From Dictyophora rubrovolvata (Eukaryota; Basidiomycota; Agaricomycetes; Phallales; Phallaceae): a stretch of DNA of 64,000 bases. The notes beneath the pieces are model-generated. The model was not told the DNA's origin, searched no databases, and worked only from the letters and a program-made list of their open reading frames with translations. Positions 1 through 64,000 of this stretch are shown piece after piece. The translations under genes were made by a program, and so were the position numbers. The DNA is taken from positions 1,674,001-1,738,000 of the forward strand of contig CP114126.1 of NCBI GenBank assembly GCA_029959195.1, written 5' to 3'. Within the stretch, counting starts at the first letter, position 1; each line of letters opens with the position of its first letter.

Positions 1-1190
1 TGAGGAAACCATACGAAGATTGTAGGATAGGCTAATGAGAAAGGGAAATTAGAATGAAGGATACGTGTTAAGACTTTGGTAAAGGAATCAAGGACACTAA
101 CCTCTCTTCCAAACAAAGGCGCCAAACTCTCAAAACCACCAATGTTACCTTCATTGAAAATGAACAAGAGGTTTTTTATCCACTCGTGCTCGGTTCCATT
201 CAGCGAATCTAATATCGGATGTTGTAACTTTTTCATAAAGTGAGTATATTCTAACGAAAACTCTGCAGAAACCTCACGTACCAATTCACCAAAGTTGTAG
301 ATGGTATCTCCTAATAACGCTGCAATAGCAAGGTCATGTGCGCGCATGAGCTGTTCCATCTGCGATAACTCTTTTGCGGGATCGATGCAAGCCAGGAAAA
401 GAAGCGAGTTTTTGTAAAAGGCAGGGTAATCCGGTTTTGCCTTGTAAACGATGATAGGGAGATAGATAAGGAGCTAAGATAGTAAAAAGTAAAGGAAGAT
501 ATGCACCTTGAAGTAATCGGCTGCTACGCTGTAATACGCGGCATTGACAGGAGGGTCAATACCGTCTAAATCATCTAAGATCTATGAAATGAAAAGTGAC
601 TGAGTGACATTCAACGGGGAAACCGTTTGCAGCACGTACTTTTAAGGCTTCATCCATATCGGTTTTAGTGCCTTGCATATCACCATAAATGAGTTTTGCA
701 GATGCTAAGGTCGAAAGAAGTAGTGCGTATGCTTCAGGATGCTTAGACTTGTTTATGCGGCCCATCAACGACGTTAAGAGACCCAAATGTTGAGCAGGAT
801 CTGAAAAGTTATGTTAATTTTGACGTAAAAAAATACCGGATTAGCTTACCGGTAATCTCCTTTGATACTCTTGCCCCCATTTTTGCCAAACTGAGTTGAT
901 TTATTCTTTGTTCAATATCTCGAATCAGGCGTTGGAAGACATCCACTCTGTATGATTTTGAGAGTGGGTGATCGAAAAATTGAGAGACAGCTTGAGTGAG
1001 TTGGTACCATAATCTTGTTGAAATGGCTTAGGAAATCATCTGGAAATAAACAAAAACTATTTTAAACTCACTTTTTACGATAAAGGGATTCTAGGGTTTG
1101 AAGTAGTGGGTGTAATTCGGCCGGCGAAGACGACAGCAGGGTCGCAATATAGGTATCTATATCGAAATTTTGTGCCATTTCAGCTTGCAT
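1..1190 (-). CDS. rpn9: 26S proteasome lid subunit Rpn9 (PSMD13), 3' end cut by window edge
   Basis: Non-ATPase subunit of the 19S regulatory particle; the family has PCI/TPR-type helical repeats and helps assemble the lid. Start chosen at the ATG at 1190 (MQAEMAQNF); a second ATG at 1178 is possible. Exon 1 is 1190-1072. Exon 2 resumes near 1013 and gives KLWYQLTQAVSQFF, which fits the family N-terminal region. A middle exon carries SKHPEAYALLLSTLASAKL and YGDMQGTKTDMDEALK, strong family signatures. Later exons give LDDLDGIDPPVNAAYYSVAAD, and then GTEHEWIKNLLFIFNEGN and FESLAPLFGRE, typical of the Rpn9 C-terminal half. Introns are about 50 nt with GT-AG ends. The exon at 31-1 reads PILQSSYGFL and continues off the left edge, so the PCI end is missing here. 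Identity rests on several co-linear motifs and is confident. Confidence 0.93.
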
Positions 1191-2212
1191 GTAAGATCCT
1201 TTTGTCACTATAGCTCGCAGCAAAAGAACACAGTAAATATTGCGAAGGAGACAGTTGCGTTAAGAGGAGGCCGCGTCACGTAAAGCTGAGTAAGCCTGTC
1301 AATCTGTCACGGGTCCGTCACGCGCGTCGTCGCAGCAATAGACGCCGGCACGCATCTGTCGAGCTCTCGCGGGCGCCCAAGTCATCGCGCTCCAGCAAAT
1401 TTGAAATGATACAGTGACGGCCACCAGTTTGTTCCGTCGTTCAAATCTCGTACCCCAATATCCTCCCAGATTCTTATTATTACAATTATCATACCGACAC
1501 ATACACCTTGGGTAATATAGTCTTGTGTCATTCTGAGAGATGGCGTCCGAATCTGCCGAGCAAGGAGCCCGCCCGGCGGTAAGCTTGTTCTACGTTCTGA
1601 GTTAGTTCAAAAGCAAGCGAGTGGAGGAGCTTATCATGACTCCTTTTGGGATTTTCCGAGGGACGAGGACCATAGTTATTCCGCCCCGCCCTACGCCAGT
1701 GAATTCCTACCCTAACTTTTGTTGTAAGCTTTTATTTATTTATCGCGGAAACGAGAAATTGACTTCAAGACCTGGCTCAACATTAATACTTAAATATTGA
1801 GAAGTAACGGGTTTTGAGCAGAAGAACATGCAAGGTTATCGTGTTGCCCGTGCTGATCAGCTTATTCGGAAAATAAAGGGAGCTTGGTTGATCTAGATAG
1901 TAGATCGTAGCGTTACGGCCTCAAACTCCCGCTTTTTTCGTCCTTCTTGAAACGGATGTTTTCATCTTCCTTATGCCTCGTCTTTCTGAATTCATGGAAA
2001 ATTGGGAAAGATTTCATTATAACCTGGGCTTTTCAAAGGGGCTAACTTGACGAAGCTCCGCAAAGTCCTCCAAATACTTTTCACGCGGTCTCGATCTCCT
2101 GTCTTTTTTGTGCAACCCTGAGTTCTCGTCAGTCTCGCCAAAAGGAAATATATAATGGAGCCAACACCACAGTTATTGTCTATTTTCTTCTTTAACTAGT
2201 TTCGTTTCGCCA
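1191..2212. other. Intergenic region between divergent rpn9 and chitinase genes
   Basis: About 1 kb between two divergently transcribed genes. An ATG at 1540 starts MASESAEQGARPA followed by a GTAAGC donor-like site, as in a short first exon. I could not find a downstream exon joined by an intron of normal length, so no gene is called. The last 100 bases before 2213 include pyrimidine-rich tracts and a TATATAA-like stretch near 2150, plausible promoter elements of the chitinase. Confidence 0.5.
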
Positions 2213-3958
2213 ATGGTGCTTGTTCATTCTTTGCTTGCACTCTGGTTCTTGGGAACAATACTTGGAGCGACCGCCTCTCCCGCCTTGGTTTTGCATCGGC
2301 AACTGAACAAAGATGAAGTTCAGTCGCAGCATCTACCACAAAAAAGGGACATAGCACAAACTGGCATGACGTTTTCCCCCTCAATCAACTGGGAGATACT
2401 GGATGAAGATGTACATTCTTTGTTCAACGAGCTTTCAGCGAACAAGAGCCCGTCTGCTGTCCCAACGTCGCGTCCAGTAACTTCGATATCACAGTCAACA
2501 ATTTCAGCATCAACAAGCTCGAGATTGTCTTCCCAACAACCAACTTTATTATCCACTAGTCAAACCTCCACTCTTTTAATTGCGTCCTCTCGTTCAACCC
2601 CCTCCGCTCCTTTGACTTCGACTTCTTCCCTGTCATTCTCTCGTCCAGTCTCTACCACTCAACTCACAACAACTTCACATTCAACACCTATTGCTCCTTC
2701 CTCGACAAAACCTACGTCTCAGCTTTCCACAACACGACCCACAACCACGAGCAGTACCAGCATTAGTAGTCCCACCGCAACTAGTTCAATTCAACGTCCT
2801 ATTTTCGCAATCTACACAGACCAAAGTGCCAATGGCTTCCCATCTTCTCAACAAATATTTGTGAGTCAAATTTGGCATAATCTAAACTTATCGAAAATAT
2901 TCCAATGATAAAACTTATTCCTTTGTTCAGGGATTCAACGTAGTCATTCTTTCGTTCTTCCTCAGCACGGGCGCAGCTGATCAAGCCGCCGCTTGGGCTC
3001 AATTATCTGACTCAAAACGTGCATCCATTAGGGCCGATTATCGAACCAACGACATCTCATTGATGGTCTCTGTTTGTGGTGCGACCGACCTCCCCACAAC
3101 ACTTGGTGTTGATCCCGTAAAGTTTGCCCAAGCAGTGGCCGCCTGGGCTATACAATTTGACATGGATGGGGTAGACGTTGATTACGAGGTAATATATTTC
3201 GTGTTTTTTTTTTTCATTAACGCTTAATATCCTTTTTTTCCCCTAAAATAGGACTTCACGGCCGTATCGTCGGGCAGTGCATTACCTTGGCTAACATCAT
3301 TCACCCAGACATTGCGTGCCGCTCTTCCAGCCAATATGGTCCTCACACAAGCTCGTACGTGATGTGCTAATAGCGGCGTATTATCGAAGCAATTGTCCCT
3401 GACTCCTTTTTTTTTTAAGCTGTAGCGCCATGGTTGAGTGCCGGCCAGATTTACTTCAGCCTCGAGCAAAAAATTGGTGATTTGATCGATTGGTACAATG
3501 TACAATTCTATTCTCAGGGGAATCTATACACCACCTGCGATGGTCTCTTAACAAACTCTGGAGGTCCATTCCCCCAAACCTCGCTATTCGAGCTCGTCGC
3601 CGGAGGTATACCTCAAGAGAAATTAGTGATCGGCAAGCCTGCGTTACTCCGGGATGTAGAAAGTTTTGCTGTGAGACGAAGCATGGAAGACTCGGGTTTG
3701 CCTTCCCGAAGAGCCGCTACACCAACTCCTGCGTCCGTAAATACTAACGGCTTCGTGGACCCCAGTGTGCTATCCCAGTGTCTAGTTACTGCCGTAGCCA
3801 AAGGATGGAACGCCGGTGTCATGGTCTGGGAGGTACGAATCAATCTGCACTACCGGTGAACATTTGTAGCTAACAGTATTGCTATTTTTGAAAAGTATCC
3901 CGATGCCAACACTTCTTTCATAAAACAAGTCCGAACCCCCGCATTCCCGTTGAATTAG
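2213..3958 (+). CDS. Secreted GH18 chitinase with Ser/Thr-rich N-terminal region
   Basis: Glycoside hydrolase family 18 hydrolyses chitin by a substrate-assisted retaining mechanism outside the cell. Five exons: 2213-2860, 2931-3188, 3252-3354, 3420-3832, 3896-3958, giving 494 aa. Residues 1-22 form a signal peptide (hydrophobic LLALWFLGTILG then ATAS). Residues about 75-190 are almost all Ser/Thr/Pro, a likely O-glycosylated linker, unusual in lying before the catalytic domain rather than after it. The catalytic domain starts near FAIYTDQ. The GH18 signature DxxDxDxE is present as DMDGVDVDYE at residues 293-302, so the catalytic Glu is intact and is the last residue of exon 2. A later VSQIW-like strand is absent, but WYNVQFYSQGN and GVMVWEYPD match strands 6 and 8 of the barrel. 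Looks whole and active. The substrate (own wall or exogenous chitin) cannot be told. Confidence 0.92.
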
Positions 3959-5062
3959 GTTCAACAATGTTGTCACTTAGTATCGCTTGATGAAGACGCA
4001 TTTTATTCATTCAAAACCAACGCATGGTTTTTACTTTAGAAATTAATTATACCTTTGCATTTTTTACTAGAATGTTTCATTCTTTGGCATAGGTTCGCTC
4101 AAGTCAGTAAACGCGATTTCCTTTGGTGGGATTAGAAAGTCGTATCTTGACAACAATGATTAGAATATGACTTGAATCTTGAAACTAGAACGATCTTCTG
4201 CGTAGGCTATGGTCCGCCTTTCCCGACCTTACGCCATCCTGACAACTGAGAGGTGACAGTGGTCGATCGATACTGTCAAATGATCAGACAGAGGTTAGAC
4301 AAAAGAGAAGGTCAAAAAAAAAACTTGGATCAGAATATATAAAGAATGAAGGTTATCCGCAGACCACATGCATAACTCATGCACGTTTTCTCAGCAGAAC
4401 GAAGGTTGATAAAAAATGCATCATAAAAGCAAACTGTTCAACCAACGCACCTATTAAAAGAACTGAAAGCGCTGCAAAGCACGATCGTTGGAGTCTTCAA
4501 GCAAGATCAGAAGGACGAAAAAAAAAAACTGACGCTCGCGTAGACACAGCTTGAAATATGGAAAACGCCCACACTCACCCATGTCATACAGAAGACCACA
4601 ACTTTGGCGCTGTCGCTCCACTGACGTGGTTCTGGTTCAAGACGCAGTTCAAGGTCGGCTCCGAGTCGCGACTCGTTTTTTGGAAAGCCAACGGTCAAGT
4701 AGAATCTGAAAGTCAATGTTACAAAACTATCTCGAATACTAATCACTCATGTCATAGAGGATAGAACACAGCGATTATTCAAGCACTGGAGCAAATTTTC
4801 CTTATCACGATAATACCATGAAGGCACCTGGATGAATCACAAAATCGATAGTCATATACAAGAAAATAGCAGAATATAAGCGAAAAATGTCAAGACAAAA
4901 ACTGGAAAATACAGAAACGACTATATATAGTAATCACTCATGCACATGTTCCCAGCGAAGACTATCATTATGAGTCAAAACAAAGCGCAACTATTTCAAC
5001 TTCCGGTTCAGAGGTAGGAGAGAACAAACTTACGGAAAATATATGGCTCAAATACTTTGGCT
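3959..5062. other. Intergenic stretch, no gene seen
   Basis: No open frame with a start, splice sites and recognisable motif. A short motif around ACTCATGCAC recurs near 4376 and 4936, too little to call a repeat. A GTAAGT on the minus strand near 5032 may be the donor of an intron in the 3' untranslated region of the small secreted gene at 5063-5290. Confidence 0.4.
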
Positions 5063-5290
5063 TTAGGTAGTGCCTGTACTGGTAGTAGTGGTAGTACCAC
5101 CTAATCCGCCTAGAAGTCCGGTCAGCCCACCGAGCTCGCCTAAAATGCCGGTAAGTCCTCCCAAGCCTCCTGCTGGAGGAGCGGCAGCTTGGCGAGCAAC
5201 AAGGTCGTTGACATCAGAGTTGAGAGTTGGGGCAGAGTGGACGAGAGCGAAGGATAAAAGCAGGGAAATTAGCACTTTGGTCGGGATCAT
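5063..5290 (-). CDS. Small secreted Gly/Leu-rich protein, 75 aa
   Basis: Not recognised as a named family. A single exon starts with an ATG at 5290. Residues 1-20 are a clear signal peptide (MIPTKVLISLLLSFALVHSA). A short pro-region ends at LVARQ, and the rest is low complexity: repeated GGL, TGILGEL and TGLLGGLGG blocks, then a run of Thr. There is no cysteine, so it is not a hydrophobin or a disulfide-rich effector. The Gly-Leu repeats may form a flexible or aggregating surface peptide. The R-Q junction after the pro-region resembles the processing site of the Cys-rich family in this window, but the rest shares nothing with it. The gene is supported by the signal peptide and clean frame; function is unknown. 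Confidence 0.6.
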   Translation of the reverse strand: MIPTKVLISLLLSFALVHSAPTLNSDVNDLVARQAAAPPAGGLGGLTGILGELGGLTGLLGGLGGTTTTTSTGTT

Positions 5291-5797
5291 TTTTGTAAAT
5301 CAGGAATTACGTTTCAACGACTGGAGTTGAAGTTTGGTTTGTTCGCGAGATTGCTGATGGTGTGTAGCTGAAAACTGATTTGAAAGACGCTGATCCTGTT
5401 AGGTGGTTATATACTATAATTTGTAAATCACAAATATCGCCAAAGGCCTTCTTACTGTGGACGGAAGACCGCTGAATCGTGTCAGGGATAAACTATATCG
5501 ACGGCAAACTCACATGCCCAGCAATTTTTGGTAAGGTCAACAAGCTACAATATTCTAATCGCGAGTTTCCATACGCCATACTCAATAGAGTGGAGCGTAA
5601 GTTCTCTTCCTCCGGTATTAATGGAGCTGGCAAGCTGTCTAAGTTTGGTATTCTCATTTCACAAAGCAGTACCATCTTTTCTCATTTTCAATTCAAAGAT
5701 AAGGAATACCCGAAAGCGTCAAGATGTGACTCACATAGTACATAGTTATGAACTGCGCGGATCGGACAGCCGTCGCGATCAGTATCTGAGGACACAT
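5291..5797. other. Intergenic stretch left of hAT element, no gene seen
   Basis: Several overlapping short frames exist in both directions but none has a signal peptide, splice structure or motif. It probably holds the promoter of the minus-strand small secreted gene. The last eight bases (5798-5805, GCCAAGAC) are the target-site duplicate of the transposon that follows. Confidence 0.4.
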
Positions 5798-5805
5798 GCC
5801 AAGAC
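5798..5805. repeat. Target-site duplication, left copy (GCCAAGAC)
   Basis: Eight bases directly before the left TIR of the hAT element, identical to 6831-6838. Confidence 0.9.
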
Positions 5806-6830
5806 TAGGGCTCGGCACCGAACCCGTATGACCCATTGACGACACCGTAACCGTTCCGATTGTCAGTTTCACTGGTTTACCCGTATGACGAACGCCGAGA
5901 CGTATACGGCCGTCAATACAGACTATACGGCAATTGGCTTATGTAATGAATGTATGTACACCAGTTTTGGACGCTTTCCAACTTCCGCGTAACAACAGAT
6001 CCTCATTGCATGTCTCTACCCTCCTCTCTTCTTTCCTAATCCGCGGCTCGGAAAAATAGTCCATCCAGGCAGCATCATCCATGCAAAAAAATGGGATGAC
6101 GCCAATACAGCTGCAATGGTATTTAATAACTCCGGTAAGCAGTCTTTTTCTTCGCCACCTCACCAGTCTCTAACATGGTCTGTCGAAAGTAGCGTCAGCG
6201 CCACTGCCACTAAGTGCGAGCGCGTGTGTAGTTAGGCGAGCGAGTGACTAAGGTTCAAGGCAAAGTAGTGCATTCCGTCTCGTCGTAATATACATCTATA
6301 TTACTATAGTTGTTGAGATGGTCCTCTACAAGGATGAGTGCAATGCACTCGGGACGAATGTGACCCAGTCAAGTGGTGGGGACAAGCCCAGTACCCAAAC
6401 CTGTGTCAACTTGCCCGTGACATCATGACTATTCCAGGTACATCTATCTACTCATGCTTACCTTTAATCTTACTCATGAGTAGTTTTGTAGGTTCAGCTG
6501 TTGCTGTAGAATGAATTTTCTCTGGTGGTCGTAACACTATCTCCCTTCGCAGGGCTAGTCCGGACCTTGATGGTGGTTAAGCAGAAGCTCAAACTAGCTC
6601 GGGGTGCAGTCGAGGATATTATAGAAGACTAGTAGATATTATAATTCATTAATATACATAAGTTTCTTGAATCCGTATGCCGTATGACCCGTGTTACAGT
6701 GAATACGGTCTGTAACCGTTCCGATGGAGTTCTGGGCAGCAATTGTACGGTACGGATACGATATGGAGAATGCCGACTGTGTCCCCATGGTGTACAGCCG
6801 TCACCGTATACGGTACGGTGCCGACCCCTA
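5806..6830 (+). mobile_element. hAT-superfamily DNA transposon, internally deleted, 1025 bp
   Basis: Left end TAGGGCTCGGCACCG and right end, read on the minus strand, TAGGGGTCGGCACCG form terminal inverted repeats that stay alike for over 20 bp with a few mismatches. The element is flanked by a perfect 8-bp direct repeat GCCAAGAC at 5798-5805 and 6831-6838. TIRs starting TAGGG or CAGGG with 8-bp duplications are diagnostic of hAT elements. Subterminal copies of CCGTATGACCC and ACCGTTCCGAT occur near both ends, probably transposase-binding repeats. The interior holds only the C-terminal part of a transposase (see 6350-6632), so the copy cannot move by itself. The intact 8-bp duplication suggests a fairly recent insertion. 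Confidence 0.9.
6350..6632 (+). pseudogene. hAT transposase remnant: C-terminal dimerisation region
   Basis: Inside the hAT element the plus strand reads DPVKWWGQAQYPNLCQLARD then IMTIP, the start of the hATC dimerisation domain. After an intron-like gap ending in TTTGTAG it continues with GSAVAVE, an in-frame stop where the family has Arg, then IFSGGRNTISLRRAS. After a further frame change it reads RTLMVVKQKLKLARGAVEDI and ends at a stop near 6632. The DDE catalytic part, the BED finger and everything N-terminal are missing. This is a clear decayed transposase tail, and it gives the superfamily assignment independently of the TIR and duplication evidence. Confidence 0.85.
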
Positions 6831-6838
6831 GCCAAGAC
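6831..6838. repeat. Target-site duplication, right copy (GCCAAGAC)
   Basis: Eight bases directly after the right TIR of the hAT element, identical to 5798-5805. Confidence 0.9.
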
Positions 6839-7578
6839 CTGTGGACGTTTAGGTCTCTTGTTTATATCAACTGGGAAAAACTTCTTATTGACATTTTTTT
6901 ATTGCCAGTTTTACATAAATAGTTGCAGTTCATATCCGGTATGATGATTGGTCCGAGATCGGGTGGCTTTTTGTTTTGTGCGCATGTGTGGCCGACGTAC
7001 GCTCAAAGTATATACAAGTGAAGGTTGAGTTTATAGCTATACAGCGTTTTATTTTTTTCTCTCCCCCTCCGATCAGGCCGAAAACAGGTCGTCGGGGCAG
7101 ACTATTACCAATTGGCGTTGGTTAGGCTATAATAGCCTCAGTACTAGAAAGAAGCCTTAGTAAAGTCTGTCAATTTATACCTCTGCCGCCCTAACCGTTG
7201 CTGAGCCCAAAATAGGAACATTCGCCATGTTCTCCAAAATTGACCAGATAGAGTAACCGGAAGATTGTTCCGATGAACTTTTCTCGTCGATACACCCAAG
7301 TGTCTGAGCTTCGAAATTGTCAGTGGTTCTTATCGTCAAGACACAAACAGTAAAGTGCGACTGTCTCAGACTCAAAAATAAGAATACAATGAAACACAGT
7401 GAATACAAGGAAGTGAAAGTGTTCTAGTACAACAATTATCCGCACACACACAAAAAAGAAATCTGCTTAAGAAAAAGCCAAACATCCATGAATAAAGCTT
7501 CCGCCCCTACAGAAATCATCACAATTACGTTAACGATGATCGCAACGGTTGTTATTTGCGAATACCTTTCATCACTTC
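6839..7578. other. Intergenic region between hAT element and Kex2-repeat gene
   Basis: No gene seen. A minus-strand frame at 7175-7408 looks signal-peptide-like but has no ATG at its start and was rejected. The right part is likely the 3' flank of the minus-strand gene at 7579. Confidence 0.4.
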
Positions 7579-8088
7579 TCAAAGAAGCGTATCCAACTGG
7601 TGAAAAGTAACCGCGACTGTTTTGTCAACATCATTGGTTACATCGTCTACAGCTGTTCCAGCTCGTTTCAGCAAGGTATCTAATTGATGCACAGTAACAG
7701 CGACCGTTTTGTCAACGTCGTTCGTTACATCACCAACAGCCGTCTCGGCTCGTTTAAGCAGGGTGTCCAGTTGATGAAACGTGACAGCAACAGTTTTATC
7801 AGCGTCGTTCGTTATGTCGTCGGCGGCGGTACGTTTAAGCAACGTGTCTAGCTGGTGTACTGTCACCGCAACAGTCTTGTCGACATCACTTGTTATATCG
7901 CCCACGGCGGTTTTAGCTCGTTTGAGAAGAGTGTCCAATTGATGGAAAGTAACAGCGACAGTTTTGTCAACGTCGTTTGTTACGTCGTCCACAGCAGTCT
8001 CGGCTCGTTTGAGTAATGTATCCAGTTGGTGGACGGTGACAGCAACAGTTTTGTCAATGTCGCCCGTGACATCATCAACAGCGGTACC
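7579..8088 (-). repeat. Six tandem 81-87 bp coding repeats
   Basis: Tandem DNA repeats encoding the six KEP units. They have diverged at synonymous positions, while the encoded core and the KR sites are kept. This suggests selection on the protein or old amplification with purifying selection, rather than a fresh slippage array. Confidence 0.85.
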
Positions 8089-8154
8089 GGCTGGCAAAGC
8101 TTGGACAAGAAGGATAGAGACAAAGATTGAGGCGAAGTATTTGAGGGGAGTCAT
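7579..8154 (-). CDS. Secreted Kex2-processed repeat precursor (KEP-like), 191 aa
   Basis: A single exon starts at the ATG at 8154 (the frame is open to 8169 but only with TTG). Residues 1-20 are a signal peptide (MTPLKYFASIFVSILLVQAL, then PAG). The rest is six repeats of 27-29 residues with the core DKTVAVT[V/F]HQLDTLLKR. Each of the first five ends in Lys-Arg, the Kex2 cleavage site; the sixth stops after LDTLL. Processing would release peptides of about 25-27 residues such as AETAVDDVTNDVDKTVAVTF and its remainder. Position 8 of the core alternates V,F,V,F,V,F, so the array grew as a two-repeat unit. There is no Cys. The architecture matches fungal KEP precursors, a set that includes repellent-like peptides, mating pheromone precursors and some ribosomal cyclic-peptide precursors; which one is unknown. 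No tailoring enzyme of a known RiPP pathway (UstYa-like DUF3328, borosin methyltransferase) is visible in this window. Confidence 0.82.
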   Translation of the reverse strand: MTPLKYFASIFVSILLVQALPAGTAVDDVTGDIDKTVAVTVHQLDTLLKRAETAVDDVTNDVDKTVAVTFHQLDTLLKRAKTAVGDITSDVDKTVAVTVHQLDTLLKRTAADDITNDADKTVAVTFHQLDTLLKRAETAVGDVTNDVDKTVAVTVHQLDTLLKRAGTAVDDVTNDVDKTVAVTFHQLDTLL

Positions 8155-8653
8155 TTTGAAGCTGTGCAAACGGTGGGGAAAAGGTTGGAGTGTGCTGCGG
8201 GAGGCTTCGATGTATTACAAGTCACAGTAGGAGAACCAAGTTCTCTTGACACAATACAGCTAGAAAACGTTCGCTCTTATACAAGTTACTTATCATCTGC
8301 AACAGGGTCCGAGCTTCTATCACGAGAAATGAAACGCATCATGTGAATTAAGGCTGTATTGGAAGGTTGGTCGTGGCTTTCGTTTTCGTGCCGGGAGGTC
8401 GGTGATATTGTTCAGATATCAAACGCAGGAGAGAGAGAGGATCAAAGGAAACACCAAAAGCATCGAATCTAAATTTGGAAGCGATTAGTTTACAAGAAGA
8501 GGGGTAAATTCAATTCAAACAAGATAAGAAACCGCACGCGTATAAAGAGTAACCACACCTGTATTATTGTAATCCATATTACATATTACCTAACCTTATA
8601 CGCAGTATTTGTCCCAAAGCAAGCATAAAAGCATATCAAGCTCACCCGCTAAT
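8155..8653. other. Intergenic: upstream of Kex2-repeat gene, downstream of p31comet gene
   Basis: Both neighbours are on the minus strand, so this holds the promoter of the repeat gene and the terminator of the next. A GAGAGAGAG tract lies near 8430. No gene seen. Confidence 0.4.
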
Positions 8654-10189
8654 TTAATCAGAAAACCCAACCAACTTCCCATCCCAACTCCACCAAATTA
8701 ACTCATCCAATTCCTCAACATCAGCATCATCATTCTTATCAATATTTTCGTCGTCATAATCTACACTCGCTAATGCCGATTGGCAAACAACGCGAAGACC
8801 GACTGTCGGAACATTAGAACCAAACGCCCCCGAAGACTTCTTAGCTTTGTTGCTCTTGTTATTTTTGGTAGTTCCACCGTCTGAGGCTATGAGATGGACC
8901 ATGATCTTGTCTAACGACGGTGTCAAGTTTTGTCGAGGTACCCATGTGGGGTGAGAAAACCGCCGTGGGGCGTGAATCAGTATATGAGTTTGGGTCGGTG
9001 CTGGGGGTGCATCTCAGCAACGATCCAAGAAGAATCAACGATTGAAACCTGAGATATGTACGTACCTAACTCGTTTTCGAAACCTAAAGCTTCTCCAAAC
9101 TTTAAAAGAGCCTTCGAAAACACTCTTTCACAATCTCGAGATGAGTCGTCTTCAACAGAATAAAATTGTTGGTAATAACCAAGGGTCGCAATTTGGTCTT
9201 CTGATAAGGATGTTTCGGGAGAACTGTGCACTAATTCTTCCGAACTTTCCGATGTTCCAGAAGATGGCGTACTTGGGGGTTCTGAGCTAGGACTCGCACT
9301 TGCGGTATAAAAAGAAGCAGTTCGACGAGGTGTTGACGGGACCGAAAAAAATTGTTTACTGTTGACATCTTCTGTATCACTAGTATTATTAGCCGCTTCT
9401 TCATTATCCGATTCAGCTCGATTAGCTAAAGTCCCGTTTACGTCTTCATCTTCATCCTCGCTGCGTTCATCGCCAGAGTCTGAAGATGCTTTAGATAATT
9501 GTCTAATCATAAACTCCCGTTCTCCAAATTTCTCTACGTGGAAGTTGTTCAATTCGAGTAAGACACGCGCTTTAGGCAGTGTCAGCGAAGAACCTATCAC
9601 CAGAAAAAGGTGTATTTTGGCCGATCTATAATTCGGCAAACGGGACTGAGTTTCTCCTTCTGATGAGGCTGAATCCCTTATGGAAACAGCCAATGCCGAA
9701 TTATGGGCGTAAGCTGTAGAAAGAGCCACAAAAGTCGTTTCAAGGTGGGAACGTAAATCGTCATAGGCATCCAGAAACTAAAAAAAGATTAAGGTTTAGA
9801 CGGGACTTTTTGGGATGGCAAAACGATAAACAATACTTCTTTTCTTTTCTTGGCAAGTTTACCGCCTTGTGGCTGGGTTTAAAGACTATAAATGTTGAGA
9901 TTTCCAAGTAGAGAATCGCACACTGACCGGAAGATCTCCAGAATATCTTTGAGCTGACATCCGCTCCAAAGAGCTAACAGGGCTTCAAGAACGAAACAAG
10001 TCAGATCTTGAGCTACAAAGCGAAATATAAAACCTACAAAGGGACCTGGCCTTTCATATACAGTAAGTGTCCCAGCAGAATACCCGTAAGACGGGCGGCC
10101 ATGTGATGGCTAACTTCATCTGCATTCAACGTAACAGTTGGAACGCCAGATGCGGTTTCTTCATCGATTTCTGTCTCAAAAGTTGCCAT
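8654..10189 (-). CDS. p31comet-like MAD2-binding protein (MAD2L1BP homologue)
   Basis: p31comet binds closed MAD2 and, with the AAA ATPase TRIP13/Pch2, disassembles mitotic checkpoint complexes. Start ATG at 10189 (MATFETEIDEE). Splicing that keeps the frame joins LLGHLLYMKGQVP to FPVSSLERMSAQRYSGDLP, then PQGGKLAKKRKE, then FLDAYDDLRSHLETTF. The order matches the human protein: HIMYQRQQLPLPYEQL near the N-terminus, a basic stretch, an ESVLSHLEDFF-like helix, then a VLILLGG-like strand, here HLFLVIGSSLTLPKARVLLE. A long acidic Ser-rich insert (about residues 150-270) is fungus-specific. An intron at 9065-9013 restores the frame into THILIHAPRRFSHPTW. The C-terminus ENxLxELIWWSWDGKLVGF parallels the human DYIWFQAPVTFKGF. 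Total about 430 aa, five exons. The call rests on order and pattern, not on high identity. Confidence 0.7.
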
Positions 10190-11245
10190 ACGGTGCAAAA
10201 GAGAACGACAGCCGAAAACGTGGCGAAGGTGCAAGAATGAGGTGAGAAGGTCGTGTGCTAAACTGTGAGGTGGCTTATGTCACCGCTTTTTTTTGGATTC
10301 ACCAACGCGTCTTTCCACGTGATCGCGTGATCCAAGACGCGACTCGTACGTCAACAGCTTCGGACACATTAGGACCGGAAGTTTTTGTGGACTGAAGAAT
10401 CAGCCGGAGTTATTGGCAGTGTGGCCGGATAGTAAACCATACGACTCCGGTTTCTTGGTGGCCCACGTAATCGTTTCGCGAAAGTTGAACCCATTTGGTA
10501 TTAGCCCAGAAAAAAATAGCAACAATCCGAGCCCAGACCTCCCTTTTACTTCGTAAAAGACTTTGAGACAGTTGTTGTCTATATCAGCTCGTGCATCAAA
10601 GATGAGACGTCGAAATTGGGCACTGTTTAGGTTCTTTCGTAAGCTTCCACATCTTCTTTTTACTTTATCTACGAAATTGAGAGCCTGTTTCCAATGAAAA
10701 ACTTAGATTAGGTTTTAAAATATTTCATAAGTCATTTGAGTCTGCTTCGCAGCAGCTCCACCATATTCACTCACGGCGAGCTACACTGGTCAAGTGAGTG
10801 GTGAAATTGATACCAAAAATACTTTACTCGGCAGCTTTCTCTCCTTCCTTCAAGCTATAGCTCTTCCAAAAGCGATGCTAAAGATTACTATCATAGCCGC
10901 ATGATATATGACGTATCACTTTCTCGTACACAGCGGACATCCGCAGGAGTTCCTTCAAGTTCCTTCGAACCCGGCTCTCATCGGCCCTCTGAGAAGGAAA
11001 TTAATGGGTCACATCGAATTCAATAATTCACGTATATCATCTCAAAAACTAACTTCATGAATCATCGATTACCGGGCCGAAGTTTCAATTACAACTAGGC
11101 TTCGGTCTTTCATCTCATTGTGTACCAATTTCAAACAGAAATCTGTTCTCGGCTTCCGACTTTCCAAAGGCAGGCTCAGAAAAATGTCTGCAGTTATGTA
11201 TATAAGTCACACTTTGCTCTTGTCTTTTTCATCGTCCTACAAACA
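10190..11245. other. Intergenic region between two divergent genes
   Basis: About 1 kb with divergent promoters on each side. No frame of interest. Near 10955-10975 there is a short duplicated TTCCTTCAAGTTCCTTCGAA stretch. No gene seen. Confidence 0.4.
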
Positions 11246-11696
11246 ATGCGTTCTCTCCTTTGTACAACATTGAGTTTAATAGTCGTCTCTGCTCTCTCTG
11301 TTCCTCTTGAGCCAAGGCAGACGGTAGCAAATTGTGACCTTGAAGGTAAGACAAATTCTAAATTCAGAACAAAAACTGAATTAAACTACGATAATTTTTT
11401 TAGCATGCACTATTGATATTTTGTCGTCCCCTGGAGCTGCTGCAACATGCGCTGAAGGAGGTCAATCCATTTCCTTTCGTATGTAAATTTCAACGTAACT
11501 AAATCACCTACTCTAGACCCCACTGCCTCTGCAAGCTGTCTCATAACTACCGTAAGCGTATTGACTCTAGTTGCTCTTCAGTTATCTTGAAAACCGTGCA
11601 ATTTTCATTTAGTTCACGGACTGCACGGGTTGTGATCCAACTGGTCTAGTAACATACCTGACGGGACTTATCCCTGCGGGAGCAACAGCAGCATGA
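11246..11696 (+). CDS. Cys-rich small secreted protein, divergent member of the 26.6-29.4 kb family
   Basis: Four exons: 11246-11345, 11404-11478, 11517-11551, 11613-11696. The protein is about 97 aa. The signal peptide is MRSLLCTTLSLIVVSALSVP; the mature part starts after LEPR-Q. Mature cysteines follow the pattern C-x3-AC ... TC ... SC ... DC-x2-C, six in all. The first exon is exactly 100 nt (33 codons plus one base) and ends just after the first mature cysteine, as in all three genes at 26660-29441, so the genes are homologous although sequence identity is low. The pattern recalls small fungal secreted proteins of the calcium-binding-protein (CBP1) type; that link is only a suggestion. 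Role unknown; a surface or effector protein is possible. Confidence 0.8.
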
Positions 11697-12509
11697 GATT
11701 TATTCCTCCTTACAACTTTAGGGAACAAATAGAGATAAAATTGTCATACCGTTAGCAAAAAGGACTTCAGAAACACGGACATTCGAAATCCCGTCTTATA
11801 ATTAATTCCTGTAACATGATGTAAATAGGAATCGTTTCACCATTATCTCGAGCTATTCTATGGAGTTCCACCCCGAAAAATATATACATAAATTTTCTTT
11901 CCGTCTAGAATATCATGTCCCCCGTCCTCCCGAGGCTATATATATGTGTGGCTGATACCGACACGGCAAAGCCAACGGACACCCATGCCCTCCTTTTCTC
12001 TCGGATATTTCAATCCCGAGTATATGTATGCATGCATACCACTAATGACGACGCGCTCCTGCAATCAAACCTTATCCACTGCTACGTCTCTAACTCTCGC
12101 TACGTGGCACATCTTCTCTCGATTAATTTAACTTGGCACCGGTCATCGTCCATCCGTCCCTAAACAGCCCTAAACATACGTATTCAGGCCTAAGTACATG
12201 TGTGACTGTTTTTTTACCAAGCCACTCTAACTATTATTTAGTAACTAGTCTACCACGTTGCCCGAGCCGGAGTCCAAAAGTCCAAAAACGCCGATAGCGT
12301 AAAATGAAGTCACTGCCAGACATTAATAAAAACAACGCCCTCGTTATTCAAATTTGTATCGTATGTATAGGTATATATTCAAACCACTTGACGGGGCGCC
12401 ATTCTTATTTTGGGTATATATATATTAACGTACTACGACATCTAAGAACCCACGCACCAGTGCAGTCAACAGCTGAGACCACCCCGACCACTGCACACGC
12501 CAGTCCGAC
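11697..12509. other. Intergenic stretch, no gene seen
   Basis: AT-rich with short TATATA tracts (11938, 12370, 12416). Overlapping frames at 11915-12163 lack a convincing start context or motif. The promoter of the gene at 12510 is likely near 12415-12500. Confidence 0.35.
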
Positions 12510-13240
12510 ATGCGCACGCCGGCGGTCTTTTTCTTTGTGTTATGTCTAGTTTCAGCTTTCAATCTGGGATGCGCATTCTACATTCGAAAACACCCCACCA
12601 ATCGCCATTATCGTGATGAGCCCGAATACGCCGCCGACGACGCCCACCATGCCGGCCATGGTCAATCCGGAGCTTCAGGCGTAACAACGTGTACTTCATA
12701 TCTATCTGTAAATCTTGTATTCATATAGATTCATTGGGCGCAAAAAAATACAGATTCAGGTCCAAATCGAGTTCACGTCTCACCGCAGGCTCAAGCTCCA
12801 CGGGAGGTGCATGTGAGGTCAAGATCTATCAAAGATGAAGGTAAGTACACGTCTTAATACGTACATTGAAATACCATCTTCCAAGGAAATCAGAAGCACG
12901 CCAAGATGGGATTACCCAAGATACAAATGCGGAATCTCCGTTGACGTCGACACAGGATCCTGCAGCTGCTATTAACGTTAATGAGCACCCTACTAGGTCT
13001 CACCACACCTTAGGTTCATCCCATTCAGGCTTCAAATACTTCCGGAATGCAATCCACGCTTGGTTATTCGGGTCTACTTCTTTCCAAGAGCGGGTTGATA
13101 ATAATCCTCATTTAACGTTGCCATCGTCCGCATCTCCAGAATCAACACTGATATCGTCTCGCGAGTCACCTGGACCTTATCGTATCGGGTTTCAGAGAAA
13201 CCGATCAAGACCGTCCTTTAGGAAACGTCGACACCCCTGA
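12510..13240 (+). CDS. Secreted or signal-anchored protein of unknown function, 189 aa
   Basis: Not recognised. Three exons, 12510-12680, 12789-12840 and 12894-13240, keep one frame of 190 codons including the stop. The N-terminus MRTPAVFFFVLCLVSAFNLG is a signal peptide or membrane anchor. The following segment is His/Asp-rich (HYRDEPEY, DDAHHAGHG). The C-terminal half has FRNAIHAWLFGS, a possible amphipathic helix, and ends in a strongly basic tail RNRSRPSFRKRRHP. It has no mature Cys. The last exon alone could be read from an ATG at 12866, but splicing from the signal-peptide exon gives a better gene. Splice choices for the second intron are inferred from frame only. Confidence 0.55.
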
Positions 13241-15853
13241 TTTCAGATTCAGGGAGAAAGGAAAAAGGCCGATTATACTTGACAATTATGTATCGACAAA
13301 TAGAGTATAGACCCATGTGATTGGCGGTACTAGTACCGTTTAGTCATAGCATTCTGGATTTGTTTTCGAAGAGATATTCAATAAACTGACTAGAAGACTA
13401 AGAGAACAAAGCGTTATAAGAGTTTGGAACAAGATTTACATATATATCGGAGTATAACCTTAGTGAAGTCTGTCATACTCCAGCCCAGCGGACGCCAGCT
13501 TAGTACTTATTTGTACCGAGTCATAAATTGAATCAGAAAGCGGTGCTGAGAAATCTACAGTGACGTCGCCGTCTTTTCAGCCTGTGCAAAAATATATACT
13601 AATAATCAATCTTCCTAATAGCACCAATAATGCTAAAAGCCCCCATACATATTTGTATGTACAAATCGACCGTTCGCTAATATTGACTCGTATATTATAT
13701 ACCTGACCGGGCGGCCCAAAAATGGTGCCCGATTTGTTCTGATTTCCGGCGGGCAACTAGTGCAGCTCCGCGACGTCGCGGCAATTGACATTTCGGCTAA
13801 GTTCAAGAAAATAAGTATGTATGTATGTATTGACCATGATGGGCAAATGCCGTGCTGACGACTTGAATACGCGCTTTTGAAATACATCATAAGCTCATGC
13901 ACACTCGTGAAAAATAGTTGGCTGAAACATGATGCATAATGTATGTAATGTATGCATTGCTGTACCAACTATCCCTGGCTTATTAGAACATTCAAGGCGG
14001 GCAGAAATGAAGCACAAGAACGACTAGCTTTAATTCGATCAAGCACACAGCTTTACTACTTCCTCCGCCATGGCAAGAGAAATCGCTAAAGTTAAAAGCA
14101 ACCGTCTCGACGTTCCGATGAAGCCATCGATATCGGTTATCACGAGTGCTGAAATCTAAGGAAAATGTAACATACATATATACATACGTACATATACTTT
14201 TGCATGCCTATAAATAACTTTCAAGTAAAAATATCCCGAGAGAAGGAGCAACGAGATTTGATCCGGGATGATGTTGGTACTTAAACTGTTTTGAGCCTGA
14301 ACCTGGAGTCGCCAGGTACGCAGCTTGAAACGGAGATCGAGTACACATAGCTACAGGATCGAGTCGGTCACCTGCATCGCTTAAACCCTTGGCCACTGGC
14401 AATCATAATCAGATAAAGAAAGAACCTCAGACTTCTTCCTTAATTAACGGATAACCTGAATTTCAAAGCCTTAGGTGAGGGTATGTACGTATGTACATAA
14501 GAACGGGGGCATGGATCACATACTTAGGATTTATTCACCTTATGGAGACGTTCGTTCGTTCAGGATATACTTTCTCATTGACAAAACAGATCCGAGATTA
14601 AGATCCGGAGCAAATACGGAATGGCGTGGTGTAACTTTTCCATCGATCGCTCAAAGGTAAACACATAATGACTGTGTGCACGGAGGCCAATTTTTCTCTC
14701 GTCCGGAAAGATCAGGGCTGAATTATTTTTATTAGATCAAATCTTAGATGCACATACCATGTGTCATAGATATACGCAAATGAGAGTCATGATGATGTTT
14801 ATGCATAAGGTGGCTGCGTGATGCATTCAAATTTGTAATGTACTGCCCATTAATATGTTTTTAGATGCCAAATTTCTGACTGACCGAAGTTTCAAGTAGC
14901 CTTAAATCTTGGCTGCCTACGTAGGCTGACCGCCGTGGTTGATTTTAAACAGCCCCCGCTCTTCTAAATTTCCAATCTCATACGACGGTTGGTCCGCCGG
15001 AGTTTGCGAGAAATGTACAACATGACTCACTTCAGTAGTCAGATCCCTTTTTTTTTAAGCCAGACGGTAACTCAGGCGGTAACTACAATCTGGTTAGGAA
15101 GCAAATGTTAGTATCATGACGACGTTGACTCAACAAAGGAAAAAAACACGTGCTGCGCAAAGTCAAATGTAAAGCCGATTGAGAGAGAGAAAGGGGGAGG
15201 GAAAAAAAAAAAAAATTAAGTAATTATTCAGCCACCATGGACTGCCAGGCTCCAGCCAGACCAGCCTGTCTATGTACACAAAGTCTGCCGCCGTGGCCGT
15301 GGCAAATAAAAAAAAAAAACAGGCGCTTTTTTTATTTAGCAAAGATGGCCGGCGCCGGCTCGGTTCGCACCTCCGAATATCAATCTTACGTAAACAAAGC
15401 AAAAAGGAATCAAAATCAAATTCTTTCAGCGAGAAAAAAAAAAATGCGACAGTAATAATCCATTCGTCCGGTCCATCCTTGGTGCGTATTATTTCTTTGT
15501 TCAAAATATGAACCAGTCGATCAATCAACCAATCAATTAATGCTTCCTTTTAGATCCTTTCTTTTGGGGAGTACGCCACAGTCGCCGTAACCATTACATC
15601 TACACATACTAATCTTTAAAACCCAAACCAATCATCCAATCACCCGTAACGGATAAATTTTTTCTGACATAAAGTCCCGCGTTCTTTGAAGTATAAAAAG
15701 CTTGACCTTTCCTCATCTTTCAAGAAGAAAACTCTTCTCGACCTTTTCCACGACCGATCCCCAGGCTCACGCTCCTATTTCCCATATTTAATCCAACAAC
15801 GATCCAAACTCGCTCTCATCTCTCTTCTTTTCCGAATTTCGCAAATCGTAGCA
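13241..15853. other. Long gene-free stretch with simple repeats
   Basis: About 2.6 kb without a supported gene. Tetranucleotide tracts of the ATGT/ACAT type occur at 13815-13832, 14170-14195 and 14478-14500; the last two are complementary to each other. A-rich runs lie at 15200-15215, 15309-15320 and 15431-15443. Frames at 13633-13968, 14208-14402 and 15163-15528 lack starts in good context, introns or motifs. A long pyrimidine-rich leader (15700-15850) precedes the DUF6593 gene. Confidence 0.45.
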
Positions 15854-16625
15854 ATGACGACCGTGTACGGCATTCCCCTGTTTTTCGAGGACAAGACTGG
15901 CAAAATAAGCGGAACAGACTTTACCGACATCTACGACCGTTCGCCATTCTTACGACTCACCCAAGTGTCTCAATCTGACCGCTTTTTGCGGTTAATTCAC
16001 GAGCTTGGATCGACGTCGTCGCGAGGCGGATATTCAGAACCTGCGGTGACGATGGAATTTGGTCCGGATTATTCTTTGGGCAATATCTACTTTGGGAGGT
16101 CGAGTAGTCGGTCGATGCCTATGGACCGGTATTTGAGGAGATTGTCTTCGTCGGGAAGGTGAATTCGTTTCTTGAGTGAATTCAAGGCGCAAAAGTTAAC
16201 AATTTTCTTTGACCTTGTCTTTGTCTTTGTGTTTTAGTTCTCTAGTGCGGGTATTTCGAGCTTCGGATGGTGCTGATTATGTTTGGGGTTACAGAGTGAA
16301 CAGAGATCATGAATGGACAGTACGTTGTTCTTGGCATTGGCTGAATGAATTCTTCGCTAAACATTCCGCAAGTGCACGAATATGGAGACTATGAAATTAA
16401 TCTCTCATTACGATTTGAAACCAGAAGGGGAACCCCCATACCGAAGTTCTGGAAATGTATTGACTGTATACGAAGAATATCAACACTTGTCTATTGGTAT
16501 GCTTACAGCTTCTTGCTCGCTCGGCTAGTCAAACCAAAGCATTCTTTCTGACACACGTCATTCCTTTTACAGAATTACTAGCGTCCCTAACTATAATGCG
16601 ACATATCGCCGAAAATCGTCTTTAA
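15854..16625 (+). CDS. DUF6593 domain protein (copy 1)
   Basis: Four exons: 15854-16158, 16238-16319, 16373-16496, 16573-16625, about 187 aa. The start MTTVYGIPLFFED was chosen because it aligns with the paralogue at 50773; the frame is open further upstream to 15686. Core DUF6593 features are FRASDGADYVWGYR, HEWTCTN, SHYDLKPEGEPPYRSSGNVL, and the C-terminal helix ELLASLTIMRHI. DUF6593 proteins are abundant in Agaricomycetes and of unknown function; the fold resembles small beta-rich lipid- or ligand-binding domains, but that is inference. It has no signal peptide. Intron positions are the same as in the second copy, about 35 kb away. Confidence 0.85.
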
Positions 16626-17699
16626 TCTACATTCAACATCTATTCTCCTTTTCCAGTTACTTATTTGTCTGCTATTACTCAGCTAATATTTTTTTTCTCA
16701 TTCTCTCACTTCCACACGCCTATTACTTTCTGTTTTTTGTTCTATCCTATCCTATCGGTAGCACTAACTCATATAATATCGCTTGCTCTCGTCGACTTCG
16801 CAGATTATTAACAATGGGATAATAATTATATTTTTAAACATTACCCACACCACATGACTGACGATCACTTCATGAGGGAAACTCAGACTCCACGGCGAAC
16901 GAAAGAATCTCTTAAAACTGATGTGATGGTACCTTCATACATACATACATATACAAAACGATTTTGACAGATCGTTGATTAGGAACTTTGGTTTTTTGAT
17001 ATGAGCGGCCTTGTCACCTGCTGACACAGCAAGGCATGCAACAAGCACCTTTTACCCTTAACAAATAAACATCGAATCGGAGTAATCTGAAACGAGTATA
17101 GTTGACAGTTGACCTCACTGGGCTTGTCAGGTGTGCAGACCTGAAGGCTGAAGCGCTGAAGCTTGATGAATGATGCACGTCATACACTGATCTTCGGTGG
17201 TTACCACTGCCAGAGCGTCCACGCTTCACACAGCCTTACTTACGGCTTCTCGCAATGCCAAATTGACCTGAGAAGCCACTGGCACCTCCATCGAGATTTC
17301 TCACCCCCGTGCATTGGTCAAATTGGGCCGTACGTTCGGCGATGGGGATCAGGAGCACACAGTTAGTCAACACGCCCTCAATAATTTCCCAAGGCTCTTT
17401 GGAGTAAGGCTCAAACTTCAAATTCAAGTATCTAAACCTCCCCTATAACATTATGGTCTGTGAATATTGAGTACGTCGCTCCTCACACTTTTCGGGTATT
17501 GCCGAAAAAAAATAGGAGTGGAGTCGTCGTCACTACACGTTACGTAGGCATGGCCACCTGGGAGCAGGACACATCTCTCTCTCCTTCTCTCACACTCCCT
17601 CTCTCTTTCTTCTAGTCACATACCATCTAATCCCGCTGTGTTGAGCACACGTACGGATTAGCACCCAGAACTACGTATATACACAGTTCTCATACGTCA
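16626..17699. other. Intergenic stretch, no gene seen
   Basis: Contains a CATA microsatellite (16937-16952), a CT-rich tract (17572-17615) and no supported frame. The region 17600-17699 is the likely promoter of the next gene. Confidence 0.4.
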
Positions 17700-18538
17700 A
17701 TGGCTGTGTCAATTTATAAAACAAGATACTACCTTTATTGGGTATTTGTGTGTACCTTTCCATCCCATTGGACTTCAAAACAGCTCGTGCTAAACTTTTC
17801 CTTTCCTTTTTTCTCAGCTTTTTTGGTCCATCTTGTTGATGGCTCTTTCGGCCGCACGTTTGTCATATACCGAACACATACCGCGTGGAGATACTTTGAA
17901 CGGAGGTCATGACTTTTCTGGTGAGTCCGGATCCATTAACATTGTTCTCGCTGATCCAGTAATGGACATACTAGATCCGAGCGTGATCGCTCTACTCTTT
18001 TCATCCATATTGTCTATCGTCTTTGCCTCGTTTATGTGAGATATCTCATGTAACATCGTCGATTTAACTCTTCTAATTCCCGGATAGGATTTTCACTCTA
18101 TACATTCAATGGACACACCCCTTCCTCACACTGGTTCTCTTCGAAGTAGTCTCTTTAGCAGTTCTTTGGCTCCTATGGCTCGGGAGTACTGCAGCAGCCA
18201 CGGTCAGTACTATGCCATCTCACCCTTATCTTTTCCCCTCAACCAACCTTCAAAAACAGAACGTCTGGCCCGATCTCTCATTCTGCTCAGAATTCCGAGC
18301 ATGCACAAACCTCCAAGCAATGATCGCATTCGGCTGGCTAGGCTGGATAACTCTAAGTTTCCTCGTTCTAATCACCTTCGTCAGTGCCTTCCGCGCCAGC
18401 GCGAGCAGAGAACACGTTCATGGTGTTTGGTCTGATAGACCGCTTTTTCCCATGGCTGGTAAAAGTTTTGCCCCGCCGCCGCCCAGTTCGGGGACTCGTT
18501 CGTGGTCCACTCGAGGTCCTATCATGAATCAGGTATAA
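17700..18538 (+). CDS. Four-pass membrane protein, MARVEL-like
   Basis: Three exons: 17700-17741, 17818-18035, 18088-18538. Exon 1 gives MAVSIYKTRYYLYW. Hydrophobic segments: LFWSILLMALSAA; VIALLFSSILSIVFASFMIF; LTLVLFEVVSLAVLWLLWLG; AMIAFGWLGWITLSFLVLIT. The extracellular loop between segments 3 and 4 holds paired cysteines (LSFCSEFRACTN) before the last helix, as in Agaricomycete MARVEL-domain proteins. A possible 39-nt GT-AG segment at 17932-17970 is in frame and is more likely kept as coding because it is shorter than other introns here. The C-tail is cytoplasmic, Pro/Ser-rich. The family sits in the plasma membrane or eisosome-like domains; the role here is unknown. Confidence 0.65.
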
Positions 18539-18919
18539 ATGGGATTTAATACTTTTTGGACGATAATAAGGAGAACAGTAATGTAAATTTCTGCCATGTA
18601 ACCCAACATGTACCAGTTTAGCTAAATTTTACACGGCCGATTGTTATATCACCAATTGTGTTATTGTTCATTCCGCATCATCAGAGCTAGTGTCGGAATT
18701 GAAGCTGAATTTCGAAAACACCCCAAGAGACAAAATACGTGCATTAATTACTCTTCAACACGATCCAATAAGCTATTCGCAAGCACATTGGGCAGAGATC
18801 TGTTAAGGAAGCGATGATCCGCAGACTCCAATATTAACCTCGGGACTGGAATTCCTTCAACCCAATACAAAAAATATAAAATTATGTATATGAAAGCGAA
18901 TCGCCAAGAATTATTAATT

Positions 18920-19906
18920 CTAATGATGCTGGCACGCCAACTGATTTTCAGCAACAATACCCAATACAACACCAACCATGGCTAAAATAATAAGAGGTGT
19001 CAATCCACAAATATTGACGTTCACAATCGTCAAAGAAGGTGCCCAGTAAATGAACATGGGCCAAACAGGTCTGTGCGTTTGCCGTCTGTCGTTGATTTGG
19101 ATACAGCCAACTACGAAACTGACGACACAGACTATTGCCCAAAAGATCGACGCGACAAGTTTGGTTTTCCAGGCTGCTAAGCGGGCCGTCGGTTGTTTTA
19201 ATGTGACCAGACTTGTTAGAATCCCCAGTATGAAAGACGATACAGATGCCACTGTCGAGAAGAGCAGAAAGACGCGTATATCCGGTATGGCGCCCTTGTC
19301 GAAAATCGTGCGCAGTGCATCAGGGATTTCACGAGGATTTCTAAGTAAACCGACTAATCCAAATACAAAGCCAATCAAAGAAATGATAAGCTTTGATATA
19401 CTGATTTCCTCTTCCGCGAGCACTGGTTTTTTGAAAATCTTCCGCACGAGTTGAACACTACTGCTTAGCGCCTCCTCGGAATTCGTAATCCAAACGAAGC
19501 TACGAATAGGATACCCTTCCAATAGTAGACCGAAACTTCCAAATCCGGTTTCTTCGTGATTTATAGAATTTGTTTCGCCCTCGGTGGACCACGCCGCGGA
19601 CGAGTAGGTCGTACAACACGCGGGCACGATACCCTCAGGTGTACCGTTTAACTGGCCCGGTCCGATAGATCGATGGTCTACGACTCCGACGATGGTGGAG
19701 TACTCCAATTTGCCACCATCGGCTCGCGAGTATGTTAGAGTCCCTTTTAGGTAGAAGAAGGCCAGCAAAGTGAGGAGTGTCGGCCATGCGATGGTTGATG
19801 CTACGGAGAGCCAGAATGATCCACATTGTTCGAATTGTTGAGTGGACAATCCTGAAACGGGTCCTAGTGTCGGTGTCGGTGTCGGCGGGGTTGTTAATGT
19901 TGGCAT
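18920..19906 (-). CDS. Multi-pass membrane protein of unknown function, 328 aa
   Basis: Single exon, ATG at 19906. The N-terminus is Thr/Pro-rich (PTLTTPPTPTPTLGP). Membrane segments: IAWPTLLTLLAFFYLKG; KLIISLIGFVFGLVGLL; FLLFSTVASVSSFILGILT; LVASIFWAIVCVVSFVVGC; and LIILAMVGVVLGIVAE, with one weaker segment between the last two. A long polar domain of about 110 residues lies between segments 1 and 2 and contains a CC pair. It does not match a family I recognise. It is convergent with the MARVEL-like gene, with 380 bases between stops. The frame is long and clean, so it is very likely a real gene. Confidence 0.65.
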   Translation of the reverse strand: MPTLTTPPTPTPTLGPVSGLSTQQFEQCGSFWLSVASTIAWPTLLTLLAFFYLKGTLTYSRADGGKLEYSTIVGVVDHRSIGPGQLNGTPEGIVPACCTTYSSAAWSTEGETNSINHEETGFGSFGLLLEGYPIRSFVWITNSEEALSSSVQLVRKIFKKPVLAEEEISISKLIISLIGFVFGLVGLLRNPREIPDALRTIFDKGAIPDIRVFLLFSTVASVSSFILGILTSLVTLKQPTARLAAWKTKLVASIFWAIVCVVSFVVGCIQINDRRQTHRPVWPMFIYWAPSLTIVNVNICGLTPLIILAMVGVVLGIVAENQLACQHH

Positions 19907-20574
19907 TGAAGACGAAAGGAGTATTCAGCAAAGTGGGTATGTGGGATAGAAAGGCGGTAGATGGTAAAGAGTGGAAAATCTATGGTAATTTCACCAATAA
20001 AGGAAAACTAAACCCTGAAGTGCCTAACGCGTACGACTAGTATATACTGTTAGTCTAGACGTCAGAATAGCCACAGACCAGAGGGTCTTTTAAAGACATA
20101 ATGCACTAATCATGCAGCGTTCTTACTCGTGCACAATATCGAGATGCGATGTTGAAGTAAGGCACAATTCTTGAGTCAGTTGGATGCTATTGGTCAATAC
20201 ATGCCAGATTCGGCTTGCACCGGATTTGCTGGTGGTGCCATGCCAAGCCGCTGTCAAACTTGACATGAGTATGAGGAATATGCATCGGATCGGCTGCTGA
20301 TGAGGTCCTGGTTGAATAGTTTGTGCAATTGCGCAAGCTTTTCGCATAGGATGGCTGAGTAAATCCGTTGAAAAAAAACTCCGGTGAAGGGCCGTGAGAA
20401 AAACAGGGACGCTCAAATTTGGCAGAGAATGTACTCAACAACTCGATCATCAGAAAATATGAAATAAATTGTTATGCCTTTAAAAAGCTTGTAAATCTTC
20501 CCTTCTGAATTCAGCTTGGCGGTTAAGAGAAGTGAAGGCGCCGCTTCTGCCAGTGGTGCCGTGGGTTCTCAAGA

Positions 20575-20962
20575 ATGGCAGATCCACCGTCTATCAAAAT
20601 TGCCGGAAAGGTAAAAATGGAAGTCTTTCATTGAAGGCTGCTAAATGTCATTTCGTCTATCCGATAATTAAGACAGAACGTCAATCGTTGAATCTGAAGT
20701 GTAGTAAACAATGAAGGATGAGGAAAGGGAGAAGAATGATACTAGCGCTGGCAAGTATCTTACAAATACCACTCATAGTGATGGAATCGACATGTGGTCT
20801 ACACAAGGGCAACATGACCCCGATCGCCCTGCTGTGACAGCGGTCCTACCTACTATCCATCGACATGAAATAAATCAGTACCGTGGGGTTCGCTGGCATT
20901 TCCCAACTAGGCGCTTCAATAGGAGAAAACCTTTTGTAAATCCTGGACAAGTACTGGGGTGA
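20575..20962 (+). CDS. Possible small two-exon gene, function unknown
   Basis: An ATG at 20575 gives MADPPSIKIAGK up to a GTAAAA donor-like site. A downstream exon after AATGAAG (from about 20720) keeps the frame and reads DEEREKNDTSAGKYL through RWHFPTRRFNRRKPFVNPG to a stop at 20962. The intron would be about 109 nt, longer than usual here. Composition is polar and basic with no signal peptide or motif. Alternatively only the second part (ATG at 20711) is translated, or nothing is. Confidence 0.3.
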
Positions 20963-22752
20963 AGAAAAAAAAACACACTCTAAAATGAATCATTCGCATG
21001 TGATAACGACTAACAAGCAAATCATGATGTATTTACCCACCTTGCCCACTATGTTCAGTAATCCAGTGATCACCTGGAGGGGTCATGCTCACGCTCAAAG
21101 CATAAAATGGACTCGGACCGTGGTCATGTCAAAAGAAAGAAAATGTTCTTGAAAAGTCGATCATAACCAAAACTTGAAAAAGACTCCGTGCACAGATCCG
21201 AAATTACACTGCAACCTTGTTTGTGGGAAGTTTCGGAAGAAAATCTGACCGAAGTCAGTGCGGGATAGCGAGACTAAGGAAACATTGTTACTTAAAAACA
21301 CACAAGAATATCTCCTTCCGAGGAGAGGAAGAAGAGACTGAGCATGGAGAGCATGAGGACGATTGAATGGCAACCTTTTTGCATCACAGAGGGGCGTTTC
21401 TTTTTTGGACTGATCGAGGCATATGCAACGCTCGATTCGTGTAATTCTGCCAGACTATGTCCTTGGTTTTTGAGGGTCACGAGGACGAATCTGGGTGTTG
21501 GGTGTTGGACGGGATAATTCAACTTCCAACAAAATACTTTCAAAATACCATCAAAAATCCGTCTCTAGATTTATAATAAACCTTGACAAGGACTCTGAAA
21601 AACAACTTGAAAAAATCTACGGTTTAAAAAGAGATAAAAAAGTCATACAAACATAGACCCTCCTTCAAGTTTCCAGGACGTATTGCAGACATCGGGAAGT
21701 TTTCCTAAACCGCCTCAATGAAAGGTTAATCTTCTGAGATCAACAAAAAGGTTAGTTGAACATGTGGTCGAAATTTCCGAGTTGAAAGCACAGGGATTGA
21801 CTCCGAAGGGTGTGCTGGCAATTCATAATCTTATTTTCGAGCTCCGCTTAGCATAGAACAACGAAAACAACTCATCATGTGTTCTTCCTTCTCTGGCGCA
21901 ATATCGCGCTACAATTTGTCTTTGCCCTGAAAAAGTCTCTTTCAAAACTCAGGAGAGTGTCTTGTTCTCCTTTTTTTTCTCATAAAAAATCATCCACGAT
22001 GACTGTCGGTTGTTTGATTGGCTAGAAGACATCGAACGTCAGCGAAGCATAAATGTGACTCGACAGGTTCTCTCTATATTTACTTATTCACCTGCTAAAT
22101 TTTAGTTTTTTTTTAAACAATGATGCCTTGGAAGTCGGAAGTCGGAAGCGTGTCGGCCCTCTTACCTTCCTTCCATTCATGCGTCATAAGAGTTTCCCTC
22201 CATCTCTTTCTACTTTCGTTCAAGGCGACGTCAGCCGCAACAGCGCACAATGTGCTCAAGAGTAAATAATGTCCACGTGGTGCTGATCCATCATGCGTGC
22301 AATCCCAAATGAAGTCTGGATTTTTTTCCCCTCAAGCCAATAAGTCAACAATTTGCAAGCCAATCCTTGTTACCATACGAACCCATGTAATCGTATCGGT
22401 AAGTGGAGCCAATTATCTCTAGTCATATCGCAACTTTTGGTATGGACCTAAATCAATTCTTTTTAATCATTTCAAGTTGATCGCGTGTTTGATTTGGGAC
22501 TAGGATGTGCTCAAGTGGAATTGCAAAATCTCCCGCTTCCGAACTGTATGACTTCCCATTTATGGCATTTCCTTCAGGCGCGCCACCTATTCTATTCCGC
22601 CCTAATGAGGAGGAGCAAAAAAAGATTATATGGCGAAGTGAATGATGTATATAAATAGGCCTAAGGAAGGGCAGACAAATCATCATCGCCACCCCTTCAC
22701 ATCTGAAGAAGAGTCGACTTTCGAGTGCCACTCAGACGTGTCTGCAACCTCA
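20963..22752. other. Intergenic stretch upstream of GH55 gene, no gene seen
   Basis: About 1.8 kb of sequence without a supported gene. The frames present are short and lack motifs. A TATATAAATA box-like sequence at 22648 lies about 100 bases before the GH55 start, at a plausible distance for its promoter. Confidence 0.45.
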
Positions 22753-25700
22753 ATGTCGTTTCTTAGAGTCTCTCAGCTTGCTTCTGCAACGATACTTGGT
22801 CTCCTGTACATACTACCGTATGTGTACTCCTTAGGAACATCATGTTCCGCGCCATTAGGTGCCGGAAGTGCTGCACCTTCCGATCCTTATTGGCTAATAG
22901 ACTTTCCACAAAGGTTCGCCCGCTATCGCTTCAAAATCCCCTCTCTTTTGCTTTAGTGACTAACGTGTCGTTCTCTTTCAGGGGAACATCCGCGTTTAAC
23001 GCGAATCCATCTTCCTATGTCATCCGAAGAAACGTCCAAGACTACGGTGCTAAAGGTGATGGTGTAACCGACGATACCGCTGCCATCAACGCAGCTATAT
23101 CCGCTGGTTCGCGTTGCGGTGACGGGTCATGCCCTTCTTCCACATTAACTCCCGCTTTGGTTGTATTCCCTGCTGGGTAATATAATTCACGACACATTTT
23201 TGCACCATAACCTTATACTAACTTCAACCTAAAAATTCTTACAGGACATACCTCATCTCCTCCCCTATCATCGCATGGTACTACACTCAACTAGTCGGAG
23301 ATGCGCAAAACCCGCCAACTCTTTTAGCTGCCTCCAACTTCAGTGGTATCGCCGTCATAGACGCCGACGTCTACGGTGCAGGGGGCGCGAATTGGTACAT
23401 CAACCAAGACAACTTTTACAGAGAAGTAAGCATCATAAGGGATCGCAATGATATGACTTTCCTCATCACCGCCGCTCTTCAAACATTAAGGTTCGGAACT
23501 TTGTAATCGACTTGACCCGTATGCCTGCGACTTCTTCAGCTACGGGACTTCACTGGCAAGTATCTCAAGCAACCAGTCTCTACAATATCCGGTATGTCAA
23601 TCATCAAATATAGTGTTCTGATCTTCTACAATACTTACACTATCCAGGGTTGAAATGAGCACGGCTTCCAATACGGCCCACCAAGGCATATTTATGGAAA
23701 GTAAGTTTCGAGAAATATTACCATTGAATATTACAGCAATGTAAACCATTGCTTCTGTAGACGGAAGCGGTGGCTTCTTCGGTGACCTCATCTTCAACGG
23801 AGGTAAATTCCCGAAATCGCACTCTTCAAAAACACACACTCACACATAACTTCAGGAAAATATGGCATATGGGTCGGCAACCAACAGTTTACTTTGAGAA
23901 ACGTCACTATCAACAACGCTCAAACCGGCATATTCATGAACTGGAACTGGGGCTGGACTTTCCAAGGCATTAATATCAATAATTGCCAAGTCAGTACAAT
24001 GTAACTTCTTGTGCCTTTTTTTCATTGATCTCGAATTTGCGTAACGCCACATAGATTGGGTTCCAGGTTCAAACTGGTTAGAATTCTTCGCTTTCTAGCC
24101 CATGAGAATCAAATACTCATACTCTTCTTCTTAGGCGGAACGTCGCAAAGTGATCAGGTAATTGTATTTCTTTCCCTATCATTCGATACCCTAGCTCAAT
24201 TACAAATCAAGACTGCCGGTGCCGAAACAATTATCGATGCAACAGTCACCAACACACCCGTATTCATCCAAACATCTCAAACGAGTAATGGGGAATTAGC
24301 TGGTTCTTTACTACTTGACAACGTTCAACTTTCCAACGTTCCTACTGCAGTTAAAACTGCCCAGGGCAATGTTGTTCTTGCGGGACCTGGATCGGGTATG
24401 GCGTCTACGATTTTAAGATTTTTTTGGTTCCTCATACTTCGAGTAGGCACTATCGCCCAATGGGCTCAAGGCAATGTATACTCGGGAACTTCCACCAACG
24501 CGCAGTTTGTCCAGTCCAATCTCACCCCTCCCAACAAACCTTCTGCATTACTCCAAGGGGGGAAGGTACATACTTTTGTTTTCCCGGGACATCTCCTTCA
24601 GAACTTCCCCACAATGAGTCTTATTTTTTGTCCTTTACTAGATTGCCAGTCGAACCCGTCCTCAGTACGGAAGTTACTCCGCCAGTCAAATTATCAGTGT
24701 CAAAGCTCAAGGCGCCAAAGGTGATGGTAATACCGATGACACGCAAGCTATCCAAAACGTCCTTAACCAAGTTAGTAAATCCTCACTGACCCGTGCGATT
24801 GAGAAGAAGGTTTTACGGTATTATTTCAGTTCTCCGGATGCAAAGTTATCTTTTTCGACGCTGGTACTTACATCGTCACGAATACTATCACCATTCCGGA
24901 AGGTACAGTCATCACTGGAGAGGTCTGGCCTGTTATCATGGGTGAGATATTTATAAGCCGCTTGTTGTACATACAACCCGTGATGTTTACACAATATGCT
25001 GACCAGGAACGGGCTCAAACTTCCAGTCTCAAGCTAACCCTCTACCGGTCGTACGAGTAGGCCAATCAGGCTCATCTGGAAGCGTAGAAATAACGGATAT
25101 TATCTTCTCGACACGTGGCCCTACACCAGGAGCTATCATCGTTGAATGGAACGTCAAGGGTACTAGTCCCGCATCTGCAGGCATGTGGGATTCGCACATC
25201 CGCATTGGATCTGGTATGCATTTTTAATCTGGTTGTCGGTTCTATACTTCTTTCAATAATTGACCATGATCTTTTTTTAGCACAAGGAACAGATATGGGA
25301 TCCGCTCAATGCCCCACGTCAGGCGAGAATCAGGCCAATTGTATGGGTGCATTTATGGCGCTCCACTTGACTTCTTCCAGTTCAGCTTATATTGAAGGCT
25401 TATGGGCATGGCTTGGTAAGTACTTGTTCAGACAAAAGGATGGACAGGAATCATTATTTTCCCTTATAGGTGACCATGATCTTGATGGAGACAATGCCCA
25501 GGTCACAGTATTCAGTGGACGCGGTATCCTGTCTCAATCCCAAGGACCCGTATGGCTGATTGGCACTGGTTAGTGGATCGTTTGTGTATTCTTGGGGACA
25601 ATAATTTAGGTCATCTCCTTTCTTTTGACAGCTGGTAAGTTCTACTTCGACAGTGCCTTCTCACTCTGCAAATTTAACTTTGCTATGACTAGCGGAACAT

Positions 25701-26440
25701 CACACGCTATACCAATACAACATCGCTGGAGCATCTAACCATTATCTCGGTTTTATTCAAACTGAAACTGTGCGTGCATGTTTTCCCCCGATGTCACAGT
25801 GAGAACTCATTCTCTCCTTGTTTCAAAGCCATACTATCAACCCTCACCCATTCCTCCATCACCATTCTCCATCGAGAGTTCCTATAATGACCCAACATTC
25901 CCATCTGGACTAGATGCTGCTTGGGCTCTTTACGTCCAACAATCCTCTAATATTCTTATTTACGGTATGACACGTGTCAAAAACTCATCTTTGAATAGAA
26001 ACCTGATATACCTTCCTCAGGTGCCGGATTATACAGTTTCTTCCAGGTATATTACCCCTCATTCAAATTCGATATACCCTTACTCAAATTAATCAATAAT
26101 AAAGGTCTACAATCAGAATTGTATTAGCGGCGGCGCCGTCGATTGTCAACCACAAATTGCCAATGTTGATTCTTCTTCTTCTCTCAGCCTTTACAGCTTG
26201 TCTACCGTAGGCACTACCTTCCAGTTCAGCGTCAATGAGGCTGGGATTGCCAACCAAGGTATAGTGCTTACAAAAGTAACAGGCGTCATGAAACTGAATT
26301 ATTTGCAAACAGCGAACAATGAAAATGGATTCCAGGAGACTATCACTGCTTGGACCCGAAACAATGTTGTTATCAATACCAAAGGCGGGAACAGTCCTCT
26401 CAATGTCAACGCAACAGCTAGGGGATCGAGTACTTCATAA
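22753..26440 (+). CDS. Secreted GH55 exo-beta-1,3-glucanase
   Basis: GH55 enzymes release glucose from laminarin-type beta-1,3-glucan by inversion, outside the cell. Start ATG at 22753 (MSFLRVSQLASATILGLLYI signal peptide). About 15 introns of 50-70 nt interrupt it. Two right-handed beta-helix (pectate-lyase-3-like) halves are visible, each beginning with the same motif: DYGAKGDGVTDDTAAINAAI near 23040 and AQGAKGDGNTDDTQAIQNVL near 24710. Other family stretches are WYYTQLVGDAQNPPTL, MENGSGGFFGDLIFNGG, GIWVGNQQFTLRNVTI and MGAFMALHLTSSSSAYIEG, then LYVQQSSNILIYG. An exon of only 22 nt (24055-24076) is needed to join NINNCQ to GGTSQSDQ. The last exon ends SPLNVNATARGSSTS. It looks whole, about 770-800 aa, usual for the family. 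Individual exon borders were set by frame. Confidence 0.9.
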
Positions 26441-26659
26441 GAGCTCTTCCAAACGGCCGAGCATGACATCATAATGATTATGAATATCCATTCTTTTGAG
26501 CCTTTCTTTGATTTCCCCGACTAGTATGACAGTTATGTTTTTTTTTTCAAACACTGTATTAATAAAAGGATCGTTTTACAAAACTTCTCTTTTTCGGTTG
26601 GTTCCATCCGACAAATCCGACGTCAACGTCAACGTCGTGTCGACCTCACAATACCATAT

Positions 26660-27107
26660 TTAACTTATTATGGTAGTATGACTGATAATCTCTACGGAAG
26701 TAGTGATGATCACCGACCCTCCACATCCTTGACATGCAGAGGGCTACAAACACTGCAGTTGAACGAATGAACAAAAAAAACTTCGATGTTCACTTACGAT
26801 TCCTCCAGAAGTTTCAGCCGCTTCTGCGAGGCATGTCGCCAGATCACCTGTCATCAGAAGTCAGGATGGATGTTGGAAGAACAGATTGGAATACCAAAAT
26901 CCAAACAGGTACTCAAAAGACCACCGCTGAATAATGCCTCAATGCAAGCTGTAAAGATGATAATATCAATATGCACGTTGACAAGACTTGAGTGAATATC
27001 AACTAACCGACGTCGTTACAAGTCGAGTCTTGCCTTTTCGTCAAGACACTAGCTTGTACAACGAGACCCAAAGTCAAAACGGCAGCGATTTTTCCGAAAG
27101 AGAACAT
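26660..27107 (-). CDS. Cys-rich small secreted protein A, shortened member of the array
   Basis: Four exons from the ATG at 27107; stop at 26660; 89 aa. The signal peptide is MFSFGKIAAVLTLGLVVQAS, followed by the dibasic LTKR-Q. Exon 1 is 100 nt and ends after TCNDV. Later exons give ACIEALFSGGLL, SDLATCLAEAAETSGGI and PSACQGCGGSVIITT. Five mature cysteines remain: exon 2 lacks the GPLExC end that carries the third cysteine of genes B and C. The C-terminus has a unique hydrophobic extension (VEIISHTTIIS). It is the most divergent of the three tandem copies, and an unpaired cysteine is expected. Possible reason: loss of constraint, or dimerisation through the free cysteine. Confidence 0.72.
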
Positions 27108-27755
27108 GACGGTGATTATTGGTGTCTTCACAAGACTTCTCTCACTTTATATACATACGGAACTTAGCGCCTTTCGGAAATAGAATTGACATGCGAGGAA
27201 CAAATCAATGACAGACATCGAAGTCAGTGAACACATGTCAACGTATTCGCTGTCCATAGGACCATTTACGAAGGTGAGGAAACATTAGCGCGCTTCCGAA
27301 AGTACCCGCCCCCTGACGGGTTTCGGGGAAGCGACGTTCGCCTCGACGTTGAAGATGAATTGACAAGGGGCAACATCACCCCCGTTCACATCGACAACAC
27401 GTCTTAAGGAACTTATTTGAGGTACAGTTGTCGAGAAACATGACGGGTGTATCGCTTGAGAACGTCTCTTCGAAATTCGATAGCCACGTACTAGCTTAAG
27501 CTTCCGCGTCAGTCATGCATCTTTAAACAGTTTTAACGGTTGTCGCTAGTCGAGTTTTCTCAAATCAGCCAGGTCCACAAATGCCTCATGTGGTCTTGCG
27601 CCTTCAGGCACCCCAGACTCAGATTCAATCTATTTTAGAAACATCTTTAATAAATCGGCTTGTCGATCTAAATAAATACACAGCTAGAGAAATCCTCTGT
27701 TCGATGGTAAGTCTTTTGAGGAAGCAAGGAGAGTCGACGTTGACGGTCGACATCA
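27108..27755. other. Intergenic region between secreted genes A and B
   Basis: Promoter side of gene A (a TATATA-like box on the minus strand near 27150) and 3' flank of gene B. It includes CGACG-rich segments. No gene seen. Confidence 0.4.
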
Positions 27756-28216
27756 TTAAAGCAATCCAACTGGAAGGCAGGCAGTGCAAGCAGGGGACTT
27801 TACCAATTTGTGTGTCAATGTTTATATTTTTTTAGTGCTAGTAAAACTTACCAAGTTGAGAGAGCTAACGCTTCCAATTTGTGGAATAATGGTACCAAGA
27901 CATTGTGTGAATACAGCTGGGGCTATGGTATCATAATAAGATTACGATTCAGTTTCTGTCAATGACAAAAAACCTGAGCCAGGCTTACATTTTGTAATAG
28001 TGGCCAGCAAGACGCATACTTCCAAAGGACCGACTAATGGCAAAGTCGCGAGGCAAGCTTCAAAAACGTTTCTTCAGTTTCTGAAGCACGAGAATAATAT
28101 CAATGCTAATATATACCTGTAAGGTCGCAACTACCAAGCTGGCGCTCCTGCAGAGCTGCACTATGAACGCCGACGCCGAGGGCGAAAAGAGTTAAGACCC
28201 GTTTAAAAGAGACCAT
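27756..28216 (-). CDS. Cys-rich small secreted protein B
   Basis: Four exons from the ATG at 28216; stop at 27756; 93 aa. The signal peptide is MVSFKRVLTLFALGVGVHSA, then LQER-Q. Exon 1 is 100 nt. Segments by exon: GSCDLT; ACLATLPLVGPLEVCVLLAT; SPAVFTQCLGTIIPQIG with SVSSLNL; SPACTACLPVGLL. Six mature cysteines in the order C-x3-C, C, C, C-x2-C. It shares PLVGPLExC and a GSVSSLNL/LGSLNL stretch with gene C, so the two arose by tandem duplication. It contains hydrophobic segments but has no membrane anchor after the signal. A role as an effector or a surface-active protein is possible; the family is not named with certainty. Confidence 0.8.
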
Positions 28217-28955
28217 TGTGAGAGTAATGAATATGCAGGTTTACTGAAAAGACACCAAACAATGTATTTTAAGTGAGCAGATTGCTCTCTTTTATATGAA
28301 TAATGAGAGCATCCTGACTATTAACTTGAAGTATAGTTTAGTGAATGAATGAGCTGTCTTTTGGGCATATATCGCGACCTCGAGCATGAATTAGCCAAGA
28401 GAAAGGCTTGGTGATATATGTCGCTCAACTGCGATATTAGACCGGTGTACGAGTTCAAATGTATTGTAACCTGTGCACATGTCAAATAGACGGGAGAAGC
28501 GCCGGGAATTTCCATGGCTCTCAGGTTCATCATCAACTTCCCTCTGTCATTTAAGTAAACCACCAATTGCCTTCATCTTGACACATGTCAACGGCTAAGG
28601 AAGTCAAGCACCCCTCTATTTTCTGGTGCTTCGTTCCTGGCTTGAAATCATCAAATCGATTGGCAGTAATTGTAACCCCCGTCTAAAGCACGCCTAACAC
28701 GTTGCAACACGTCAGACTACTTGGGTTTACTTTCCTAGCGAAGTCTTAAAATTTTGCAATGGGAATTCTCTGAAGGCTCTACCCCTTTTATACGTGGGTG
28801 TCAAGTCTATTTTTGTTTGATCACGACACTTATGACTTGCTGATGCTGATGGGATTCGCGATGAATGATTCGGCAAACGAAACAACCCTATAATTCATTG
28901 TAGCAACGACACACAACAACTTCCAACCATTCGGGGTGCGGAAAAGCTGATGAAA
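28217..28955. other. Intergenic region between secreted genes B and C
   Basis: Promoter of gene B: a TATATGAAT stretch lies about 80 bases upstream of its ATG. The frame at 28321-28566 has no support. Otherwise nothing seen. Confidence 0.4.
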
Positions 28956-29441
28956 TTAGAGAGAAGACAAAGGCAAACACGACAAACAAGCCGTGGGCTG
29001 AATGAAAAGAACTGGTTAGCACAATGGTGTCGGCATTTATTTAAAAAACCAATCTTACCAAGTTCAAACTTCCCAACCCACCAGCAGCACCAGTAGCGCT
29101 CGAGACGACATCCCCGAGGCACGTTGTCAACACACTTGAATCCACGGCTGTTAACATTAAGAGAATCTCATTATAGAATCTTGAAACTGGATGGTTTCAA
29201 AACTTAGCCTACCGCCTAAAAGAGCGCATTCCTCCAAGGGACCCACAAGGGGTAGAGATTCCACACAGCCTAGAAACAATCGTAATTAGTCTTTGTGCTT
29301 TTTTTGCGTGTTTTTGCGTTTCTGTCCAAAAGGTTGCTCACTAAGGACGTTGCAGTCGCCGAGCTGACGACTTTCGAGAGCCACAGCATTTGCGGCAACA
29401 CCAAGAGAGAAGACAGTAGCAATAGATTTGAAAGAGACCAT
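28956..29441 (-). CDS. Cys-rich small secreted protein C
   Basis: Four exons from the ATG at 29441; stop at 28956; 95 aa. The signal peptide is MVSFKSIATVFSLGVAANAV, then LESR-Q. Exon 1 is 100 nt and ends after DCNVL. Next come SCVESLPLVGPLEECALLG, then AVDSSVLTTCLGDVVSSATG with AAGGLGSLNL, then PTACLSCLPLSSL. Six mature cysteines match gene B one for one. Introns fall at the same codon phases (1, 1, 0 pattern by exon). The MVSFK start is shared with gene B, so signal peptides are conserved too. Function unknown. Confidence 0.8.
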
Positions 29442-30893
29442 TTCTGACGCTGAAGTCGAAGTTGTAGGACAATCTGATGACTCAAAAGTGACTGAAACAT
29501 TGTCTTTTTAAATCGTTTTAGATATAGGATGGGAACAAAAGAGAAAAAATATGACTGATTATCGATCGTCTGTGCCCTCGGGTGAGTAATGATAGACAGA
29601 TTCAGAAGCGACAGAGGCCGAGTGAAAGGAAACAAACCAACAAACTGCCCCTCGTGTCTTGTTTTGCTTCTTTATTTTTATTTTTTTTGGTAAGTTTTCT
29701 GTTATTTTTCCTCGATTAAGTCATATTACCGAGGTATATGCATAGACGTACATTCCATCTCAGAACATAGAAGAAATGTCAGCACGAGAGCTGGAACGAC
29801 AGGGGAAATGCATTTGCACACGCCATTAGTCGGCCTTTCCGTCTAGCGGAAAACCCACTGAAACTTTTTGTTACAGCCCAAGATAACATGTGACGCCATG
29901 GCTTTCAGCTCTTCCAAAGAAGACTTAACAACTTCAGTCCCAAACCTAAAATTAGGGGTCCCTTGTCGGTTAGAGTTAGTCACCCTTGGAAGTCTATCCG
30001 TTCGCCGTTCGATCATGGATGCTAATAATGACGAAACAGCTTTGACGTGTGCGTTTGAAGATGAAGCTGAAGTGACATATGTACCAGCTTTGGAGGGAGA
30101 TCGTGTTTCGTTAGACCAGGGTAGTTCGCTTCATAGACGAAGTGCCTGTAGAATTTCCAGAAGTAAAGAAAGCGAGTGAACGAATTAGAAAAAGAACTCA
30201 AAAATGGGAAACAAGCCACCGTGATTGAGACAAACAATGAGTCATCAATTTTACTCGAGACTTCTGATATCGGGAAATGATTTTGGTTATTCACTTGGGC
30301 TTTAGAATGACGTCGTCATCAAAAAGACTTTGGATCATGATATTTCTGTCGACGAGCGTTGTGACTCTAATTATGGCAAAACTTTCACTTGGGAATGTTG
30401 GGCTATGAGCTGAAAGACTGGACCTCGTGGACCTCCTTGGCTTTCGCGTGTTGGACAGATTTTAACTTCCTCGAGCAGTGAAAACTGGGGTTATTGCAAA
30501 TATTTATGAATAAGAGTCCGGATGCAGAGATGAGAAAAAAATTGAGCAAGGACGATGAGATCGGATATTAAAAGGCACAGAACCCAGGTAATAGATCGAA
30601 TTGGGTACGCGTGGTTCATTGGTATCATCATAACTATGCCTGATTAATATGAGAAGTCAATAACACGTGGGGAAACAAAGTAGTAGAAGTTTTTTTTTCC
30701 CTCATCCCATCGAGGATTCGAGAAAATAGAACCATATCTACGTCACGATCTACGATCTATCACTGAACGTTCAATGACGTTTACACGACACGCACGAATC
30801 TATTGGTCAAAAAAAAGAGAAAAATATCATAACGTATCAAAAGCCAACTTACCGTTCACCCCTAACATCACCCCCTGGATGACGCGTTTCTAA
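29442..30893. other. Region with one doubtful frame, otherwise gene-free
   Basis: At 29868-30179 the plus strand has a 103-codon frame (from MAFSSSKEDLTTSVPNLKLG, ATG at 29898). A second frame beginning where it should continue reads VVRFIDEVPVEFPEVKKASE to a stop near 30228. The shift between them is not bridged by an intron of normal size, so this may be a broken host gene or chance. No other gene is seen up to 30893. Confidence 0.35.
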
Positions 30894-32608
30894 TTATAAA
30901 GTCCATCCAGTCTCGGTGTTTTTGCTTTGACTGATAGAATTGACATGCGCAGTCGCGTTCCTTTTTCCACAGCTATTCGCCTCGCTGTTCGAGTTGACCA
31001 TCGCCCGCGTCTCGGGTAATTTTTCCGCGTCTTTTCCTTTCCCTTCATTTGCTACAGAGTTCCAATACCACCGCGGTAAAAATCCTACTCGGTCTTCGCC
31101 AGCCACAACTTCCACAACTTCTTCTTGATCCAATATCCGCAATGATAAACCGACACCGGGTGTGAATGTCAAGCGCCAAACTGTGCCCTCCGTATCATTT
31201 ATGTCTGAATTGGGAAGTTTAGGCAATTGCAGATTGGTAGTTCGAATGCCATCGCCATAAACTCGGGTTTCACGCTTTAAGAAAGATATAACTTTCTCTC
31301 CCCACGTCAGGCAGAGTGATGGATTCCACGCATGAGGTTTTCCTCTAACCAAACGAGGTAAATCCAGTGTTTTGAAAGATTGAACATCTTGAAGATATCC
31401 CTTGGGAGATCGGAAGCCGACCACTATTTCCTGAAAAGAAGTAGTCAAAAATTTCAGCTGTCAAGGACCATGTGTGAATGAAAGAGCGCACTGGGACACC
31501 AAGCAAAAACGATTGGAAGTAGAACTTGAGCAATTTTCTAGAAAAACATAAACATTATGACATGAGGCTTGACGTTAAATTCGACTAACTTCTCAAACTT
31601 CAGCTTATCATCTGCATTGCCGGTTCGCATGGCAATAGACGTCTTCAGCTCAACGAACGTATTAGGCTGACCTGTGTACTTATCTACCAATAGTGAGAAT
31701 CTCCCCTCCTGAAACACCCCAAAAAAATAACATTACCTCGTACGCAGTCAACTTCTCCACCGAATATCAAGCGATGGTCGCCCAGCTTTGTTTTGACAAC
31801 GCTACACCACTGAACGTTGGTGTCCACTACTCCATCTCCCCATCCTTTGGGTGACCGCTGAGCAGTATTGCCTTTTGTACGATCCGGAGGTAGGTCAGTC
31901 GTGCAGTAAGATTCAAATGCATATCCATGGTAGGTCATTAGCCTTTGTCTTTCGGGCAGGTCCGTCCTGATTTTCACATCTTATTAAGTAGGATGTTCAT
32001 TGAGGAGGTTCAATATCTCAACTCACTTGAGCTGCAGCGCTTGTCCAGTGGCATGTTCCTCCAAATATATTGTGCCATTAACTTGCATAACATTCAGGTC
32101 CCAAGAGTCGCGCCCTTCGTACGGGGCGGTCAGCAATCTGTTTTAAACGTCAATACAAGCAAATGAAGAAATATTCAGCGACTTACTTGGTTCCAATCCC
32201 TCTCCAAGTTATAACGTCGGCCCTTCGCCTTTCAGCTTCGACTCTAACCCTACATTCGTCAATGGGATTGAGATCTTCACGAGTGCAAGCTTGCAACAAC
32301 GCATCCAGCCTTGCTCTCTCCTCGGGCCTTTTGATCCATCGCTTATACCCATACGAAAGATTGGCACCGAGAGGAGGAGAAACGAAATATTTCATGGAAT
32401 CATTATTCCACTCAAGCTTCCTGCAACGTGACTTGTCTGAATTTCTATTACTGTCGGGAACGGAGGTGTGTGAAAACGACAAAAGCTGATACGGCTGCTG
32501 AAAAGACGGGGGATGTAAATTTGTCTCTTTGACAAGAGGTAGATGCAGAATATTTTCATCTAATCGTCTTTTCTTGCCAAGCCGAGTATCTGAGCCTGAG
32601 TCTGCCAT
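30894..32608 (-). CDS. rai1: Rai1/DXO family decapping and 5' nucleotide-processing enzyme
   Basis: Rai1 partners the 5'-3' exonuclease Rat1/Xrn2 and removes incomplete or unusual 5' caps in the nucleus. Start ATG at 32608 (MADSGSDTRLGKKRRLDEN; a likely nuclear signal GKKRR). Several introns. Motifs in order: FVSPPLGANLSYGYKRWIKR; TAPYEGRDSWDLNVMQVNGT; MTYHGYAFESYCT (the GYxFE motif with catalytic Glu); IFGGEVDCV (ExD metal-binding motif); FVELKTS (the E-x-K motif); EIVVGFRSPKGYLQD. All acidic metal ligands are present, so catalysis is likely intact. The C-terminal 50 residues after RWYWNSVAN are a lineage-specific tail rich in Asn/Ser. The frame at 31345-31533 on the same strand is an intron read-through, not a gene. 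Confidence 0.92.
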
Positions 32609-33874
32609 TGCAATTGTTCGGTTGTTGTTTGCAAGGGTGGAGTGTTATTACGACGTAATGGGTTAAGCGTGTGCGGAGATTGAATTTGGTTAACGCCTCT
32701 TAGGCGGCTCGATCATTGCACACGCCATACAATGGAGTAATTGGTCCCTTAACGTTAACTACAAGCGTGAACTGAAGATATATACAACAATATTTAATTG
32801 TCACCTCCCATTCAACTCGCCTATTGTTCCTATATGCAATGTCCGGATTGAAAGACTCTAATGTCAAGGTATCCTGGAAGATAGGCTGCAGGGTATTTTC
32901 AAGCACAGGCTGATGATCACTCCAAAGTAGAGTTCAAACACCTAATATGCTAGTAAAATGCATGTGCTACTTTACTTGTTGGCAGCCCTTTACTCGCGCA
33001 AACTGATCCTAAGTGAGCGTGTGACATTACTTTCGTGTGTCCTTTCATGGGTAGTAGAGTAATAAATACATCAAGTGACAGGTATTTGAAGGAACGTATT
33101 TCATGTTTGGCTCACTTGACCACGGTCCATGGGCATGTGAGCACTTGAATATTAGCATGTAGTTCTATCTATGAACGTGAATGTGATGACAACCAAGGTC
33201 ATGAAAAAAAACTCATGTCCATGAAAAGTCACGGTATTTATAAAAATCCAATGACACAACGAACAAATTCAACCGTTAACCCATTCCAGGTGCCGCAGCA
33301 ATTCAAGCCTAATGATAGGGAAAGATGGGATGCATAGCCCACTATGGTTAAGGATTGGTTAGCAAGTACGAGAAAATGCCGCCCCAGTTTGGTGGTGCCG
33401 GTGAATAGCCGAACAACACATGCAATAAATTCTTCCATGAAAAGCTCGGCGGTAATCTGCTCAGTCTGAGGACATTAATCGAATAAATTATTGGCCTGGT
33501 ACTACGACCATGATTGAAGAATGCCTGCATTTTCACTTTCCTTCTTACTCTCTTCCTCATGTTTCGATATGATACATATTGTCATTGATTGTCTTTTATC
33601 TCAGAAATGTTAAAAGTGAGTTAGGAGTCAGTTCTGTACCGACGATATTGGCTACATACGAAAAAAGTTTTATAGTCGATCACAACACCAATTTTGAAGT
33701 AAAATTATGCCTCAAAAGCTCCCGAATATCGAGTAAAAATCATAGACCAACTTCATGGAAAACTAAATATATATAATGTGTATCCAAAGCTGAGTCCGGA
33801 AATACAATAGTCTACATATGGGATGATACAAACACGTCGAAACTTGAAAGAAACGGAGATCGTGCCAAAAAAAT
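32609..33874. other. Intergenic stretch with local inverted repeats, no gene seen
   Basis: Short complementary words (TCAAGTGA and TCACTTGA) occur around 33073-33156 and ATGTGAGCACTTGAATATT follows. No frame has splicing or motif support. It holds the divergent-side promoter of rai1 on the left and the 3' flank of the P58IPK gene on the right. Confidence 0.4.
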
Positions 33875-35790
33875 TCAATGTTGGAATGAGAACTTAAATT
33901 GCCCTCCGAACGGATTCCCTCCAAGAGGGTTACCACGTCCGTGACCTTGCTGGAAGAATACAAATGGATTGCCATATGTGCCTTGTCCAGATGTGGGTTC
34001 ATTAGGGTCGTCTCCGTTATCATACCGCGCACGAAGTTCTGTATTATTTATTAAAAGAAATTAATCCAAAGCTGTTTTATTTTGAGTTGTTAATGGAAAC
34101 ACACCTTCGTCAGAAAGTACTTCATATGCCTCGTTAAGGGCTGCCATCTGAGCCTCAGAGCCGCCCTTATCTGGATGAGCACTCTTGGCGGCTTTACGGC
34201 TTGAGAGATTGTCGTTAGAATAAGAGGCTTGAGGTGGAGTAATATTTTTTTTTTACATACTAGGCTTTTTTAATTGTTCGAGTGTCCGCGTCACGAGGGA
34301 CGCCAATAACTTTGTAATAGTCTTTTTTCTTGCTTTGCTTAAGTAGACGATGAGCTCGTTGAAGCCGTTGATGAATCTGGAATAAGTAATGCACGTCAGA
34401 ACATTGTAATTGGTCAATAAGGATGAAACACACTCACATCATTGTTAGAGCGTCCGCTAGCTTCAAATGCTCGTTCAAGATATCTCACGGCAGCTTCCCA
34501 CTCTTCATCAATAATGCTCAACTCCGCCAAAGCTTTTAATGCGTCTAGATTATTCTCTCCACCTTCCATTTCTGTAACCTCCTTGCACCAAGTGGCAGCC
34601 TGTTTCACCGATTTGCTCTCAAAATAAGCTCTGCAAGCTGCTTGATAGATTTCTCGTCTCTTAACGCTTTTGCGTTTAGGGACAATGCCAGCCGGAAGGC
34701 CGCCTTCGAGATTCAATGATTTGGGGCTCAACGCCTTTTCCATTGCTGATTCAAATTGCGGAGTAAAGTCCGTCACAAGCTTAATGACTTCGGGCCAGTT
34801 CGAGCCTTCTAAAGCCTGTTGAATCGCCGCCAACGTCTTGTCAAACTTCTTCAGCTGACGGTGGGCAGGAGCGCAGAGTTTAGAATCTGGATCATAATGT
34901 AGGCACTGTTTCAGGGTAGCCAAGGCTTGAGTAGAAGAGGAAAGAAGATAGTAAGACAACATAGAGACAGTTGAAAGGGCCGAAGTGGAAGGTGCTGTCA
35001 GTTGAGTTAACCGGCTGTGGAGTATCGGTGTGGTTAGAAAGGAGCAGTTTCTACGATATTTACGACTCACGTCAGATCAGCAACACTTTGCTCGACATCA
35101 CCAGATTCTAGCGCACAGTTCGCTCGCATGGTGCGAAGAGTAGTTGAGTGCGTCGCGGTTTGAAGTGCTATGGTACTTTCATCCTTGCAGATGTCCCATT
35201 GTTTCGTCTTCTGGGCTTGCTGGGCCTTTTTTGTCGCTACCTCAGCTTCTGAGATAGAAAACAGCTTAAAAGATTTTCTCAGTCTTAGATGTCTGTGAAA
35301 CTTTATCGAGGAGAACATACCAAATCTCCAGCTGTCCGATCAGCGATGTTCTTCCGCGAATACGACTTCAACATCTTCTTGGCGTCGACCCAATTACCTT
35401 CCTTGGCATATATTTTTCCTTTTGATAGGTATGCTTTGTCAAAACTTCCTCCAGTTAACTCGAGAACTTTATCAAAGTCGGACAACGCTGGTTCATGACG
35501 ATTCAGCGAGAGCTGAGCGGTCGCTCGCTTGAAGTACAAGAGATATGACGTAGGAGCGAGTTCTAATGACGAAAAATAAATGATCAGCAAGATTCATAAC
35601 AACATAGCTACGCACCTATGGCGTCCGTATAGGCACGAGTAGCATCCATAAACTGTCCAGCAGACAGTAGTGCGTTGGCCTTTGCTATCAATGGCTGCAG
35701 GCCTGACGGGTCAACCGCCCCGTTAGAGGCAGGAGATTCCGCGTAAACATACGCAACTAATAGAGAAAAGATAGTATACGGCAGAAGCAT
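33875..35790 (-). CDS. P58IPK/DNAJC3-like ER co-chaperone (TPR repeats plus J domain)
   Basis: ER-lumenal Hsp40 that hands unfolded proteins to BiP. Start ATG at 35790; MLLPYTIFSLLVAYVYAESP is a signal peptide. TPR units follow: LIAKANALLSAGQFMDATRA; YLLYFKRATAQLSLNRHEPA with LSDFDKVLELTG; AYLSKGKIYAKEGNWVDAKK; EIYQAACRAYFESKSVKQA; ALKALAELSIIDEEWEAAVR. The C-terminal J domain starts with KKKDYYKVIGVPRDADTRTI and has the HPD motif in AAKSAHPDKGGSE, so it can stimulate an Hsp70 ATPase. A Gly/Phe-rich tail ends GNPFGGQFKFSFQH. No HDEL-type retention signal, as in other P58IPK proteins. About six introns. Complete and confident. Confidence 0.93.
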
Positions 35791-36346
35791 CGAGCTGAAA
35801 ACTCAGATGGTTTGAAGACTTTTGAAGACACTACAAGTGACACGTTTGCAAAATCCACGTCACAGCCAGGGTTATCAATTACGTAATGGATTGTTCGGAG
35901 CATTTTCATATGGAGCATGAGCCCATTCGCCATTTTCTTTTTTTTTTCAAGGTCGTCGACAACTTTCACCCAAGCATATTTTGGTCATATTTTTGGTAAT
36001 TCTCCTGTGGTCATGATCCGTTATCTTTCACCAGGACTCAAGTCGGTTCCCCAAGGCAGCAACTTAAATCTTTCGTAATTTGAACTGTTTTTTTTTTAAT
36101 TTTAATTTCTCAAATCGCTATTTTCCCTTTTTTTTTGACATGACTAGTTGTTTCGCTCACACTTGCGATAGCCGAGAGGATTCATCTTTGAAATGACAGT
36201 TTTGCCTACGATCAATTTCCGTGAAAACGCATCTTCAGTTTAGTCCAGAAGTGCGCAGTGCTCCCCAGGAATTTCACTGATGTTCAAAATTCCCACTTTA
36301 TAAAGCTCCCGAGCCAATTGAAGGTAGATCCGGGACCACTAGCTCC

Positions 36347-36392
36347 CAGTTGACCGGTGGAACATTTCTCAGTTGACCGGCGGAACATTCTG
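36347..36392 (+). repeat. Two tandem 23-bp units in promoter region
   Basis: The unit AGTTGACCGGYGGAACATT appears twice, starting near 36347 and 36370, with one difference (T/C) in the shown core. It lies about 310 bases upstream of the PLP-enzyme ATG, so it could hold regulator sites. TTGACC also resembles a W-box-like core, but fungal meaning is unknown. Confidence 0.7.
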
Positions 36393-36498
36393 CGAGACTC
36401 GGATTTGATTTTGCTAGTCCAAATAGGGAGCAGGTGTGTACTTACCAATAGTTTCATTGAAAAAACAAAAAAACGTCATGCTTAAGTCACTCAAATAC

Positions 36499-36580
36499 CG
36501 ACAGTGTCTCGTGTGAGTGTTCTCCTTGTCACCCAAATGTCGGCGGTGTCTCATGTGAGTGTTCTCTCTGTCTCCCAAGA
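36499..36580 (+). repeat. Two tandem 41-bp units in promoter region
   Basis: Two copies at 36499-36539 and 36540-36580 share GTGTCTCRTGTGAGTGTTCT and most of the rest. They sit about 120-200 bases upstream of the PLP-enzyme ATG. Confidence 0.75.
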
Positions 36581-36701
36581 ACTGGCTTTGCTATTTACAT
36601 TCAGGGCACCAGTGGCGATGCGTCCCTCAAGTTTGGACTTCTGTATTTAACAAGGGGAACAATAATTGTCAAAACCTCATACCTAAACAGAACGTTTCAT
36701 C

Positions 36702-38644
36702 ATGCTACATTCCCTCGCAAAGAAACTTGTATGCGGAAGTTCCTCTTCCAGCCACGATATTACTTCTTTGAACACCAGTTCAAAAAATGTTTTGCCCCGA
36801 ACTCGAGCTAGTACAGATACGACACGTAGCTCCGTCACTGCTCACGAAAAGCTCGAAAACAAAAACAGTCTGGTATCTGCTCAACATTCTTTCGAGGCGA
36901 ACTACACACAATACCATAGCCCACTTCTAGACGAACTCAGAACCAGTGAATACGTTCGTTTGGGTAATACTGTATACCTCGATTATACAGGAGCATCCTT
37001 GTATCCTGAACGTCTGGTTCGCAACGCCAACCACTGTCTCCTATCGCAAGTCCTTGGAAACCCTCACTCCTCGAACCCAGCGTACGTGGCTACTAATCAA
37101 TCCTCACTGTGCTTTGAATAAATTTGAATTGCATAGTTCTCAAATGTCCTCAACGTATACTGCTTCTGCCCGCCAGGCGGTTCTCAATTTCTTCAACGCC
37201 GATCCAGAAGTGTATTCCGTTATTTGGACATCAAACGCAACCGGCGCCGCCAAAATTATTGGAGAATCATACCCATGGCAATCAGATTCTGTATTGCTTC
37301 TACCTAGTGACGCACATAGTATGTCGTTGTGTGCCGTATATTCCCCTAACGATACGATGCACTAAACTTTGCAGATAGCATTAATGGTCTCAGGAGGTTC
37401 GCGCAGACAAAAGGGGCCAAAGTAAAGTACTACACGCTCAACACGGTATTTGAAGTTTGCTTTTATGTCGCATTTATTAATTCTTCTCACTACTCTTTAG
37501 GAAACGGATATACAATCGGAGATTGACGGAAAGCCAGGCCTGTTCTGTCTGACAGGTAAACACTAATTTCAATAAACGGGACAGTATTTTCACATTTTCT
37601 ATTAGGTCAATCCAATGTGTCAGGGTTCCAAGGAAACTTGGCTTCGATCAGTCAAGCAGCTTCGATGGGCTATCATACATTACTGGATGCTGCGGCCCTC
37701 GCTCCCACCTCCCTGATATCATTATCCGGTCCATTACTAAACAACAGTGTTGATGCGATGCTCATTAGTTTGTACAAGATCATCGGTTATCCGACAGGTC
37801 TAGGAGCTTTGGTGATCAAAAAATCATTCCTGCAGCTTTTACAAAAGCAGTGGTTCTCCGGAGGAACAGTAGAGATAGTTCAAGTTCCTGGAGATATCTA
37901 TACACTAGAAGAAGGTGTAGCTCGTTTCGAGGTAAATAAGCGAACACCATTACCTTTACTTCCCCTTGCCTCATGCTAAACAAATTGTCAAGGATGGCAC
38001 GGTGAATTTTCTATCGTTCAATGCCATACCGGAAGGCCTCTCGTTAATATCCGGATTGCTACAATTTCTCAAACCTAGAATATTATCTCTGACACACTGG
38101 ACGATACATAACCTTACCGGGATTAGACACCCTTCAACAGGCAGACCTTTGGTCTACGTTCGTTCACCCTCTACAGATCTGTCATACGAAGCGCTCTCGA
38201 AACATTATGGTGCAACGATCGCTTTTGAAGTCGCAGATGCTAATGGAGATTTCATCAGCTGCGAAGCAATTGAGTACGCAGCAGGAAAAGCTAACATTTG
38301 CGTTCGGGCGGGCTGTATGTGCAATCCAGGTGGAGCGGCGTCTATTATGGATATCGACTTTATTCTCCACGTAACGAACGGGGAAACCAAACGAAGCTTG
38401 GAAGATAAGTTTGGCGTTCGATCACGAGGCGTTGTGGTACGTCTTCTTTCAATTTTCCTCGTTTGATTATTACTTTGTATATTGAAAAAAAGCTCCCTTT
38501 CTTTAGCGTGTTAGCTTTGGCATCGCCAGTAATTTCGCTGATGCATGGCGTCTAGTCGAGTTTATGCGCTCTTTGGTGGGTCCGACGAAATTGTCCAGCC
38601 TAGACGCTGAGTGGCAAGCGAATCGGAGTCGTGCACATGTATGA
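36702..38644 (+). CDS. MOCOS-like PLP-dependent cysteine desulfurase, stand-alone NifS domain, 531 aa
   Basis: Seven exons: 36702-37081, 37137-37318, 37375-37445, 37501-37555, 37606-37931, 37993-38436, 38507-38644, all in frame. Resembles the N-terminal domain of molybdenum cofactor sulfurase (HxB, ABA3), which moves sulfur from L-cysteine to the Mo cofactor of xanthine dehydrogenase and aldehyde oxidase. Seen: YLDYTGASLYPERLV; LGNPHSSNPAS; VIWTSNATGAAKIIGE; TGQSNVSGFQGNL; the PLP lysine in ISLYKIIGYPTGLGALV; and VRAGCMCNPGGAA with the persulfide-carrying cysteine region. The protein stops after WQANRSRAHV, so the C-terminal MOSC domain of full MOCOS is absent and none is encoded downstream. 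The N-terminal 50 residues are Ser/Thr-rich, possibly a transit peptide. A related cysteine desulfurase with other acceptors is the main alternative. Confidence 0.85.
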
Positions 38645-39022
38645 CATGCACGACCGCTTTCAGATTGTGTGCTATGTTGGATAAGATAGGGCATGGTCAC
38701 CTAATGTTTGTTAGGCGCTAAAGCTTAGTAAACACGATTACGCGACTCGAATGTTGCTGAGTTAGTTTTTCCTTCAAAGGAGGTTTTTTAGACTCAGCGG
38801 ACAATACTTTATTTTGTATTTAAATCTCTTTATTTTATTTTAGTAATAGAGTCCTTTTTCGCTCTAAACGGTCATTCAACAACAATGTTTGCAGATCAAT
38901 TGACGAAGGAGTGGTTTCGGGATAGTGTAAGGGATCTGGGATCCTTACCGCGCATCGTCACAACATGTGACGCCTGCCGCCTTGTTCAACCAAAAGCGGC
39001 GTTTTCTTTATTCTCTTAATTA
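38645..39022. other. Intergenic, downstream of PLP enzyme
   Basis: No gene seen. An AT-rich terminator-like stretch at 38805-38845 follows the stop by about 160 bases. Confidence 0.35.
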
Positions 39023-39580
39023 ATTATAATTAATGATTTCCTGGCTTTGGCTTGGCCTGGCTTGCACTGGCCTTGGCCCCTCCGAATCTCAAGCCGGGCC
39101 AGACTATGTCGGCTTTGGCTTGGCCCGGCTGGCTTTGGCCCAGGCCGGGGCTTCAAGTAAAGTGTCAGACTGCCTTGATTTGTCAGCCAAGCGCGAAAAA
39201 TCTCCTGCGCTTATTGGGCGCTTAATCGACCAATCGCAATAGGAATAGGAGTAGGCAGAAATTTTGATTTATTAGGCATTTCAGATGATTGGGCAGAGCC
39301 GGGTAGAGCTTTCAAACTTCTTTCAGTAAAATTTTGTTCCTCTAGTTACCAATATAAGGATAAATCATGTCTTCTCGGGCACTAACTGAAAGCCATGGCC
39401 TGGCGGCTTGGCTTTGGCCTGCCTAAATTCAAGCCGGGCCAATAAGCTCTGGCCTGGAACGGCCTTGCCTCGGCTTTGGCCTTGCCTCGGCTTTGGCCTT
39501 GCCTCGGCTTTGGCCTGGCCTCAGGCGGCCCGGCTTGGCTTGGCTTCTGGCTCAGAGCCAGGCAAATCATTAATTATAAT
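39023..39580. mobile_element. MITE-like 558-bp inverted-repeat element with GGCTTGGC-type interior
   Basis: The left end ATTATAATTAATGATTT followed by CCTGGCT is matched by its reverse complement at the right end (AGCCAGGC then AAATCATTAATTATAAT). Inside each arm are clusters of degenerate GGCTTTGGCTTGGCC words (39038-39145 and 39395-39565), including a triplicated CTTGCCTCGGCTTTGGC near 39465-39505. The middle is unrelated AT-richer sequence. No transposase is encoded. No clear target duplication could be fixed because the ends are AT-palindromic (a TTAA or TATA target is possible). The superfamily is unknown. Confidence 0.65.
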
Positions 39581-40196
39581 ATGCTCTAGTTAGCATAAAT
39601 AGCTGAGTGTAGTTTAGTTTTGTCGCAACTAGCGGTTATGGTTTAGATAGAACTTGTTATTTAGTGCTCGAAATATAGAGCTTTATATACAAAATTATAA
39701 ATATGAAAAAGGTAAAAACTAACTACCGGGATTTATAATATTTTACTGAGACTTAACTAATGCGTCGTCGGCGACGACGCAATATTAATTTGACTGTTAG
39801 CCGGCGACTCCGATACCAACATTAATACTCAACCAAAGTTTTTAAGCGTATATATTTACATCATATACTACAGTGTACTACAGTTAAGGCAGCAGAGACA
39901 GGAGAGGTCGTAATAAATTGACAAAGACAACTGATATCTGAGTTTGCTGATGTGATTACCAAGCATTATTATGTAACGCCCAACATTCCGCCACTTGCGT
40001 CTCTTTGTCCACGCTGATGCAACAAATGACCTTCGTGTGAGTTCCGATGTACTAAAGTTAGACCGCGATTCAATGACCGTATATGATGAAGAATCAAGAA
40101 AGGAAGAATAGGATATGCAATCAAGAAAAGAGGGGTCGATAGGAGTCGAGGTAGAGAACTTGAGAAAAGGATGGAAACATATTGAAGACGACGCTT
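39581..40196. other. Intergenic stretch with a perfect short hairpin
   Basis: No gene seen. It includes a 9-bp perfect inverted repeat at 39761-39781 (listed separately). The right part is the 3' flank of the minus-strand gene ending at 40197. Confidence 0.4.
39761..39781. repeat. Perfect GC-rich hairpin, 9-bp arms
   Basis: TGCGTCGTC, spacer GGC, GACGACGCA. It stands out in an AT-rich background. It is too short and isolated to name. Confidence 0.7.
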
Positions 40197-41401
40197 TTAG
40201 AAATTAGGTTTGGGGAATCCTGGAGCAGAAGCTGCAGGACCGTAAGTTTGACTTGCATAATAAATTGGTCGGGGGGTAGGAACATGGCGAGTCCCCGTCG
40301 CTGCGACAGAAGGCGGAGGGATAACAGGAGATCCTACCATTTGCAGCGTCGACCCCGAACCAGGTTGCTGGACAAAACCACGAGAAGGGGTACCCGCCGT
40401 CACCACTGCTGAAGGCAACGAACCTGCTTGCACGTATGGGGCATACCCCCACTGAGGTTCGTATTGTACGAGTCCGGCGTGTCGGGGCGTAGTCACTTGT
40501 GGAGGATCGATTCCGACAACGTGTTGGAGAACGTGTCTCGTCTCAAGGGGAAGACGTTCCCATTCACGCTGATACACCACATTTGTGGCGGGAGTGTTGT
40601 ACACTCCCACAGTATTCGCTTGTGCGTTGTTATACCTTCACATGACGTCAGTGACAAGTTTCGCTAACTTACACTTCTTACTGACCCTCCCTGAGATCCA
40701 AGATCATTTACGCCAAGCTGCGATTGCGGCGCGTTTTTTGCACCCTGGCGAGGTTGCAACGGTGGTAATGGTTCCCCCAGTAAGTAACCCTTAGCAGTGG
40801 TTCGTTTGCGTTTGCGTCCGAGTACACATACAACAGGTTTCGAAGCCTGAGTGGCAGGACCAGCCACAGGTACATTTTGATCCTGGAAGTTGTTGACTAC
40901 CGGCACTACCCTGGGGAGTTGTTGTGGACGACCTCGTTTCCCGGTAGGCCTGGTAGTGCTTTGAGGCACGTATGTGAGTCCCGGAATTGTTGATACGCTC
41001 GGGGCCTGGGGGACGCTTTGAAAAAAAATCATGACTGAATAGGGGTGATGGGATAATACTCTTAACTCACCTTAAGACCGGTCTCCTCAACGGTTCCGAT
41101 GGAGGTTCCGGTCGCTCCTGACCCTGAGGCGGCTCTTTGGAACCATTATGATCTACCAACATGATCCTTAATGCAGGTGAAAGTTCATAGAACTGTCCAG
41201 CAAACGACTTTATTTCTTCCGGAAGATTTATTGGAAGATCTATAACCACTTTATTCCCATTCTCGTCTCTATTGATAACGTCACCATCCATTTAGCAATG
41301 AATAAAACAAAAAAAACGAGCTTATACGACACCTACGTTTCGAGGCCGTTAAGAGCTAGTAGTTCATTTGCCTGAATTTTGTTCTGAGCGTTCGATGTCA
41401 T
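40197..41401 (-). CDS. AT-hook-like Pro/Gln-rich protein, unknown function
   Basis: Start ATG at 41401 (MTSNAQNKIQANELLALNGL). Four exons by frame: the first ends before a GTAGGT donor; the second reads DENGNKVVIDLPINLPEEIK and FAGQFYELSPALRIMLVDHN; the third reads PGLTYVPQSTTRPTGKRGRP and carries CVLGRKRKRTTAKGYLLGEP; the last reads NVVYQREWERLPLETRHVLQ and ends ASAPGFPKPNF. TGKRGRPQQ resembles an AT-hook (GRP core in basic context) and RKRKR a nuclear signal, so a nuclear DNA-associated role is plausible. The intron joining the third and last exons was placed at a GTCAGT donor because it alone keeps the frame (SQGG-YNNAQANTVGVYN). A decayed partial copy lies at 47838-48050 on the plus strand. 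No family name known to me. Confidence 0.6.
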
Positions 41402-43162
41402 TTTTATTTCTGATTGGATAAGGCCTTGTAGTATTGGGCTGATGGACGATTTGAAAAGGTGCGCGAAGTTTATTATGACACAAACAGTTGCGGGTCTGGC
41501 TCTTTTTATGTGGAAAAGCGGACGCGTCCACACCTTTATGTAATTAATTGGGAAACAAACTTAGGTCCTTCCATTTTCTCTGGGCTTTCGCGAGACCATT
41601 ATAATTCCCCATATCGTAAAAGGTTGGTGCCTGTGTGTAGTGAGATAATACAGGACCATAATACCTACGTCACATTCCGTTGTCTATTTTTACATCCTTT
41701 TATATGTAATACGCGCTCACGCTTCTCTTTCTTTATGAGACTCCCTTCCAGTGTTTCTCTTTTATGCGCCTTTCTTTCTTTTCTTTCTTTACCATCTTCC
41801 TTTTATTACCCCATTCATCACTTAATATCTAATAGTCATAATCCGCGATGTTCGACGTGCGATTAATTTATAGTGTATATATGTACAATCACAAAATTTA
41901 AAACGACTGATTGTTTTAGGATGATAACGTAACACGACCACGGAACTGAACGAGCTCAGAAAGGTTCAAAATCGCGAATAGCACGTCACAAAAATGATCC
42001 ATAGAGTGCCGCCTTAGAAACATGGTCATAGTCTACAGACGCGTCGTGGTATATTTCCTGTTTGAGGCTGTCGTTGAGAAGTTGTAAAATGTTTGGGACA
42101 AGAAGATCCATTATATAATCATGTATGTATGTGTGTTCGTGCCTGTCGGGTCCACAAAGTGGGGCATAAACTTTACAAGGAACATGCACACGACAGAATG
42201 GCATATTTGTCCTATCTTATTCCATTCAGATATTGATATGGCTTCGCCATTATTCAAATCGAAAAAGTCCACTAAAACGCATGGTGGTAGTGTGTTCAAC
42301 TTAGGCCTCGAGAGGTTGGCCGATTTACTTCCGAAATTGAAGAAGAACAAGGGTGTGAGGAAGGACAATAAACGTAGTGGGGTTATGTGCGTTGAACTAA
42401 AATTGACGGTTTTTTCAGGTTTGCAGGCTCCATTGATCGAAATTTAATTCGTACGAAACAGACTTCTTATCCCAAATTCCCAATGTCTTGTGCATATCCT
42501 TAAACTGGCTTAGCAAGGGTGAGATAAATGTAAAACTTTACATATTCAATTTCGCAAATATGACTTCCTCTTCCAAGCGAATCATAAGGTAGTTCGTTTC
42601 GCTGCGCTACAACGGCGTTCACCCCTATAGTTCATGCATATCATTTTTTCTTCACAAGGTCACAGCAGGTGTAGGATGAGAAGAGCGTCAGGCCCGATTA
42701 TGTGACCGGTGGACTTGAACCAGCATCATCAAGCCATTGATTGACATAAGGAAACCAGGCTAGCGATGATAACCAGGATAACCATCAACATTGTCTCAGT
42801 GCCTTTGTTCCGCAACTGAAGTTAGTATTCAGTTGCGTTGAAAATGGACATTGATGATGGCGGTATAGGATGAGGCGGGGAATCAGGCCAGGATCAGGAT
42901 AAGAGTTTTACAGTTACAACTTACCGCGACGTGTACGGAAATGTCCGGTTCTATCCGGTTCCGGGATTTCGGAAGCAATTGTAATCTCCGATCCTTTCGC
43001 AGTGTTCGCACACGTCCGATACGAAAACAATCGGAGTCGTTCATATTTATGTCACGTATTTTTGAGGTATATATACATTTTCTATAAGTTATTAACTTCG
43101 GCTTTTAGGGTATACTTGACAGAACTCGAAAATTTATGCCAATAGAGATAAATATGAAAAAA
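41402..43162. other. Long intergenic stretch with one weak frame
   Basis: At 42238-42447 the plus strand reads MASPLFKSKKSTKTHGGSVF and then LERLADLLPKLKKNKGVRKD, a basic frame with an ordinary ATG but no continuation or family; it may be a gene fragment. C/T-rich tracts lie at 41755-41800. Near 42930-43010 are CCGGTTCYATCCGG-type words. A tRNA-like B-box word at 42712-42725 (minus strand) has no matching stems. Nothing else is supported. Confidence 0.4.
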
Positions 43163-44095
43163 TCATGGATCGCAACGAGTTTCCAGCACTCGAATGAACC
43201 ACCTTATGGCTTTGCAATGCCACTCTTCCTGCTTTCGTTCGTCCTCAGCGGATTCCGACCTCGTTTCTCTGATCTCTTTCATCTCGTGTCGAATATCACT
43301 ACTGCATTGAGCAGCATCCTTCAAACGCAAAACCCTTGTAGGCTTCCATCCAACCGGAAGTCGTTGGTTTGTGAAGAAATCATCGACCAGACTTTGATCG
43401 ACATACCACTGCCCCTGTTCGTCTTGCTTGCCGAATATTTGTATGATCATTGCGAACTCCGCACGGCCCAGTTCTGCATGAAGAGGGTCTAGTGGGGCTT
43501 TGGATTCCAGCTCGCGTTCGACCCTATAGTTCGCTATGACGGATGTAGTGTACACGTTCTCGGACCCCGGGTGTAAAGGACAAGCGATACTTAAAAAGCG
43601 CCGCATCAGAATGGGATCGACTTTAATGGGTGCGTATTCGACGCCGTCGCATTCGTTTTTCTTCGGGTTGGCATCATCGTGTACCAAACTGGCATTATGT
43701 TCAATTAGATTGTGTTGAGCTGTTTCGTGCAGATCGAAAGGGTGTGTGAACCGCCTTCGAAGTAACGTGAATGATCCGACAGCCATGAAGAATGCAAATC
43801 CAGAGGAAAGTCCGAATGCCTCTTTCAAAGCTGTCATAATATCCGTGAAGGTTATTTGTCGACCGGAGCGAGGTAAATAACCATGGTTAGCAAGGGCATT
43901 GAGGGCGGGGCAGGGTGCACGAGAGCAGTCTGTCGATGGTGCGATGAAGCAATGTGGGTCAACATCGTCAGACGACGAAGACACCTGTATTGAGTTCTTC
44001 CCAAAAGGGCAGGAGGTAGGTTTTATGGGAGAGGTGACAGCAGAAGGGGATGACTCGGAAGGTTGGGAAAGCGGTACTATAATTGTGCCAGGCAT
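43163..44095 (-). CDS. Haem-thiolate peroxidase (chloroperoxidase / unspecific peroxygenase family)
   Basis: The family uses a cysteine-ligated haem and H2O2 to oxygenate or halogenate organic substrates. Single exon, 310 aa, ATG at 44095. The proximal haem-ligand motif is SRAPCPALNALANHGYLPR (PCP cysteine at about residue 61). The downstream acidic motif reads EHNASLVHDD, where the family usually has EHD or EGD, so the Asp is Asn here. RAEFAMIIQIFGKQDEQGQW and FFTNQRLPVGWKP match the distal helix region, with Glu in RAEF-type position. No N-terminal signal peptide is visible (MPGTIIVPLSQPSESSPSAV), unlike secreted peroxygenases; a hydrophobic segment FAFFMAVGSFTLL lies inside. A cytosolic or membrane-associated member is likely. 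The C-tail is charged. Confidence 0.85.
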   Translation of the reverse strand: MPGTIIVPLSQPSESSPSAVTSPIKPTSCPFGKNSIQVSSSSDDVDPHCFIAPSTDCSRAPCPALNALANHGYLPRSGRQITFTDIMTALKEAFGLSSGFAFFMAVGSFTLLRRRFTHPFDLHETAQHNLIEHNASLVHDDANPKKNECDGVEYAPIKVDPILMRRFLSIACPLHPGSENVYTTSVIANYRVERELESKAPLDPLHAELGRAEFAMIIQIFGKQDEQGQWYVDQSLVDDFFTNQRLPVGWKPTRVLRLKDAAQCSSDIRHEMKEIRETRSESAEDERKQEEWHCKAIRWFIRVLETRCDP

Positions 44096-46218
44096 GTTAT
44101 ACGCTGTAGAGTATGGTCGTATTACTGAAAATTATATATGATAGTAGTAATAGAGTGAAATGGAATGATAGTAATGTAGTGTAGATGCGAGTTGAAGCTA
44201 AATATCTGAAACTGGCTTCTTTTTATACATTTTACGCTTCCCCAGGCTGCTGAGCCTTTCCTGCCAGTAAATGCACGTGAGATCGGCTCAGTCATCGCCT
44301 CGAAGCCATTATTGATATTTCAGTTTGAGGCGAAAGCTCCATGGAAATACACGACCACCGTTTGAATCGACGAACTGGCCAATGAGCTTTTGATTTTCTG
44401 CAAGGCGATCTCGTCATCTATGAGTCTGTGGCCATCAATCAATCACAGCGCGAAAATCATTTATTTATAAACGCTTATAGACTCTTGGTGCTAGTCAGTT
44501 GACTGATCTGGCGCCCTGTTGAGGCTGTATGTCGCTTGATCTTCTTGAATGATCTTAGACTGTCCTCTTCTCCATTTGAATCAGCATCAAATGTTCCTCT
44601 TTCCCGTGCCTTGCGCACATGCAACAGAAGACGAAAGCAAGAAAGCTACATAGCACGTTCATGTGCTATAATGTTTGATAGTACATTGCAGAGCGCCCAT
44701 CAGGATATGGAGTATTCAGACGATATCTCTCCTCCGGACCACTCGGGCGCGTAATAGCCGTTAGAGACCGGAATCACCTGTTGCCTTGTATTTTGTATCC
44801 ACGGAGCCTATGATTCTCAACTGTCTACCAGAGTAACTACCTGAGCAGTGTGGGAGTTGACGACTCAGCAGGATCCATGATTGATAGTCATGTATACTAC
44901 CTCAATATGTACCACACTAGCTGAACATGATGGCTAGTTGCTGCTTCTCCTGAGAACTTTGATTAGAGATGTCCACTCGAATTAGCCTATTTGAATATGT
45001 AACCATAGGAAGCATTCTGAAGTCGAAGTGTTGACCTTCCATCTGTGGATCCATTGCAATGATTTACGGCACCTATTGATCAGCCTTGTATCTTCCTGAG
45101 GAGCTGGTTTTATGGTGATGATGTACATACGTTATATCGTGAAGTTCCCAAGTCATATTCGTGTACGGTTGCCTCAGCTGGCACTAGGCATTGAGTTCTA
45201 ACCCCAATTGTACTTCCAAGTGGTGATTCAAAACTATGTTTGCATTATGTCCACATACTAGGTGTCAGTGAAACAAGTGACTCGTGAGAATACTTTGCAC
45301 TTGGCGCTGAGCATATTTATTCAATTTTGTTATCATCGTCCTTTTTAGAGAAAGCATGAGATGGTATACATGCCTGGTACCGGTGATAAGTCAGAGAGAT
45401 TCCGTGCCCACCAACCGGCCCAAAGGCAAAGGTTTTCGACGTCTTGATCCGTAGATATTAGAAACCAATTGAAACTCGAGTTTAAAACACGAGACACAAC
45501 ATCATCAGCCCAACGTCGCATGAGTCCATTGGCACGTTTGCCAGTGGAACTAGTATCTGTAGAAGTCTGAAATATATAGTGTAGGCTGCGCGACATTTCT
45601 GTGAGAAGAAAATAGTATTTTGACTCACAGAGTCACAGTGCTACGAAAGACCATTAAAACGAGTCAAACATTTGATGATGAGTTGCTAGGGGTCTAATGT
45701 TTTGCTGGCACTAAAGCGAAGGCTGGACCCAGCATAGATGATAAAATACCAATTTGATATATATGTATAGAACGTATTGGACCAGAACTGTTTCAAGTCG
45801 GTCAGAATTTAGATTCTCGCAGATTCCAATATACGGAGCATGTAATGTAATCATCAGGATGGCTTCAGGTATTTGAGTATTGCAGGCAATTTTGAACACG
45901 AAAGACTCGGAACAGCTAATATTATTCAAACGAGGGTGGCAACTGGACTTGATATATAACGGTATTACTAGAGGTGTCAGCGTTTGGATCGACTTGAAAA
46001 AGAATCAACTCAGGGCTGTGAAAATGAGTTTTCGTTGGTTATACATGGTTGAGTTCGCGTCCACCGCGTCCACATTATTTGAAAATCGTGACCTCACGTC
46101 ACGTGGATGTGACAAGGTTCAAACAGGCGCTTATCTTGTCCTCCTACTCTTATTTCCTCGGAATTCCGATAATCTTTCAGTAAAGAAAAAAGGATGACCG
46201 CAGCTTTCGTGAAAGGAC
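44096..46218. other. Long intergenic stretch with a possible exon fragment
   Basis: At 45345-45596 the minus strand has a frame that begins just after an intron-acceptor-like TATATTTCAG and reads KRANGLMRRWADDVVSRVLN and NWFLISTDQDVENLCLWAGW to a stop. It looks protein-like but I found no partner exon, so it may be a gene fragment. A TATACA box-like word lies near 44224, about 130 bases upstream of the peroxidase gene start (minus strand). Nothing else is supported. Confidence 0.4.
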
Positions 46219-47184
46219 ATGGCTTCGACTTTGACCGAACAAACGAGGGAAAACGCTCCTGCAATCGAAGTTTTTGGCGTCGGCCTTGGAAGAACAGGGG
46301 TAAAGTAACAAATTTTATCTTCTGTTTCCTTCTGTAACGGTCCTTTTTCTCTTCCAAAGACATTGAGTCTCTGCAAAGCCCTTGAGATCCTTGGATTTGG
46401 GCCGTGCTGGCATCCGCTCAACGTTAATTCGTACGAAAAGAAAAGATGGGACGGATGGATTGCTTTAGCAGAAGGTACCAGGCATCTATTCCATTCTCCA
46501 GTTTTTTGTTAACATCCCCTAAAAAAGGGGATTCGTCACCAGATAAATGTGATGAAGTATTAAGGGGATACCGATCTGCCGCAGATGGTCCATCTGGCAT
46601 TGTTGCTTCTTCGCTTATACAGGCATATCCCCACGCCAAGTTCATTCTAGTAAGATTTTCATGCCAGAGGTTTCCCATGTGCATGATTTGACCATTTCGC
46701 AGACGACACGAGATCCCAAAAACTGGGAAGACAGCGTCAAAAACACCATTTTTGGGATGTTTGAACAGCGAAAGCGAATGAAAGATCCCCGATCAGAGAC
46801 GAACAAGTTGTGGAGATGGCTACAGATTTATTTCGGTAAGCTGTCTAGTCTTCATCGCTCACGTTCAGCCTTTTTTTAAGCATTTGCAGAGGTATACCAT
46901 GCCGGAAGAATTTCGACGCATGCACAAGAAGAATTTTTGAAACACGAGGAACACATTAAAAAGATAATTCCTCCAGATCAATTGCTCATCTATCGCGTTG
47001 GCGAAGGCTGGGATCGCTTGGCTAGTTTTCTCGGGGTGTATGTTATTCACTATATTCCTCGTTCTTTCTTTTTGTTGAGGGGAACAAAAATAATTCTAGG
47101 CCTGTGCCTGCTGTGCCATTTCCAATTACAAACGAAAGGGCCGAAATGGCGGATAGGATTGCTAATGCATTACAGACACCCTGA
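46219..47184 (+). CDS. Sulfotransferase-like protein (Sulfotransferase_4 type, common in basidiomycetes)
   Basis: Start ATG at 46219 (MASTLTEQTRENAPAIEVFG). The PAPS-binding P-loop-like motif GLGRTGTLSLCKALEILGFG spans the first intron. Then a short exon to LAEG, DSSPDKCDEVLRGYRSAADG with PSGIVASSLIQAYPHAKFIL, TTRDPKNWEDSVKNTIFGMF (3'-phosphate-binding RDP), HEEHIKKIIPPDQLLIYRVG, EGWDRLASFLG, and PVPAVPFPITNERAEMADR to the stop. The last intron uses a GTATGT donor two bases after the first possible GT; only this gives VPVPAVPFP. About 245 aa, near the usual size. The family is large in mushrooms; true substrates are unknown and some members may not be sulfotransferases. Confidence 0.85.
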
Positions 47185-47599
47185 ACGGAACCAAAGAGGG
47201 TCTTATTCTTTTAATTGACATCAAACTCTTTTGTGCTTAAAACACAGAAATAGGCATTGGTAACATTTTTTCTCCCTTTCACTTGCTTCGAAAGAAAAGT
47301 CTAAACCAAGCGCCCGAAGCTATCATTTTACTCTTGCCGATGGATATTTAAATACTCCAAACGCCGTCAGATTGCACGAACCGTTAACATCATCTTGAAT
47401 AGGAGGTCAAGCAAATGACCTGATATGCACATATTGGCTTCTGTTTGTCGTGAGAAGGGCGCAGGCCAAGAAACTCCGCACATGTAACGGGAATGGTGTT
47501 CACTCCTGAGTCTTGTAAGTAGGATCGCTTGGGAATTGTTATACCTTATTATTCACATCGTAACAATCGCCGAATGAAACTTACGAATTTAAACTCCTA

Positions 47600-47820
47600 G
47601 ATACAGCTTGGGATGTAAAAAATCGATTGCCATTGCTATGACTGTGGTTGGTGTAGAGAGAATATTCCTGAGTGGAAGGTTTATTTGTGATGGGACTGAG
47701 TAAGGTAACAAGACGAGGGGGAAACCACCCATTCATCTTCTACATTGTTGGTTTTAGGCCCTCCGTAAGGCTCAGAGTCATTTTGTGTGAGTTGCACATG
47801 AGTTACTGAAATTTGACTGG
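47600..47820 (+). pseudogene. Second hAT transposase tail, decayed
   Basis: The plus strand reads SIAIAMTVVGVERIFLSGRF then ICDGTE and a stop, followed after a gap by PSVRLRVILCELHM. This follows the hATC pattern (SVxVERxFSxGRxI ... LSPxSVRxLMCL). It differs from the tail inside the 5806-6830 element, so it belongs to another hAT lineage. No terminal repeats or target duplication were found around it. Old and fragmentary. Confidence 0.5.
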
Positions 47821-47837
47821 GGTCATCGTGATGACCA

Positions 47838-48050
47838 GTGCAACCTGGTCAAGATGCAAGGACCAACGCGCCACAATCTCAACTTGGGGGAAATGGTCTT
47901 GAGCCTCAGGGAGGGTCTGAAACCAATAGCGTTGAAAATAAGTGGGAGGTTTTCTTCCTCTTGTCACCCTATTTCGTATTGCTCAGGCTCCCAATCCAAC
48001 TCACGACGCAATGGGAAAACTCCCCTTCGCAGAAGTCTCAGGCCTAATCA
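47838..48050 (+). pseudogene. Degenerate copy of part of the 40197-41401 gene
   Basis: The plus strand encodes NAPQSQLGGNGLEPQGGS, matching NAPQSQLGVNDLGSQGGY/S of the AT-hook-like gene; the DNA around it is also alike (for example GCGCCACAATCTCAACTTGG against GCGCCGCAATCGCAGCTTGG). Similarity continues weakly (CAATGGGAAAACTCCCCTTC against GAATGGGAACGTCTTCCCCT), where the source gene encodes REWERLPL. The copy has no start of its own and no upstream domain. It directly follows the hAT fossil, so capture or insertion by a transposon is one explanation; segmental duplication is the other. Confidence 0.55.
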
Positions 48051-50772
48051 CAACACTGGTGGTAATCTTCTTTTATATCCCAAACTGTGTACCTGTGAAT
48101 ACAAATTTGCAAGTCCCGCTCAAACAATTGCCAACCCTTGTCACTGGCGTGATGTGAAGGTATAACAACTCCTATCATGGGGGTGAACACTACTCCCTCC
48201 CGTCGCAGATGCAGGTTTCAGCGTGCATGGGAGCTCCTCCGAGTCTAATTCTCCCCGGAAACTAGACAAGGTATCCGACGTATTGTAGAACTCGGTCATG
48301 CACGCACACCCCGGCATGCTGGAGTCGTACAAAACGGATTCACAGCGGGCCACTGTCCGTGGCGTTGCATTGCATTCAAAGTTCAGCAGTGAGCTTTTAT
48401 ACCCCGTCTTCAAAACCCCTCGCAGTTTTTCGTCATCAATTACGTCGACTAGTAAACCTTAACAATTCCCTGAGGGGTGTCTATGGACATTATTTGCATA
48501 ATATAGGTCCTACTAACCTCCCTTCCCCATTGCCAACTTTCTCGTCCAGTTTCTTTATCTGGGAGAATTCGATATTCAGCGTTCAACGGGAAAAAAATTG
48601 ATTCTACTCATCCCGTACAAAGCGGTGCTTCTTTCGTATCTATGACGTTTGCAATTACACTAATCAAGTTTTGATATGAATGTGCAATGACCTTACAAAT
48701 CAACATGACGGTACCAGTCCGACTAATAATTCAAAAACTGATATACAAAATGGTGTCCGGAAATCACAGACGAACAAAACGTTGGTCAATGACGCACAAA
48801 CAAAACCACCATTTTCTCCACAGAAAGCACAATATTCCCACTTGCTCATAATCCGAGTTCAAGTACCAAAATAAGCCAAATGTATTCAGCATTGCATAGT
48901 CGCACGCGGCTGAAAAAATGGTCTTCTTTTCAACGTAATAAACCCATTTTGGGTGCATACTATATGGTACTCGGAGCCGACCTCCTGAGAGCATGAACTA
49001 ACGTTTCCCAAATTCCTACGGAACGAAGAAGGGTTATCAAAACATATAGTACTTTGCAATTGCCAAATGTATTGGGCTTGACCTGAACTGGGGTTTTCTC
49101 AATGGCCCCACTGGTGTATGCCGATCCCGAGCATCTAGAGCTCGACACTGAATTCAAACTCTTCTCTATTCAGTTGCAAAAGAAAATTAGACTACCTAAG
49201 ACTATTTGAGGAAAAAACGGGTATGAAATCTGGCTGAGGAGAATGCTCTTCTGATACCTATCGCGCCCGATCGATTCTCGGTTGGATCAATTCATCGCCA
49301 GTATGTTTTGTAAACCTTTCTCGCAATTACCAAATGAATTGATGGCTTATGTTGAGGACCGGAACGGCTTACACGGAGATCACGTGGAAATAGACCAATT
49401 AGCAATGGCGCGTCTGGTCAGCACTCAACTATATTGCAATTAGTATTTGATTCGTATTGAGTGCAGTTTCTCGCCTTTCCTTCACACTTAGATACTTAAG
49501 TCCCTCGTTCCTGCTTACTCATAAACCATGTATATAATAACCAATAGCTAGAACAAAAATATCATCAGGGAGTTTCCCCCCATTTTCGCAACTTTTCCAT
49601 CAGTTTGAGTCTTAAGAAATAAATCTTCTCTTCATGAATTCAACTATACAATTCTCTCTATCTATATAAAAATCCCTTATTTTCCCTCGACACACATAAA
49701 CACTGGTTCCCTGCCAGTGGATCTCTGCGTACTCCTGTACAGTGCGCATCACTTACCCCGCCCGGCGAGAATTTTTAAGAATCTCACTCTAGCTCGACAT
49801 CATATATAATCAAGTTATGTAAGCCGTATTCGGCTTCAATTCACATGTGCAAGTGATCGATGATCATGAGTATAAGTGTTACTGTCATGAATTTTGAAAC
49901 TTGCTATATGCTTTTAATTGCCCCATGGCATGACCCTTAGTGCCTAATGAATATTCAATGTACACTACCTCCAGACAATTCAAAATTCAAAGTTTGACTT
50001 ATTAAACTTTCCACCAATGTGGACGTTGACGTCAAAGCCTGCTGCACCATTTTCGAAGCTTTACATGTCAAAACTTGAGATCCTGATAAATAAACACCAC
50101 CTACAATTCCAAACAGTGCATTTGACAGTCGGACCTCGGGCAAATCTCAACATCAAGAACCAAATCATTTGTTTTCGTCTGCGTCGGCGGTCGGCGGACA
50201 AGAAACCCAGCTTCTGTCCAAACCTCGTGACTCATGCTCATTCTTTGATCTATAAAACATTCTTTTTAAGAAACGTTCCCTTCTATTTGTGGTTAAATTC
50301 AAATTATGATCACTAATAATTTTACCGATCGCGTCATGCGGGGAAACCATACAAGGAACATTGAATTCATTACGCAGTAATGGCGTTGCGCTCGCTCCCA
50401 ATATGTCGGCGTACGTCGCAGCCAGACGTTTCAGAGTTCACCTTTACGTTACCTCAAAGATTGTTCCTCGTTGTAGCGGTTTGTTTCTCCGATTTCAATG
50501 CCAATACTGATTACTAATAATAGTAACTGCTGGATTGCGCAATCTGAAGACATATACAATAATTATAACACATAGAATTTGTGGTGATGGTCTTCTCTTT
50601 TTTTTCGCTCAGCTTTCGAAAATAGTTCACTTCGTTCCTTGTCCGCCTATGATTCACCTTACGGAATACGGCGAGTTAGTAGCGGACCACCTGCGGTATA
50701 AAACTATCACTTACTAAATCTTGAGGACCTGTTCAATACGGTTCAAATAACCCAAACAACAAACACATATTC
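48051..50772. other. Long intergenic stretch, no supported gene
   Basis: Frames at 48141-48413 (minus, Cys-containing, no start with signal) and 49303-49443 (plus, MFCKPFSQLPNELMAYVEDR, faintly F-box-like) are too weak to call. A TATAAAAA word near 50698 precedes the DUF6593 gene by about 75 bases, a likely core promoter. Otherwise AT-rich with no repeats seen. Confidence 0.4.
50695..50705 (+). promoter_or_regulatory. Possible TATA box of DUF6593 copy 2
   Basis: GGTATAAAACT lies about 70-75 bases upstream of the ATG at 50773, a plausible position for a core promoter with a short leader. Confidence 0.4.
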
Positions 50773-51524
50773 ATGTCGGATCATCGCCTTGACAAAGCTA
50801 CACTCGGTCTCCCACTTTTCCTCGAAGATACAACCGGATTCTGGCAAGGACCTACCGATTTCTTGGACATATACGACAGACCTCCATTTATCCACGTCAG
50901 AAATCAAATAGACCTTATTTCTCGAAAGATGAGGATTGACATTTTCGAGACGTCCTCACGATATGGGGTTCGAAGTGGGATATCACTTCATTTAGAACCG
51001 GACGTGAATGGGAATATTGTGTGTATAAATGATGGTACACGGAAACGGGTGCCGGCGGAAAGTTGGTTATGTAAATGTGGGAGTGCTGGAAGGTTAATAG
51101 TCCAATTGTGAAAAAAAAAAATCTTTCTAAATGACTCTGATTTTAGACAATTTCAAGCTTCGGATGGTGAGATTTACAGATGGTCGTTTCTGAACTTGGG
51201 GCACGATGTCGAGTGGACGGTAAGAGGATATCGCATTTCTTACTTGTTTTAACCCCAGCCGCCTCAATCAAATTGAACAGTGCACCAACCTGGAAAGAAA
51301 CGAGATTGTTGCACATTATGATCTCAAAAGTGAATTTGAGCCTCCATATTCGACGTCGGGGAACGTGTTGATAGTGTATGAACTATGGATCGATCTAGCG
51401 ATAGGCGAGTTTTTTTGTGAAAAAAAGGCAATGTAACGTTTTACTCAATTGAAATTTATGGCTATTAGAGTTCGTTGCTTCGTTAATTATGATGCGGCAC
51501 CTTTTGACCATCGGAGCCATATGA
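50773..51524 (+). CDS. DUF6593 domain protein (copy 2) with a GC-AG intron
   Basis: Four exons: 50773-51092, 51147-51219, 51281-51404, 51469-51524, about 190 aa. Aligns with the 15854 gene along its length: PLFLEDTTGF against PLFFEDKTGK; DFLDIYDRPPF against DFTDIYDRSPF; FQASDGEIYRWSF; VEWTCTNLERNEIVAHYDLK; PPYSTSGNVLIVYE; EFVASLIMMRHL. Intron positions and phases are identical. The third intron starts with GCGAGT instead of GT (51405-51468) and ends TATTAG; splicing there is needed to reach the conserved C-terminal helix. Function unknown. The middle part (residues about 40-95) has diverged most between copies. Confidence 0.87.
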
Positions 51525-51705
51525 TTTATTTAGGTATGAAAAGAACTTGAAGCACCAAAATGTACACGGCCACATTGCCTATCATATCTAGTTTTTGCCA
51601 TGTTTGTACAATTTGTATATTATTGTATTTGACATCCTTTGTCGCATAAGTAATAAATAACATGTGGATAAATAAATAAATAAATAAAACGAATAAAGAG
51701 CGTTT

Positions 51706-53104
51706 TCATGCTTGTCTTGTCTTGACGATTTGGTCCGAAACCCACTCAACAATATTATTCATGAACTCACTTCCGTTTGTCTCTAGTACCGTTGCAAGTA
51801 AAGGACCACAGTGAATGCCATCCGTCTCCGAAAGAACTTTAACGCCTGCTTTGGTTCCCCTGAAGGATCTGTCGAGCTCTTCCCCGAAACGTTCGATATC
51901 CTCGGTCATGAGTTCATTACTTCCTCGGGTGATAAGGATATGACTGGTAAACTTGTATGTGTCGTGCCACCATTCTGCAGGGGCGTTATGAGGATAGCGC
52001 CAGTTATGTTCTGAGAATGTTGCAGCTTCCTTGCTGGTACTTTTTCGTGATTCTTCAGCGTTGGGGAAGGAAACCGCGGAGTCTCCTCTTTCCCTTATGA
52101 GAGAAGACCAGGCGTTGACGACTTTGGCTGGGACAAAGTCTATGATACCATGGTTATGAAAGCCAACGACATTCTGACTGTCGATGTAGTCTTCATCTGA
52201 ACATGTCCAAGGTGATATGGCAAATATTCCGGCAAACTGGGAGCGAGATATGGTGCTAGCCGTGGGGATTGAGATGGGCTCAATCAAAGGATGTGGATGG
52301 AGGAGATGAGAAAGGAGCTGGAAGAGTAATAGTCCACCTGAGGAATCGCCTGCCAGGAGGATGTTTGATGGTAGGATGTTGGAACCGAGGAGGTGGCGGA
52401 GTGCTTGAACGGTTTGTTTGAGTTGAGTTGGGAAATAAGCAAAAGGTATCAGTGCTAAAATAGATGTTGTGTTTTCGTCAAAAGAAATTATCACGAAAAT
52501 ATTCGCGCGTACTGTATTCAAGAAAGGCAACTTTTACATCCACCCCGACGTTCTGTTTGACTCTGAGACGGATGTTGTTCATGAACGTGATGTGGTTTTC
52601 GTTAAGTGGAGTGATGAAACCGTCGCCTAGATTTGGAGGATTAGGAACCAGAAAGAAAATCGCATCATCAGAATAGTGGGACGCACCGTGAAAATACAAA
52701 ATAACTTTCTGAGCATCTTCCTTCCCGATCCAATGTAACTTGGCACCATCTTCGCCCAGAACATCTGTCTTCACACCCATGCCTTCACTTTCGCCATGTT
52801 TCTTGATCCATTTCCGATAGGCTTTTGAACACGAGCCAGAGAGCCATTGCAATTGGAGTGGTGTACATAAGTTGAGTAAGGATCGAGTATACGCTCTTTT
52901 GACGTATGCAGAGTAGCTCAACTTCACCCTTACTGTTTCGTAGTCCAAGACTGCGCCAAACGCTGAAAATACTAATAAGGAGGGAGAAAGTTTGTTGTTT
53001 TTCTAATGGTGAGAGAGAGATTTGCCAATCAACGTACATGCAGATGTCACATTTGAGATGGCTTTTAGCTTGTCGTGTGCTGTAAAATGGGTGTGTGAAG
53101 ACAT
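51706..53104 (-). CDS. Alpha/beta hydrolase (fold-3, HSL-like esterase/lipase)
   Basis: Three exons. Exon 1 starts at ATG 53104 (MSSHTHFTAHDKLKAISNVT) and ends at 53038; exon 2 resumes at 52971 with FSAFGAVLDYETVRVKLSYS; a further intron follows VDVKVAFLEY, and exon 3 begins LIPFAYFPTQLKQTVQALRH. Oxyanion motif HGAS (HGG in most relatives) in VILYFHGASHYSD. Nucleophile elbow GDSSGG in LLAGDSSGGLLLFQLLS. The acid is probably in RGSNELMTED and the His in SETDGIHCGPLL, so the Ser-Asp-His triad is present. TPLQLQWLSGSCSKAYRKWI is a typical N-terminal cap stretch of this basidiomycete family. It probably hydrolyses small esters; substrate unknown. A nearby in-frame start at 53039 belongs to an intron read-through and was rejected. 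Confidence 0.85.
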
Positions 53105-53479
53105 GGCGTTGAGCGAGGGTAAAGGCGAAGAATGAGAAAACGCGGAACCAACCCCGGTTGGGCGTAGCTTCTTCCTTTGGACGCGGGCTCAGTTGGGCAT
53201 TGAAGCCTCGTTTCGCGGCAAGGCTGTGCTACCGTGTATCGAAACATCCGTTTTCTTTTTTACTCACCAAGCACAATGCTACGGGCAGTTAAGGGTGTGG
53301 AACTGTGGAAGATCCCACAATTACAAACAAAAGGCGGCCGCTTGCCGACGGAGATGACGTAATGACAAAATCCGGCCCCAGACATGACATCATACTTTTA
53401 GAAGAACGACTTTTAATATTTATTCCAGAAGAATGTTGGTCAAAACGAAATCCAAAAAGAACTCTAAACGACCTGAAAT

Positions 53480-54106
53480 ATGGCAAACTACGAAACAATA
53501 GTCATCATTCCCAACTGTTCCATAACACACATTATTAATCCATCCACGGTCATACCACTGACCACCGGAGACCTTACCCTGACCAGGTATTCCACGACGG
53601 CCTCGAATGTCCCGTCAGCACCGGCGGCCGTAGATTTGCAAGCATCTCCCGCAAATACTACAACTGCGGAATCAGTGAACTCTGAACCACCCCACTCTGG
53701 AGTTCCAGACCCAGCCAACAAACCCATTTTCACGTTGCAAATCGATCAAATGGCCTTTCCCTTATCGAGGTCTACCATATTCGGGACAGACGCTAACTCA
53801 TCGAGGCGGTACATGTTTGCCCCAGATTTAGGCCCAGTTGGTCAAACCGCCCAGGGTGGATACGTTCGTTTAGATTTGCCTGAAAGCGCTATCGAACCAG
53901 TATCCACTGATGTGAAGACCACGCAACAAGATCAGTTTGAACAAGCCTTGGTTGCAGAAGGGTTGCTGAAGGGAGGGTGGGAAGCAATTCAGGAGGATAT
54001 TACCAAAAGCGTGAAGGAGACCGTTGATAAAATCCGAGATCGAGTAACTCATTCTTTATCCACCGATACAGGACGAACACCACCGGAGGCGATAGAGCCG
54101 GAGTAG
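53480..54106 (+). CDS. Unknown acidic Ser/Thr-rich protein, 208 aa
   Basis: Not recognised. A single open frame from the ATG at 53480. The N-terminal third is Thr/Ser/Pro/Ala-rich (ASNVPSAPAAVDLQASPANT). The middle reads FTLQIDQMAFPLSRSTIFGT and YMFAPDLGPVGQTAQGGYVR. The C-terminal part is probably helical and acidic/basic mixed (QFEQALVAEGLLKGGWEAIQ, then EDITKSVKETVDKIRDRV). No signal peptide or membrane segment. Divergent from the hydrolase gene, 375 bases away. An upstream exon near 53277 (MLRAVKGVELWKI) could exist but does not join in frame by a normal intron. Confidence 0.5.
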   Translation: MANYETIVIIPNCSITHIINPSTVIPLTTGDLTLTRYSTTASNVPSAPAAVDLQASPANTTTAESVNSEPPHSGVPDPANKPIFTLQIDQMAFPLSRSTIFGTDANSSRRYMFAPDLGPVGQTAQGGYVRLDLPESAIEPVSTDVKTTQQDQFEQALVAEGLLKGGWEAIQEDITKSVKETVDKIRDRVTHSLSTDTGRTPPEAIEPE

Positions 54107-54891
54107 GACAGCGCAGCATGTACATCATCTTTAACGTTTGTCAGATACAGATAGTAAATTTGGCACGATGTATCCGAGATCAATCCAGATTGCACGTTGC
54201 TTTCAATCGGCGCTTTAAGATTCTTAGGCGCACGTGGTATCGTCACATCCACATAAAACAAACTTTTTCTGTTGTACTGACACGTCGGAACGCCTATTTG
54301 TATAAAATGTCGGCGATTATTGAATTATTGGAGAAGCTTGGACTGATTGATCTTCATTTCGGGAAAAAATCCATATCAAGCTAAGTCTAACAGAAGCTCA
54401 GAATTTCGAATATCGTCTCCGGTATATTCTCGCTGAGTTAAAAGGTAAACGCAGAACGGGCTAATATCGGATGCTAAGTAAGAAGATCTTTGTTTAAAAC
54501 TGCTTGTACTAATTCGAAGTTTGCAGAACCTATATTTGTCATGTGTCCATCTGCTTCAACTCACTTGCAAGCGATACTGGTGCTCTATCCGTCGTTGCGG
54601 GTGTCCAATATTCTAGTAAAGTTGAAATAAAACCAATTTGGAACGCTGCTTTTTGTCTGATACATATCTAGTTATGAATGAAAGGACAATGAAAGGACAT
54701 GCTCGTTATCATCCATCACACGTCTCCCGGTCCGTCACACAATACTCGACCCCATTTCGTGACTTCTAAGTTCTAAACGCGATTCATGTGATCAACAATT
54801 GTATGATAAAACAATATCGTTTTCAGCTGTTAAATAAGACGTGGTATCTCTGTGGGGCCGGTCCGCGTCCGCTCACGTTGCGAATCACACA
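54107..54891. other. Intergenic, upstream of GH3 gene
   Basis: No supported gene; frames at 54118-54384 and minus 54049-54261 have no motif. It contains the likely promoter of the beta-glucosidase. Confidence 0.4.
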
Positions 54892-57800
54892 ATGCGTACA
54901 GGTCATTTCCTTCGTCTCCTATCATCGTTCTTACTGTGTTCGAACTTGAACGTTGCCTATGGAACGTCAGCCTCAACTGAAGCAGTGGTAACTGCTAAGC
55001 CTAGTTCGACCGCGACTGCAACTACGGATAGTACGGATACGACACCATTATACAAAAACCCAAATGCGCCCATTGAGGATCGAGTTAACGATCTCATAGG
55101 TCGAATGACTTTGGAGGAAAAGGTTGCCCAAATGTGCGACACCTCTGGAAGGCATTTTTTTTTCATTATTTACTTTTGAACAGAATCCAGGGGGATATGG
55201 ACGGATGGATGAATTTCACAGACCCATTGGACGATACTTTGACGCATAATCAAACTGGCTTAGTAAGAATTCCAATAACTATGCTTATGCTCTTCAAATC
55301 ACACCTTTCTACTAGGAAGCAATGATGGCTTCCAAGGCAGGTTCTATCTGGGGTAATACATCCATACCAAGATTTCTATAGTTGTAAATAATTGCTCAAC
55401 TACTCGTCATCCATTTGTTAGGTGGTTATGAAACCCCCTGGGACAAATTTGTGTAAGTTCATTAGCAGGCTCGTTGCCGTCTATCTCTTAAAACAATAAA
55501 AATCAGCTTCGGAGTAACAGTCGGTCAGAAATACCTAATGGAACAGACAAGGCTCGGTATTCCTGCCCTTTTCCAATCCGAAGGTTTGATTCAAATGCTT
55601 TCTTTTCTTTCCATCTCAAAGGCAATGCTATTAAATACAATTCTCCACTAAGGTGTTCACGGTTTCACCAATAACGGCACAACGTGGCCTTCTCCAATCG
55701 GTCTCTCTAGCTCTTTCAATACCGAATTATTGAAACAAGCCGCTGCAACCATTGCCAATGAAGCCGAAGCTCTTGGTGTCACGTTAGTCTAAAATACACA
55801 CTATTCTCGTTTAAACTATTCTAATTCTTTTTTTACAGTCAAATATTCGCCCCTGTATTAGATTTATCTCGTGAATTGCGTTGGGGCCGAGTTGAAGAAA
55901 ATTACGGCGAAGATCCATTCTTGTTCGTGTTCCTCCTAGTCCAAATTTCACGCAAGGATAAAGAATATTTTTTTTTCCACTAATAGAACAGGCGAAATGG
56001 GTAATGCCTATGTGACTGGTTTGCAAAGTGGACAACGACGAAATGTTTCTTCAACGGCGATAGCTCGAATGGCTGCGACTTGTAAACATTTCGCCGCATT
56101 TGGGTCACCCCAGGGAGGACTGTGCGTATAATTGACATTGGTTCTCTCATAACACGTGATAGTTATTGTGTCCTTTCCTAGGAACCTTGCTCAAGTAACC
56201 GGCGGTGAGAGGGAACTGCGCACATACTATTTGAAACCTTTCAACCGCGCATGTGTGAACGCACTTTCTATTATGACTGCATATTCGTCATATGACGGGA
56301 TACCTGCTGTATCGAACAAACGTAAGTGAAACGTGTCGTTCTGTCTGTTCTGTCAACATTTTATCAATGGTTTTATTGTTAAGATCTTTTGACTGACATT
56401 GTAAGTGAAACTTGAATCGACTATTTACATACCAAGTCTTACTGTACCGTTTCTTTTTCCCTTCAGCTGAGAAATGAATGGGGTTGGCCATATTGGGCAA
56501 CATCTGGTAAGGGCTTTTCTTTTGAAATTACACCTGTATTCTCAATCAAACTTTTAGATTCGGGGTATGTCCACAACCACATTTTTGTAAACATGGTTAC
56601 TCACATATTGGCTTGTTGTTTCGCAGATCGGTATGTGACCCTCATCGCAGCTCCACTACTTGAAGTAACCTGATTTCACAAAAAAACAGGTCGATCTTCT
56701 CATAACTACCCATCAAACATGTGATAGTCGTCCCTGTGCCGCAAAAATGGCACTTGAGAATGGTCTTCAAGGCGAAATGGGCGGTGGAAGTTACACATAT
56801 GAAACTTTGCCAGGTATTACAGCACACCAAAATGCTCAAGAAGGTCAGCCGCTGAAGGCATTTGCATAGACCAAGTCAACAATGGAAGCGTGGATATCAG
56901 TTATATAGATGAGGTCACTAAGACCATGCTTCGCACAAAATTCGCTCTTGGTTTATTCGAAAGTAAGTACTATCCACATTCCATTCAAGTTATGAGATAA
57001 TTCATTCACTTATGGTGACACTCATTTATAAATAAGATCCTTACCCATACGAAGACTACATCGACTTCCTCCGTACGAATGCCACGCGCACTCTATTACA
57101 CCAAATGGAAAGGGAGGCAATTATCCTTCTCAAGAACGACAATAATATTCTACCACTCAGTAACACCGGTGGATCGGTTGCACTGATAGGACCCCAAGTT
57201 AACCGGGTGACTGTGAGTAATCATATCATATCTCTGTTTACGAAGATTTCGTGTCAATTCTTGTTCATGGTGCTTTTCCAGTTCGGAGATTACGTATTCT
57301 TTAATGCTTCTCTGAACGGAATATCGCCTTTGGATGGCGCGAAGCAAGTGCTGGCCGGGACAAACGTCACGATCAACTTTGCTCAAGGATGCGAACTATG
57401 GTCAAATGATCAATCTGGATTTTCTGAAGCCGTAGCAATAGCTCAGCAGTCGGATGTTGCCGTCGTTATGGTTGGAACATGGTGTAAAAAGCCTTTTTCT
57501 TTCTCAAGTTCAGTCTCCTAACTAAGTAATCTAAAATACGCACTCTTTAGCCCTCGATCAGACGCTACTGTGGGAAAGTGGTACCAACGCCACAACAGGA
57601 GAACATGTTGATCTCTCTGATTTGACACTCGTCGGTGCTCAATTCGACCTTGTTCAAGCGGTCCAAGCTACTGGAACACCGACTATTGTGGTCTTTATCT
57701 CTGGAAAGCCAGTTGCAGAGCCTTGGATTGCTGAATGTATGCCCTTTGAGCCCTCTACTAAAACGAAAAACTCTTCTAATGCTATCGAATAAGACGCGAA

Positions 57801-58779
57801 TGCAGTTGTTCAACAATTTTATCCCGGTGAACTGGTATAGTCTACATCACTTCTTTTTTCAAAAGCAAAATAGCCACAGCCATCATTTCTAGGGCGGTGT
57901 AGCACTAGCTGAGATTCTGTTTGGATATGTCAACCCTTCAGGTAAGTCATTACATACATCTCTTTCTTTCTTTTTTGCCTAGCCCCAATATTTCTTTCAT
58001 TTAGGAAAATTGCCGGTTTCCTTCCCACGTACCATTGGCACAGCTCCAGTTTTCTACAACTATATTAAAACCGGCCGCCCGGTTGACCCTGGCATGATAA
58101 CTCCGAATGGAACCCTAGTCTTCGGACATCAGGTAAGTTCCGAGTCGTTATCGTACGCGCTTACAGAGCCTCTGGTGATACCGCTTCATTAGTATGTCCT
58201 TGACACCCCTGTGCCGTTGTGGAGCTTTGGGCAAGGACTTAGTTATACGACGTTCAATTAGTGAGCCTATTCTCTCTCAGACATGTTTTTTTTCTTTTCC
58301 CGATCAATCACACAGCACCGACCTCAAGCTTTCTAAGACTACTATTGGGACCAACGAGAACTTCACCGTGACTGTAACAGTTCACAATACTGGCTCCATG
58401 GACGGACAAGAAGTTGTTCAAGTACGCCAACTACCTGCAATTGATGACGTTGAATGCTTGAATGCTGAAATACCTTAGGTTTATGCAACTGACCTAGTCA
58501 GTTCGGTCGTAACACCAAATCAGTTCCTTGTAGGATTCCAGAAGGTTAACATTCCGTAAGTGATCGACGTCGTTTTCCCGACATCGTTATACATGAACCT
58601 GACATTTCCCCGACTTCAGGGCCGGTGGTTCTCAGACTGTGACTATTCAAGTTTTGTCCGAACAGCTTGCTGTTTGGACGTTGCAGAGTGAATGGTCGGT
58701 TGAACCTGGGCAATTCCAGATTAAAATTGGAAATAGCGCAGAAGCTTACGCTCAGACAAACTTAACAGTTTCGAAGTGA
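54892..58779 (+). CDS. Secreted GH3 beta-glucosidase, many introns including two micro-exons
   Basis: GH3 enzymes cleave beta-linked glucose (cellobiose, laminari-oligosaccharides) with a catalytic Asp nucleophile. Start ATG at 54892 with signal peptide MRTGHFLRLLSSFLLCSNLN; the frame is open to 54841 only with GTG. Domain 1: RMTLEEKVAQII, QGDMDGWMNFTDPLDD, ALFQSEGVHGFTNNGTTWPS, PVLDLSRELRWGRVEENYGE, TCKHFAAFGSPQGG. The nucleophile loop is ATSDSGSVDLLITTHQ; the codons for DSG-S span exons of 7 nt (56558-56564) and 4 nt (56627-56630). Domain 2: EAIILLKNDNNILPLSNTGG, SVALIGPQ, SGKPVAEPWIAEY, FYPGELGGVALAEILFGYVN. Domain 3: fibronectin-III-like, GQEVVQVYATDL to GQFQIKIGNSAEAYAQTNLT. It looks whole; splice sites were set by frame and family match. 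Works outside the cell, probably alongside the GH55 enzyme. Confidence 0.9.
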
Positions 58780-59419
58780 TTTTTGTTCATCTATGTGTAT
58801 TTGCGAGACGCGACATTTGAATAGCACGCTATACATGCGCGTTACAGTGTGGTTGTTGTTTGAGTACAACGGACTGCAAACACTAGTAAGAGGTAACTGT
58901 TGGAGTTACGACGCGATCACATTAGATTAGATGATATTACATACGCGTGACATGTATCGTCCTGAGGCCTACGTCTTTTGACCGTAGCACCTCAGTGCTG
59001 TTGAAAAGTAACGCTGCCGTTAGCTAATACACGAATCCGCGGATTGCAGGTGGCAGCCAATAATATTTCTTTTGTCTTATATTCGTAATTTTTGCTCTCT
59101 AAAATATGTCTCAACATAATAATTTTCTTTTTGTATTTAAAGTCGAGCTAATTATTGGTAATATACGATCCTCTTTTATTCGCTCTATCTCCCCGTCAAT
59201 ATCCCCGCGCCTGTAATCTCAATACCTATAGTAACTGCTCATTATAGGCTGAAGTTTGAATAATTAAAGACAATTCATTTCACATAGGTCAATCTTTGAA
59301 AGGTGTGAAATGAAAGTGAAAGTGAAGATGCGATTTTGTCACTTCGCCGATACCATGTGGTGATGTAGCGCCCGTCCGACGTTAACCACCACCTGTCTTG
59401 TTGCAACCCGTCACCAAGG
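58780..59419. other. Intergenic between GH3 and MYND genes
   Basis: Plus-strand neighbours on both sides. No gene seen. An AATAAT/TATTTAAAG region at 59060-59150 is AT-rich. The promoter of the next gene is probably in 59250-59419, where GAAAGTGAAAGTGAAAG repeats occur (59310-59326). Confidence 0.4.
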
Positions 59420-62400
59420 ATGGCGCATCTACTGTTTTGGCCCGGAAAATATTTTTTCTACCCAATTGGAAACACCTCTGCTACCTGTCTGACTCGCGAT
59501 ATTTCCCCGGACGAGCCTGCGCATATCCTCCTACTCGGATGTGGAGATCCCAGGAACGTGCTATACACCACCCACTCCGAGCCCCGATCCCGTAAATCCT
59601 TTATCTTTTTTATCACAATTCAATAAAGCTCAGAGCATTGCAGAGACCCGGCAACTGGATTTTACTTGCTGCGATTTGGACGCAGGCATACTCGGTAGGG
59701 CTTTGTCGCCACTCTGTCAAGTCTAGATATATAATTGGTTGTTCAGCACGCAATGTCCTTCTATTCACCATGCTACTCGATGGGGAACCAATCACAACCA
59801 CTGTGTGGAATATTTTCTTTCACATGTACCTCGACAAGGACTCCCATTCCATCCTGGTCCAACAGTGCAAAAAACTCGTCTCTTTTTCAGAATCCTCCCA
59901 GCAGTGGAACGACTCGCCATATGGTTCCTGTTTGCGCATGTGCACCGACTACACGCTACGAGAGCTCCGCCGTCACTGGTCCCTTTACGCAGAAATGCAG
60001 GATCTTCCCCATTCACGATTAGAAACCATCCGCAAAGCCTTCACTGATCTTTCCAAATCCACTTTAAAAAACTACAAATATAATTTGAGCCTAACACGAT
60101 CTGCAGGTCCGGCCTTTGTTCTCGCACCCCCGGTCACCACAGAGCACTTCAGACACTACTGGAAGACTGGTCTTACGTTTACCGATGATAAGAATCTTAT
60201 CGCCACTTCTACCCTTCTCAATCCCACATTTGTCTATTCCCTTGCCGGTGAGGGATGCGCTGTTCACTATGGGACAGATCCCACAGTACCATTTCACCAT
60301 GCTGCATTATTCGGAAACGCAAAAAGGACTCCGTCCATCATAGACTTAGTCAAATCCTCTAAAACATCATTCAACGATTGGTGCTCAAGTTTCAAAAGCC
60401 TTTCGGGTCGCTGTGTCTTGCGCTTCTTTTTAGGCGAAGTTACTGCCGTCTGTGCTGCTCTCGGAGCCTTTGCCGACACGGGATCACTTGATATTGGCAT
60501 ACCTGCCATGCGGTGGAAGATGCCGCTAATTCAGTTGAGTAGCGCAGAGTATATTTCTGGATCAGCTCCTCATGCTTTCAACGTCATTGATACATCGAAC
60601 CTGGAGGACCATCTTGGCTTGCTTAACATCATAATCGCCGCAGTTCCCTTACTGTCTCGCTCTATGCCTTCTAGCACACTATATACAGAATCTCTTGTCT
60701 TGGGTGCTCAAGAGAATGTGACTAAACATTTTCATGAACGTCTATACGCCAATATCACCATCGCCAGTCTTCTCTTCGGCATTTGCCCAGTTGACTACCT
60801 CTCCGGCTTTTCCTCCCGCTGTAACACAACAGAAATTATAATGAATATGACCTTCAAACCTAACGACTCAAAAGTAACCCAATTCCATCGCGTGACAACA
60901 TGGAAATTTACTACCTCTGGGGACATTCTTCTCAGGTCTGCCCAAAACGCCCCCATGTTTAATGACCTAGCTCAACTCGGAACTCTCCTTTACGACATGT
61001 ACCACAACATGTTCGAACAGGAAGATTCGCTCACCTTCAACAGACTCAACCAGTCTAACTTCTTCAAGGCAATCCAGCTTTCCAACATCATCCACTATAC
61101 CCGCGAAACATTTGTCCTAATGCTTAAACTCATCAGAAGGAACCTACAAATCCCGGCTCAAAGCTGGCTCGAAGTGATGAACCGCTTCATCGCTCTACGA
61201 GGCGCCGATTCATCCATGCCAATGGACTCGGTCAATTACAACGACCTTTGTGCGCACCTACATCGTCACTCGATTTACACGGTCCCCTTCTATTACCTCC
61301 CTTCAACACGAAGCGGTGTCTTTTCAGCGTGGCCCTCCATTCCTCCCGTCGTCCGCGTTTTCTTGATAGTGCCCCGCTCAGCACTTGCTGCCTTGGAAGA
61401 CTTACCAAGCGAAAAAGTCGGCACTCCACCATTACAGTGCAATGTTAAAGGCAATTGGTCTTGTAATACATTTTCCTCCATTCATGCGGCCTTCGGTCAT
61501 ATCATTTCAACCGGGACAAGAGGCCGCCCCTCCGTGTTGTTCGAAGAGGACGAAGAGGGATGGAAGGGGGGACCATCCTCCTCCCTCATTGTTTCTTTTG
61601 TCATGTCATCTGGCTTATTAACAGATACTGAACCGCAAGAAAACCTTAATGTCAGTTTCAGCATCAGGTCTACAACTGGCACAGTCATGCTCGTGCCTAA
61701 GCTCGGATTTGAGCTTGCAATCTTTTCTGCCAAATTAACGGACAAGGATCATGTCATCGTTATCCCCGAACAACCACTTCCACAACCGTCCACTGTAACT
61801 GCTACCCTTTCTTCTAACAGAATAACAAGCCCATTGAAATTGGCATCAGAAATTGGTACCTTGAATCCTGTCGCCGTCGAACTAGACGAACAATGCGAAT
61901 TGCTGACCCTCTTCACATGCAGAGTTCCCGTCGAGAATGACAAGGTTCGACATGCTTTCGGTACCGCAGGAGAAATGCCACGAATCGCACAAGTTTCTCC
62001 GTGTGTGATGAGACTTACTATTTCTGGCTACAAACAAGATATTGCATATCCTTTCCCTGTTGTAGGGAGTAACAATAAGCTTCGACTCGCACGGAAGTCA
62101 TTATGGGTGGAGGTAAAGGGCACCCGAACCACAGCCTCGCTTCGCTTCGCTAACGTTCGTTATACATAGGTAGTAGTCCCAGTCTTCGGCCCTTTGAAAC
62201 CTGACGGCATGAAAATTACACCTTTCCCCACTATACGGCACGAAAACAGCCACAATCCCGTTCCTTGGAATATCCACCGTATTAATTTGTCCAATCTACC
62301 TACACTCGACCTCACGGGTAACAAAGATGTCAGCCTTTGGCTCAACACGCACGTCGGCTCAATGATGTCCGCGCGTGAACGCTCTCTGAGAAAGAAACAG

Positions 62401-63102
62401 CAAGATGATACTTTAATGTACGTCAAAGACACTCTCCACAGCATCTTCGTCCGTGCCGCAGGTCTCCAAAACTCAGGCCCCCCGAAAAACCTTTTCGCCT
62501 TATGCGATGTAGCTACCAAGAACTGCGACACCATCTTTTTCATCTCTAACATCAAATACGATCTCCATTCACACACCATGGTGTGCGATGGATACGTTTT
62601 GCCACTCACAAACGACATCATGCCAAAATTAATGTCACGTTTCCACCACTTGATGTCAAAAACAGCAGGGATGGTGAATATATCCGTTTACAAAGGTGAA
62701 ATACAAGCATGGAAACAACTATTACCCGCTTTCGTCGAGCGGTGTCGAACATCCTGGACTCACAAACCCGATTGCGAATACAAATCTCAAGGTAAAATTC
62801 CTCTTACAGAAGAAATGGAACTCGATCCTCTCTGTAGCTGCGGTCGCGGAAAAGACACCGAAGGAATGCAACAGGTCGCTTTGTGGCGTGAATATGCGCC
62901 GTACGTAACTAGGGTGGCTCTATCTCCTCTATTCGCCGTGTCATACCTGGATCCCATCGGGCGCGATCCAAGCAGGCACAAATGCTCAGTGTGTCGTGGA
63001 GTTGGAAAGCCAAAGCTGCGGGGATGCAGTGCGTGCAAGAAGGTGCGGTATTGTTCGCCTGAATGTCAGAAGAAGGACTGGAAAGCCCATAAGCCACGGT
63101 AA
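59420..63102 (+). CDS. DUF4470 and MYND zinc-finger protein, 1173 aa
   Basis: Four exons: 59420-59591, 59644-59694, 59747-62112, 62170-63102. The N-terminal DUF4470 domain reads FYPIGNTSATCLTRDISPDE, ILLLGCGDPRNVLYTTHSE, LDFTCCDLDAGILARNVLLF, WNDSPYGSCLRMCTDYTLRE, characteristic of large basidiomycete cytosolic proteins with a C-terminal MYND finger. The MYND finger is complete in its cysteines at the end: CSVCRGVGKPKLRGCSACKK and VRYCSPECQKKDWKAHK. The third intron (62113-62169) is open to translation until a stop at its last bases; splicing it out joins ARKSLWVE to VVVPVFGPLKPDGMK, which is the family continuity. Function unknown; MYND suggests protein-protein binding. The start was fixed by DUF4470 conservation; the internal ATG frame from 59638 is a read-through of intron 1. 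Confidence 0.88.
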
Positions 63103-64000
63103 GGCTTAAAAGATTGGTCAATTATGGCATTTTTGCTAATCCCGCTTGGATTAGTTGCAAGCCGCAATAATTACTAATTATGATGAACATTCAGCTCTCG
63201 AGTAATTAACGTTGGTCAGAAAGAATTAAAAAAAATATCATCGTATAGAGCATTGCTTCTTATTTCATAGTTTTCTCCATGAAACCTGTATTCCCATTAC
63301 TCCCGTTTATCAAATATACTGCATTCGCGCTTCACTCTAATATAATTGAGGAAACTTAGACATACGTAATACTCAGTCATACTCAGCCGGACTCTCAGCC
63401 AACCTTTCATTCATAATGGGCCCTTGTCCTCAAACCCTAAACCCTGAACCCTACCTTTCGAATATTAGTCCAACCTTCAAATAATTGTCTTTCCGATATA
63501 TAATTTGTCTAGTGGCAGCATTGGATGAGCTCAAATGTATACCATCAATTCAAAGGACATAGAATTCAAACACGCATCTGCCACTAATGGTCCATTACAC
63601 TGACAGTTACTAAAATGACCTTTCCCATGTATGTAGCACGCATGGTTTTTCATAGCAACAACAGTGAATGGACGTGAAAAACCACATCAGGATCTTTTCT
63701 TTTCTGATTTGAGTTCCTCTATTTCTTCGAAGTAGGTTGGGATTGGAGTGAGTGGGAAGATGGAAGATCACGCCTGATTGATTGGTGACAGGATGTTGAA
63801 CTTGGGGTTTTGAAATAGCTGGCGGTTGGATACCGACCCGAGAGCTCCCTTGGAGAAACCTTTGTATATGTCCTGCCTGTGTTGTCGGAAGCCTGGCCAT
63901 AGCTAGGGTTCACACGTTCACCGCTGCGACGCGCGCGTGGATATCAACATATCGTTGTTCGAAGGGGAAAACATTTCTCACCGTGTTTATTACTGTGCGA
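63103..64000. other. Right-end intergenic stretch
   Basis: No supported gene. A minus-strand frame at 63719-63913 (SGRYPTASYFKTPSSTSCHQ) has no true ATG and no motif; it could be the last exon of a gene beyond the edge, but evidence is thin. A CCCTAAACCCTGAACCCT run near 63435 resembles a short interstitial telomere-like word, by chance size. Confidence 0.35.

What the first reader, a model, noticed from the sequence alone, without database searches (positions are those of the whole stretch)
7579..8154. Six-repeat Kex2-processed secreted precursor: possible unknown peptide family
Seen: a signal peptide, then six units ending in KR (except the last) with near-invariant core DKTVAVT[V/F]HQLDTLLKR. 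Known: fungal KEP precursors are cut by Kex2 into peptide pheromones, repellents or cyclic peptides. Inference: this gene releases five to six peptides of about 26 residues with an amphipathic HQLDTLL end. No RiPP tailoring gene is nearby, so a linear surface or signalling peptide is more likely. The sequence does not match any named KEP I know.
Basis: partly seen in the sequence, partly recalled or inferred. Interest (0 to 1): 0.85.

Follow-up and report, generated by a model that had tools for sequence, protein, structure and literature searches.

The report
Six-copy secreted fungal peptide precursor
A fungal gene encodes a secreted protein made of six near-identical segments that looks built to be cut into six short helical peptides; such multi-peptide precursors are already known in fungi, but this peptide sequence appears undescribed and its role is unknown.

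Summary
On the minus strand, 7582-8154 (stop 7579-7581) encodes a 191-residue protein: a likely signal peptide, then six units sharing a 25-residue core (19 of 25 positions invariant). The only dibasic sites are the five KR pairs after units 1-5. Unit 6 stops at ...HQLDTLL, the end that Kex2 cutting plus KR trimming would leave on the others. Selection acts on the protein: 25 of 25 third codon positions vary among units, against 6 and 4 of 25 first and second positions. No paralogue was found in its genome, which has a kexin gene; UstYa (cyclisation) matches lie only on other contigs. So this is a KEX2-processed repeat protein (KEP), most likely giving linear peptides of 25-29 residues. An isolated unit is modelled as one amphipathic helix (pLDDT 96.1), though the whole precursor is modelled poorly and as strands. 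A surface-active extracellular peptide seems likeliest (about 40%), ahead of signalling or biotic interaction. KEPs are a large known class (7,878 in one survey, 2,560 without homologues), so this is a new member of a known kind. Homologues could not be sought: no other fungal genomes are held here.

The parts
7579..8154 (-). whole coding sequence, 191 aa plus stop
   Evidence: single open frame; third codon positions vary in 25 of 25 core codons
8098..8154 (-). likely signal peptide, residues 1-19 (cut after VQA; after ALPA is also possible)
   Evidence: inspection: K5, then an apolar core YFASIFVSILLV, then VQA; no SignalP on hand
8011..8097 (-). unit 1, residues 20-48 (core 24-48)
8005..8010 (-). 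KR site 1
7924..8004 (-). unit 2, residues 51-77
   Evidence: residues 51-80 modelled alone as one helix, mean pLDDT 96.1
7918..7923 (-). KR site 2
7837..7917 (-). unit 3, residues 80-106
7831..7836 (-). KR site 3
7756..7830 (-). unit 4, residues 109-133 (lacks the two residues that follow KR in units 2, 3, 5 and 6)
7750..7755 (-). KR site 4
7669..7749 (-). unit 5, residues 136-162
7663..7668 (-). KR site 5
7582..7662 (-). unit 6, residues 165-191, ending HQLDTLL with no KR

Best explanation
This gene encodes a KEX2-processed repeat protein. The precursor enters the secretory pathway, a Kex2-type protease cuts after each of the five KR pairs, a carboxypeptidase removes the KR, and six linear peptides of about 25-29 residues, all ending HQLDTLL, are secreted. 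Each peptide probably folds, alone or at an interface, into one acidic amphipathic helix. My best guess for function is a surface-active extracellular peptide on hyphal or fruiting-body surfaces, loosely comparable to repellents or an accessory to hydrophobins. Shown: the gene, the repeats, coding selection, site placement, and a kexin gene in the genome. Inferred: cutting and trimming (about 85%), helix (about 70%), surface role (about 40%).
For: Five of five dibasic sites lie at unit borders and none elsewhere; unit 6 stops at the residue where the other five would end after KR removal. Strong constraint within units: 19 of 25 positions invariant although all 25 third codon positions vary; on 23-residue cores NG86 dS was not computable (saturated) in 12 of 15 unit pairs and 1.4-1.9 in the other 3, with dN 0-0.15. 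The two residues just after KR are among the loosest (AE, AK, absent, AE, AG), as expected of a cleavage border. A kexin exon matches PDB chains named Kexin at E about 1e-68 and a P-domain piece lies beside it. An isolated unit (30 residues) is predicted as a helix over residues 2-29, pLDDT 96.1. Hydrophobic moment peaks at 98-99 degrees in six of six units, and 7-27 of 2,000 shuffles reach the value at 100 degrees. Of six variable positions, four (3, 6, 10, 18) exchange only V, I, A or F; three of them lie on the computed hydrophobic face and position 18 at its edge, 61 degrees. At 98-100 degrees per residue, the two-residue deletion before unit 4 would turn the face by about 130-180 degrees in an uncut continuous helix, which fits separate peptides better.
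Against: The model of the whole precursor is not helical: low-confidence strands, mean pLDDT 53.6, the best of five models, and the centre TVAVTF is strand-prone by Chou-Fasman values. AlphaFold2 tends to favour helices for short peptides (recalled) and no control peptide was folded. When the moment is maximised over 90-110 degrees, 101 of 5,000 shuffles reach it, so the periodicity is only moderately significant; invariant V16 lies on the polar side of the wheel and L24 off the face. An uncut chain could also fold as hairpins, for which the register argument does not hold. No expression, peptide or homologue evidence. The genome has many hydrophobin pieces (26), so a repellent-type coat is not obviously needed. 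Published knockouts of six Coprinopsis KEPs showed no phenotype (PMC9769878). No Kex1 orthologue was singled out among 19 S10 carboxypeptidase pieces.
Confidence: 0.72

Rival explanations
1. The same KEP peptides act as signals or in biotic interactions (sensed by the fungus itself or another organism) rather than as a surface coat.
For: Published KEP knockouts in Coprinopsis had no axenic phenotype and the authors favour biotic interactions (PMC9769878). Near-identity of units with saturated synonymous sites fits a receptor-matched sequence.
Against: Long acidic amphipathic helices are not the usual short pheromone type (alpha-pheromones 9-24 aa, PMC6339444); no X-A/X-P dipeptide series (1 of 5 junctions) and no C-terminal W. 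No receptor evidence.
Confidence: 0.3
2. The protein is secreted and works uncut as a helical or strand repeat protein; KR is part of the repeat, not a cleavage site.
For: Weak similarity by repeat pattern to designed helical repeat proteins (best E 0.011); a low-confidence repeated-strand model of the whole chain.
Against: The terminal unit lacks KR, the residues after KR are among the most variable, and a two-residue indel at one border would break the register of a continuous helix; a kexin gene is present.
Confidence: 0.12
3. Precursor of a cyclised dikaritin-type product.
For: Precursor architecture is shared with dikaritins; UstYa-family genes exist in the genome (6 matched pieces on C3 and C4).
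Against: No UstYa match on this contig C10; no tyrosine in any unit (only in the signal peptide); units are much longer than the 8-14 residue dikaritin repeats quoted in PMC7329392.
Confidence: 0.03
4. Membrane-lytic or antimicrobial peptide.
For: Amphipathic helix of about 26 residues; cytolytic candidalysin is a KEP product (PMC9769878).
Against: Core net charge is -3 or -4 in six of six units, unlike typical cationic lytic peptides (recalled). Synthetic KEP peptides of Coprinopsis showed no antibacterial activity (PMC9769878).
Confidence: 0.07

Closest known systems
KEX2-processed repeat proteins (KEPs) of Agaricomycetes, e.g. Coprinopsis cinerea KEP 497993 and Lentinula edodes KEP 2599 (PMC9769878)
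   Same: Signal peptide, several similar units, dibasic sites between units, linear products expected
   Different: The peptide sequences quoted in the parts I read (parts 1-3 of 9 and the discussion) share no evident motif with this unit (compared by eye), are shorter, and are not described there as helical
Ustilago maydis Rep1 repellent precursor (described in PMC4617103)
   Same: Amphipathic, mostly tandem repeats separated by Kex2 sites; ten products are 35-53 residue amphipathic peptides
   Different: Units here are 25-29 residues; Rep1 products form amyloid-like fibrils, whereas the isolated unit here models as a helix; sequence relatedness not tested, no Rep1 sequence was held
Ustilago maydis Hum3 repeats (described in PMC4617103)
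   Same: Seventeen amphipathic tandem repeats of 31-36 residues, fourteen separated by putative Kex2 motifs
   Different: Hum3 also carries a hydrophobin domain; no hydrophobin is among the 25 of 33 Pfam families shown for this protein
Ascomycete alpha-pheromone precursors and alpha-like basidiomycete KEPs
   Same: Multi-copy precursor with KR borders
   Different: No STE13 dipeptide series and no C-terminal tryptophan
Dikaritin (ustiloxin-type) precursors
   Same: Precursor layout
   Different: No UstYa match on the same contig, no tyrosine in the units

Membership tests
KEX2-processed repeat protein (KEP) | N-terminal signal peptide | tested here: inconclusive
   Clear by eye (K5, 12-residue apolar core, VQA), but no SignalP was on hand
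KEX2-processed repeat protein (KEP) | At least four fragments on cutting at KR/RR and at least three similar fragments (pipeline rule quoted in PMC6339444) | tested here: met
   Six fragments, six with the same core; the FIMO pipeline itself was not run
KEX2-processed repeat protein (KEP) | No separated sequence over 100 aa and not all repeats shorter than 8 aa (PMC7329392) | tested here: met
   Units are 25-29 aa after trimming
KEX2-processed repeat protein (KEP) | A Kex2-type protease in the same genome | tested here: met
KEX2-processed repeat protein (KEP) | Peptides actually released | not testable with these tools
   Needs peptidomics
Dikaritin precursor | UstYa/DUF3328 gene nearby | tested here: not met
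   Six matched pieces, all on contigs C3 and C4; the gene is on C10
Dikaritin precursor | Tyrosine in the core for cyclisation | tested here: not met
   No Y in any of six units
Rep1-type repellent | Amphipathic tandem units separated by Kex2 sites | tested here: met
   amphipathicity only moderately significant (101 of 5,000 shuffles)
Rep1-type repellent | Units of 34-55 aa | tested here: not met
   25-29 aa
Rep1-type repellent | Sequence homology to Rep1 | not tested
Rep1-type repellent | Amyloid-like surface-active fibrils | not testable with these tools
   Needs synthetic peptide
Alpha-pheromone-like KEP | X-A or X-P dipeptides after the dibasic site | tested here: not met
   The two residues after KR are AE, AK, TA, AE, AG: 1 of 5 fits

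The most novel reading that the evidence does not exclude
The gene founds an undescribed family of secreted acidic helical peptides whose hydrophobic face follows an 11-residue, three-turn period (moment peak at 98 degrees, like the weakly hydrophobic lipid-binding helices of apolipoproteins or synucleins, a recalled comparison), released six at a time to coat lipid, air or wall interfaces of a fungus.
Probability: 0.15. Interest if true: 0.6.

Novelty: new member of a known kind. Interest (0 to 1): 0.3.

Why it matters
KEP functions are largely unknown (PMC9769878 abstract). This one gives a cleanly defined product (identical C-termini, computed masses), so it can be looked for directly by mass spectrometry, and its anatomy makes a specific physical prediction (an amphipathic acidic helix active at interfaces) that a single synthetic peptide can test.

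Tried and rejected
Pfam on the precursor gave 33 families at E up to 10, of which the best 25 were shown; four of those exceed their curated cut-off (Autoind_synth, YadA_stalk, DUF2894, HTH_5). I reject them as artefacts of summing a short match over repeats: they are mutually incompatible and their best stretches span only 28-60 residues. PDB matches (5 at E up to 10, best 0.011, a designed helical repeat protein) are by pattern only.

Homologues: none in viral contigs (19 stretches matched a pattern, none confirmed); one in prokaryote genomes (36 stretches matched a pattern, 1 confirmed), L019 from Pelagibacterium montanilacus, 28% identity, E 9e-6 relative to candidate stretches only, taken as compositional and not followed. 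These collections are viral and prokaryotic, so they do not test conservation in fungi. No paralogue was found in the own genome (the search scores only its best candidates).

The V/F alternation over units (V,F,V,F,V,F) suggested duplication of a two-unit block; the parity grouping ranks only 3rd of 10 possible splits, so this is not supported. Kex1: S10 pieces were found (19) and three regions fetched (ORFs), but no orthologue was assigned. Neighbouring ORFs: 26 window stretches were given to Pfam (10; 8, beside two kexin pieces of L009; 8); two repeat ORFs with other starts, so 24 distinct ORFs. Of the 26, 8 had a match at 0.001 or better: RAI1 twice, Aminotran_5, Peroxidase_2, Say1_Mug180, Glyco_hydro_3_C and zf-MYND, and Glyco_hydro_18. 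Gene models across introns were not built. A paper search for repetitive secreted proteins in Agaricomycetes (listing only) gave nothing that I judged relevant; a search for repellent, KEX2, mushroom and amphipathic together (listing only) gave two papers already in hand. Of the 11 papers listed for Rep1 repellents I opened passages of one new one, PMC4617103.

Full report
WHAT IS THERE. On the minus strand of the window, 7582-8154 encodes a 191-residue protein (stop 7579-7581). Residues 1-19 look like a signal peptide (by eye; SignalP not on hand). Six units follow, each with a 25-residue core from TA to TLL: 19 of 25 positions are invariant, and the variable ones are V/A, D/G, V/I, N/G/S, V/I/A and V/F. 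The only dibasic pairs in the precursor are the five KR pairs, one after each of units 1-5, each preceded by LL. Unit 6 ends HQLDTLL-stop.

IS IT REAL. Among the cores all 25 third codon positions vary, against 6 of 25 first and 4 of 25 second positions. Mean amino-acid identity between units is 0.87, against a mean of 0.50 and a maximum of 0.63 in 2,000 simulations that scatter the same differences over codon positions. On 23-residue cores, Nei-Gojobori dS could be computed in only 3 of 15 unit pairs (1.4-1.9) and was saturated in 12, with dN 0-0.15. The duplications are therefore probably old and the units have been held nearly constant as protein. Of 365 ORFs of at least 60 aa scanned in the window, 24 have three or more [KR]R sites; the best identity between fragments is 0.93 here and 0.33 in the next. 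No paralogue was found in its 28.2-Mb, 11-contig genome.

HOW IT PROBABLY WORKS. The placement of KR, the missing KR on the last unit, and the loose dipeptide just after each KR (AE, AK, none, AE, AG) are what a precursor cut by Kex2 and trimmed by a carboxypeptidase should look like. The genome has a kexin gene: one open stretch matches PDB chains named Kexin at E 8e-69 to 9e-69 over 180 residues, the neighbouring stretch carries part of a P-domain, and an overlapping ORF continues into a membrane-spanning stretch (by eye). Two clear DPPIV_N loci (plus one weak piece on another contig) and 19 S10 carboxypeptidase pieces are present, without an assigned Ste13 or Kex1. UstYa matches (6 pieces) lie on contigs C3 and C4 only, so a linear product is more likely than a cyclised one.

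THE PEPTIDE. Trimmed units are 25-27 residues (29 for unit 1), pI 4.05 in five and 4.56 in one; the core net charge is -4 in four units and -3 in two. The hydrophobic moment peaks at 98-99 degrees in six of six units; 7-27 of 2,000 shuffles reach the value at 100 degrees, and 101 of 5,000 when the maximum over 90-110 degrees is used for the unit average. Residues 3, 6, 10, 14, 21 and 25 form the face with T17; 18 lies at its edge, while V16 and L24 lie off it. The isolated unit is modelled as one helix at pLDDT 96.1; the whole chain is modelled badly and as strands (53.6), and the centre of the unit is strand-prone by Chou-Fasman values. If the chain stayed uncut as one continuous helix, the two-residue deletion before unit 4 would rotate the face by roughly 130-180 degrees at 98-100 degrees per residue, so the repeat was not kept in register; this favours separate peptides, though hairpins in an uncut chain would escape the argument. 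An acidic amphipathic helix suggests interface activity rather than classical cationic membrane lysis (general knowledge); I give the surface role about 40%.

COMPARISON. KEPs were defined by signal peptide, repeats and Kex2 sites (PMC6339444, passages and one section). A survey found 7,878 KEPs in 1,345 of 1,461 strains, with 2,560 lacking homologues (PMC7329392, section 6 and passages). KEP-derived linear peptides were detected in Coprinopsis, Lentinula and Pleurotus, and six Coprinopsis KEP knockouts had no phenotype (PMC9769878, parts 1-3 of 9 and the discussion). Rep1 and Hum3 of Ustilago carry amphipathic repeats with Kex2 sites (PMC4617103, passages). This gene meets the tested KEP features, with the signal peptide judged by eye. 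It is not filed as a repellent: unit length differs and homology was not tested. It fails the tested dikaritin and alpha-pheromone features.

NOVELTY. The strings HQLDTLL, LDTLLKR, DKTVAVT, AVTFHQL, AVTVHQL and DDVTNDV occur in no paper of the open-access full-text library. The class is well known; the peptide appears to be a new member.

CHECK.

Noticed in passing
window 5066-5290, minus strand: ORF for a 75-aa protein with a likely signal peptide followed by a Gly/Leu-rich repeated stretch (GGLGGLTGILGELGGLTGLLGGLGG) and a Thr-rich tail; 2.3 kb downstream of the KEP on the same strand; no Pfam match at 0.001.
   Followed up: partly
window about 2213-3860, plus strand: Probable secreted GH18-type protein with a Ser/Thr-rich linker: a first exon with a signal-like start, then a stretch matching Glyco_hydro_18 at E 6.8e-4, below the curated cut-off.
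   Followed up: partly
window 11246-11416, plus strand: Possible first exon of another small secreted protein (MRSLLCTTLSLIVVSALS...), so several secreted-protein genes may lie close together; no Pfam match at 0.001.
   Followed up: partly
window 43166-44095, minus strand: Peroxidase_2 family protein (E 1.3e-44), a haem-thiolate peroxidase type (recalled); 35 kb from the KEP.
   Followed up: no
window 36486-36578 and 39461-39522: Two short tandem arrays, 42-bp unit x 2.2 and 17-bp unit x 3.6.
   Followed up: no
own genome contigs C3 and C4: UstYa-family pieces, with paired copies near C3:646 kb and C3:707 kb, that may mark dikaritin-type clusters.
   Followed up: no
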